Shown: piece by piece, positions 1-42,307 of the stretch
How positions within the stretch are numbered: the stretch's first letter is position 1
How the letters are laid out: the number at the start of each line of letters is the position of its first letter
Program-made: the position numbers and the translations under genes
Notes under the pieces: model-generated
What the model was told of the DNA's origin: nothing
Database searches by the model: none
What the model saw: only the letters and a program-made list of their open reading frames with translations
Source of the DNA: an uncultured Lachnospiraceae bacterium
GTDB lineage: Bacteria; Bacillota; Clostridia; Lachnospirales; Lachnospiraceae
Assembly: GCA_947629865.1 (NCBI GenBank)
Contig: CANRFJ010000022.1
Location: forward strand, 1-42,307
Direction: 5' to 3'
DNA: 42,307 nt

Positions 1-32
1 TTACAGCGAAATTAATTCAGGGGAAAAATTTA

Positions 33-61
33 TTGACATTCCGGAGAAATCATGGTAATAT
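33..61 (+). promoter_or_regulatory. Promoter of tRNA-Gly
   Basis: A perfect -35 box TTGACA lies at 33-38 and a -10 box TAATAT at 56-61, separated by 17 bp. TGG just before the -10 also gives an extended -10 (TGn). Transcription would begin near 68, about 20 nt before the mature tRNA. Boxes are read directly from the sequence; activity is inferred. Confidence 0.75.
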
Positions 62-89
62 GTTAAACGTGTCTGAGAGGACGCAAAGT

Positions 90-162
<73 letters not shown>

Positions 163-183
163 TTTTTTTATGCGCAAATTTGC

Positions 184-212
184 TTGACCGTTTTTGGGGG
201 CTATTATATAAT
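184..212 (+). promoter_or_regulatory. Promoter of asnS
   Basis: TTGACC at 184-189 and TATAAT at 207-212 are spaced by exactly 17 bp. The predicted transcript begins near 219 with a short hairpin, CGGATA (219-224) and TATCCG (229-234) around an AAAA loop, so the message would start with a stem that could stabilise its 5' end. No T-box element is visible. Confidence 0.8.
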
Positions 213-254
213 GATAAGCGGATAAAAATATCCGGAATGTAAACGGAATGGAGA

Positions 255-1655
255 ATGAACGATATGGAACTGATAAGTGTGCGGAGCATATTCCGCGAAA
301 AAGAGAAGTATCTTGACCAGACCATAACCATCGGTGGCTGGATCAGAAGCGTGAGGGGCTCGAAGACCTTTGGCTTTCTTGTGGTAAACGACGGCACATT
401 CTTTGAGCCGTTGCAGGTGGTATATGCGGATAAACTGGCGAATTTTGCGGAGATTTCCAAACTGAATGTGGGGGCGGCAGTCATTGTCACCGGCCGTCTT
501 GTGGCGACTCCGGAGGCCAGGCAGCCCTTTGAGATTCAGGCGGATTGTGTGGAGATAGAGGGAGAGTCGGCGCCGGACTATCCGCTGCAGAAGAAGCGCC
601 ACTCCTTTGAATATCTGCGGACGATCTCCCATCTGCGCCCAAGAACCAACACCTTTCAGGCGGTGTTCCGCGTGCGCTCGCTGATTGCCTATGCGATTCA
701 CAAATTTTTCCAGGAGAGGGAATTTGTCTATGTCCACACGCCGCTGATTACAGGCAGCGACTGCGAGGGAGCCGGAGAGATGTTTCGGGTGACGACGCTG
801 GATATGGAGAACCTTCCGCGCACGGAAGATGGAAAGGTGGATTTTTCCAGGGATTTCTTTAATAAGGAGACAAATCTCACCGTCAGCGGGCAGTTAAACG
901 GCGAGACGTATGCCATGGCGTTCCGCAACATTTATACTTTCGGTCCCACCTTTCGGGCGGAAAATTCCAATACCACGCGCCATGCGGCGGAATTCTGGAT
1001 GATTGAGCCGGAGATGGCCTTTGCGGATCTGCAGGACGATATGGCACTGGCGGAGAGTATGCTGAAGTATATCATTTCCTATGTGCTTGAAAATGCTCCG
1101 GAGGAAATGGCTTTCTTCAATCAGTTTGTGGATAAGGGGCTGTTAGAGAGGCTGGAACATGTGGTGAACTCCGACTTTGCCCATGTGACGTACACGGAGG
1201 CGATAGAACTTCTTGAAAAACATAACGCTAAATTCGAGTATCCGGTTTCCTGGGGCGCGGATTTGCAGACAGAGCACGAGCGGTGCCTGACCGAGGAGAT
1301 TTTTAAGAGGCCGGTATTTGTGACCGACTATCCGAAGGAGATCAAGGCATTTTACATGAAGATGAATGAGGACGGGAAGACAGTGGCAGCCATGGACTGC
1401 CTGGTGCCGGGCATCGGTGAGATCATCGGCGGAAGCCAGCGCGAGGACGACTATGATGTGTTGCTGAGCAGAATGGAACAATGCGGCCTGGACAGGGCAG
1501 ACTACGAATTTTACCTGGATTTGCGGCGCTATGGCACAGCGCGCCACGCCGGATTTGGTCTGGGATTTGAGAGGTGCGTCATGTACCTGACGGGTATGCA
1601 GAATATCCGGGACGTGATTCCGTTCCCGCGGACGGTAAATAATTGTGAATTGTAG
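255..1655 (+). CDS. asnS: Asparaginyl-tRNA synthetase
   Basis: Class IIb aminoacyl-tRNA synthetase that charges tRNA-Asn with asparagine in the cytoplasm. The 466 residues equal the E. coli AsnRS length and align end to end from memory. An N-terminal OB-fold anticodon-binding domain (about residues 1-120, with [11 protein letters not shown]) is followed by the class II catalytic core: motif 2 around [13 protein letters not shown], the conserved segment [15 protein letters not shown], and motif 3 [15 protein letters not shown] near the C-terminus ending in RDVIPFPRT. The start is uncertain between ATG 255 and ATG 264, because GGAG at 250-253 is too close to the first; the difference is three residues. 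It heads a same-strand run into asnA 34 nt downstream, linking asparagine use with asparagine synthesis. Confidence 0.96.
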
Positions 1656-1656
1656 G

Positions 1657-1674
1657 GGAGCGTCGCTGCGCTCC
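1657..1674 (+). repeat. Hairpin between asnS and asnA
   Basis: A perfect 6-bp inverted repeat, GGAGCG and CGCTCC, with a 6-nt loop starts two bases after the asnS stop. No T-run follows, so it is not a good terminator. It sits just upstream of the asnA ribosome-binding site (GGAGG at 1680-1684) and could affect processing or translation of the asnA part of the message. Confidence 0.5.
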
Positions 1675-1689
1675 GGAATGGAGGAAAGT

Positions 1690-2697
1690 ATGAATTTGAT
1701 TATACCGGAAAATTATCAGTCGGCTCTCGATATCCGAGAGACAGAAGTTGCCATAAAGGCCGTAAAGGATTTCTTTGAACGGGCCCTGGCGGTAAACCTG
1801 AATCTGACACGCGTATCCGCCCCGCTCTTTGTAGCGCCGGAATCGGGTATGAACGACAATCTGAATGGTGTGGAGCGGCCGGTCTCCTTTGGCATAAAGG
1901 AGCAGGGCGAGCGCACAGTGGAGATCGTCCACTCTCTGGCGAAGTGGAAGCGCCATGCCCTTGGACGCTATGGCTTCTCGCATGGGGAGGGGCTGTACAC
2001 CGACATGAATGCGATCCGACGGGACGAGGACACGGACAATCTGCACTCGATTTTCGTGGATCAGTGGGACTGGGAGCGGATTATTGACAGGGAAGAACGC
2101 AACGTGGACACGTTGAAACAGATTGTGGGAAAGGTTTACCGCGCTCTCCAGGAGACGGAGGATTACATGGCGATTGAGTACGGATATATAGGAAAAATCC
2201 TGCCGGAGGAGATTACCTTTGTCACAACCCAGGAATTGGAGGACAGGTATCCGGACAAGACTCCGAAGGAGAGGGAATATATGGCTGTCAGGGAGCATGG
2301 GGCCATTTTCCTCATGCAGATCGGCGACAAACTGGCGTCCGGCGAGCCCCATGACGGACGCGCGCCGGATTATGACGACTGGTCGCTGAACGGCGATATT
2401 ATTGTCTACTATCCGGTTTTGGACGTGGCGTTTGAACTCTCCTCCATGGGAATCCGCGTAGACGAGAAGGCTCTGCGGGAGCAGCTTGTAAAGGCGGGCT
2501 GTCCGGAGAGGGAAAAACTTCCGTTCCAGAGGGAGATACTGGAGAAAAAACTTCCCCTTACGATCGGGGGCGGTATCGGCCAGTCCCGAATATGTATGTT
2601 TTTCCTCAGGAAGGCTCATATCGGAGAAGTGCAGGCGTCTCTGTGGCCGGAAGATGTTATGGCGGAGGCCGAGGCGCACAATCTGCATCTGCTGTAA
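1690..2697 (+). CDS. asnA: Aspartate--ammonia ligase (asparagine synthetase A)
   Basis: Makes asparagine from aspartate and ammonia with ATP cleaved to AMP and PPi, in the cytoplasm. The 335-residue product matches AsnA length (E. coli 330). Family segments visible: [11 protein letters not shown]-like [63 protein letters not shown] and the closing [10 protein letters not shown]. The fold is a class II synthetase core related to AsnRS/AspRS. ATG 1690 is chosen because GGAGG at 1680-1684 is well spaced from it and homologues begin here; ATG 1678 and an upstream start at 1645 would place the start in or before the Shine-Dalgarno. Co-transcription with asnS is likely. Confidence 0.96.
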
Positions 2698-2737
2698 TGA
2701 CAGGCGCTTATAGTATAGAGAGAGAAAAGAGGCAGAC

Positions 2738-3913
2738 ATGGAAAATTTTACTTTTTACGCACCTACTTATTTTGATTTTGGCCGGGGAGCAGAGAGTCAT
2801 GTTGCGGAGAGGATCCGGCAGTTTGGGGGAACAAAAGTCCTCTTTCACTATGGGGGCGGCTCCATTCGGACGAGCGGACTGTACGACCGCGTGAAGGACT
2901 GTCTGGACGAGGCGGGCATACCTTTTGTGGAACTGGGAGGGGTAAAACCCAATCCGCGCAGCGGCCTGGTGTATCAGGGAATCGAACTGTGCCGGAAGGA
3001 AGGCGTGGACTTTATTCTGGCAGTTGGGGGCGGCAGCGTCATCGATTCGGCCAAGGCTATTGCGGCGGGCAGCGTCTATGAGGGCGATTTTCTGGATTTT
3101 TACCGGAAGAAAACGCCGATTGAGAAAGCGCTGCCAGTCGGCACGATTCTCACCATTGCGGCCGCCGGAAGCGAGGGCTCCGGCAATACGGTCATCACAG
3201 ACGAGGAGACACAGAAGAAGAAAGGGGCAAAGAGCGACGTGCTGCGGCCCCGGTTTTCCATTCTGAATCCGGAACTCACATGCACCCTGCCCCCGTATCA
3301 GACGGCGGCGGGAGCCACGGACATTATGATTCATGTGTGCGAGCGGTATTTTTCCAATACGGAGGAAGTGGAGATAACCGACCGTCTCTGCGAGGGAATC
3401 CTGCGGACAGTTATCTATGAGACGCCGAGAGTACTGGAAAATCCGAACCACTATGAGGCGAGGGCCAATCTGATGTGGGCCGGTATGCTGGCACACAACA
3501 ATGTGTGCGGCGTGGGAAGGGAACAGGACTGGGCCAGCCATCATCTGGAACATGAGCTGTCTGCCCTCTATGACGTGACGCACGGAGCGGGGCTGGCGGT
3601 AATCGCACCCCTCTGGATGCGGCATGTGCTCAAAAAGAACCCGCGCAAGCTGGTGGATTTTGCCACGCGCGTGTGGGACGTGCCCCTGGACGAGGCGAAT
3701 CCGGAAGCCACGGCTCTCCGGGGAATAGAGGCTTTTGAGGCATTTCTGAAAAGCATAGGTATGCCGCTCAGTTTCGAGGAGATCGGAGCCAGAAAAGAGG
3801 ACATCGGCCAGATGACGGATAAGCTCTTTGGGGGAAGGGACACAGAGGGAAATTATGTGAAACTCACTAGAGAAGACGTTATGGAGATTTATGAGAGCGC
3901 CGTGAGGGAGTGA
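2738..3913 (+). CDS. Iron-containing alcohol dehydrogenase, butanol dehydrogenase type
   Basis: NAD(P)H-dependent group III alcohol dehydrogenase that interconverts aldehydes and alcohols; relatives are clostridial BdhA/BdhB and E. coli YqhD. It has 391 residues. The N-terminal dinucleotide-binding half contains the GGGS motif in ILAVGGGSVIDSAKA (about 93-107). The C-terminal helical half has the metal ligands D195, H199, H268 and H282, each one position from the YqhD numbering as I recall it; H268 and H282 lie in HHLEHELSALYDVTHG. It follows asnA by 40 nt with a purine-rich Shine-Dalgarno and no separate promoter that I can see, so it is probably read through from asnS/asnA. A fermentative redox-balancing role is inferred; the true substrate cannot be told from sequence. 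Confidence 0.9.
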   Translation: MENFTFYAPTYFDFGRGAESHVAERIRQFGGTKVLFHYGGGSIRTSGLYDRVKDCLDEAGIPFVELGGVKPNPRSGLVYQGIELCRKEGVDFILAVGGGSVIDSAKAIAAGSVYEGDFLDFYRKKTPIEKALPVGTILTIAAAGSEGSGNTVITDEETQKKKGAKSDVLRPRFSILNPELTCTLPPYQTAAGATDIMIHVCERYFSNTEEVEITDRLCEGILRTVIYETPRVLENPNHYEARANLMWAGMLAHNNVCGVGREQDWASHHLEHELSALYDVTHGAGLAVIAPLWMRHVLKKNPRKLVDFATRVWDVPLDEANPEATALRGIEAFEAFLKSIGMPLSFEEIGARKEDIGQMTDKLFGGRDTEGNYVKLTREDVMEIYESAVRE

Positions 3914-3940
3914 TCCCGCACGGGGAAATGAGGGATTCTG

Positions 3941-4744
3941 ATGAGAGACCAGAGAGAATTTTTACGGCAGATGGGAGAACTGGTTGATTTCGGGAGGGCG
4001 AAGGAAAACGTGCTCACCAGAGAGGAAATCGCCGGTTACTGCAGCGACATGAATCTGACGGAAGAACAGTTTGAACTGGTATGCGCCTATCTGACGGAGC
4101 ACCGGATTCACATACCGGGGTTTTCACGGGGCGCGGAGAATGTGCAGGGCGTAAACGCCGGTGGAAAAAAGGAGGCGGGAACGTCGGAGGCCGGAATGGC
4201 GCCGGCGGATTCCAAATATCTTCGTATCTATCGGCGGGAGCTAAAGGAACTGCCCGAATACACAAAGGAGGACAGGGAGGAAATCTATCGGCAGCTGCGG
4301 GAGGGGAAAGAGGAGACGATCCCCATGGCCATTGAGTCCCATCTGGGCAGAGTGCTGACGCTGTCGGGGCGCTACCGCGGGCGCGGGGTACCGCTGGAGG
4401 ATCTGATTCAGGAGGGCAATCTGGAACTTGTCACCTGTATAAACAGTCTTCTGGGCAACCGGGAGGTGGCGGATTTTAAGAAGGCCATAGACCATGCCGT
4501 GAGGAGCCGTCTGATTGAGATTGTGGATCACGAGCTGGCGTCGGGGGACAGCGTGAGCTCCCTTCTGGGCCGGATCAATCTTCTGCTGGAGGCCACCCAT
4601 ACGCTGGCGGAGGAGTACGGCCGGATCGCCACGATTGAAGAACTGTCCGGCTTTACCCACATGGACGAGGAGGAGATTCGGATGTATGTGGAATTGTCCA
4701 GAGATACGATTGAACTGGGAAGCGGGGAAAAAAATAATGGCTGA
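3941..4744 (+). CDS. Sigma-70-like protein lacking region 4
   Basis: A 267-residue protein resembling the front two thirds of a primary sigma factor. Residues 1-60 resemble RpoD region 1.1 (VLTREEIAGYCSDMNLTEEQFELV). Residues 91-120 resemble the sigma entry segment (SKYLRIYRRELKELP). Residues 128-165 match region 2.1-2.2 (ESHLGRVLTLSGRYRGRGVP then LEDLIQEGN), the core-polymerase-binding part. Residues 222-260 resemble region 3 (LAEEYGRIATIEELSGFTHM). The DNA-melting and -10-reading segments 2.3-2.4 (normally with TYA and WWIRQAI) are replaced by unrelated sequence around residues 176-205, and region 4 is absent. The normal stop overlaps mutY, so this is an intact gene and not an obvious fragment. 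It may be a divergent regulator that binds RNA polymerase; function unknown. Confidence 0.7.
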   Translation: MRDQREFLRQMGELVDFGRAKENVLTREEIAGYCSDMNLTEEQFELVCAYLTEHRIHIPGFSRGAENVQGVNAGGKKEAGTSEAGMAPADSKYLRIYRRELKELPEYTKEDREEIYRQLREGKEETIPMAIESHLGRVLTLSGRYRGRGVPLEDLIQEGNLELVTCINSLLGNREVADFKKAIDHAVRSRLIEIVDHELASGDSVSSLLGRINLLLEATHTLAEEYGRIATIEELSGFTHMDEEEIRMYVELSRDTIELGSGEKNNG

Positions 4745-5822
4745 TATATATGAATTAGGGGCTTTGGCAGAGCCCCTTTGCTTATGGTACAGGGAAAATA
4801 AACGCAGTATGCCTTGGCGCGAGTCGCCGTCTCCCTACCATGTCTGGCTGTCGGAAATCATGCTGCAGCAGACGCGGATTGAGGCGGCGAAGGCCTATTA
4901 TGAGCGGTTTATAAAGAGGCTTCCGGACGTGGAGGCGCTGGCCGGAGTTCCGGAGGAGGAACTCCTCAAACTGTGGGAGGGACTTGGATATTACAATCGG
5001 GCCCGCAATCTGAGGAAGGCGGCCGGTCTGGTCATGGAGCGCTATGGCGGGGAGCTGCCGGCGGATTACGATTTGCTGCTGGAGCTGCCGGGCATCGGAA
5101 GATATACGGCGGGAGCCATCGCATCGATTGCCTACAATATTCCCGCGCCGGCGGTGGATGGCAACGTCCTGCGGGTGGCTATGCGCTATCTGGACTGCGG
5201 GGACGACATATCGCGGGCATCGGTGAGGACAAAACTGGAGCGCTCCCTTTTAGCCGTCATTCCGGAGGATTGCCCCGGCGAGTTTAATCAGGCCATAATG
5301 GAGCTGGGAGAGGTGATCTGTATTCCGGGAGGAGAGCCGCTCTGCGGGCGGTGTCCCCTGGCGGGGGACTGCCTGGGGAAACGGCATGGCAGACAGAGCG
5401 AGCGGCCGTTCAGACCGGCAAAGAAGGACAGGCGGATAGAGGAGCGCACGGTACTGATCCTTCTGCGGGAGAACAGGGTGGCGCTCCGCCGCCGCCCCGG
5501 AAAAGGGCTTTTAGCCGGCATGTGGGAATTTCCCTCTCTGGAGGGGAGCCTGTCGTTGTCTGCCCTGAACGAATATCTGAGGGAAAAACAGGTGAAGGCG
5601 GAGGCTCTTTATCCGCTGGAGAATGCAAAACATATTTTTTCTCATGTGGAGTGGCATATGTGCGGATATGTAGTGGAGCTTCCGTCCGGACAGACACAGG
5701 ATATTGTGCCGGAACTTGTGTGGGCGGGAAAAAAAGAGCTTCAGGAGCAGTATGCCGTTCCGGTGGCGTTTCACTCCTTTTTGCGGCAGATTTCAAGTAA
5801 AAACGGTATTCTACAAGACTAG
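4737..5822 (+). CDS. mutY: A/G-specific adenine glycosylase
   Basis: Removes adenine mispaired with 8-oxoguanine, part of oxidative-damage repair. 361 residues from ATG 4737; a longer frame starts at 4635 but lies inside the sigma-like gene. Visible: catalytic E40 in WLSEIMLQQTR, helix-hairpin-helix LPGIGRYTAGAIA, catalytic D141 in VDGNVLRV, and the [4Fe-4S] cysteines C195, C203, C206 and C212. The first loop has seven residues between cysteines (CIPGGEPLC), one more than E. coli MutY. The C-terminal NUDIX-like domain (about 235-361, with KGLLAGMWEFP) reads 8-oxoG. The ATG overlaps the preceding stop by 8 nt, indicating translational coupling. A GC-rich hairpin, GGGGCT (4758-4763) with AGCCCC (4771-4776) followed by TTT, lies about 20 nt inside the gene. 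Confidence 0.95.
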   Translation: MADIYELGALAEPLCLWYRENKRSMPWRESPSPYHVWLSEIMLQQTRIEAAKAYYERFIKRLPDVEALAGVPEEELLKLWEGLGYYNRARNLRKAAGLVMERYGGELPADYDLLLELPGIGRYTAGAIASIAYNIPAPAVDGNVLRVAMRYLDCGDDISRASVRTKLERSLLAVIPEDCPGEFNQAIMELGEVICIPGGEPLCGRCPLAGDCLGKRHGRQSERPFRPAKKDRRIEERTVLILLRENRVALRRRPGKGLLAGMWEFPSLEGSLSLSALNEYLREKQVKAEALYPLENAKHIFSHVEWHMCGYVVELPSGQTQDIVPELVWAGKKELQEQYAVPVAFHSFLRQISSKNGILQD

Positions 5823-5870
5823 TAAAAACACAGGATATAGTGGAGAGAGAAGAAAAAAATAAAAAAAATT

Positions 5871-5882
5871 ACAATATCTTGT
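5871..5882 (+). promoter_or_regulatory. Probable NrdR box upstream of nrdD
   Basis: ACAATATCTTGT is a nearly perfect dyad resembling the NrdR consensus (ACAcwATATwTtGTGT type). It overlaps the 5' edge of the nrdD promoter, where a repressor would block RNA polymerase. NrdR boxes usually occur as pairs; I do not see a convincing second one, so confidence is moderate. Confidence 0.5.
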
Positions 5883-5910
5883 AGACAAGAGTAGACGGTA
5901 GTGCTATAAT
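5882..5910 (+). promoter_or_regulatory. Promoter of nrdD-nrdG-dut
   Basis: TAGACA at 5882-5887 (5 of 6 to consensus) and TATAAT at 5905-5910 with a 17-bp spacer. Transcription would start near 5917, giving a leader of about 148 nt before the GTG of nrdD. Confidence 0.75.
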
Positions 5911-5976
5911 GAACCACATAGGTTATTCGGAGATATGTATATACCGTGCTCTGGCCGTCTGAAACGGCAGATTAAA

Positions 5977-6047
5977 GCAGTCAGACTTGAAGCAATCAGT
6001 CTGAGGCAGCCAGGCTGGGACAGCTGGCTGAGACAGCCAGGGAGAAG
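5977..6047 (+). repeat. Degenerate 13-15-bp tandem repeats in the nrdD leader
   Basis: Five imperfect copies of a unit like GCAGYCAGRCTGRGA run head to tail: 5977-5991, 5992-6005, 6006-6020, 6021-6033 and 6034-6047. Because the unit alternates CAGNC and GNCTG, neighbouring copies pair: CAGACT (about 5982-5987) with AGTCTG, and CAGCCAG with CTGGCTG (6007-6030). An extra hairpin, GCCGT/ACGGC, lies just upstream near 5954-5968. The array ends just before the nrdD Shine-Dalgarno (AAAGGAG at 6048-6054). No T-run suggests a terminator, and I do not recognise a riboswitch family. Confidence 0.65.
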
Positions 6048-6064
6048 AAAGGAGAGTCACGCAA

Positions 6065-8191
6065 GTGAAGGTTATTAAGCGAGACGGACGTACTGTTGAG
6101 TACGACCGGAACAAAATTCTGATTGCCATTCGCAAAGCAAATGCAGAAGTGGAGCCATTTGAGAAAATCAGTGACGAGAAGATTGACGGCATCATCGCAG
6201 GGATCGAGAATATGAAGCGGGAGACCTTGCAGGTGGAGGACATTCAGGATATTATTGAGCAGAAGCTCATGGCGGCCGGAAAGTTCATTCTGGCCAAGAA
6301 GTATATTATTTACCGTTATACCAGAGAGCTGGTGCGCAAGGCCAATACCACGGATGATTCCATTATGAGCCTGATTCAGAACAGCAACAAGGACGTCATG
6401 GAGGAGAATTCCAACAAAAACGCCTATGTGGCCAGCACGCAGCGCGACCTGATAGCCGGTGAGGTGTCGAAGGATTTGACAAAGCGCGTTCTCTTACCGG
6501 AGAAGATCACCAGGGCCCATGAGGAGGGAGTGCTGCACTTCCACGACATGGACTACTTTATCCAGCCCATATTCAATTGCTGTCTTATCAATATAGGCGA
6601 TATGCTGGACAATGGCACGGTGATGAACGGCAAACTCATCGAGAGCCCCAAGAGTTTCCAGGTTGCGTGTACGGTAGTGACGCAGATTATCTCGGCGGTG
6701 GCCAGCAGCCAGTACGGCGGCCAGTCGGTTGACACCAGGCATCTGGGCAAATACCTGCGCCGCAGCGCGGACAAGTACCGGGCTCATTATCTGGAGAAGT
6801 ACGGCGACCTGGTGGACGCAGATACGATTGAGAAGTTTGTGGAGGACAGGGTGCAGGATGAGCTCCGCTCCGGCGTCCAGACGATACAGTACCAGATCAA
6901 TACATTGATGACGACCAATGGGCAGTCTCCGTTTGTCACTCTGTTTTTGAATCTGGATGCAGACGACGAGTACATCGAAGAAAATGCGATGATTATAGAG
7001 GAAGTATTGAGACAGCGTCTGGAGGGGATCAAGAACGAGAAGGGCGTTTATGTGACGCCGGCCTTCCCGAAACTGATCTATGTGCTGGACGAGCACAACT
7101 GTCTGCGCGGCGGCAAGTACGACTATATCACAAAACTGGCCGTGCAGTGCTCCGCCAAGAGAATGTATCCGGATTACATTTCCGCCAAGAAAATGCGCGA
7201 GAACTACGAGGGCAACGTATACAGCTGCATGGGCTGTCGGAGTTTCCTGACTCCGTGGAAGGACGAGAACGGCGAGTACAAGTTCGAGGGCCGTTTCAAC
7301 CAGGGCGTTGTGAGTCTGAATCTCCCGCAGATCGGCATTGTCGCCAAGGGAAATATGGAATATTTCTGGCAGCTGTTAGAGGAGCGTCTGTCCCTCTGCT
7401 TCGAGGCGCTGATGTGCCGTCACCGCGCGCTGGAGGGTGTCACCAGCGACGTCAGCCCGATCCACTGGCAGTACGGAGCCATCGCGAGACTGAAGAAGGG
7501 AGAGAAGATCGACAAACTTCTCCACGGAGGCTATTCTACCATCTCCCTTGGATATATCGGCTTGTATGAGGTCACGAAACTCATGACCGGCGAGAGCCAG
7601 ACCACGGAGAAGGGAAGCGAATTCGCCAAAGTGCTCATGAACCGTCTGCGCCGTGCCACGGACACATGGAAAGAGGAGACGGGTATCAGCTTCAGCCTCT
7701 ACGGAACACCGGCGGAGAGCCTGTGCTACCGCTTTGCCGAGATTGACAAGAAGCGTTTCGGCGAGATCAAGGACGTGACGGACAAAGGATATTATACAAA
7801 TTCCTATCATGTAGATGTGCGTGAGAAGATTGACGCCTTCAGCAAGTTTGATTTTGAGAGCCAGTTCCAGGTTATCTCCTCCGGCGGCGCAATCTCCTAT
7901 GTGGAGATTCCGAATATGCAGCACAACCTGCCCGCTCTGGAGGAAGTAGTAAAATATATTTACGACCATATCCAGTATGCGGAGTTTAACACCAAGTCCG
8001 ACTACTGCCACGAGTGCGGCTTTGACGGCGAGATCATTATAAATGACAATCTGGAATGGGAGTGCCCGAACTGCGGCAACAAGGATCATGGCAAGATGAA
8101 TGTCACAAGGCGGACCTGTGGCTATCTGGGAGAGAATTTCTGGAATGTAGGAAAGACAAAGGAAATCGGATCCCGTGTCCTTCATCTGTAG
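6065..8191 (+). CDS. nrdD: Anaerobic ribonucleoside-triphosphate reductase (class III)
   Basis: Glycyl-radical enzyme reducing NTPs to dNTPs under anoxia, activated by NrdG. 708 residues, normal for the family. An N-terminal ATP-cone allosteric domain (residues 1-95, KVIKRDGRTVEYDRNKI) precedes the ten-stranded barrel with active-site region NVYSCMGCRS (C388, C391). The C-terminus has a four-Cys zinc site (CHECG and CPNCG) and the glycyl radical loop RRTCGYLGEN with radical Gly686. The start is GTG 6065, ten nt after AAAGGAG. It leads an operon with nrdG (16-nt gap) and dut. Probable control is by NrdR at the promoter plus an unusual repeat-bearing leader. Confidence 0.97.
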   Translation: MKVIKRDGRTVEYDRNKILIAIRKANAEVEPFEKISDEKIDGIIAGIENMKRETLQVEDIQDIIEQKLMAAGKFILAKKYIIYRYTRELVRKANTTDDSIMSLIQNSNKDVMEENSNKNAYVASTQRDLIAGEVSKDLTKRVLLPEKITRAHEEGVLHFHDMDYFIQPIFNCCLINIGDMLDNGTVMNGKLIESPKSFQVACTVVTQIISAVASSQYGGQSVDTRHLGKYLRRSADKYRAHYLEKYGDLVDADTIEKFVEDRVQDELRSGVQTIQYQINTLMTTNGQSPFVTLFLNLDADDEYIEENAMIIEEVLRQRLEGIKNEKGVYVTPAFPKLIYVLDEHNCLRGGKYDYITKLAVQCSAKRMYPDYISAKKMRENYEGNVYSCMGCRSFLTPWKDENGEYKFEGRFNQGVVSLNLPQIGIVAKGNMEYFWQLLEERLSLCFEALMCRHRALEGVTSDVSPIHWQYGAIARLKKGEKIDKLLHGGYSTISLGYIGLYEVTKLMTGESQTTEKGSEFAKVLMNRLRRATDTWKEETGISFSLYGTPAESLCYRFAEIDKKRFGEIKDVTDKGYYTNSYHVDVREKIDAFSKFDFESQFQVISSGGAISYVEIPNMQHNLPALEEVVKYIYDHIQYAEFNTKSDYCHECGFDGEIIINDNLEWECPNCGNKDHGKMNVTRRTCGYLGENFWNVGKTKEIGSRVLHL

Positions 8192-8207
8192 GAAAGAGGG
8201 CGGACAC

Positions 8208-8750
8208 ATGAACTATGCAGACATTAAACAGTATGATGTGGCCAACGGAACAGGCGTCCGTGTATCGGTGTTTGTCAGCGGCTGCACCCATCACTGCCGG
8301 GAGTGCTTCAATAAAGAAGCCTGGGATTTTGATTACGGAAAGCCCTTTACCGAAAAGGAGATAGAGGATGTGATCTCCTATCTGAAACCGGATTATGTCG
8401 CTGGACTGTCATTGTTGGGAGGAGAGCCCCTGGAGCCTGTGAATCAGGAGGGGCTCCTTCCTTTGCTCCGGAGAGTCCACGAGACCTATCCGCAGAAAAA
8501 CGTCTGGTGCTACACCGGCTACCTTTTTGACAAGGACGTGATGGAGCGCATGTGCAGGGAATCCGAGGTGACGAGGGAACTGATTTCCTATATTGACATT
8601 CTGGTGGACGGGGAGTTTATACAGGAGCAGAAAAATCTGAAGGTGAATTTCCGCGGTTCAGATAACCAGCGGATCATCGATGTAAAGAAATCCCTGTCGG
8701 CGGGTAAGGTTATCCACTGGGAGGGGGAAATCGGAGGGATAGATGAATAG
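8208..8750 (+). CDS. nrdG: Anaerobic ribonucleotide reductase activating protein (radical SAM)
   Basis: Radical-SAM activase that generates the glycyl radical on NrdD using S-adenosylmethionine and a [4Fe-4S] cluster. 180 residues. The cluster motif C-x3-C-x2-C is CTHHCREC near residues 26-33, followed by a GGEP motif (SLLGGEPLEP), typical of small radical-SAM activases. ATG 8208 is preferred over an in-frame ATG at 8175 because GAGGG at 8196-8200 is correctly spaced and homologues start with MNYADIK. The 3' end overlaps dut by 8 nt (ATGAATAG), suggesting coupled translation. Confidence 0.96.
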   Translation: MNYADIKQYDVANGTGVRVSVFVSGCTHHCRECFNKEAWDFDYGKPFTEKEIEDVISYLKPDYVAGLSLLGGEPLEPVNQEGLLPLLRRVHETYPQKNVWCYTGYLFDKDVMERMCRESEVTRELISYIDILVDGEFIQEQKNLKVNFRGSDNQRIIDVKKSLSAGKVIHWEGEIGGIDE

Positions 8751-9189
8751 CGCGAAACTTCGTTTTAAGAAACTGGACGCGAGGGCTCAGGCGCCCTCCT
8801 ACGGGACAGAATTTGCGGCGGGGGCCGATCTGTACGCCTGCATGGATGCTCCCCTCACGATTGAGGCGGGCGCCACGGAATTTGTCCACACAGGCATTGC
8901 CATGGAGATTCCGGAGGGCCTGGTGGGGCTGGTGTATGCCCGAAGCGGACTGGCCTGTAAAAAGGGACTGGCTCCGGCCAACAAAGTGGGAGTCATAGAT
9001 TCGGATTACCGCGGCGAGATAATGGTGGCCCTCCACAACCATTCGGGGGAGGCCGTAACCATAGAGGCCGGAGAACGGGTGGCGCAGATGGTGATTACGC
9101 CCTATGTCTTTGCGGAGTATGAGGAGGCGGCCGAACTGGAGGAGACACATCGGGGAGCCGGAGGATTTGGCTCGACAGGGACGAAGTAG
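8743..9189 (+). CDS. dut: dUTP diphosphatase
   Basis: Hydrolyses dUTP to dUMP and PPi, keeping uracil out of DNA and supplying dUMP for thymidylate. 148 residues, the trimeric dUTPase length. The five family motifs are visible: AAGADLYA, ARSGLA, GVIDSDYRGEI (catalytic Asp), ERVAQMVI and the C-terminal glycine-rich RGAGGFGSTG. Overlap with nrdG places it in a dNTP-supply operon. Uracil-DNA glycosylase, which acts on what dUTPase misses, is encoded at 20.9 kb in a separate unit. Confidence 0.96.
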   Translation: MNSAKLRFKKLDARAQAPSYGTEFAAGADLYACMDAPLTIEAGATEFVHTGIAMEIPEGLVGLVYARSGLACKKGLAPANKVGVIDSDYRGEIMVALHNHSGEAVTIEAGERVAQMVITPYVFAEYEEAAELEETHRGAGGFGSTGTK

Positions 9190-9311
9190 TACAGCCGCCG
9201 ATTCCGGAAATCACAAAAATATTATTATACAAATACCGGATTTTATGATAGGATAGAAGACAGAGCCGGCAGGAGAGAAGCAGACTGTCCGGAAAGAAGG
9301 AGGATACGGTT

Positions 9312-10577
9312 ATGGGAATGACAATGACTCAGAAAATTCTGGCGGCCCATGCGGGATTGCCGTCCGTGACGGCGGGACAGCTGATTGAGGCGGATCTTGA
9401 CATGGTGCTGGCCAATGACATCACCGGGCCTGTGGCCATTCATGAGGTTGAAAAGCTCAATAAAAAAACGGTGTTTGACAAGGATAAGATTGCACTGGTG
9501 CCGGATCATTTTGCGCCTAACAAGGACATAAAATCGGCGGAACATTGTAAGTGTGTGCGGGAATATGCACAGGCTCAGGGAATCACGAATTATTTTGAGG
9601 TGGGCGAGATGGGTATTGAACATGCCCTCCTGCCGGAGAAAGGGCTGATTGTGGCAGGAGAGACCTGCATCGGCGCGGACTCCCACACCTGCACATATGG
9701 CGCTTTGGGCGCTTTTTCCACAGGAGTGGGGAGCACGGATATGGGAGCTGGTATGATTACTGGAAAGGCCTGGTTTAAGGTGCCCTCCGCTATTCGGGTG
9801 GTGCTGACGGGACAACTGAGACCGTGGGTGAGCGGCAAAGATGTGATTCTTCATCTGATTGGTCGTATCGGCGTAGACGGCGCCCTGTACCGCTCTCTTG
9901 AGTTTGCGGGAGACGGCGTGGCTTCCCTGTCCATGGACGACCGATTTACGATTGCCAATATGGCTATTGAAGCCGGGGCCAAAAACGGTATTTTTCCGGT
10001 AGATGACAAGACCATTGCCTATATGGAGGAGCACTCCTCCAAGAAATATACGATATATGAACCGGACGAGGACGCGGAATATGATGAGACTGTCACCATA
10101 GATCTGGGGCAGTTAGAGCCCACGGTGGCTTTTCCGCATCTTCCGGAGAACACAAAGACTGTGAAAGAGGCGGGTGAGGTCGCCATTGACCAGGTGGTGA
10201 TCGGTTCCTGCACCAACGGGCGCATCGAGGATATGCGGGTGGCCGCAAAGATACTGGAGGGCCGCAGGGTTAAGAAGGGGATCCGCTGTATCGTGATTCC
10301 GGCTACTCAGGCCATCTACCTGCAGTCCATTGAGGAAGGTCTGGTTCAGACCTTTATCCGCGCGGGCGCCATTGTGAGCACGCCGACCTGCGGGCCGTGC
10401 CTCGGCGGCCACATGGGAATTCTGGCGCAGGGCGAGCGGGCCGTATCCACGACCAACCGCAATTTTGTGGGACGGATGGGACATGTTGAGTCAGAAATCT
10501 ATCTGGCCAGTCCAGCGGTGGCGGCTGCCAGCGCTGTGACCGGAAAGATTTCCGAGCCGTCCGAACTGGGGCTGTAG
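9312..10577 (+). CDS. leuC: 3-isopropylmalate dehydratase, large subunit
   Basis: Large subunit of isopropylmalate isomerase, the second step of leucine synthesis, with LeuD. 421 residues, matching the shorter LeuC2/homoaconitase-like branch and not the roughly 465-residue E. coli type. The [4Fe-4S] ligands are C300 (GSCTNGR), C360 and C363 (CGPCLGG). The substrate-binding segment [20 protein letters not shown] is clear. ATG 9312 follows AAGGAGG by about 8 nt. Upstream 9190-9311 has AT-rich stretches but only a weak promoter candidate (TATGAT at 9244-9249); I see no T-box or leucine leader peptide. leuD follows after 54 nt. Related aconitase-family dehydratases are possible, but pairing with leuD favours this call. 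Confidence 0.93.
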
Positions 10578-10631
10578 GATTTGAGGCCCGGCTTATGAAA
10601 CAGCCGCAGAGGCGGCAGAATGGAGGAAACA

Positions 10632-11120
10632 ATGAAAGCATCAGGACAGGTATTTAAGTACGGCGACAACGTGGACACAGATGTGATTATTCCCGCCCGG
10701 TATCTGAATTCTTCCGATCCGGCGGAACTGGCATCCCACTGCATGGAGGATATAGACAGGGAGTTTGTAAACAAGGTACAGAAGGGCGACATCATTGTGG
10801 CGGAGAAGAACTTCGGCTGCGGCTCCTCCAGGGAACACGCCCCCCTTGCCATCAAGGCTTCGGGCGTCAGCTGTGTGATTGCGGAGACCTTTGCCCGCAT
10901 TTTCTACCGGAATGCCATCAACATCGGCCTGCCGATCATCGAGTGCCGGGAGGCGTCCCGGAGCATACAGGCAGGAGATGAGGTGGAGATTGACTTCGAC
11001 AGCGGCGTGATTACCAACAAGACCAAAAACGAGACCTATCAGGGACAGGCGTTTCCGGAATTTATGCAGAAGATTATTCGGGCAGAAGGTCTGATGAACT
11101 ATATCAATGCAAAAAAATAG
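10632..11120 (+). CDS. leuD: 3-isopropylmalate dehydratase, small subunit
   Basis: Small (swivelling-domain) subunit of isopropylmalate isomerase, partner of the preceding LeuC. 162 residues, the usual size for the short LeuD type. Key segments: [17 protein letters not shown] at the N-terminus, [19 protein letters not shown] in the middle (the loop contacting substrate) and [18 protein letters not shown] 10632 is used because GGAGG at 10622-10626 is well placed; the frame is open to 10620, but that ATG overlaps the Shine-Dalgarno. No other leucine genes are in the window. No clear terminator follows. Confidence 0.94.
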
Positions 11121-11225
11121 GACTGTACTGTGCACCGGACGGGCGACTGCGCCGGAAGCGGAGACAGGCGAAGAAGGATTGTGACAGGAAACAAATGGAT
11201 TTTCTGTTATCAATCCTTTTTTTCG

Positions 11226-11245
11226 TCACAAATTTGTGATATGAT
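11226..11245 (+). promoter_or_regulatory. Promoter with abutting 14-bp palindrome
   Basis: TCACAAATTTGTGA (11226-11239) is a perfect 14-bp palindrome directly before the -10 box TATGAT (11240-11245). TGA ahead of the -10 makes an extended -10; the -35 region is only T-rich. A protein bound to the palindrome would occupy the promoter spacer, so this is a candidate operator for the downstream gene set. The regulator is unknown. Confidence 0.5.
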
Positions 11246-11279
11246 AGATAATACAAGAATGATGGAAAAGGGGACGGAT

Positions 11280-12431
11280 ATGGGAAGATACGGAAAAAGG
11301 GCGACAAAGACAGGCCGTGCTGCCGGCAGGAAACCGATTCTTGCGCTGGGGGCGCTGGCAGTGCTCGTGGCAGTCGGGGCGGCGGCTTTTGTATTTATGC
11401 ATGGGGAAAAGACGGAGTCGGGGAAGACGGCGGCCACAGCTCCGGCGGCAGAGGCAGGCCGTGCGGTTTCCGGTTCGGCGTCAGAGTCCGGAGGAGCCTG
11501 GGAGGACGGTGAACTGAGGGATTACGAAGCGGAGGGGATGATCACGCTCGGGAAATATACGGGCATCGAGGTGGAAGTGACTCCCACGAAGGAGGAAATA
11601 TATGAGGAGATACAGTCGAGGGTAGAGAAGGCAGACGTCAAAGTCAGCGGTGATGATGAGATAAAAAAAGGAGATTATGTATTTCTGGATTACACCGGCA
11701 GCGCGGACGACACCGAACTGGATGAGGAAGATGTCGTGCTGCGGGCCGGAAGCGATGGAAAGATGCCGAGTCTGTCCCTCACGCTGACAGGGAAGAAGGT
11801 GGGACAGACATATACTGCTCCGGTGACATTTCCGGACGACTATGAGGACGGGGATCTGGCGGGAAGCCAGGTGAATCTCTCCATTACTGTCAATGGAAAA
11901 TTCGATGACGCCTATGCAAAGAAGCTGAGCAAAAACCGCTACTCCACTGTGGGGGAATATGAGGATTACATCAGCGGCGAACTGAAAAAGGAAAATGAAA
12001 AGGATGCCGGGGAGATGGCCTTTGAGGAACTGATGGAGAACTGTAAGGCGATGGTGTACCCGCAGGAAAATCTGAAAGAGACGAGAGAGGATCTGGAAAA
12101 CCAATATCACGATGTTGCCGAGGCCTCCGGATACAGCTATGATGAACTGCTGGAATCCCTCCAGATGAGCGACGAGGGCATCGGGGAGCTGGCGGAGGAT
12201 ACGCTGAAGGAGCGAATGGCAGCGAAGACCATTGCGCTGAGGGAGGGACTGGAGCTGACGGATTCGCTGTACCGGAAATACCTGATGAGAGTGGAGGAGG
12301 AGAAGGATACAGACATATCCATGGAGGAACTTCTGAAAGAGTACCGGGGCTATTACGGGCGCTGGCCGCGGGACGATATGTATGTGGAAATGGTAAAGGA
12401 TTTTATCGGGAAAAAAGCAAAGAAAAAATAA
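11280..12431 (+). CDS. Membrane-anchored trigger-factor-like peptidyl-prolyl isomerase
   Basis: 383 residues from ATG 11280. A basic N-terminus (GRYGKRATKTGRAAGRK) precedes one membrane segment (about 19-40, LALGALAVLVAVGAAAF) and a low-complexity Ala/Ser linker. There is no lipobox, so it is probably anchored with its body outside. Residues about 95-185 resemble the FKBP-type domain of trigger factor (GDYVFLDYTGSADD, KKVGQTYTAPVTFPDDYEDG, LAGSQVNLSITV). Residues 190-383 resemble the trigger factor C-terminal helical chaperone arm. The ribosome-binding N-domain is missing. The segment that forms much of the prolyl-isomerase pocket in trigger factor (FIPGFEEQL) is here KMPSLSLTLTG, so catalysis is doubtful. 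It may be an extracytoplasmic chaperone. It starts a cluster with a small membrane protein and a two-component system. Confidence 0.75.
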   Translation: MGRYGKRATKTGRAAGRKPILALGALAVLVAVGAAAFVFMHGEKTESGKTAATAPAAEAGRAVSGSASESGGAWEDGELRDYEAEGMITLGKYTGIEVEVTPTKEEIYEEIQSRVEKADVKVSGDDEIKKGDYVFLDYTGSADDTELDEEDVVLRAGSDGKMPSLSLTLTGKKVGQTYTAPVTFPDDYEDGDLAGSQVNLSITVNGKFDDAYAKKLSKNRYSTVGEYEDYISGELKKENEKDAGEMAFEELMENCKAMVYPQENLKETREDLENQYHDVAEASGYSYDELLESLQMSDEGIGELAEDTLKERMAAKTIALREGLELTDSLYRKYLMRVEEEKDTDISMEELLKEYRGYYGRWPRDDMYVEMVKDFIGKKAKKK

Positions 12432-12452
12432 TCGAAGGGACAGAAAAGAGAT

Positions 12453-13025
12453 ATGGGAGATACAGAAAAGGTACTGGGCTGCTTTCAGTTTGAGAGCAGG
12501 GAGACCTGTGAGCGGGCGAAGAAGGAGAGCGAGATGATTCGCCAGATAAAGGAAAAGGCGGACATGAGCGATGCAAAGACGGCGCTCAAGGTATATAACA
12601 AAGCGGTGTCGGACAGACTGTTTGAGACGGCGCCCGGCTACTGCTTTCTGCTTGAACTGAGACAGACGATAGAGGAGAGCGGACTGGCGGAGCCGGAGTC
12701 TCTGGCGGAGATTCCCGTGAAGGACGGCGAACAGGCCCGCATAGACACGATATTGCAGCGCCCCTACGGGCACAAATACGAAAAATTATACGAGGGGCAG
12801 AGACTTTTGAATCGGAAATACAAGATAGCCCTGGCCGCCCTGATTATTCTTCTGGCGGGTTTTGTCATCATCAATTTCCGGTTTGAGTATTCTATTTTCA
12901 CATATTTTACGGATTACAAGGCCCACATGGAGGAAGAAATCGTGGACAAATATGAGGAGTGGCAGACGGAGCTGGAGGAGCGGGAGCAGAAACTGAATCA
13001 GGCGGAAGGAAGTGGCGCGAAGTGA
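12453..13025 (+). CDS. Uncharacterised single-pass membrane protein
   Basis: 190 residues, not recognised. Residues 1-120 are predicted mostly helical and charged, with a cluster RAKKESEMIRQIKEKAD near 21-37. A single hydrophobic segment spans about 124-142 (IALAALIILLAGFVIINF), flanked by RKYK on its N-side, suggesting a cytoplasmic N-terminus. The C-terminal 45 residues are a Glu/Lys-rich likely coiled coil (EEIVDKYEEWQTELEEREQK). Its stop overlaps the response regulator's GTG by 4 nt (GTGA), so it is translationally coupled to the two-component system. It may be an accessory membrane component of that system; this is inference from position. Confidence 0.7.
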   Translation: MGDTEKVLGCFQFESRETCERAKKESEMIRQIKEKADMSDAKTALKVYNKAVSDRLFETAPGYCFLLELRQTIEESGLAEPESLAEIPVKDGEQARIDTILQRPYGHKYEKLYEGQRLLNRKYKIALAALIILLAGFVIINFRFEYSIFTYFTDYKAHMEEEIVDKYEEWQTELEEREQKLNQAEGSGAK

Positions 13026-13693
13026 CAGACAATGTGATTCTGGTAGTGGACGACGAGCAGAGGATGCGCAAACTGGTAAAGGATTTCCTGACGAAACAGG
13101 GATTCCGTGTGCTGGAGGCGGCAGACGGCGAGGAGGCAGTGGATGTTTTTCTTGAAAACAAAGATATCGTGCTGGTGATTTTGGACGTCATGATGCCTAA
13201 GATGGACGGGTGGGAGGTCTGTCGGGAGATCCGGCAGTACTCCAAGGTGCCGATTATCATGTTGACGGCCAGGGGAGCGGAGGCCGACGAACTGAGGGGC
13301 TTTGAGCTGGGAGTGGACGAGTATATCGCCAAGCCATTCAGCCCCAAGATTTTGGTGGCCAGGGTGCAGGCGCTGCTGCGCCGCGCCAATGCAGTCAGCG
13401 GAGAAAGTCTGGAATACGGCGGCATTGTGCTGGATCGCTCGGCCCATGAGGTTCTCATCGACGGCGAGAGAATCGACTTGAGTTTCAAGGAATTTGAACT
13501 TCTCTCATATTTTATGGAGAACAAGGATATAGCCCTGTCGCGTGAGAGAATACTGAATCATGTGTGGGACTATGACTATTTCGGAGACGCCCGTACCATT
13601 GACACCCATGTAAAGAAGCTTAGGAGCAAGATGGGAAAGTATGGCAGCTATATCAAGACGATCTGGGGTATGGGCTACAAATTTGAGGTTTAG
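13022..13693 (+). CDS. OmpR/PhoB-family response regulator
   Basis: 223 residues from GTG 13022, which overlaps the previous stop. The receiver domain (5-120) has the acidic pair D10/D11, phospho-acceptor D55 (LDVMMPKMDG), T82 and K104 (YIAKPF). The C-terminal winged-helix DNA-binding domain (about 130-223) contains LSFKEFELLSYFMENK and RTIDTHVKKLRSKMG, typical of OmpR/PhoB. A longer in-frame start at 12959 exists but would extend deep into the upstream gene and adds no homologous sequence. It works with the histidine kinase 57 nt downstream. Targets are unknown; the palindrome at 11226-11239 is one candidate site, though OmpR-type sites are normally direct repeats. Confidence 0.95.
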   Translation: MTDNVILVVDDEQRMRKLVKDFLTKQGFRVLEAADGEEAVDVFLENKDIVLVILDVMMPKMDGWEVCREIRQYSKVPIIMLTARGAEADELRGFELGVDEYIAKPFSPKILVARVQALLRRANAVSGESLEYGGIVLDRSAHEVLIDGERIDLSFKEFELLSYFMENKDIALSRERILNHVWDYDYFGDARTIDTHVKKLRSKMGKYGSYIKTIWGMGYKFEV

Positions 13694-13750
13694 TGGGCGA
13701 GGAGTTTACGGTAACTTATTGAGCGCAGTACAAATGGGAGGTTGACTGGT

Positions 13751-15298
13751 ATGAGACGTTCCCTGCGGACAAGACTGATTCTGATTTTTGCGGGAATGTT
13801 GGTACTGACGATTGTCTGCATCTGTCTTGCCAATGTTTTTCTGCTTCCCGGCTATTATCAGAGATCCAAGGTTTCCCAGATGTCCGGAGTATATGCCAGG
13901 ACGGTGTCTCTGTGCGACGGCGTGGCGTGGGCGGATCTGGAGGAGACAGAGCGGAACCATATTTATGACGAGCTGGATATCCTCAGCAGCAATTTCAACG
14001 TCAGCATCTATATTATGCAGGTGGAGGCCTACTCCGGTTCCGGCGACATTGCGACGCTGAACTATGTATATCCGGCCAATTCCGAGCGCCTCCAGGAAGT
14101 GACGAGGGGGCAGCTGGGCAAATATGTAAAGGCTATTTATTTCAACGAACCGCTGGGGGACAACTGCCAGATACTCAGCCGGAATTCCGACAGCGAGGTT
14201 TATAAGGTATATGATGAGAGAATGGATTCCAATTTTATCGAGCTGACGGGGCGTCTGCCGGATAATTACTGGGTGTATCTGAGGGCAAATTACCAGAGTA
14301 TACAGGAGAGCAGCAAGGTGTTCAACCAGTTTCTGAGTTATGTGGGGCTGGTGGTGCTGGTTGTGGGGATTTTTATTATGTTTTTCGTCACCAACGCCTA
14401 TACGCGGCCGATTCTCCGTCTTGCCAGACACGCGAGGAATATGCAGGAGTTGAATTTTTCCTCCCGCTATACGGATAACCGGTGTGATGAAATCGGGGTG
14501 CTCGGCAGCAGCATGAACGCCCTGTCCGACAAACTGGAACAGACGATATCGGAACTGAAGACCGCCAACAACGAATTGCAGCTGGATCTGCAGCGCCGCT
14601 CCGAACAGGAAAAGATGCGTCAGGAATTTCTGTCAAATGTCTCCCATGAGCTGAAGACGCCGATCGCGCTGATCCAGGGATATGCGGAGGGGCTTCAGGA
14701 GAACATCAGCGAGGACGAGGAGAGCCGCCAGTTTTACTGCGACGTCATTGTGGACGAGGCGGATAAGATGAACAAAATGGTAAAAAAACTCCTCAGCTTA
14801 AACCAGCTGGAATTTGGCAACGATCCGGTTCATCTGGAGCATTTTGATCTGAACAGCGTTCTGGATTCCGTGATCCAATCCACGGAGATTCTGTTTCGCC
14901 AGAAGGACATATCGCTCTGCTTTCACAGGGAGGAGGAGCCCCTGATGGTATGGGCGGACGAGTACATGATTGAAGAAGTAGTGACAAATTATGTGAGCAA
15001 CGCCCTGAACCATGTAAAGTATGAAAATAAAATAGAGATAAAGACGGAAAAGAGAGAGCAGGTAGTACGGGTGAGCGTATTCAATACCGGCGATCCGATT
15101 CCGGAGGAGGATATCGGCAAAATCTGGACGAAATTTTATAAGGTTGACAAGGCCAGAACAAGAGAATACGGGGGAAATGGAATCGGTCTCTCGATTGTCA
15201 AAGCCGTGATGGAGGCCCACAACCAGGAATATGGCGTGAAAAATTATGACAACGGAGTCGAGTTTTGGTTTGAACTGGACAGGGAAAGTGTCGGTTAA
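13751..15298 (+). CDS. Membrane sensor histidine kinase
   Basis: 515 residues from ATG 13751 (GGGAGG at 13736-13741, 9-nt spacing). TM1 is about 8-31, an extracellular sensor region 32-194, TM2 about 195-218, then a HAMP linker (219-272), HisKA dimerisation domain with phospho-acceptor H299 (SNVSHELKTPIALIQG), and HATPase_c (about 395-512) with N-box NYVSNALNH and G-boxes GNGIGLSIVKAVMEAH. The architecture is that of VanS/SpaK-like kinases. The cognate regulator lies immediately upstream. The sensor region shows no domain I can name, so the signal is unknown. Confidence 0.94.
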   Translation: MRRSLRTRLILIFAGMLVLTIVCICLANVFLLPGYYQRSKVSQMSGVYARTVSLCDGVAWADLEETERNHIYDELDILSSNFNVSIYIMQVEAYSGSGDIATLNYVYPANSERLQEVTRGQLGKYVKAIYFNEPLGDNCQILSRNSDSEVYKVYDERMDSNFIELTGRLPDNYWVYLRANYQSIQESSKVFNQFLSYVGLVVLVVGIFIMFFVTNAYTRPILRLARHARNMQELNFSSRYTDNRCDEIGVLGSSMNALSDKLEQTISELKTANNELQLDLQRRSEQEKMRQEFLSNVSHELKTPIALIQGYAEGLQENISEDEESRQFYCDVIVDEADKMNKMVKKLLSLNQLEFGNDPVHLEHFDLNSVLDSVIQSTEILFRQKDISLCFHREEEPLMVWADEYMIEEVVTNYVSNALNHVKYENKIEIKTEKREQVVRVSVFNTGDPIPEEDIGKIWTKFYKVDKARTREYGGNGIGLSIVKAVMEAHNQEYGVKNYDNGVEFWFELDRESVG

Positions 15299-15387
15299 TG
15301 GCTTATCGGAAAAGGAAAAGATGTCGAAATAATTGAAGTTTTTGTGTAAGTATGATATTCTGATACTATATTGGTGAAAAGTGCTGA

Positions 15388-15416
15388 TTGATGAATGGGA
15401 TTTTATGTGTTATAAT
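15388..15416 (+). promoter_or_regulatory. Promoter of the lipoprotein-cheV gene set
   Basis: TTGATG at 15388-15393 and TATAAT at 15411-15416 with a 17-bp spacer, about 43 nt before the TTG start of the lipoprotein gene. It separates this set from the two-component system. It looks like a sigma-A promoter, not a sigma-D motility promoter. Confidence 0.75.
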
Positions 15417-15458
15417 ACTTTTATATGCAGAGATCCTTGAGCAGGAGGAGGGAAGAAG

Positions 15459-16199
15459 TTGAGACATAACCGAATAGGGATAGTGCTTGCGGTACTTCTG
15501 TCCGCAGTGGCGCTTAGCGGCTGTCTGAATGTAAAGGATCTGGACGAGAAGCAGAGCGATCTCATCGCAGAGTATTCGGCCGGAGTCCTGCTCCGTTACT
15601 CGGATACCTATGAGCGCCGGCTGATTACCAGAGAACAGGCCGCAGAGGACGACGGCGGCACACAGGAAGGGATAGCGGATTCAAAGACTGCGACTCCGAG
15701 TCTGAGTCCGTCTCCGGTTTCCACAGCCCCACCCGGACAGACTGCAGCGGCGGAGGAGACGCCGGGGCCGGAGGAGACGGCACAGGAGGTCTCCCTGGAC
15801 GAACTTTACGGCATTGACGGCCTGAAATTTTCGTATGAATCCTATGAATTTTGCAGCCGTTATCCGAAGAACAGCAGCGATTCCACGATTGTGGCAGAAG
15901 ACGGGGAGACTATGCTGGTTGTAACCTTCCGGATACGCAATGTCTCCGGTGCGGACAAAAAGGTAAATCTCATGAAAAGCGGCATAACATATCCGTTGGA
16001 GATAGATGGCGCCGAGTATCAGCCGTCACTCAGTATGCTTGACAACGGGGGGCTGAATTACCTTGACACAAAGATTCCCGCGGGCAGGACGGAGACCGCC
16101 GTGCTGATTTATAATCTGTCAAAGGAAAAGAAAAACGCATCATCCATTTCCCTTGCTGTCGAGAAGGGGAAAAACAGGGCGGGCGTTACCCTGAAATAA
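15459..16199 (+). CDS. Lipoprotein, DUF4352-like C-terminal domain
   Basis: 246 residues from TTG 15459, preceded by a strong AGGAGGAGGGA Shine-Dalgarno. The signal peptide ends in the lipobox LSGC (Cys about residue 22), so the protein is lipid-anchored outside the membrane. A Thr/Pro/Ser/Glu-rich linker (about 75-110) leads to a C-terminal beta-rich domain (about 115-246) with pattern MLVVTFRIRNVSGADKKVNL, resembling the immunoglobulin-like DUF4352 fold of Firmicute lipoproteins. That assignment is from pattern only. It is followed after 15 nt by the PH-like gene. Function unknown. Confidence 0.75.
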   Translation: MRHNRIGIVLAVLLSAVALSGCLNVKDLDEKQSDLIAEYSAGVLLRYSDTYERRLITREQAAEDDGGTQEGIADSKTATPSLSPSPVSTAPPGQTAAAEETPGPEETAQEVSLDELYGIDGLKFSYESYEFCSRYPKNSSDSTIVAEDGETMLVVTFRIRNVSGADKKVNLMKSGITYPLEIDGAEYQPSLSMLDNGGLNYLDTKIPAGRTETAVLIYNLSKEKKNASSISLAVEKGKNRAGVTLK

Positions 16200-16214
16200 A
16201 TACAGGAGGGATAT

Positions 16215-16592
16215 ATGTACCGGGAACGAAAGCGAAGTTTGTTTTTTGGACTGCCTCTGTCCTTTACGACCTATCAGATAGAGGAAGAAAAGATCACAAG
16301 GAAAAAGGGGCTTTTACGCACGATAGAGGACGACACACTGATGTACCGGATTCAGGACGTAAAACTTATTACCGGCCTGTTCGAGCGGATATTCCGGCTG
16401 GGAACGGTGGTGTGTTATTCCAGTGATGTGACGGACGCCAGACTGGAACTGACACATATCCGGAGGGCGAAAGAAATTAAGGAATACATATTAAAAACAT
16501 CGGAGCAGGAACGGCGCAAGATAAGAACTCTCCATACAATGGATATTGATACGGACGCGGCGGAGCTGGACACGATGGAAGATTTAGATTAA
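16215..16592 (+). CDS. PH-domain-like (bPH2/YdbS-type) protein
   Basis: 125 residues starting 6 nt after AGGAGGG. The first 90 residues match the style of bacterial PH domains: TTYQIEEEKITRKKGLLRTIEDDTLMYRIQDVKLITGLFERIFRLGTV has the typical order of strands ending in a membrane-proximal RI-DV segment. Unlike most YdbS/YdbT proteins there is no transmembrane hairpin, so this would be a soluble cytoplasmic version, with an acidic tail (DIDTDAAELDTMEDLD). It lies between the lipoprotein and cheV with short gaps (15 and 17 nt). Function unknown; family call is from pattern only. Confidence 0.6.
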   Translation: MYRERKRSLFFGLPLSFTTYQIEEEKITRKKGLLRTIEDDTLMYRIQDVKLITGLFERIFRLGTVVCYSSDVTDARLELTHIRRAKEIKEYILKTSEQERRKIRTLHTMDIDTDAAELDTMEDLD

Positions 16593-16609
16593 GAGGAGGT
16601 ATACGGAAA

Positions 16610-17521
16610 ATGGCAGAAGAAACAGGAATTTTATTGGAGAGCGGCACAAACGAACTGGAGCTTTTGGAGTTTGTTGTCGGCAAACAGCATTATGGGATCA
16701 ATGTGGCAAAGATTAGTGAATTGTGTCCTTATCAGGAGCCGACTCCGGTGCCGAATGCACACGAGTTTATAGAGGGGATTTTTATGCCCAGGGAGAGAAT
16801 CATCACGGTTATCAATCTCGCCAGGGCGCTGGGCAATAATGTACAGTATGACGATTCCGCCAAGGATATGTACATTATCACGAATTTTAACCGCCTGCAC
16901 ACTGCTTTTCATGTGCAGGAGGTACTTGGAATCCACCGTGTGTCCTGGGAGGATATTGTTAAGCCGGATTCTACGATCAACAGTTCGGGGAAGGGAATCG
17001 CCACAGGTATCACAAAGATTGACGACAAGATTATCATTGTTCTGGATTTTGAGAAAATAGTTACAGAGGTCAATCCGGAGACCGGTTTGAAGATTTCCGA
17101 GATTGACGCCATGGGAGAGCGCTCGCGCCATGATTGTCCGATCCTTCTGGCAGAGGATTCACCGCTGCTGCTGGAAATGCTCAAAAAGTGCCTGACACAG
17201 GCAGGATATACCCGCCTTATCCCTACCACCAACGGTCTAGAGGCGTGGAATACGCTGGATAAGATGATTAAGGAGGGCGGCGTTATCGGCAAGGATATTG
17301 CCCTGGTTATCACGGATATTGAGATGCCTCAGATGGATGGACACCATCTGACAAAGAAGATAAAGACCGATGCGCGGTTTGACGGCCTGCCGGTAGTTAT
17401 ATTCTCCTCCCTTGTCAATGATGAGATGAAGCGAAAGGGAGAGGCGCTGGGAGTGGACGCCCAGTTATCCAAGCCGGAGATCGGCAAACTTGTTCACGAA
17501 CTGGATTTGCTACTGGCCTAG
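16610..17521 (+). CDS. cheV: Chemotaxis protein CheV (CheW-receiver fusion)
   Basis: Couples chemoreceptors to CheA and tunes adaptation. 303 residues: CheW-like domain about 15-155 (LLEFVVGKQHYGINVAKISEL-type opening, IMPRERIITVINLARALG region) and receiver domain about 178-303 with phospho-acceptor D236 (VITDIEMPQMDGHH) and the SKPE lysine loop near the end. Preceded by AAGAGGAGG. It is isolated from other che or flagellar genes in the window, which is common for cheV. It shares a likely transcript with the upstream lipoprotein and PH-like genes. Presence implies that the organism is chemotactic. Confidence 0.94.
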   Translation: MAEETGILLESGTNELELLEFVVGKQHYGINVAKISELCPYQEPTPVPNAHEFIEGIFMPRERIITVINLARALGNNVQYDDSAKDMYIITNFNRLHTAFHVQEVLGIHRVSWEDIVKPDSTINSSGKGIATGITKIDDKIIIVLDFEKIVTEVNPETGLKISEIDAMGERSRHDCPILLAEDSPLLLEMLKKCLTQAGYTRLIPTTNGLEAWNTLDKMIKEGGVIGKDIALVITDIEMPQMDGHHLTKKIKTDARFDGLPVVIFSSLVNDEMKRKGEALGVDAQLSKPEIGKLVHELDLLLA

Positions 17522-17601
17522 TGCAGAAGACGGCGCGGAGCCTTTGTGTGCTGCGCCGCGGAACGTATGAGAGTATGGGACAACGGAAAGAGGTGTGACA
17601 G

Positions 17602-19497
17602 GTGACAATTTGTAAGAAATGCGGAAAAGAAATTCCGGATGGAGAGGAACTGTGCGAGGACTGCCGCAATACCGACCACGATACGGGAGAGTCTTATCTG
17701 GATGAACTGATGCGCGACATGGGAATGGATGAATACAGAAATTTAGAAGGTCACAAATTGTCCGAGAGATCTGTCAAGTCCGGAGAAGATAAAGACACGG
17801 AGGAAGCAGCCGGACTGGAGGAAGCAGCCGAGCCAGAGGAGAAAACTGAGCCGGAGGAAACGGCCGGTCTGGAGGAGGATATCCCGCTGATGGATATGCT
17901 GTCTGAATTAGAGGTGCAGATGGAGGGAGAATCCGGAGCGGAACCAGAGCCGGAGCCTGAGATAGCACTTGAGCCGGAACCAGAGCCAGAACCGGAGCCG
18001 GAGCCAGAGCCTGAGATAGCAATCGAACCAGCACCGGAACCGGAGATAGCACTTGAGCCGGAACCGGAACCAGAGCCGGAGCCTGAGATAGCAATCGAAC
18101 CAGCGCCGGAACCAGAACCAGAGACGGAGATAGCAATTGAGCCAGAACCGGAATCTGAGCCTGAGATGATAGAATATGAACCCGACGAGCCGGAAGAACA
18201 GCCGTATGAGAGCAATGAGTCCCGGATCGAGGAAGCGGGGGACGACATTGACGAGCTGTTGGATATACTCGCCAGTGAAGATGAAGAATTTGAAGAAGAC
18301 GATCCAAATGAAGACGACATAGAAGAAATGCCTGCCTTTGAGGAGGAGGACAGTGAGAGTCCGTTGGAATCTGGCCCTCTGCCGGTGCCGGAGGCGTCCT
18401 TTTTTGCCGAGGACGAGGGGGGAGATATTTTTGCGGACGGTTCGGATGCAGGAACCGGAGAGGCTCCCTCGGTGGAAGACGTGTTCCAGGATGCGCTTTC
18501 CGCTGTGGATTACAGTGGTGACAGCGCAGATGGTGGGGAAGAAGAAATTTTTTCTCTGGATGAGTTTGGAGCAGAGGAGACAGAGGGAGACACGCAGGAA
18601 GATGCGGTGCAGGACATTGCGCTGGCCGATCCTGTGAAGCCAATCCGGAAAAAGAAGGAGCCAAAGCCGAAGAAGGAAAAGAAAGATAGTTTCTGGAAGC
18701 GTATTTTCGGAAATATCATTACTGAGCAGACGGCAGAGGAGGAAGCGAAGGAACGGGAGATGGAGCTGGCCGACGCCGAGGAGCGGGCCAAGCTGAAGGA
18801 AGAAAAGAAGAAACAGGAAGCGGCGGCCAAACAGGAGAAAGCGGAACAGGCCAAGGCTGAGAAGGACAGAAAGGCCGCAGAAAAGGCCGAGAAGGCTACG
18901 GCAAAGGCAGCAGAAAAGGAAGAAAAGAAACGCCTGAAACTGGAGCGGGAAGCCAATGAGGTAGTGGGCAAGATCAATCCCGTAGGAGCCACGATTGTGA
19001 TGGTATTCTTTGGCGTGATTGCCATTGTAGTTTTGCTGGGGACACAGACATTTTCTTATTCCAGCGCTGTCAATGGGGCGGAGAGCCATTTTGACAAGGG
19101 CGATTACGAGCAGGCCTATGAGTCGCTGTCCGGTGTGGAAGTGTCCGAAAAATCGACAGAACTGGCGGACAAGGTGCGCATTTGTATGCAGCTTCAGAAG
19201 GAGTTGAACTCCTACACCAATTATTACGAGATGAAGATGTATCTGGAGGCGCTGGATTCGCTGATGAAAGGGATCCGTAGCTATGATGAAAATAAGACCA
19301 AGGCAGATGATTATGGGATACTGGGCCAGTATAATGCGCTGGAGGGGCAGATAGCGCAGAATTTATACAGTGAGTTCGGCGTCAGCGAGAGTCAGGCGAG
19401 AAGCATTAACGGCATGGAATCCCAGGAGGAATACACGGCCCGGCTGGAGGAGATTATTTCCCGCTGGGAGGAGAAAATGCGGGCAGACGAGAGATAG
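17602..19497 (+). CDS. Zinc-ribbon protein with Glu-Pro repeats, coiled coil and one membrane segment
   Basis: 631 residues from GTG 17602 (GGAAAGAGG, 8-nt spacing). The N-terminus is a zinc ribbon with C4, C7, C18 and C21 (CKKCG...CEDC). Then comes an acidic region with an EPEPEP-rich repeat block (about 113-190), more acidic low-complexity sequence to about 340, a basic stretch ([13 protein letters not shown]), an Ala/Lys/Glu-rich coiled coil (about 375-455), a transmembrane helix (about 461-485, [20 protein letters not shown]), and a C-terminal helical domain of 145 residues resembling one or two TPR-like hairpins ([16 protein letters not shown]). Topology would put the zinc ribbon and repeats inside and the C-domain outside. 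I do not recognise the family as a whole. Confidence 0.75.
17941..18168 (+). repeat. Glu-Pro coding repeats
   Basis: In-frame imperfect repeats encoding EPEPEPEIA-type units, where short runs of Glu-Pro are broken by IALEP or IAIEP. The underlying DNA is built of GAGCCGGAACCA-like hexamers, with near-identical longer blocks such as GAGATAGCAATCGAACCAGC recurring. Such tracts change length readily by slippage. The block is fully inside the zinc-ribbon protein gene. Confidence 0.8.
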
Positions 19498-19526
19498 CAG
19501 ACGGCACTTGAATATGGAGGAATCTT

Positions 19527-20138
19527 ATGATTGCTATTGTGGACTATGATGCTGGCAATATCAAGAGCGTGGAGAAGGCTTTGCAGTTTATTGGCGAAAA
19601 ACCGCTGGTGACGAGAGATGCAGAGCAGATCCGCGGGGCGGATAAAGTGATTGTTCCCGGAGTGGGGGCCTTTGAGGACGCCATGGGAAGAATGAACCGC
19701 TACCGGCTGACGGAGGTGCTTCGGGAGACCGCTGCCCAGGGGACGCCGATGCTGGGAATCTGCCTGGGGCTTCAGTTGTTTTTTGAGCGGAGCGATGAAT
19801 CGGAAAATAATGTAGAGGGATTGGGACTTTTGCCGGGCGAGATTGTACGCTTCCCGGCAAAAGATGGTTATAAGATCCCTCATATGGGATGGAATTCCAT
19901 TCACATAAATCCAAAATCCCGTCTGCTTCACGGGATTTCACAGGATTCTTATGTCTATTTTGTACATTCCTATTATCTCAGAGCGCAGAGGAAAGAAGAT
20001 GTGGCCGCATCCACGGATTATATTGTGGAGGTGCACGCCGCGGTCGAGAGGGACAATGTGTTCGCCACTCAGTTCCATCCGGAAAAGAGCGGAGAGGTCG
20101 GATTACAGATTCTGAAAAACTTTGTTTCAATTTCCTGA
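19527..20138 (+). CDS. hisH: Imidazole glycerol phosphate synthase, glutaminase subunit
   Basis: Class I glutamine amidotransferase that feeds ammonia to HisF in histidine synthesis. 203 residues. The catalytic triad is visible: C79 in GICLGLQLFF and the late His-Glu in FHPEKSG. Also present are the N-terminal YDAGNIKSV and the VPGVGAFEDAM segment. hisF follows by 12 nt; the two form a heterodimer. The rest of the his operon is not in the window. It sits 29 nt after the zinc-ribbon gene, an unusual upstream neighbour. Confidence 0.96.
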   Translation: MIAIVDYDAGNIKSVEKALQFIGEKPLVTRDAEQIRGADKVIVPGVGAFEDAMGRMNRYRLTEVLRETAAQGTPMLGICLGLQLFFERSDESENNVEGLGLLPGEIVRFPAKDGYKIPHMGWNSIHINPKSRLLHGISQDSYVYFVHSYYLRAQRKEDVAASTDYIVEVHAAVERDNVFATQFHPEKSGEVGLQILKNFVSIS

Positions 20139-20150
20139 AGGAGGGGCGCT

Positions 20151-20912
20151 ATGTTTACCAAGAGAGTGATTCCCTGTCTGGACGTGAATAACGGACGGGT
20201 GGTAAAGGGTGTGAATTTTGTCAATCTGGTGGATGCGGGAGATCCGGTATCCGTGGGAGCCGCCTATGGAAAGGCGGGAGCGGATGAACTGGTATTTCTG
20301 GACATTACGGCTTCCAGCGACGCCAGAAACATAAAGGCCCATATGGTGCGCCAGGTGGCGGAGACCGTATTTATTCCCTTCACGGTCGGCGGAGGGATCC
20401 GCAGCATTGAGGATTTTCGGGCGATTCTACGGGAGGGAGCGGACAAGGTGGCGGTGAATTCCGCAGCGATTATGAATCCGTCCCTGGTGTCGGAGGCCGC
20501 GGAAAAATTTGGACGGCAGTGCGTGGTGGTCGCCATTGACGCCAGGCGCAGAGCGGACGGGAACGGCTGGACGATATATAAGAACGGCGGGCGTGTGGAC
20601 ATGGAGATGGACGCCGTGGAGTGGGCGATGGAGGCAGAGCGGCTCGGTGCCGGAGAGATTCTCCTCACAAGCATGGACTGCGACGGAACTAAGAACGGAT
20701 ATGATATCCAACTGACACGCACGATTTCAGAAAATGTGAAAATTCCAGTCATTGCCTCCGGCGGCGCCGGAACCAGAGAGCATTTTTACGACGCCCTCAC
20801 AGAGGGCAAGGCGGATGCGGTGCTGGCCGCCTCGCTGTTTCATTTTAAGGAATTGGAAATCATGGATCTGAAGGAGTATCTCCGCGGACGGGGCGTCAGC
20901 GTCCGGATATAG
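20151..20912 (+). CDS. hisF: Imidazole glycerol phosphate synthase, cyclase subunit
   Basis: TIM-barrel partner of HisH that converts PRFAR and ammonia into imidazole glycerol phosphate and AICAR. 253 residues, the normal size. Conserved features: [17 protein letters not shown] with catalytic Asp (D11 region), [17 protein letters not shown] (phosphate site), [15 protein letters not shown] with the second catalytic Asp, and [12 protein letters not shown] (second phosphate site). Shine-Dalgarno GGAGG lies just upstream of ATG 20151. Short spacing on both sides suggests one transcript hisH-hisF-ung. Confidence 0.97.
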
Positions 20913-20936
20913 AATCGGATTTCAGGAGGGAGAGCA

Positions 20937-21611
20937 ATGGCTGGTCTGACAGGAGAGTGGGAAAAGGCCCTGCGGGGTGAATTTTCCAGGGAGTATTACA
21001 AAAAACTGTTTTTTTTCATACGCGGCGAGTACAGCAGGACAGCGGTATATCCTGACTCGGACGAGATTTTTACGGCATTTCATCTGACGCCGTTGGAAAA
21101 GGTAAAGGTGGTGATCCTCGGACAGGATCCCTATCACAATGAAGGACAGGCCCACGGCCTCTGTTTCTCCGTAAAGCCGCAGGTGGAGATTCCGCCGTCT
21201 CTGGTAAATATTTACCAGGAACTTCATGATGATTTGGGGTGCCGGATTCCCAACCATGGCTGCCTGACTTCCTGGGCGGAACAGGGAGTGCTCCTTCTCA
21301 ATACAGTGCTGACGGTGCAGGCCCATAAGCCGATGTCCCACCGGGGAGTCGGCTGGGAGGAATTTACAGATGCGGTCATACGGGAGGTAAATAAGCAGGA
21401 GCGCCCGATCGTATTTTTCCTGTGGGGGCGTCCGGCGCAGGAAAAGGCACGGATGCTGAACAATCCCAGGCATCTGGTTCTCAAGGCGCCGCATCCGAGT
21501 CCGCTGTCGGCTTATCGGGGGTTTTTTGGAAGCCGGCCATTCAGCCAGGCCAATGATTTTCTCACCGCCCACGGCGCAGAACCTGTCCGGTGGGAGATTG
21601 AGGACATATGA
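20937..21611 (+). CDS. ung: Uracil-DNA glycosylase (family 1)
   Basis: Removes uracil from DNA to start base-excision repair. 224 residues. Motif A, GQDPYHNEGQAHGLCFSV, carries catalytic D64; the late motif HPSPLSAYRGFFG carries H186. Both are diagnostic for family 1 UDG, and the length fits. It ends the hisH-hisF-ung run and is followed by a strong bidirectional terminator. Coding may continue to position about 21611 only; the 85 nt beyond hold no gene. Confidence 0.96.
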   Translation: MAGLTGEWEKALRGEFSREYYKKLFFFIRGEYSRTAVYPDSDEIFTAFHLTPLEKVKVVILGQDPYHNEGQAHGLCFSVKPQVEIPPSLVNIYQELHDDLGCRIPNHGCLTSWAEQGVLLLNTVLTVQAHKPMSHRGVGWEEFTDAVIREVNKQERPIVFFLWGRPAQEKARMLNNPRHLVLKAPHPSPLSAYRGFFGSRPFSQANDFLTAHGAEPVRWEIEDI

Positions 21612-21696
21612 AAAAACGGTGGCTGGGAAATGCGCCGTCCAAAAAGGATGCGTGGCAGTTTGTCACGCGGCGGACAAATGTTCCTATATGATTAAA

Positions 21697-21738
21697 AGAG
21701 GGTATCCCTGTGCCGTATGGCAGACAGGGATACCCTTT
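21697..21738. terminator. Bidirectional intrinsic terminator between ung and the EF-hand gene
   Basis: A 12-bp perfect stem, GGGTATCCCTGT (21700-21711) with ACAGGGATACCC (21724-21735), extended by A-T, G-T and A-T pairs, closes a 12-nt loop. The plus side is followed by TTTATAA and the minus side reads into CTCTTTTAAT. It sits between two convergent genes and can serve both. Confidence 0.85.
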
Positions 21739-21769
21739 ATAAATGTACGGATACAGCAGGAAGCGCGCA

Positions 21770-22828
21770 TCATGCCTCCCATGCAAAATCCACCTGTTGA
21801 ACCGTACCGGCCTCTCCGGTGGACTCGTGCAGATAAATTCCGGTGCTCTGCAGCTTCGCCCTGGGCGTAATGCCGTCATTTTCCATCAGATCGAAGCCCG
21901 TGCGGACGCTTCCCAGAAAGATGGCTCCCACATCGGCTTCCTTCAGGGACAGGAGCTGGTCGCCGCCGTTTTCATCCCTTACCCACACCTTTAACTGTGA
22001 AAATATGGGATCATTTTCATCGATCCAGCCGTTGCCGTCGGAGTCATAGCCGGACAGATCGGCAAACCCGTTGCCGCTGCGGGCGCCAAACAGTTCGCCG
22101 CCGTCGTTGATGACGCCGTCACCATTTTTGTCAAGGGCCAGGAATCCGCTCCCTCTGCCGACAGATGAAATTTCCTCACGGACGCCGTCGGCGTCGATGT
22201 CAAAGAAGAATTTCTGGTCGGTGATGCTGGCGGACGGCACGTCCAGATTGATAATGAGAGGATCCTGGGTGACGAGGGTTCCCGCCGAAGTGAAGTCGAG
22301 CTGACCGGCCTCCAGAAAAGAGCGGGACAGCGACATATCCAGGGAGAAAGACAACTCCCTGCCGTCCTTGGTTTTTACAACGCCGGTGGTTTCAAAGGTG
22401 GTGTACTCCTCCTCGTAACAGACGCTGCTCTGGGTTTCCTTCCGATACCAGAACTGGCGGGACTGACCGGCATAGTCGTCGGAGATCAGAACTCCGGCCC
22501 GGTCGGTATGTGTCTTAAAATTCCGGTTCTGGCACATCTCCCACAGGGTTTCAATGATATGCTTTAGCAGCCTCTGTTGAAACCGATGCCGTCCGTCTAT
22601 GGCGGAGATGTCTGCGGAGGAAATAGAAAAGAGACCGGCTGAGCTTCCAGCGCCCAAAAGACCTGCCTGGTCGCGGGTGGACAGCGGCCTGGCGCCAGAG
22701 TTTTCTCTGCCATCAGAGATTTTTCCGCTCATCTGCCCGTAACCCGCCTGAACAGTGACAGTGGTTGTCACGGAGCGGGACAACAGGTGGAGCGAATTCA
22801 TTTGTAGATTACTGCTTTCGATTTTCAT
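21770..22828 (-). CDS. EF-hand calcium-binding-loop protein, possibly flagellum- or surface-associated
   Basis: 352 residues from ATG 22828 on the minus strand (AAAGGA about 10 nt before). The longer open frame to 23050 adds implausible sequence. There is no signal peptide; the N-terminus (MKIESSNLQMNSLHLLSRS) is Ser/Thr-rich. The C-terminal half carries Ca-binding loops: DIDADGVREE (about 210-219), DKNGDGVINDGGE (233-245) and DSDGNGWIDENDP (262-274), separated as in bacterial EF-hand/dockerin-like repeats, followed by a beta-rich end. It stands alone between a terminator and a divergent xylanase gene. A sigma-D-like promoter (see 22974) hints at the motility regulon. Molecular role unknown. 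Confidence 0.75.
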   Translation of the reverse strand: MKIESSNLQMNSLHLLSRSVTTTVTVQAGYGQMSGKISDGRENSGARPLSTRDQAGLLGAGSSAGLFSISSADISAIDGRHRFQQRLLKHIIETLWEMCQNRNFKTHTDRAGVLISDDYAGQSRQFWYRKETQSSVCYEEEYTTFETTGVVKTKDGRELSFSLDMSLSRSFLEAGQLDFTSAGTLVTQDPLIINLDVPSASITDQKFFFDIDADGVREEISSVGRGSGFLALDKNGDGVINDGGELFGARSGNGFADLSGYDSDGNGWIDENDPIFSQLKVWVRDENGGDQLLSLKEADVGAIFLGSVRTGFDLMENDGITPRAKLQSTGIYLHESTGEAGTVQQVDFAWEA

Positions 22829-22973
22829 TGCAATCGCATCCTTTCTGTTCCATGCGGTTGCCGCGGGGACATTGCTCTCCGCAGCTGCATGGGTAATAGT
22901 TGTGCATCCCTGCGAATAAACAATGACCTGCCATGGTACATGTAACGGTACAAGCAGAATACCGTCGTATAGT

Positions 22974-23000
22974 ATATCGGCAGAAAGACAAAAAAGGGTA
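22974..23000 (-). promoter_or_regulatory. Possible sigma-D (motility) promoter of the EF-hand gene
   Basis: Reading the minus strand, GCCGATAT (22974-22981) matches 7 of 8 of the sigma-D/sigma-28 -10 box GCCGATAA. The tetramer exactly 15 nt upstream is TACC, only half a match to TAAA. The leader to ATG 22828 would be about 140 nt. The 22829-23131 gap holds this, the xylanase promoter and nothing else I recognise. Confidence 0.35.
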
Positions 23001-23049
23001 ATTGCCGGTAAAAGGCTGTGATAATACAGTAAAAGAATGTGATAATGCA

Positions 23050-23078
23050 TTTAGACGCAGAGTAGAATACTGTATAAT
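23050..23078 (+). promoter_or_regulatory. Promoter of the xylanase gene
   Basis: A perfect TATAAT at 23073-23078 with a weak -35, TTTAGA at 23050-23055, 17 bp upstream. The poor -35 suggests that an activator may be needed. The leader to ATG 23132 is about 47 nt and carries AGAAAGAAGG as Shine-Dalgarno. Confidence 0.55.
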
Positions 23079-23131
23079 GAAGTCAGATATTCGTGTAGGG
23101 TTATATATTACAGAAAGAAGGTATTTTATTT

Positions 23132-25339
23132 ATGAAAAAACGGATGAGCACAAAGATATTTTCGTATGTGATGGCGCTGTCCCTGGCGATGAGTATGCTT
23201 GTGGGAGCCACAGGGGCAGAGACGGCACAGGCGGCGAAGAAGGGGGTAAAACTTTCCGCCAAAAAAGTGAACGTGAATCGGGGCAAGAGCAAAAAAGTCC
23301 GGATAAAGGGTTCATTAAAGAATCTGTCGAAGATTAAGTGGAAGATAAAGAATAAAAAAATTGCCTCTGTCAAAAAAAGCGGCAAATATGCCGTCAAGGT
23401 AAAGGGAAAGAAAGTGGGACGCACCGTTCTCACCTGCAGGGCAAAATATAAGAAAAAGAAGATAACCCTGAAGTGCAACGTAAAAGTAAAGAAAGCAAAG
23501 AAGACGGGCAAAGGACAGCAGGGAACTTCGTCTCCCGAACCGGGCAGCGGCGCCGGCAGTTCTCCGTCCGCAGCGCCGACAAACACTCCGTCTGCTTCCC
23601 CGACGGGCACACCGAATCAGAGTCCGACGGGCAAACCGAGCCAGAGTCCGACAGGCAAACCGAGCCAGAGCCCGACGAGCAAACCGAGCCAGAGTCCGAC
23701 CGGCACGCCGGATATCGCGGGATTTGAGCCGGTTGTGTACAAGACGGCCAGTTTTGAAAACGGCGTGGACGGTTTTACATCAAGAGGAGGCGCCGAGAAA
23801 CTGGATTCTGTGTCCGGCGGCTACAGCGGAAAAGCGCTGTCTGTGACGGGACGCGGAGCAAACTGGCACGGCGCAAGCCTGAATGTGTCAAAGGATATCG
23901 CCAAGGGAGCCACCTATACATTTTCCGCATGGGTAAAACAGGACTCCGGCGCTGCCAAAGCGGTAAAATTATCCGTTCAGTTGAGCGCGGGGGGCACTGA
24001 GACATATCCGGCAGTGGCAGAGGTCTCCTGTGAGAGCGGCGAGTGGACAAAGATAGAGGGAACCTATGAGGTACCCGCATCCTTCAGCAGCCTGGCCTTT
24101 TACTTTGAGGGCCCGGACGGAACCTACGACATCATGGTGGACGAGGTGGTCATCACCCAGATCACAAAGGGCAAAGAAACGATTGATCCGATGAAGTTAG
24201 CGAGTCTGAAGGACGCTTACAGCGGTATTTTCGGACATATAGGCACCTGCATCAATTACAACGGCTGGCAGCAGGGCAAGCAGATGCAGGACGACAGCCT
24301 CATGGATTTCGTCCAGAAACAGTACAACAGTATCAGTCTGGAAAATGAGATGAAACCGGATACGGTGCTTGGAACATTCAGTGGACTGACGCTGGCGCAG
24401 GCGAAGGCAAAGGGGTATATCATACCTGAGAATTACAAGGAGAGCACTGTTCCCGAACTGCACCTTGATACGGTGGACAGAGTTCTGGAGATTGCCCAGA
24501 AGCGGGGACTCAAGATGAGAGCCCACACGCTCCAGTGGCATCAGCAGACGCAGGGGTGGTTTTTCAAAGAGGGATATTCGGCTAACGGCGCGACACTGAA
24601 GGATACAGACGTCATGGACGCCCGCCTTGAATTTTATGTGCGGAACGTGATGAAGCATGTCATGGACAAGGAAAAAGAACTGACCGGCAAAGCGGGAAGC
24701 ATCGTGTACTGCTGGGATGTGACGAATGAGTACACCCACCGCAAAAACGGCCCGCAGAGCCCCTCATGGACAGATGTATACGGGGATATGGGCGACGAGC
24801 CGTCCTATGTGAAAAAAGCCTTTGAAAACGCATATGATATGCTGAAGCAGTACGGCGTTGAAAAAGATGTGACGCTGTTCTACAACGACTACAATACCTA
24901 CTATGAGACAGAAGATATCCTCAGGCTAGTCGAATTTATTAATCGGGGCGAACCGGCGAAAATCTGCGGCGGTATCGGTATGCAGAGCCACATTGATGTG
25001 ATGCGTCCGACTCTGGAACAGTATGAGGCAGCGCTGGATAAGTTTTTGGCGACCGGCCTGGAAGTACAGATAACAGAACTGGATATAACGATTAATTTTG
25101 TTGAAAACGGACAGGACAATGAGGATCAGGCACAGTTTTTCTATGATTATATGAAGATGTTGGTTGAAAAGCAGAAAAACAGGGATAAATCGGTAAGTCC
25201 AAAGGGCATCACAGGAGTCACCCTGTGGGGAATCTCCGATGCGGTATCGTGGAGAAGTTCCAACGCGCCTCTGCTCTTTGGAACCGGAATCGACGATCCG
25301 AAACCTTCGTTCTATAAGGTTCTGGAAGCGGCGGAATAG
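23132..25339 (+). CDS. Secreted endo-1,4-beta-xylanase (GH10) with CBM
   Basis: 735-residue secreted enzyme cutting the xylan backbone. A signal peptide (about 1-35, ending AQAA) is followed by a very lysine-rich Ig-like (Big-type) domain (about 36-130), a Ser/Pro/Thr linker with SPTGKPSQ repeats (163-193), a carbohydrate-binding module resembling CBM22/CBM4_9 (about 200-345, ASFENGVDGFTSRGG, TYTFSAWVKQDSG), and a GH10 catalytic barrel (about 350-735). Diagnostic GH10 segments: ENEMKPD, RAHTLQWHQQTQGWF, acid/base E533 in CWDVTNEY, nucleophile E649 in VQITELDIT, and WGISDAVSWR. There is no cell-wall anchor at the C-terminus; the basic N-domain may hold it at the cell wall (inference). It is single-gene, with its own promoter and terminator. 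Confidence 0.95.
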   Translation: MKKRMSTKIFSYVMALSLAMSMLVGATGAETAQAAKKGVKLSAKKVNVNRGKSKKVRIKGSLKNLSKIKWKIKNKKIASVKKSGKYAVKVKGKKVGRTVLTCRAKYKKKKITLKCNVKVKKAKKTGKGQQGTSSPEPGSGAGSSPSAAPTNTPSASPTGTPNQSPTGKPSQSPTGKPSQSPTSKPSQSPTGTPDIAGFEPVVYKTASFENGVDGFTSRGGAEKLDSVSGGYSGKALSVTGRGANWHGASLNVSKDIAKGATYTFSAWVKQDSGAAKAVKLSVQLSAGGTETYPAVAEVSCESGEWTKIEGTYEVPASFSSLAFYFEGPDGTYDIMVDEVVITQITKGKETIDPMKLASLKDAYSGIFGHIGTCINYNGWQQGKQMQDDSLMDFVQKQYNSISLENEMKPDTVLGTFSGLTLAQAKAKGYIIPENYKESTVPELHLDTVDRVLEIAQKRGLKMRAHTLQWHQQTQGWFFKEGYSANGATLKDTDVMDARLEFYVRNVMKHVMDKEKELTGKAGSIVYCWDVTNEYTHRKNGPQSPSWTDVYGDMGDEPSYVKKAFENAYDMLKQYGVEKDVTLFYNDYNTYYETEDILRLVEFINRGEPAKICGGIGMQSHIDVMRPTLEQYEAALDKFLATGLEVQITELDITINFVENGQDNEDQAQFFYDYMKMLVEKQKNRDKSVSPKGITGVTLWGISDAVSWRSSNAPLLFGTGIDDPKPSFYKVLEAAE
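23621..23710 (+). repeat. 24-bp linker repeats in the xylanase gene
   Basis: Three consecutive 24-bp units encoding SPTGKPSQ, SPTGKPSQ and SPTSKPSQ (23621-23644, 23645-23668, 23669-23692), then a partial fourth (SPTGTP). They form a flexible, possibly glycosylated linker between the basic domain and the carbohydrate-binding module. Confidence 0.85.
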
Positions 25340-25387
25340 GACGCGCTCTCCCATGAGGGAGTACAAAAAAGAATTATTACGGCAGAA

Positions 25388-25429
25388 GGGGTTGTTGCAC
25401 CGAGAGGTCGGTGCGGCAGCCCCTTTTTT
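25388..25429 (+). terminator. Intrinsic terminator of the xylanase gene
   Basis: A 16-bp stem with three G-T wobbles (25388-25403 with 25408-25423), a GAGG loop and six T (25424-25429). It is one of the strongest terminators in the window. The remainder of the 25340-25731 gap holds a small AT hairpin (GGAAAAT/ATTTTCC near 25460-25480), A-rich sequence and the promoter of the next gene. Confidence 0.95.
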
Positions 25430-25601
25430 AAGGGGGGGCGGAACAAAACGCGCCCGTCTGGAAAATTTTCAGATTTTCCGCCAAAAGACCTGTTGAAAAG
25501 ACCGTAAAATTTCGATATACTATATGAAAAGAAACGAAAAAAAATATAAAAAAAGGAAAGAAAAAAGTTGCAAAAGAAAAGCAAAAAAGTCGTAAATTTT
25601 C

Positions 25602-25630
25602 TTGCAATGCAATATCTTCTATGTTATACT
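25602..25630 (+). promoter_or_regulatory. Promoter of the surface-protein gene
   Basis: TTGCAA at 25602-25607 and TATACT at 25625-25630 with a 17-bp spacer. The predicted leader is about 95 nt and ends in a hairpin touching the Shine-Dalgarno. Confidence 0.7.
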
Positions 25631-25701
25631 TAACTTAGATACGTATGGATAGGAACGGAATTGTAGTTGTGTAACTATTAACCCAGTATACCTAGTATTT
25701 A

Positions 25702-25718
25702 GCATCAATATTTGATGC
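25702..25718 (+). promoter_or_regulatory. Hairpin abutting the Shine-Dalgarno
   Basis: GCATCAA (25702-25708) and TTGATGC (25712-25718) form a perfect 7-bp stem with a 3-nt loop. The Shine-Dalgarno AGGAGGGGG begins on the very next base (25719). The stem does not include the Shine-Dalgarno, so it could either expose it or shield the message end. Regulatory role unproven. Confidence 0.5.
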
Positions 25719-25731
25719 AGGAGGGGGAATC

Positions 25732-27345
25732 ATGAAAAACAAAAAGAGGTTTTTTGCCAAAATGGGCGCCGGAGTGTTGGCGTTAGCCGCTGCGTTTTTG
25801 ATAATCGGCGGTATCTCGCAGGCTTCCGGTGAAGGAAATGAGCCGTTTCTTGGTAAGTGCATCGAGTTTGGTGTAGTCTGCAACGAGTTTAACCAGACAG
25901 GCGATGTGGAGACGAACTTTGCCACAGGCAAGTATACCGGCAACGGACATACCACAGGCAATACGGTAGGCGGCAAGACGAATGCGGCCGGCGAGATTCG
26001 TATTGGCGAGGTAGTTGGCGAATTAAAAACCCGCGACAACCCGGTTGTATTTGTTGACGAGAGCGTCAAGGAAGAAGTAAAGGAACTGCTTGCCGCAGCT
26101 AAGAAGTATGCCGACAGTGTTGTGGACAAAGCGGACGTTGACACGGCTGAGATAAAGGACTACGACATGAACAGTTATGTCCTGGATATTTCAGCAGAAA
26201 AGAAAGATACCGTCTATGTGGCAGCGGATGCGATGATGAAGGATTTGGAAGACGGCAAGATTGCCAACGGCGGCCTTAAGGTTAAGATGCGTGCCGATCA
26301 GAGTATGATCCTCAATGTGACAAAAGGCGGCAAGGTTACGATTCCGCGCTACACAGTAAAAATCGTAGACGGAGACAAATCGACAGAGGAGATTGCCCAG
26401 ACAGTTATCTGGAACATGCCGAAAGTAGCAGATTTGAAAATTTGTTCCGATGGAATGCACGCTACCGTGATTGCACCGCTGGCAGGTGTAAACATTGATG
26501 TGACAGGCGAGGGCTGGTTGCTGTGCGACCAGATTGTCAGCACCGGCGGAGAGTGGCACAATATTTATAAGAAAGTGCCGGATGTAACACCGACTCCGAA
26601 AGAGACGCCGACGCCGACACCGACTAAGAAGCCGACACCGACACCGACGGCCACACCGACCGAGGAGCCGACACCGACACCGACGGCTACGCCGACTGAG
26701 AAACCGACGCCGACACCTACGGCTACGCCGACCGAGGAGCCGACACCGACACCTACGGCCACACCGACCGAGAAACCGACGCCGACACCTACGGCCACAC
26801 CGACCGAGAAGCCGACGCCGACACCGACGGCTACGCCGACCGAGAAACCGACACCGACACCTACGGCCACACCGACCGAGAAACCGACGCCGACACCTAC
26901 GGCCACACCGACCGAGGAGCCGACACCGACACCGACGGCTACGCCGACCGCAACACCTACGGCCACACCGGCTACAGCTACCCCGTCAGTTACACCGACG
27001 GCTACGCCGACAGCCACACCGACCGGAAGCGAGGAGCCGACGCCGACACCGACTGTTACACCGACGGCTACTACACCTACGACGACGACAACATCTACGC
27101 CGCCTGTGACGACGATTAAAAACAACAAGACGCCTTTGACGACGATTAAGGAAAGTAAGACACCGAAAGCAAAGGCAGTAGCACCGAAATCAAAGACAAC
27201 TACAATTCTTGACGAAGATGTACCATTATCAGATTCTGCGCCGGAGACCGGTGATACGACGAACCTGTTTATCCCGATATTCGGAATGGGTATCTCATTA
27301 CTGGCAATTGTAGCAGTACTGTTCCTTCGCAGAAGACGCAGTTAA
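25732..27345 (+). CDS. Cell-wall-anchored surface protein with Thr-Pro repeats
   Basis: 537 residues. A signal peptide (about 1-32, basic [10 protein letters not shown] then [13 protein letters not shown]) is followed by a folded domain (about 33-280). Its ends, [18 protein letters not shown] and [18 protein letters not shown] followed by GEWHNIY, resemble the choice-of-anchor A family. Then come a Thr-Pro stalk with eight 12-residue units (302-397) and further TP-rich sequence, and a sortase signal: APETG at 27238-27252, a hydrophobic helix ([21 protein letters not shown]) and RRRRS tail. The motif is APETG, not LPXTG. No sortase gene is in the window. The stalk is a likely O-glycosylation target, and a PMT-type glycosyltransferase is encoded at 34.6 kb, though a link is inference. 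Own promoter and terminator. Confidence 0.85.
26635..26922 (+). repeat. Eight 36-bp tandem repeats (Thr-Pro stalk)
   Basis: Eight in-frame 36-bp units encoding [10 protein letters not shown](E/K)P. The E/K position reads E,K,E,K,K,K,K,E along the array. Silent variants (ACACCGACG or ACACCTACG, GCC or GCT) show that the copies have diverged and been shuffled. Repeat number is likely variable between strains. Confidence 0.93.
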
Positions 27346-27381
27346 GTGACTGAGAAATAAGTAAATCAGAGTATTAAAAAG

Positions 27382-27422
27382 AACAGCCATATCGGATAAT
27401 TCCCCCCGATGTGGCTGTTTTC
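27382..27422. terminator. Bidirectional terminator between surface protein and activase genes
   Basis: A 14-bp stem with one wobble pair (27382-27395 with 27406-27419) and a 10-nt loop. The plus side runs into TTTTCC, and the minus side runs into CTTTTTAAT. It ends the surface-protein gene and probably also the minus-strand activase gene, whose stop is at 27467. Confidence 0.88.
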
Positions 27423-27466
27423 CTGTGTTCTGTATTAATAAGAAAGTCTGGCTGTTTTGTCTGGTA

Positions 27467-30400
27467 TCATTTCTGAAGGTTTTCGTTGGCAGTTGCCAGC
27501 ATCAGTTTGATGCGGTTCAACTGATTTACCTCGCTGGCGCCCGGATCGTAATCCACAGCTACGATGTTGGCGCTGGGATAGGCTCTGCGCAGCTGTTTGA
27601 TGACGCCCTTCCCCACGACGTGGTTTGGAAGGCAGCCAAAGGGCTGTGTGCACACAATGTTGGAGACGTTGCCGTGCAGCAGTTCAATCATCTCTCCGGT
27701 CAGGAACCACCCCTCGCCGGTCTGGTTGCCGGTAGATACAAAAGGCTTTGCGTACTCAGCCAGCGTATAGATAGAGGGCGGAGCCTCAAATCGCCTGCTG
27801 GCCTCCAGTGCCCTGCACAGAGGCTTCCGGAAGGATTCCATCAGCCAGATAGCGGCTTTTGCCAGATAGCGGCCGGTTTTACTGAAGCCCAGGTGTTCTG
27901 ACTTGAAGAAGCTGTCATAGGCGCTATACATAAAGAAGTCCAGCATATCCGGACACACGGCCTCCGCTCCCTCGGCTTCCAGAAGATTTACCACATAGTT
28001 ATTGGCGGCAGGCAGATATTTTACCAATATCTCACCTACGATGCCCACCCGTGGCTTCTTCAGGTTTTCATTGCACTCAATCTCATCAAAATCCCGCACA
28101 ATGGCGGCAATATTTTTCTTAAACTCAGACATGACGGGATGTTGCACCGCCTTAATGCAGCGCTGCTTCCACTTCTCGTGGAGCGCGTTTACAGAGCCCG
28201 GCACTTTCTCGTAGGGGCGGGTGCGGTATACAACCCGCATAAACAGATCCCCGTAGATCAGGGCGTGAATGGCTCCCTTTAAGAGGCGGTAATTAATTTT
28301 AAATCCCGGATTTGATTCCACTCCGGCGCTGAGAGAGATGACCGGAATCTGTTCCATACCGGCCTTGCGTAGCGCCCGCCGGATAAATCCGATGTAGTTT
28401 GTGGCGCGGCAGCCGCCGCCGGTCTGCGTGATGATCAGGGCTGTCCGGTTCAGGTCGTATTCGCCGGACAGCAGCGCCTTCATAAATTGTCCCACCACCA
28501 GCAGAGACGGGTAGCAGGCGTCGTTGTTGACATATTTCAGCCCGTATTCCAGTTCTCCCACGCCACTTGGCAGCTGTACCAGATTGTAGCCGCAGGCGGC
28601 CAGCGCCGGCATCAGAAAGTCAAAGTGTATCGGCGACATCTGGGGCGCCAGAATCGTATAATTTTTCCGCATCTCACTGGTGAATACAACTCTTTTGTAG
28701 GAGGCGTCCTCCACATGCGGTTTAATTCCCTTGCGCGCCCGGTCTTTTACGGCGGAGATCAGCGAGCGGATGCGGATGCGCGCCGCTCCCAGATTGTTGA
28801 CCTCGTCGATTTTCAGCACCGTGCAGATTTTTCCGGAGCCGGTGAGGATGTCATTGACCTGATCCGTTGTCACCGCGTCCAGACCGCATCCAAAGGAATT
28901 CAACTGAATCATATCGAGGTTTTCCTGGGTGCGGACAAAGGTTGCGGCCGCATAGAGACGTGAATGGTACATCCACTGATCCATAGCGATAGTGGGCCGC
29001 TCAATCTCGGCCAGGTGCGATATGCTGTCCTCCGACAGCACGGCAATGTCATAGGAGGTAATCAGCTCCGGTATGCCGTGGTTAATCTCCGGATCTATGT
29101 GATACGGACGTCCTGCCAGCACGATGCCGCGTTTGTCGTTGTCCTTCATCCACTGGAGGACTTCTTCGCCTTTGCGGCGGATGTCGTTGCGGGTTTTTGT
29201 CAGTTCCTGATAGGCTGCGTGGGCGGCGTTTCGGATTTCGTTGTCCGGAATATTATTTTCCTTTCCGAGATACCGCACGAGCTCGTCTGCCAGAATCTTA
29301 TCGCTCTCGAAGGAGACGAAAGGATTCTGGAACGTAATGGCCTCGTCTTTGAGTTCCTCTACGTTATTTTTTATATTTTCTCCATAAGAGGTGACGATCG
29401 GGCAGTTGTAGTGATTGCCGGCGCCCTCAAATTCCTTTCTCTCATAGGGGACGCAGGGATAGAAAATATAATCCACGCCCTGCTTCAAAAGCCACATGAT
29501 ATGGCCGTGGGCCAGTTTGGCCGGATAACATTCGGACTCGCTGGGGATGGATTCGATTCCGAGCGAGTAAATATTGCGGTTGGAAGCCGGAGAGAGCACC
29601 ACCTCGTAGCCGAGTTCCGTGAAAAAGGTAAACCAATACGGATAGTTCTCATACATATTCAACACACGCGGCAGCCCGACCTTTCCCCGGTAGGCCCTGT
29701 CCGGAGACAGAGGCCGGTAGTGTTCAAAAATCCTCTTGTTCTTATATTCATAGAGATTGGGAATGTCGGTGTGGGTTTTTTCCTTTCCAAGTCCGCGCTC
29801 GCAGCGATTGCCGGAGATAAACTGACGGCCGCCGGTAAAGCGGTTGATGGTAAGGAGACAGTGGTTTGTGCAGCCCTTACAGCGAGCCATGGAGCTCTCA
29901 AATTTCAGGTTGATGATGTCCTCCAGGGAGAGCATGGTGCTCTCCATTCCCTCCTCGTAGTGTTCCCTGGCGATGAGGGCGGCGCCAAAGGCGCCCATGA
30001 TACCGGCGATATCCGGACGGATTGCCTGACAGCCGGAGACGCGTTCAAAACTGCGCAGCACCGCATCGTTATAAAAGGTACCTCCCTGCACTACCACATG
30101 CGAGCCCAGATCCTTCGGATCAGTGAGCTTGATTACCTTTAAGAGCGCGTTTTTAATGACGGAGATTGCCAGGCCGGCGGAGATGTCGGCCACCGTGGCG
30201 CCCTCCTTCTGCGCCTGTTTTACCTTGGAATTCATGAATACGGTACAGCGCGATCCCAGATCGATTGGATTGTCGGCAAAGAGCGCCAGTTTGGCAAAAT
30301 CCTTTACCTCATAATTCAGCGAGCGGGCGAAGGTCTCGATAAAAGAACCGCAGCCGGAGGAACAGGCCTCGTTTAACTGGACGCTGTCCACGGAGTGGTT

Positions 30401-31684
30401 TTTGATCTTGATGCACTTCATGTCCTGGCCGCCGATGTCCAGGATGCAGTCCACCTCCGGATCGAAGAAAGAGGCGGCGTAGTAATGGGACACCGTCTCC
30501 ACCTCTCCCTCATCCAGCATGAGGGCGGACTGAATCAGCGCCTCCCCGTAGCCGGTAGAACAGGAGCGCACGATAGTCGCGCTGTCCGGAAGCAACTGGT
30601 ATATTTCCTTTATGGCTTTAATCGTAGTCTTCAACGGACTTCCGTTATTGTTGTCGTAGAAGGAATACAAAAGGGAGCCGTCCTCTGCTACCAGCGCCGC
30701 TTTTGTCGTGGTGGATCCGGCGTCGATACCCAGAAACACATTGCCCTCATAGGTCGATAAATCTCTTTTGGCCACACTGTGCGTGTTGTGGCGCTCAAGG
30801 AATTGTTTGTACTCGGTTCCATTGCGAAACAGCGGATCCATACGGTTTACTTCAAATTCTATATGGATTTCGCCGGATAATTTCCTGTGGAGCTCAGACA
30901 GAGTGGTCTGTCCCTCGTTCTGGGAATTCATGGCGGCTCCGCTTGCGGCAAACAGGTGGGAATTGTCCGGCGCGATAATAGCGTCTCCCTCCAGGCCCAG
31001 CGTGCGTATAAATGCGTTTCTCAATTCCGTGAGGAAATGGAGCGGGCCCCCTAAAAAGGCCACGTTGCCGCGGATGGGTTTGCCGCAGGCCAGTCCGCTG
31101 ATGGTCTGGTTGACGACCGCCTGGAAAATGGAGGCGGCCAGATCGGATTTAGCGGCTCCCTCGTTTATCAAGGGCTGAATATCTGATTTGGCAAACACGC
31201 CGCACCGGGCGGCGATGGGATAAATTGCCTGGTATTCCCTGGCATACTCGTTGAGACCGGCGGCATCTGTTTTCAGAAGGGAGGCCATCTGGTCAATAAA
31301 GGAGCCGGTTCCTCCGGCGCAGATTCCGTTCATGCGCTGCTCGATGCCATCAGTGAAATAGATGATCTTGGCATCTTCGCCGCCGAGCTCAATCGCCACA
31401 TCCGTGTGGGGCGCATAGTCCTTCAGCGCAGTGGCTACGCTGACAACCTCCTGCACAAAGGGAATGTCCAGGTACTTGGAAATAGCCAGACCGCCGGAAC
31501 CGGTAATCATCGGAGCGATTTCCCGGTCGCCTAACTGCTCCAGCGCCTCCGTCACGATATCCCGCAATGTCTCCTGAATATTGGCATAGTGCCTCTCATA
31601 AGCAGAAAACAAAATCTGGTTCTGCTCGTCCAGAATAGCAATTTTTACAGTGGTAGAACCGATGTCAATGCCGACTCTGTTCAT
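27467..31684 (-). CDS. Fused 2-hydroxyacyl-CoA dehydratase activase (tandem BcrAD/BadFG ATPase + DUF2229 + HgdB-like)
   Basis: 1405 residues from ATG 31684, chosen because GGAGGAG sits 7 nt before it. Two ASKHA ATPase domains follow in tandem: residues about 1-255 ([22 protein letters not shown]) and about 315-570 ([23 protein letters not shown]). Each has a cysteine pair 39 residues apart (C122/C161 and C441/C480), as in the [4Fe-4S]-bridging cysteines of HgdC. A cysteine cluster CKGCTNHC (about 602-628), a DUF2229 region (about 665-900) and a C-terminal region related to dehydratase beta subunits (about 975-1390) complete it. HgdC-type activases transfer an electron to 2-hydroxyacyl-CoA dehydratases with ATP. 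No dehydratase gene lies nearby. The large fused form is widespread in Clostridia but its partner is not established, to my knowledge. Confidence 0.9.
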
Positions 31685-31784
31685 AATGTTCTCCTCCAAT
31701 CGTACAGCGTAGGGAAAAACGATTCCATAATCTATAATCTATATATATGTGTTATAAACTCAAATACTTCGTTTCCGAATCTAT

Positions 31785-31813
31785 ATTATACGACAAAAAC
31801 AGAGGAAATGCAA
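31785..31813 (-). promoter_or_regulatory. Promoter of the activase gene
   Basis: On the minus strand, TTGCAT (31808-31813) and TATAAT (31785-31790) are separated by 17 bp. Transcription would start near 31778, leaving a leader of about 94 nt rich in A and T before the GGAGGAG Shine-Dalgarno. For the divergent LysM gene I see only a weak candidate (TTGCAA near 31834, spacing 15). Confidence 0.75.
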
Positions 31814-31877
31814 CAAAATCCGACTGGTACATTTTGCAATAGCGGGGAATAGAATAATAAAAAAAGGAGTTTTTTCT

Positions 31878-32435
31878 TTGGCACCAAATCAAAGATTCTG
31901 CAATGGAATGATACATGTGATAAAGAAGGGCGACAACTTATATCAACTGAGCCGGATGTACCGGGTTCCCCTCGCTCTGATTCTCAGGGCAAATCCCTAT
32001 GTGGACGTATATAATTTACAGCCAGGTCAGGAAATCTGTATCCCGATGAGGCGTCCCCACCCCGGAATGAGGGCGGAGGATCCGAAGGGGGAGGTCGACG
32101 ACCGGAATTCCTCCGACACAGACGCAGCGGAGAGCGCGCGGCAGGAGCAGATTGAAAATGCAATTGAGACGGCCAGGGAAAGGGAAGCGGCAGAAGATGC
32201 CGAAGCCGTCCCGCAGGAGGAAAACAGCGATGAAAATTCCGGAGAGACGGATGACGGAATGATGGAATACTGCAGCGACGGGACAAAGAGTCTGGGAGAA
32301 ATTCTGGAGGAATTCGGGGCGGATATATCTGAGTTTCTGGAGAAAAATGAACTGCACCGGATTATCATAGCGGCAGATGTGGTTTTGTATCTGCCAAAGA
32401 AGGTTGTGGTTTTGTATCTGCCAAAGAAGGTTTGA
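31878..32435 (+). CDS. LysM-domain protein with duplicated C-terminus
   Basis: 185 residues from TTG 31878, with AAGGAG about 9 nt upstream. Residues 11-57 form a LysM domain (MIHVIKKGDNLYQLSRMYRVPLALILRANP ... LQPGQEICIP), which binds N-acetylglucosamine chains in peptidoglycan or spore cortex. No signal peptide is visible, which fits the spore-associated or mother-cell LysM proteins of clostridia as well as non-classical export. A Glu/Asp-rich middle (about 65-135) leads to a short hydrophobic C-terminal segment (SLGEILEEFGADISEFLEKN then IIIAADVVLYLPKK), which looks like a second, degenerate LysM-like fold. The last nine codons are an exact tandem duplicate. The stop overlaps the -35 box of the next promoter. 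Confidence 0.8.
   Translation: MAPNQRFCNGMIHVIKKGDNLYQLSRMYRVPLALILRANPYVDVYNLQPGQEICIPMRRPHPGMRAEDPKGEVDDRNSSDTDAAESARQEQIENAIETAREREAAEDAEAVPQEENSDENSGETDDGMMEYCSDGTKSLGEILEEFGADISEFLEKNELHRIIIAADVVLYLPKKVVVLYLPKKV
32378..32433 (+). repeat. In-frame 27-bp tandem duplication at the end of the LysM gene
   Basis: A 27-bp unit occupies 32378-32404 and 32405-32431 with no mismatch, and identity runs 2 nt further. It duplicates VVLYLPKKV in the protein. Perfect identity suggests a recent event. The second copy ends at the -35 box of the corA promoter. Confidence 0.93.
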
Positions 32436-32460
32436 CAAAGCCTGTTCAAACCATTATAAT
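32432..32460 (+). promoter_or_regulatory. Consensus promoter of corA
   Basis: TTGACA at 32432-32437 and TATAAT at 32455-32460 with a 17-bp spacer: both hexamers are perfect. The -35 overlaps the TGA of the LysM gene (32433-32435). The start site would be near 32467. Confidence 0.88.
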
Positions 32461-32477
32461 AAAAGGGATTAGGCGGC

Positions 32478-32513
32478 GTGGCGATGCCTCTTTGCAGGCA
32501 TCGCCGCTGTTTT
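32478..32513 (+). terminator. Terminator-like hairpin in the corA leader
   Basis: GTGGCGATGCCT (32478-32489) pairs with AGGCATCGCCGC (32496-32507) over 12 bp with one wobble and a 6-nt loop, followed by TGTTTTG. The T-run is short. It lies only about 11 nt into the predicted corA transcript and about 45 nt downstream of the LysM stop, so it may end the LysM message, attenuate corA, or both. Confidence 0.6.
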
Positions 32514-32556
32514 GCGGAGTGAAATAAGAAAAAAAGACGCAGAATGGAGGGACGAC

Positions 32557-33483
32557 ATGATTTCGATCTACAAGACCATGGAAGATACGATGATTCCGAT
32601 GGACAGTATTGAAGAAGGATGCTGGGTGTCCGCCACCCGCCCCACCAGCGAAGAACTGCAGCGTTTGCAGGAGGAAACGGGGATCGACATTGACGATTTG
32701 CGGGCTCCTCTGGACGACGAGGAGAGATCCCGTATTGAAGTGGAGGACAATTACAATATGATTCTGGTGGATATCCCGTCCCTGGACGAGAAAGACCGCT
32801 ATGTGACAATTCCGTTGGGCATATATATGACAAAGGAACTGATTGTGACGGTGTGTCTGGAGGAATCCCCGATTCTGAAGGCCTTTGAGAATAAGAGGGT
32901 GCGGGAATTTTATACGTTCAAGAAAACCCGATTTGTGTTCCAGATCCTGTACCGCAATGCCACCTCCTATCTTCGGTATCTGCGCATTATAGACCGCAAG
33001 AGCGAGCAGATTGAGGAGAAATTGCACATTTCACAGAAAAACAGCGAACTAATCGAGTTGCTCCAGTTGGAAAAGAGCCTGGTGTACTTCACTACCTCGC
33101 TCCGTTCAAATGAAATGGTGCTGGAAAAGCTTCTCCGGGCGGAGAAGATCCGGAAGTATCCGGAGGACGAGGATCTGCTTGAGGACGTCATCACAGAGAA
33201 CAAACAGGCGATTGAGATGGCGAATATATACAGCGGTATTCTGAGCGGTACGATGGACGCATTTGCCTCTGTTATTTCCAACAATTTAAATATTGTCATG
33301 AAATTTCTGGCGACTGTGACGATTGTGCTGTCCATACCGACGATGATTGCCAGCTTTTTCGGCATGAATTTTGACGACATTCCATTCGGACATGCACCCT
33401 ATGGCTTCCTTGGCGTTATCATACTGACGTTAGTGGTGTCTGGAATCGTCGCGCTGTTTTTCCGAAAAAAGGACTTGTTCTGA
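32557..33483 (+). CDS. corA: CorA-family magnesium/divalent cation transporter
   Basis: 308-residue membrane channel for Mg2+ (or Co2+/Ni2+), acting as a pentamer. The large cytoplasmic N-domain spans about 1-245, then two C-terminal helices: the first ends at the signature G269-M270-N271 (FFGMNFDDIPF), the second is GVIILTLVVSGIVALFF, ending KKDLF. A short acidic loop after GMN is typical. ATG 32557 follows GGAGG by 6 nt; an upstream in-frame TTG at 32512 lies in the leader. It has its own consensus promoter with a hairpin in the leader. The next gene follows after 33 nt. Confidence 0.93.
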   Translation: MISIYKTMEDTMIPMDSIEEGCWVSATRPTSEELQRLQEETGIDIDDLRAPLDDEERSRIEVEDNYNMILVDIPSLDEKDRYVTIPLGIYMTKELIVTVCLEESPILKAFENKRVREFYTFKKTRFVFQILYRNATSYLRYLRIIDRKSEQIEEKLHISQKNSELIELLQLEKSLVYFTTSLRSNEMVLEKLLRAEKIRKYPEDEDLLEDVITENKQAIEMANIYSGILSGTMDAFASVISNNLNIVMKFLATVTIVLSIPTMIASFFGMNFDDIPFGHAPYGFLGVIILTLVVSGIVALFFRKKDLF

Positions 33484-33516
33484 TGTGACAAAAAATTCGC
33501 AAGGAAGGGAGAGCTT

Positions 33517-34410
33517 ATGAATTTTATTGACAGATTGGAGCGGCGTTTCGGCCGTTTTGGTATTCCTGATCTGATGCGCTATGTGATCGGGATCAATATT
33601 CTGGGCGTAATTCTGGGGATAGTGTCCCCCGGTTTTTATTACAATTGGTTAAGCCTGGACATATATCAGATTCTCCACGGACAGGTGTGGCGTCTGATAA
33701 CCTTTGTGCTCTATCCAAGCGTTGTCCGCGACGAGGCCCTTTTGATAAATCTGATATGGTTTGCGGTATGGGCTTTCATGTACTACTATATCGGCACTAC
33801 GCTGGAGAGGATGTGGGGAGCCTTCCGCTTTACGCTCTTTTATCTTGGCGGTGTGGTCTTTGTGTTCCTTGTGACGGTCGGCGCATACTTTATCCTGCTG
33901 CTGACCAATCCCCTCCTGTTAATGGTGGAGAGAAGTTATAACCTCGGCTGCAGCGTCACGTTTGATTACCTGAATCAGACGCTCTTTCTTGCGTTTGCGG
34001 CCATGTTCCCCGATGTGCAGTTTTTGATCAGTTTTGTGATACCGGTCAAGGCGAAGTGGCTGAGTATCCTCTATCTGGTTCTGATTGGCTGGAGTCTGAT
34101 TCAGTGCATTATGAGTGGGAATTACTATACGGCGGCGCTGATTGCGGGCGCACTGGTGAATTTTGCCCTGTTTTATTTCTTTGGCAAGGGTAAACCGGGG
34201 GTACACGCGGCCTACCGGCAGAAGAAAAGAAAAGTCCGGTACCGGCAGCAGGCGAGAGAGCCGGAGGGGCCGAGGCACCGCTGTGCCATCTGCGGCAGAA
34301 CGGAACTCGATGCGCCGAATCTGGAATTCCGTTACTGCACCAGGTGCGAGGGGAACTACGAATATTGTTCGGAACATTTATTTACTCATGAACATGTTCA
34401 CCGTTCATGA
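33517..34410 (+). CDS. Rhomboid-like membrane protein without catalytic residues, C-terminal zinc ribbon
   Basis: 297 residues with about five or six transmembrane segments between 20 and 225, then a basic linker and a C-terminal Cys-rich domain (C256, C259, C274, C277, C284, plus histidines). The membrane part has the rhomboid-fold pattern (HGQVWRLITFVLYP, LERMWGAFRFTLFYLGG, FPDVQFLISFVIPVKAKWL), but the catalytic GxSG and the histidine of the last helix are missing, so it is an inactive relative comparable to derlin-type proteins. The last ten residues (LFTHEHVHRS) are encoded by the first copy of a 33-bp repeat that spans the stop. Role unknown; perhaps membrane-protein handling. Confidence 0.75.
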   Translation: MNFIDRLERRFGRFGIPDLMRYVIGINILGVILGIVSPGFYYNWLSLDIYQILHGQVWRLITFVLYPSVVRDEALLINLIWFAVWAFMYYYIGTTLERMWGAFRFTLFYLGGVVFVFLVTVGAYFILLLTNPLLLMVERSYNLGCSVTFDYLNQTLFLAFAAMFPDVQFLISFVIPVKAKWLSILYLVLIGWSLIQCIMSGNYYTAALIAGALVNFALFYFFGKGKPGVHAAYRQKKRKVRYRQQAREPEGPRHRCAICGRTELDAPNLEFRYCTRCEGNYEYCSEHLFTHEHVHRS

Positions 34411-34447
34411 TAAATTATTTACTCATGAACATGTTCACCGTTCATGA
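34378..34447 (+). repeat. 33-bp palindrome-bearing direct repeat over a stop codon
   Basis: Two identical 33-bp copies, 34378-34410 and 34415-34447, separated by TAAA. Each holds the perfect palindrome TGAACATGTTCA and the 8-bp inverted repeat TCATGAAC/GTTCATGA. The first copy encodes the last residues and stop of the rhomboid-like protein; the second is non-coding. Confidence 0.93.
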
Positions 34448-34466
34448 GTGCCAATGAATGGAGGTA

Positions 34467-34600
34467 GTATGAAAAATCACGCCGATGCGCTGATTTTTCA
34501 TACGGCAATTTGTTTCTGAGCGAAAACAAATTGCTTTGATGGCAGATGAGAAACTGCACGCAGTTTTCTCATCGCCTCCTCGCAACAAGTCGCTCAGAAA
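34467..34600 (+). repeat. Cluster of interlocking inverted repeats upstream of the glycosyltransferase fusion
   Basis: Three consecutive hairpins: A, 12 bp (34467-34478 with 34492-34503); B, 11 bp (34505-34515 with 34524-34534) with loop CTGAGCGA; C, 13 bp with one bulge (34545-34557 with 34560-34573), extendable by GGC/GCC. A fourth pairing, D, joins 34513-34523 with 34590-34600 (11 bp), so the loop of B can pair with a segment right beside the downstream Shine-Dalgarno (GAGGA, 34602-34606). This allows a pseudoknot or alternative fold. Repeats are read directly; the RNA role is inference. Confidence 0.8.
34469..34519 (+). CDS. Possible 16-codon leader peptide
   Basis: ATG 34469 to TGA 34519 encodes MKNHADALIFHTAICF. 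GGAGG lies 4-5 nt upstream, a better Shine-Dalgarno than that of the large gene downstream. The start codon is in the left arm of hairpin A and the stop codon is in the loop of hairpin B, so a ribosome translating it would open A and B. There is no run of one amino acid that would mark classic attenuation. Alternatively the ORF is just part of a repeated palindromic element. Confidence 0.4.
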   Translation: MKNHADALIFHTAICF

Positions 34601-34611
34601 TGAGGATTAAT

Positions 34612-37600
34612 ATGAAAGATTTTAAGGATTTTTTCTGCCAGGATTTTTTCTGGCTTGGATTGGTGGCAGTCGCCGTACTCTGGTTTATTTACTACTACCG
34701 CTTCCGCTATGAGGTGGAGGGAATCCGCGTCTACATGAAGGAGAAAAAGAGAGAGTGGGCCAATATACTGCTGCTTCTCGGCGCCGCCTTTCTAATCAAA
34801 TTGATAATGTCCGCTTATTATGAGGGACACGGGACGGATATGAACTGCTTTTATGCCTGGTCGGATATGATTTTCGACAACGGAATCGGCAGGTTCTATT
34901 ATCTGGACGCATTTACGGATTATCCGCCGGGATATATGGCGATACTCTGGGTGATTGCCGGTATCCGCCGGATTTTCTCCATTGACACTACCGGTACAAT
35001 CGGGCGGATTCTGATCAAACTGGTGCCGATGGCAGCGGACGTCGTGACGGGCTTTCTGATATATGTGCTGGCCAAACGGAAGTTTTCAGAGGCGTCGTCC
35101 CTTATGCTGTCTGTTATTTATGTGATGAATCCGGTCATTGTCACGGACTCCGTCATATGGGGGCAGACAGACAGCGTGTTTACCCTGTTTGTGCTCCTCA
35201 CCTGCTATTTCTGCATGGAGAAAAAGAGGATTCCGGCTTATTTTGCTTTTATTGTCGGTGCGTTTATCAAACCGCAGACTCTGATATTTGCCCCGATTCT
35301 TATATGGACGATTATTGAACAGGTTTTCCTGAAGGATTTCAATGTGAAAAAAATGCTGCGGGATCTGGCCGGCGGCCTCGGAGCCATTGCGACGCTGGTG
35401 ATTTTGTCGCTTCCATTCGGCATTGAAAAGGTTTTTAACCAGTATGTGGATACGCTGGGCTCCTATGAATACTGCACTATCAATGCCTATAATTTCTGGG
35501 CTCTCCTCGGCAAAAACTGGGCGGATCAGTCCGGAAAGTTCCTGTTTCTGGAATACCGTCAGTGGGGAATGGTGGCAATTGTGGCGGCTGTTGCCCTGAG
35601 CGGCTGGGTTTTCTTCCGCTTAAAGGAGGACAAGTCTAAATACTTTATCAGCATGAGCATAGTGGTGAGCACGATGTTTTTATTCTCTGTGCGGATGCAT
35701 GAGCGCTATATGTTTCCGGTAGTGGCGCTGACTCTGTGCGCGTTTCTTCTCAAACCGACGAAGGAGTTGTTTTTTACTTATGTCGGCTTTTCCGCAGTGC
35801 AGTATCTCAATATCCGCCATGTGCTCTATTATTTTCAGAAATATGATTCCACCGGCCCGGTGGGAGGCGGCATCGGCGTCACGGCTCTCCTGACGATTGG
35901 AGTGTTTGCCTATCTGTTTTATGCAGCGTTTTCCCAATCCAGGATGGAACCGATGCGGGAGTGGAGTGATGGCAGGGGCAAGAAGAAAAACCAGCTTCCC
36001 TACATTGTCCGCCAGACGCCGAAGAAGGCAGAGGAGACAGTGGAGAAGAAACCCACCATACAGCCGAGTAAGGTTCTGCCCCGATTCGCCCGGCTGGACT
36101 GGATTGTGCTGGGCTCAATTATGATGGTGTATTCTGCCATTGCCCTGTACGATCTGGGATATATAGACGCGCCGGATACATCCTGGAGTTTCCAGGGGGC
36201 CGGAAGCCAGATTGTGCTGGATATGGGACAGGAGGAGCAGATCGATATGATACATGCCTTCCTGGGAGTATATGAGAACCGGAAGTTTACTCTGGAGATG
36301 TCCGGAGACGGCAGAAATTATGAATCGCTCGGCGACGTCGGCATAAATAATGTATTTGCCTGGAATAAGGCGCAGGTGGTGGACAGCGAGACGCCGGACT
36401 CCTATAATCTGACGAAGAAATATCGGTATATACGGCTGACTTCCCAGGACAATGAGGCCATAGTGAATGAAATGATAATCATGAATAAGGAGGGACATGC
36501 CCTGACGCCGCAGAATGCCGGGGAGTATGCGGCGCTCTTTGACGAGCAGCAGTTATATGACGTCAGGGAGACATTCCGGAGCGGAACATATTTCGACGAG
36601 ATTTATCACGCCCGAACGGCCTATGAGATGATAGAGAAGATGTACTGCTATGAGAATACCCACCCGCCTCTTGGAAAATTCTTTATCAGCCTGGGAATCC
36701 GCATCTTTGGCATGAATCCCTTTGGCTGGCGGATAGTGGGAGTGCTTTTCGGCATCGCCATGCTGCCGTTTATGTATCTTTTTGGCAGGCGGCTCTTTGG
36801 CGGCCAGACTTGGGCGGCCGGGGCGCTGACGTTTTTGTTTGCCTTTGATTTTATGCACTTTGCCCAGACGCGCATCTCCACAATCGATGTGTACGGCACC
36901 TTTTTCATCATTGCCATGTACTATTTTATGTATAAATACAGCCAGACCAGCTTTTATGACAACCCGCTCTGGAAAACCTTTATCCCGCTGGGACTGAGCG
37001 CGCTTATGATGGGACTTGGCTGTGCGTCGAAGTGGACTGCGGTATATGCGTCGGTCGGACTGGCAGTATTCTTTTTTGCGATTCTGTTTGTGCGGTACAG
37101 GGAGTATTGTGTGGCGAAGAAAAATCCGGGCGGGACGACGGAGGGAATCCGGCACGAACACATCATCGGGGTGTTCAGAAACCGACTCATTGGGACGCTT
37201 GGTTTTTGCGTGCTGTTTTTCATTGTGATTGCGGGACTGATCTACCTTCTGTCCTATATTCCGTTTTCCGATGGCACGGATTCCGGGCTGTTTGAACGGA
37301 TGCTTACGAATCAGAAAACGATGTATAACTACCACTCCACGCTTGAGTCGACACACCCCTATCAGGCCGCATGGTATGAGTGGCCGGCGATGATACGGCC
37401 GATGTTCTATTACTGCCAGACTGTGGCAGACGGGCTGAAAGAGGGCATCAGCGCATTTGGAAACCCGCTTGTGTGGTGGGCGGGACTGCCGGCCATTCTC
37501 TATATGCTCTACCTGATTTTCCGCAGGAAAGACCGGATTGCGCTGTTTATGGTATTCGCTTACCTGGTTCAGTATGTGCCGTGGATGCTTGTGCCCCGCT

Positions 37601-37836
37601 GTACCTTTACCTATCACTACTTCCCGTGCGTGCCATTCCTGGCGATGATGGTGGTATATGTCATGGTGCGCCTGGTAAAGAAGGACAGAAAGTGGATGAA
37701 ATGGGTATTTGTCTATCTGGCGGCAGCCTTTGCGCTGTTTATGCTGTTCTATCCGGTGCTGTCCGGCCAGCCGGTTTCGGACGCCTTTGTGCGGGACGGA
37801 CTGAAGTGGCTTCCGGACTGGGCGCTTATATATTAG
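34612..37836 (+). CDS. GT-C glycosyltransferase / discoidin / PMT-type mannosyltransferase fusion
   Basis: 1074-residue polytopic membrane protein with three parts. Residues about 1-450 form a GT-C-type membrane module with the loop motif GHGTDMNCFYAW (D76) and DYPPGYM. Residues about 535-650 form a discoidin (F5/8 type C)-like beta domain (IVLDMGQEEQIDMIHAFLG, RYIRLTSQD). Residues about 655-1074 are a PMT (GT39) module with the DE motif D662-E663 (FDEIYHARTAYEM) and THPPLGK. PMT enzymes move mannose from polyprenyl-phosphate-mannose to Ser/Thr of exported proteins. ATG 34612 is chosen because GAGG is 6 nt upstream; a longer frame from 34546 is encoded by the inverted-repeat element. The Thr-Pro surface protein is a plausible acceptor, by inference only. 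Confidence 0.88.
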   Translation: MKDFKDFFCQDFFWLGLVAVAVLWFIYYYRFRYEVEGIRVYMKEKKREWANILLLLGAAFLIKLIMSAYYEGHGTDMNCFYAWSDMIFDNGIGRFYYLDAFTDYPPGYMAILWVIAGIRRIFSIDTTGTIGRILIKLVPMAADVVTGFLIYVLAKRKFSEASSLMLSVIYVMNPVIVTDSVIWGQTDSVFTLFVLLTCYFCMEKKRIPAYFAFIVGAFIKPQTLIFAPILIWTIIEQVFLKDFNVKKMLRDLAGGLGAIATLVILSLPFGIEKVFNQYVDTLGSYEYCTINAYNFWALLGKNWADQSGKFLFLEYRQWGMVAIVAAVALSGWVFFRLKEDKSKYFISMSIVVSTMFLFSVRMHERYMFPVVALTLCAFLLKPTKELFFTYVGFSAVQYLNIRHVLYYFQKYDSTGPVGGGIGVTALLTIGVFAYLFYAAFSQSRMEPMREWSDGRGKKKNQLPYIVRQTPKKAEETVEKKPTIQPSKVLPRFARLDWIVLGSIMMVYSAIALYDLGYIDAPDTSWSFQGAGSQIVLDMGQEEQIDMIHAFLGVYENRKFTLEMSGDGRNYESLGDVGINNVFAWNKAQVVDSETPDSYNLTKKYRYIRLTSQDNEAIVNEMIIMNKEGHALTPQNAGEYAALFDEQQLYDVRETFRSGTYFDEIYHARTAYEMIEKMYCYENTHPPLGKFFISLGIRIFGMNPFGWRIVGVLFGIAMLPFMYLFGRRLFGGQTWAAGALTFLFAFDFMHFAQTRISTIDVYGTFFIIAMYYFMYKYSQTSFYDNPLWKTFIPLGLSALMMGLGCASKWTAVYASVGLAVFFFAILFVRYREYCVAKKNPGGTTEGIRHEHIIGVFRNRLIGTLGFCVLFFIVIAGLIYLLSYIPFSDGTDSGLFERMLTNQKTMYNYHSTLESTHPYQAAWYEWPAMIRPMFYYCQTVADGLKEGISAFGNPLVWWAGLPAILYMLYLIFRRKDRIALFMVFAYLVQYVPWMLVPRCTFTYHYFPCVPFLAMMVVYVMVRLVKKDRKWMKWVFVYLAAAFALFMLFYPVLSGQPVSDAFVRDGLKWLPDWALIY

Positions 37837-37868
37837 TAAGGTGACAACAGGAAAAGAGGGGGAAGAAA

Positions 37869-39269
37869 TTGAGAAAATTGATTCGGGATATACACGAGGG
37901 AAAAAATCTGGAGAAAAATCTGCCTGCCTACAGGGATCAGGTTGTCCGCGTATACAGTGACTATGCGGCGCTGGAGCTGACTTTTTCCGCCTATATACTG
38001 GTGGAGGAACAGCAGGAGGAGCAGCGCGATCTGGCGGCGGGCGAGGCGTCTGCGCTGGAGCGGGTGAAGCAGGCTTTGGGAGATTTGGGCGGTGCGCGCG
38101 CATCCTACGGCGAGATACAGGAGTCTATGGAGCGCCTGCGGGAGGACATTGCCGCGAAAATGGATTTTTTCACTGCGTATACCGACCGCCTGATCTGTTA
38201 TGAATATGTGCTGAACCGTCTGGAGTTAAAGTATATACCCGCAAAGGAACTGGACAGGGAACTGGCCGGATTTAATGAGGACGAATATTTCAGGGAATTG
38301 ATGCTGTATCTTTTCGGCACGGACGACCAGAGCGTTGTCCGGGACAGGGTGCACACGGTGATAGGACAGATTCCCGTTCATATGACAAAGAACAAACTGT
38401 TTGAGAAAATAGGCGAGGCGCTGACACTGCAAAAGGGCGGCAGCCGACAGGAACTGGAGACCTTTTTGTATATGCTCCGGACGTCGGCGATGCTGTACGA
38501 ACCCTCTTATGAGAAGGGACAGTATCCGTCCTTTGAGGAGCCGGTCTCCCGTCTGGAGCAGGCGGACTACACGTCGCTGACAAAGGAGCAATATGAGGAA
38601 CTGACGGAACTTCTGGCGCAGGGGAGCCGGGCGATTCATGAACTCACGGATTTTTACTACAGTCTCCAGAAGGTGGCAAACTGTATCTGCGCCCTGTGCC
38701 GGATGCTCCCGTTTGCGGAGGAGGAGAGCCGGCTTCTGAAGGCGCAGAGGGCTATCTGGTGCTGCCTTGCAAAGGGAGAGTACAGGGAGGAGATGCTGAC
38801 GCCTCTGGAGGGGCGGATCGAGAGCTGCGTGGAGCAGTCCAGCTACCTTGAATCGGTTCTCTTTGAGATTAAGGCCTCCTATGGGAAAGAGGTGGAGGAG
38901 CAGGGGCTCACACCGTTTATCCAGGCGGCGGCGGTCACGGCCAATCTCCTGTCGGACAGCCTGTTTATAGATCTGGATCCGGCGGAGGAGGGAGAGCCTG
39001 TGACGGAGGAATACCTGCGCGGAAAACAGGAGGAGTTCTTTGAGGAATTGTCCGATATGTTCAGTCGGGTGTCCCGTCCGGTGAAGCGCGCCATTATGGG
39101 AAAGCTGCTTGAAAAACTGCCGATGTTTCCCGCCAGCACGGAGGAGATGCAGGAGTACATCCGCGTCAATCTGTTCGGGTGTCAGGACAGGGCGGAAAAG
39201 TGCATTGTCCTGATGATATTGTGGGATCTGATGCAGGAGGAAAAGGAGTGGAACAGCGGGCTGGACTAG
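37869..39269 (+). CDS. Uncharacterised helical cytoplasmic protein
   Basis: 466 residues from TTG 37869, with AAAGAGGGGGAAG just upstream. No signal peptide, no membrane segment and no domain that I recognise. It looks almost entirely alpha-helical and acidic (many EEQQEEQRDLAAGEAS-like stretches, ELTELLAQGSRAIHELTDFY). Cysteines are few, and a CICALC motif occurs near residue 275. It lies 32 nt after the glycosyltransferase fusion and 19 nt before another unknown gene, followed by ytfI- and ytfJ-like genes with minimal gaps, suggesting one transcript. Codon use and composition match the neighbours. It may have a sporulation or envelope role by association; unproven. Confidence 0.75.
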   Translation: MRKLIRDIHEGKNLEKNLPAYRDQVVRVYSDYAALELTFSAYILVEEQQEEQRDLAAGEASALERVKQALGDLGGARASYGEIQESMERLREDIAAKMDFFTAYTDRLICYEYVLNRLELKYIPAKELDRELAGFNEDEYFRELMLYLFGTDDQSVVRDRVHTVIGQIPVHMTKNKLFEKIGEALTLQKGGSRQELETFLYMLRTSAMLYEPSYEKGQYPSFEEPVSRLEQADYTSLTKEQYEELTELLAQGSRAIHELTDFYYSLQKVANCICALCRMLPFAEEESRLLKAQRAIWCCLAKGEYREEMLTPLEGRIESCVEQSSYLESVLFEIKASYGKEVEEQGLTPFIQAAAVTANLLSDSLFIDLDPAEEGEPVTEEYLRGKQEEFFEELSDMFSRVSRPVKRAIMGKLLEKLPMFPASTEEMQEYIRVNLFGCQDRAEKCIVLMILWDLMQEEKEWNSGLD

Positions 39270-39288
39270 CAGCAGAATGGAGAGGTCT

Positions 39289-39651
39289 ATGATTTACTGG
39301 TACCGGAATTTGTATATGGACGAGACGGTAAAGAAGCATCCGGAGCGCTGTAAGAGGCGGGTGATGCGCCGCCGCCCCTGGAAGCGGAATTACTATGCGC
39401 TCATGCTGGCGTCCAACGAAAAGAATCTGTTTGAAATTATCGGCACCAGGCAGTTGTTTTTCCGGCGGTTTGCCTGTCTGGACATGTATGTAATAGGACT
39501 TGCCGCCAATTACAAAAATGCGCTGAAACTGCTGCAGGGCATAGTGGAAAAGGCATATCGGGACGGGCGGGAAAGCTCAGGGGAAGACCGTGTGGTTTTT
39601 CTGAGAGATTATTTTGATAAGAGGGATTTTGCAGGCGGAGACGGGAAGTGA
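39289..39651 (+). CDS. Uncharacterised small basic protein
   Basis: 120 residues from ATG 39289 (GGAGAGG just upstream; an ATG at 39277 overlaps that Shine-Dalgarno). The N-terminus is aromatic and basic (MIYWYRNLYMDETVKKHPERCKRRVMRRRPWKR). The middle has a helical pattern (ALMLASNEKNLFEIIGTRQL, CLDMYVIGLAANYKNAL). No membrane segment or known motif. It ends 4 nt before the DUF2953 gene. The tight spacing suggests that it acts with its neighbours. Not recognised. Confidence 0.75.
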   Translation: MIYWYRNLYMDETVKKHPERCKRRVMRRRPWKRNYYALMLASNEKNLFEIIGTRQLFFRRFACLDMYVIGLAANYKNALKLLQGIVEKAYRDGRESSGEDRVVFLRDYFDKRDFAGGDGK

Positions 39652-39655
39652 GAGA

Positions 39656-40531
39656 ATGTCGATTGTTTTGGCAATACTGAAATGGCTGGGTATTCTGGCA
39701 GGAGGAATCGTCGGATTGCTCTTACTGCTTACTGCCCTTATCCTGTTTGTGCCGGTGCGCTACCGGGCGGAGGGGACGAGGGACGGCGGTATCCGGTTTG
39801 GATTTTCTCTCAGCTGGCTGCTCCGGCTTGTGATGATAAAGAAAAGACCGGATTCGGGTGTAATCCGGCTGTACCTCTTTGGTATACCGGTGCGCCGGCT
39901 GGCCGGCGACAGCGCAGAGAAGGCCGCATCTGAGGCGTCCGGGCCGGACGGAAAAAAATCTCACGGGGAGCCGGAGAGGACGTATTCCACGCCCGCAGGG
40001 AAGAAAAAAACGGAGAAGGAGACGGAGAACGCTCCGGCTCACTCTGCGGAGAAGTCCGGAGAGCGGGGGAAAAAGCCGCGCGTCCGCTCAAAGGGGAGAA
40101 AAACCCGCGGCGCTAAAAAGGAGCGGGGAAAAAAATCCTTTTCTTTTAGTCGGGTATCTAGTATAATTGGACTTATCAGAGAGGCGGAGAACCGTCTGCT
40201 CGTCCGGAGGCTCTGGAGGGAATTATGGCTTCTGCTCCGTTACCTCTCCCCATGCAAGCTGCGGGGAGAAATCATTATCGGCACAGGGGATCCTTCCTCT
40301 ACCGGACTTCTCATCGGGGGGATCAGCCTTTTGCCCTTTGCTTATCAGAGGGGCGTGCGCATCTGTCCGGATTTTGAGAATCGGGTACTGGAAGCGGTCG
40401 GATATGTGAAGGGGCGCATCCGCGTCCTGTATCTGCTCCGTCTGGCGCTTCGGATATACCGTGACAGGGAACTGAGACAGCTGTGGAGAGAAATAAATAA
40501 ATCGAATGTAAAGAAAAAGGAGGCAGCATAA
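39656..40531 (+). CDS. ytfI: DUF2953 protein, YtfI-like
   Basis: 291 residues from ATG 39656. One N-terminal transmembrane helix (about 7-33, LGILAGGIVGLLLLLTALILFVP), then FVPVRYRAEG, a highly charged Lys/Arg/Glu linker (about 100-175) and a C-terminal segment with GTGDPSSTGLLIGGISLLPF and FENRVLEAVGYVKGRIRVLYLL, which are typical of DUF2953. In Bacillus subtilis the DUF2953 gene ytfI is next to ytfJ, and the same order is seen here with the start of ytfJ directly following this stop. A role in spore formation or germination is inferred from that pairing. The symbol rests on synteny and domain, so treat it as provisional. Confidence 0.8.
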   Translation: MSIVLAILKWLGILAGGIVGLLLLLTALILFVPVRYRAEGTRDGGIRFGFSLSWLLRLVMIKKRPDSGVIRLYLFGIPVRRLAGDSAEKAASEASGPDGKKSHGEPERTYSTPAGKKKTEKETENAPAHSAEKSGERGKKPRVRSKGRKTRGAKKERGKKSFSFSRVSSIIGLIREAENRLLVRRLWRELWLLLRYLSPCKLRGEIIIGTGDPSSTGLLIGGISLLPFAYQRGVRICPDFENRVLEAVGYVKGRIRVLYLLRLALRIYRDRELRQLWREINKSNVKKKEAA

Positions 40532-40918
40532 ATGTCAGAGAATTCATTTAATAATACGGTGGAATCGCTATTTAAGGGAATGGACGCATTTATCACCACG
40601 AAGACCGTAGTGGGGGACGCCGTTCGCTTTGACGACGGAACCGTTGTCCTTCCGCTTGTGGACGTCAGCTTTGGAGTGGCAGCCGGCGCCTTTGCCAGCG
40701 ACAGCAAGGACACAGAGAAAAATAACGGCGGCGGCGGCATGGGCGGAAAGATCCAGCCGAGCGCAGTGCTTGTGATAAAGGACGGCGTATCCAAACTGGT
40801 CAATGTGAAGAATCAGGACGGCATCACCAAGATCTTAGACATGGTTCCGGATTTTGTGGACAAATTTTCCAAAAAAAAGGGAGATGATTCGTCTGCGGCA
40901 GAGGACAGCGAGGAGTGA
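40532..40918 (+). CDS. ytfJ: GerW/YtfJ family sporulation protein
   Basis: 128 residues; ATG 40532 immediately follows the upstream TAA, with AAGGAGG 8 nt before. Family pattern: NTVESLFKGMDAFITTKTVVGDAV, DGTVVLPLVDVSFGVAAGAF, a Gly-rich loop (NNGGGGMGGKIQPSAVLVI), then ILDMVPDFVDKF. YtfJ/GerW is needed for normal spore germination in Bacillus. The protein is small and cytoplasmic. Presence implies a sporulating organism. It ends the run that begins at 37869; I see no convincing terminator after it, only a weak TCAT/ATGA hairpin before a TTTTT at about 40950. Confidence 0.92.
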   Translation: MSENSFNNTVESLFKGMDAFITTKTVVGDAVRFDDGTVVLPLVDVSFGVAAGAFASDSKDTEKNNGGGGMGGKIQPSAVLVIKDGVSKLVNVKNQDGITKILDMVPDFVDKFSKKKGDDSSAAEDSEE

Positions 40919-41006
40919 AGGACAGATCGCTCGCCGTCATGACAAGATGATTTTTAGCTGTAAATTGGCACATGATTAAAAAAAGATAAAAAATTTGAAT
41001 TTATAC

Positions 41007-41035
41007 TTGCAATATCTGTAAAATTCTGCTAGAAT
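41007..41035 (+). promoter_or_regulatory. Promoter of rpmB
   Basis: TTGCAA at 41007-41012 and TAGAAT at 41030-41035 with a 17-bp spacer; TGC before the -10 gives an extended -10. The leader to GTG 41115 is about 73 nt. No ribosomal-protein autoregulatory structure is obvious to me. Confidence 0.8.
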
Positions 41036-41114
41036 AGTCGTGTTGTCGTGTGTGAGAAGATTACAGTTATGAATAGAGAGACATGCGAAGTCTGAGCAGA
41101 AGGAGGTGCTTTTC

Positions 41115-41300
41115 GTGGCTAAATGTGCAGTTTGTGGAAAGGGCGTACACTTTGGTAACGCTGTCAGCCACTCTCATAGAAGAAGTAATAAGATTTGGAA
41201 ATCTAACGTGAAATCTGTAAGAGTTAAGGTAAACGGTGGTACAAAGAAGATGTATGTGTGCACTTCTTGCCTTCGTTCCGGCAAAGTAGAGAGAGCATAG
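41115..41300 (+). CDS. rpmB: 50S ribosomal protein L28
   Basis: 61-residue large-subunit ribosomal protein. Start GTG 41115, with AGGAGG at 41101-41106; a GTG at 41106 lies inside the Shine-Dalgarno and is rejected. This is the zinc-ribbon form of L28 with C4, C7, C49 and C52 (AKCAVCGKG, YVCTSCLRSG). Other family features: GNAVSHSHRRSNKIWKSN and VNGGTKKMYV. Transcribed alone from a strong promoter and closed by a strong terminator. Confidence 0.96.
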   Translation: MAKCAVCGKGVHFGNAVSHSHRRSNKIWKSNVKSVRVKVNGGTKKMYVCTSCLRSGKVERA

Positions 41301-41328
41301 AAAAGGTAAAGTGAATATATACAGGAGT

Positions 41329-41399
41329 CCTGTCCTTCTGCGGGCGTACGGGTGCAAAGCGCTTCCGGCCCGGCAGGGGGACAGGCTTTTTTCTTCTTT
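41329..41399 (+). terminator. Intrinsic terminator of rpmB
   Basis: A 13-bp stem with two wobbles (41329-41341 with 41373-41385), with an inner GGGC/GCCC pairing in the loop, followed by CTTTTTTCTTCTTT. It separates rpmB from the convergent acetyltransferase gene, whose stop is near 41410. Confidence 0.9.
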
Positions 41400-41409
41400 A
41401 GGGAGGGGG

Positions 41410-42018
41410 TTATTCCCAAACATCAAGTTTCCTGTCTTTATAATAAAACTCCCTGTCCTTCTCACAAATTTCACGAATAACCTGGCAGGGAACACCAAAG
41501 GCAACTACATTCGCAGGAATATCATGGGTTACAACACTCCCTGCTCCGATAACAGAATTATCACCTATCGTAATTCCGGGCATGATTTGGCAGCCGGAGC
41601 CTATCCAAACGTTTCTCCCAATGTGGATAGGAAGGTTGTAAACATAGTGATGCTCACGCAAAACCGGTAGAACAGGGTGTCCTGAGGTGGTAAAGACAAC
41701 ATTGGGAGACACCATGGAATAATCACCGATATAGATATGCTCATCATCCACAAATGTGACATTTGAATTGATATAGATACCTTTTCCCAAATGGACGTGT
41801 TTACAGCCCCAGTTCGCATTGAGAGGCGTTTCGACTGTACAGCCTGTTCCTACTTCCGCAAATACCTCCCGCAAAAGTTTCTGCCGAAGTTCCGTCTCGG
41901 TAGGCAGCGTGCGATTATACTCTGTCATTTTGTCTTGATAGATATGTTGATCACCAAGTAATGCGGGGGCATCATAGCGATACGGTAGACCTTGCTGTTT
42001 CCGTTTAACATTATTCAT
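41410..42018 (-). CDS. Sugar O-acetyltransferase (maltose/galactoside acetyltransferase type)
   Basis: 202 residues from ATG 42018, with AGGAGG about 9 nt upstream; the ATG at 42036 overlaps that Shine-Dalgarno. Acetyl-CoA-dependent enzyme of the left-handed beta-helix class that acetylates sugars such as maltose, glucose or galactosides. An N-terminal Maa/LacA segment (ALLGDQHIYQDKMTEYNRTLPTE) precedes hexapeptide repeats (IHIGRNVWIGSGCQIMPGIT then IGDNSVIGAGSVVTHDIPAN). Catalytic histidine lies in TTSGHPVLP. The end reads FGVPCQVIREI. It follows a partial hydrolase gene by 31 nt on the same strand. GC looks lower than in neighbouring genes, possibly reflecting transfer. Confidence 0.93.
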   Translation of the reverse strand: MNNVKRKQQGLPYRYDAPALLGDQHIYQDKMTEYNRTLPTETELRQKLLREVFAEVGTGCTVETPLNANWGCKHVHLGKGIYINSNVTFVDDEHIYIGDYSMVSPNVVFTTSGHPVLPVLREHHYVYNLPIHIGRNVWIGSGCQIMPGITIGDNSVIGAGSVVTHDIPANVVAFGVPCQVIREICEKDREFYYKDRKLDVWE

Positions 42019-42049
42019 TATTTGAATCCTCCTCAAATTGGAATTTGTC

Positions 42050-42307
42050 TTACACTTTTTCTATAAACGTTTCTATCAGCCGATCAATTTGTTCCGGCCT
42101 ATCCGTATTGGAGTTATGCCCCGCGCCTTTTATCCACTCGATCGGTATCCCGGTTTTTTTGTGCCATGCCTTATTGTACCGGATACAAGAACCGGCATGA
42201 TCTTTTTCTCCACAAATAAGAAGGGCCGGACACTTGAGCTCATAAGGAAGATCCGCCTCCATTGCCTCTGCCAATATTTTGAATCCATGTCCAGACAGTT
42301 TTGCATA
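42050..42307 (-). CDS. Alpha/beta hydrolase, C-terminal part (cut by window end)
   Basis: The frame is open to the right edge of the window, so only the last 85 or so residues are seen. They have the alpha/beta hydrolase end: CPALLICGEKDHAGSC with the likely acid residue (EKD), and AGHNSNTDRPEQIDRLIETFI with the catalytic histidine in GAGHNS. The nucleophile elbow lies outside the window. It is probably co-transcribed with the acetyltransferase 31 nt downstream. Substrate unknown. Confidence 0.85.
   Translation of the reverse strand, partial: YAKLSGHGFKILAEAMEADLPYELKCPALLICGEKDHAGSCIRYNKAWHKKTGIPIEWIKGAGHNSNTDRPEQIDRLIETFIEKV

Follow-up and report, generated by a model that had tools for sequence, protein, structure and literature searches.

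Hairpins that precede the gene of a 1074-residue protein in the window (the whole 42,307-nucleotide stretch analysed here, contig CANRFJ010000022.1 of an uncultured Lachnospiraceae bacterium) are best explained, with a probability of about 0.85, as one copy of a mobile, non-autonomous element, which lands in a fixed orientation in the spacer that separates the Shine-Dalgarno (SD) sequence of a gene from its start codon. The initial annotation of this region had considered both an inserted REP- or MITE-like element that provided a start region, and a short leader ORF gating the downstream start. The former proposal is strongly supported by the dispersal of copies, by orthologous sites free of the element and by a signal of flanking duplication, all of them presented below together with the readings that compete with it.

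The window copy and its predicted fold

The element is ~147 nt long. Its copy in the window, of type 1 and covering model positions 1-146, was matched at 34465..34611 (+ strand, as all features given below) by covariance model R1 with 151.2 bits and an E-value of 4.7e-44, a score obtained with a building set that contained this same copy. The stretch first singled out is real, its limits being slightly shifted, since the model spans 34465-34611 and adjoins an SD sequence, GGAGG at 34460..34464, which is presumably the original one of the target gene. An inverted-repeat search of 34350-34750 recovered the three repeats claimed for the region: a perfect 13-nt one (34467-34479/34491-34503) forming hairpin P1 (34467..34503), a perfect 11-nt one (34505-34515/34524-34534) forming hairpin P2 (34505..34534), and a third one of 9 perfect nt plus inner pairs (34545-34553/34565-34573) within hairpin P4 (34541..34576; GGC-A-GATGAGAAA.../...TTTCTCATC-GCC, with a bulged A), for which fold prediction on 34450-34630 gives 12 pairs and the bulge. 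That same prediction yields -63.7 kcal/mol versus a mean of -40.4 for shuffled sequences (z -5.97, with 0 of 200 shuffles reaching as low a value), well beyond chance. In the window copy, the repeat search returned no terminal inverted repeat joining the two ends of the element.

The loop-to-3' complementarity noticed initially is also present and longer than reported, 11 perfect nt instead of 8, pairing 34513..34523 (the P2 loop plus 3 nt of the P2 stem) with 34590..34600 as the 5' and 3' strands of a kissing, or pseudoknot, helix. The right SD, GAGG at 34602..34605, is recognised by its sequence and by its spacing to the start codon among copies. Both the ATG of the gene, at 34612, and a 16-codon leader ORF, MKNHADALIFHTAICF (34469..34519, ATG 34469 to TGA 34519), are located as first described, the ORF being probably incidental. 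In the pseudoknot-free minimum of the window copy, the extended loop-tail helix takes the place of P2, so that both helices partly compete; covariation among copies shows both to be kept.

The statement that no named RNA family fits holds for Rfam 15, which returned a tRNA alone over the whole window and, for 34360-34640, Leu_leader as its best match with 18.6 bits against a cut-off of 50.

The downstream gene (34612..37836) encodes a chain that joins a GT87 region with PMT_2/PMT_4TMC regions, and the first 300 residues of this protein have a relative in 38 of the 39 genus genomes, its own included. Upstream, 34378-34451 holds a perfect 33-nt direct repeat with a spacing of 37, which looks as if the 3' end of the preceding gene (C-terminus ...HEHVHRS) had been duplicated in tandem, is in single copy in relative G011 and is unrelated to the element.

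Number and distribution of copies

A covariance model built from 14 own-genome copies and considering P1, P2 and P4 only gave 54 matches in the own genome (G000). Of these, ~41 are copies, 30 scoring above 90 bits and ~11 being partial; the others are 11 hits of the P1 palindrome on the reverse strand, a single reverse hit spanning a tandem pair, and a 36-nt match. BLAST against this genome, proposed as a check in the initial annotation, likewise placed copies on many contigs. The tandem pair lies at C8:4373-4651. Within the genus, matches occur in 33 of 39 genomes, with up to 59 each, counts that may include reverse-strand P1 matches. In a sample of the family, 36 of 200 genomes, corresponding to 35 of 199 genera, have matches under stricter filters and with 15 candidates scored per genome. 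In a sample of the class, 5 of 391 genomes match: besides the own genome, there are three from the same family and one with a lone hairpin; this last match (L403 in G298), the sole one outside the family, consists of a P1-like hairpin only and was taken as chance.

A motif scan of named genomes returned at least 116 stretches. Among the 80 matches listed, most belong to uncultured Lachnospiraceae, Acetatifactor, Eisenbergiella, Roseburia and Lachnospira, with some from Clostridium, Clostridiales and Eubacteriales, one from a Bacillus sp. and one from an uncultured bacterium assembly. Searches of phage and plasmid collections by distant BLAST gave no match to the window copy; in the viral contigs, the type 2/3 loop motif was absent.

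For the statistics, 73 of 85, 80 of 81 and 30 of 34 matches were used from three match sets, the rest being incomplete, weak, repeated or on the reverse strand, while 11 weaker copies of the own genome, among them those in C21, C5 (twice) and C1 and those at C8:13355 and C14:44622, were left out. The 73 copies from named genomes are not independent on the loop side, because they were fetched by a pattern fixing the P2 loop, and, since copies are related to each other, copy counts do not amount to independent events. From the 183 copies, 164 entered the duplication analysis, 174 the leader and ORF tests, 155 the left SD test, 140 the loop-tail test and 135 the SD accessibility predictions.

Some copies depart from the canonical architecture. 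The own genome holds ~74-nt deletion derivatives at C3:100359-100432 (L024), C11:71507-71580 (L029) and C4:75733-75806 (L028), in which P2 is lost and the 5' part of P1 continues into the 3' part of P4 plus the tail, with SD-like sequences on both sides. Extra small hairpins appear inside other copies at three places, between P1 and P2, in the P2 loop and in P4 (L003, L006, L007, L025; L020, L023, L327; L009, L310).

Probable insertion between the Shine-Dalgarno sequence and the start codon

A start codon falls within the ten bases at the end of the model in 171 of the 183 copies; among the 12 lacking one in the expected window, an extra insert accounts, by eye, for 3. An ORF of at least 60 codons, or open at the sequence end, follows in 135 of the 174 copies with a parsed end, the 39 failing ones including parsing slips and contig ends, and in 98 of those 135 the start codon keeps a single spacing, 10 nt past a conserved GGAAT/GAAAT. 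At the opposite end, a 4-mer of AGGAGG is found in the 15 nt at the left end of 120 of the 155 copies with a canonical 5' end, versus 18% of 3129 random sites. Control rates are nonetheless high, with a start codon in range for 147 of 255 intergenic GGAGR motifs and with 800 of 3540 GGAGR motifs standing before an ORF of 60 codons, so that these figures do not separate true targeting from selective retention.

The sequences next to both SDs are related more often than expected. A stretch of at least 5 nt following the left SD recurs after the right one in 41 of 164 copies, compared with a mean of 18 and a maximum of 30 over 2000 permutations; a fixed-length target duplication is not established by these data, as 88 of the 164 share not even 3 nt. 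Rare spacers present on both sides, GGTGT (L095), GGAGT (L305) and GAGGT (L297), point to a short target duplication that would take in part of the SD, and many other copies display a GATTA-like sequence at the spacer position. We infer that the right SD is composed of the end of the element (...GGAATGG or ...GAAATGA) and of target sequence. In 15 of the 183 copies, the 30 nt to the left resemble the 3' end of another copy, and hence the SD of one copy may be the landing site of the next one.

Shortness, structure, dispersal and some flanking duplication would also suit a MITE descended from a classical insertion sequence of the DDE kind. Such an origin is nevertheless quite improbable here, given that no terminal inverted repeat relates the element ends in the window copy and that orientation at SD sites is fixed.

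Orthologous sites and recent spread

Comparison of orthologous loci agrees with insertion as well. As evaluated with the covariance model, the element stands upstream of typA in 3 of the 30 genus loci fetched (those of G000 and G035, and a degenerate one in G005; one typA locus, L225, ends 49 nt before the gene), upstream of tgt in 1 of 30, and upstream of the glycosyltransferase gene of the window in 1 of 30, this copy being seen in the own genome only. At the typA site, the own copy reads AACGGAGGATT-element-GAGGATTCATATG, while the relative G031 shows AACGGAGGAGCCATATG and no element. For tgt and the window gene, the flanks have diverged too far for an exact junction to be placed.

Of the 51 matches in G024, 17 were fetched; these copies are on average 95% identical, and 23 of their 106 equal-length pairs (136 pairs in all) show no difference, while their upstream flanks are unrelated, with an average identity of 28%. 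Near-identical copies within unrelated flanks indicate recent spread. Since the window copy shows no terminal inverted repeats and searches for reverse transcriptase, Y1 and IS110 families pointed to no enzyme, mobility of the element rests on this dispersal and on the orthologous sites in other species.

Some genes, which we take from their sequences to be galT-like, typA and HAD-type ones, plus another, recur downstream of different subtypes. Separately, L318, L336, L338 and L339 precede the same gene in four genus genomes and differ in their P2 loop, which appears with or without an inserted hairpin.

Covariation of the fold

Covariation, another check put forward initially, was evaluated with the covariance model and shows that the three hairpins and the loop-to-3'-strand helix covary. 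Among the 14 own copies, 92.1% of cells are paired, with changes on both sides in 64 cells versus 21 after shuffling. In the 78 distinct genus rows, hairpins and kissing helix together reach 96.6% of paired cells and 397 double-change cells versus 111 shuffled, and sliding the partners by 1-3 columns lowers pairing to 37-47%. Double changes affect 12 of 16 pairs in P1, 5 of 11 in P2 and 10 of 12 in P4. Counts for these hairpins lean to the model, because the alignment used, A3 (81 rows, 78 distinct, one being a weak reverse-strand match, L309, of 32 bits), was fitted to them; in an earlier alignment, A1, P4 was misplaced in 5 of the 14 copies, these five being of type 3. P4 itself is rebuilt from quite different sequences, its base being GGC/GCC, GTAC/GTAC or CCG/CGG.

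The kissing helix lies outside the model, and still 95.1% of its cells are paired and both sides change in 3 of its 8 pairs (C-G/U-A; G-C/U-A/C-G; G-C/A-U). When each loop is set against its own tail, at least 8 consecutive pairs, G-U allowed, form in 134 of 140 parsable copies versus 32 of 1400 shuffled tails. When a loop is instead set against the tail of another copy, one with a different loop and tail, 377 of 866 trials attain 8 pairs and the mean is 6.8, this frequent success of foreign tails being due to a core shared by subtypes. Altogether, the possible pseudoknot of the initial annotation is now backed by covariation among copies, by its 11-nt complement and by own-tail pairing.

Hairpins might alternatively be kept by quasi-palindrome correction through template switching rather than by selection. 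In favour of this, variants of P1 present in single copies are compensated and hairpins lack a G-U bias, but the strands of the kissing helix covary despite standing 66 nt apart around another hairpin, which makes this account improbable for the fold as a whole. Template-switch correction may add to the covariation of the hairpins. With the element read as a mobile one, its fold probably serves movement rather than regulation, the covariation fitting RNA or single-stranded DNA alike.

The leader ORF and accessibility of the right Shine-Dalgarno

A different reading regards the region as a cis-acting translational switch, in which access to the downstream SD depends on the leader ORF or on the kissing helix, regulation being the reason why copies persist. 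Several features are in its favour: 139 of 174 copies have a start codon (ATG, GTG or TTG) at one fixed place of P1, the leader frame runs uninterrupted as far as the 3' SD in 80 of the 174 versus 7 and 14 in the other frames (copies being related), and the right SD is predicted to be mostly paired, with a mean unpaired probability of 0.27 in the free state over the 135 copies considered. On the contrary, leader peptides follow two unrelated reading frames, with stopped and read-through forms and many of them ending in P2, and thus no conserved peptide emerges. Downstream proteins are mostly unrelated and share no theme (165 fall into 146 clusters).

Mismatch types bear on the same question. 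After duplicate removal, the three hairpins contain 54 G-U and 45 A-C (p 0.42), a near equality that neutral decay after insertion would give and that selection on a sense RNA would not leave. All A3 rows including the kissing helix contain 84 G-U and 56 A-C, and the kissing helix alone 22 and 9, in related rows and with 7 of the 22 being one U-G type at one pair; this latter ratio leaves room for some RNA-level constraint at the helix.

Two candidate mechanisms for such a switch were considered and discarded. A hairpin masking the SD, with triple covariation of the SD, an anti-SD in the kissing strand and an SD-like loop, was suggested by three subtypes; it is 83.9% paired and without any double change in its 4 pairs, a test weakened by a one-base shift between subtypes. 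The second one, SD accessibility, shows weak predicted effects. The mean unpaired value goes from 0.27 to 0.37 when the kissing strands are occupied and to 0.19 when leader and P2 are unfolded, while in the window copy the values are 0.39 free, 0.005 kissing and 0.004 with the leader unfolded, so that kissing lowers access in this copy and raises the mean. Gating of the downstream start by the leader peptide, as a conserved function, thus finds no support in peptide conservation, G-U excess, SD-masking covariation or gene theme, and regulation as the reason for keeping the copies appears unlikely. The leader ORF would rather be a by-product of the mobile element, which may still have a local polar or regulatory effect on the window gene.

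In some copies of G024 and G026 (e.g., L286 and L303), the leader frame enters the gene, with a predicted N-terminal extension of ~45 residues (VKNHTDMLIFHT...SLRSGMEINM). Such in-frame copies can mislead the annotation of start codons by that length.

Candidate mobilising enzymes

A strand-specific fold, the lack of terminal inverted repeats and oriented insertion are traits to be expected if the element depended on a single-strand transposase of the IS200/IS605 or RAYT type, on IS110 with its bridge RNA, or on a reverse transcriptase. Reverse transcriptases (PF00078) give matches in 17 of the 39 genus genomes, among them the high-copy G000, G019, G029 and G032, and IS110 transposases (PF01548) exceed the cut-off in 20 of 39. 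Nonetheless, G024, estimated as 98% complete and with 51 element matches in a fragmented assembly, has no RVT_1, no Y1_Tnp and an IS110 match below the cut-off only. PF00078 was also missing from the assemblies of G003, G033 and G026, all many-copy. The Y1 transposase (PF01797) occurs in 10 of the 39 genomes and is absent from the fragmented assemblies of the high-copy G024, G032, G029 and G019; the only match in G000 (C1:164106-164273, L031) is partial, covering profile positions 2-57 of 121. Dependence on one of these enzymes is accordingly rather unlikely, bearing in mind that enzyme absence is tentative when all assemblies are fragmented and repeats can be missing.

REP/BIME sequences are dispersed palindromic repeats associated with RAYT transposases; the element differs from them in that 29 of the 39 genus genomes, several of them many-copy, have no Y1_Tnp match. 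Bridge RNAs of IS110 are structured, with loops, and their elements lack terminal inverted repeats. The element described here holds no protein gene, and IS110 gives no match in G019 and G029 and one below the cut-off in G024, all many-copy genomes.

Comparison with other small repeats

Prokaryotic MITEs are depicted in the main text of a review as short, non-coding and dispersed, with transcripts of stable fold and some flanking duplication (PMC10969869), all of them traits shared by the element. They differ from it in their terminal inverted repeats, not present in the window copy, and in the fixed orientation of the element at SD-start sites; a word search of that main text gave zero mentions of Shine-Dalgarno, ribosome or start codon. 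BOX, RUP and SPRITE of Streptococcus pneumoniae, according to passages of the report dealing with them (PMC3049150), are likewise small interspersed structured repeats, BOX being modular, that sometimes form expressed ORFs. As compared by description, they are over-represented between convergently transcribed genes, while the element sits directly at start codons. These two are the nearest kinds known. Given that the window copy lacks the terminal repeats of MITEs, that pneumococcal repeats prefer regions between convergent genes and that Rfam has no match at its cut-offs, the element is regarded here as a small interspersed repeat outside any named family, and the titles and abstract openings returned by searches of open-licence literature gave no description of it.

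Proposed mechanism and meaning

Considering the above, an element of ~147 nt with three hairpins and a loop-to-3'-strand kissing helix would insert between the SD and the start codon of a gene, leaving the original SD at its left and, at its right, another SD at normal spacing from the start codon. With an SD on each side, the host gene would keep a ribosome-binding site, and the SD-start spacer would act as a safe landing site. The fold may be what a trans-acting mobilising machinery recognises, with single-stranded DNA or RNA as the intermediate, and the right SD would be in part element end and in part target duplication. We tentatively suggest, as a possibility of lesser weight, a separate class of mobile element that recognises the SD/start region, perhaps in a transcript or in single-stranded DNA, inserts between SD and start codon so as to be bordered by SDs on both sides, and is moved, by way of its kissing-loop fold, by a machinery other than those known to carry small repeats.

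An element family sitting at the start codon, with tens of copies in some genomes, would contrast with the pneumococcal repeats, for which parts of the literature describe a preference for gaps between convergent genes (PMC3049150). If the proposal is true, a genomic parasite can settle in 5' regions, those of typA and tgt among them, and leave the genes intact.
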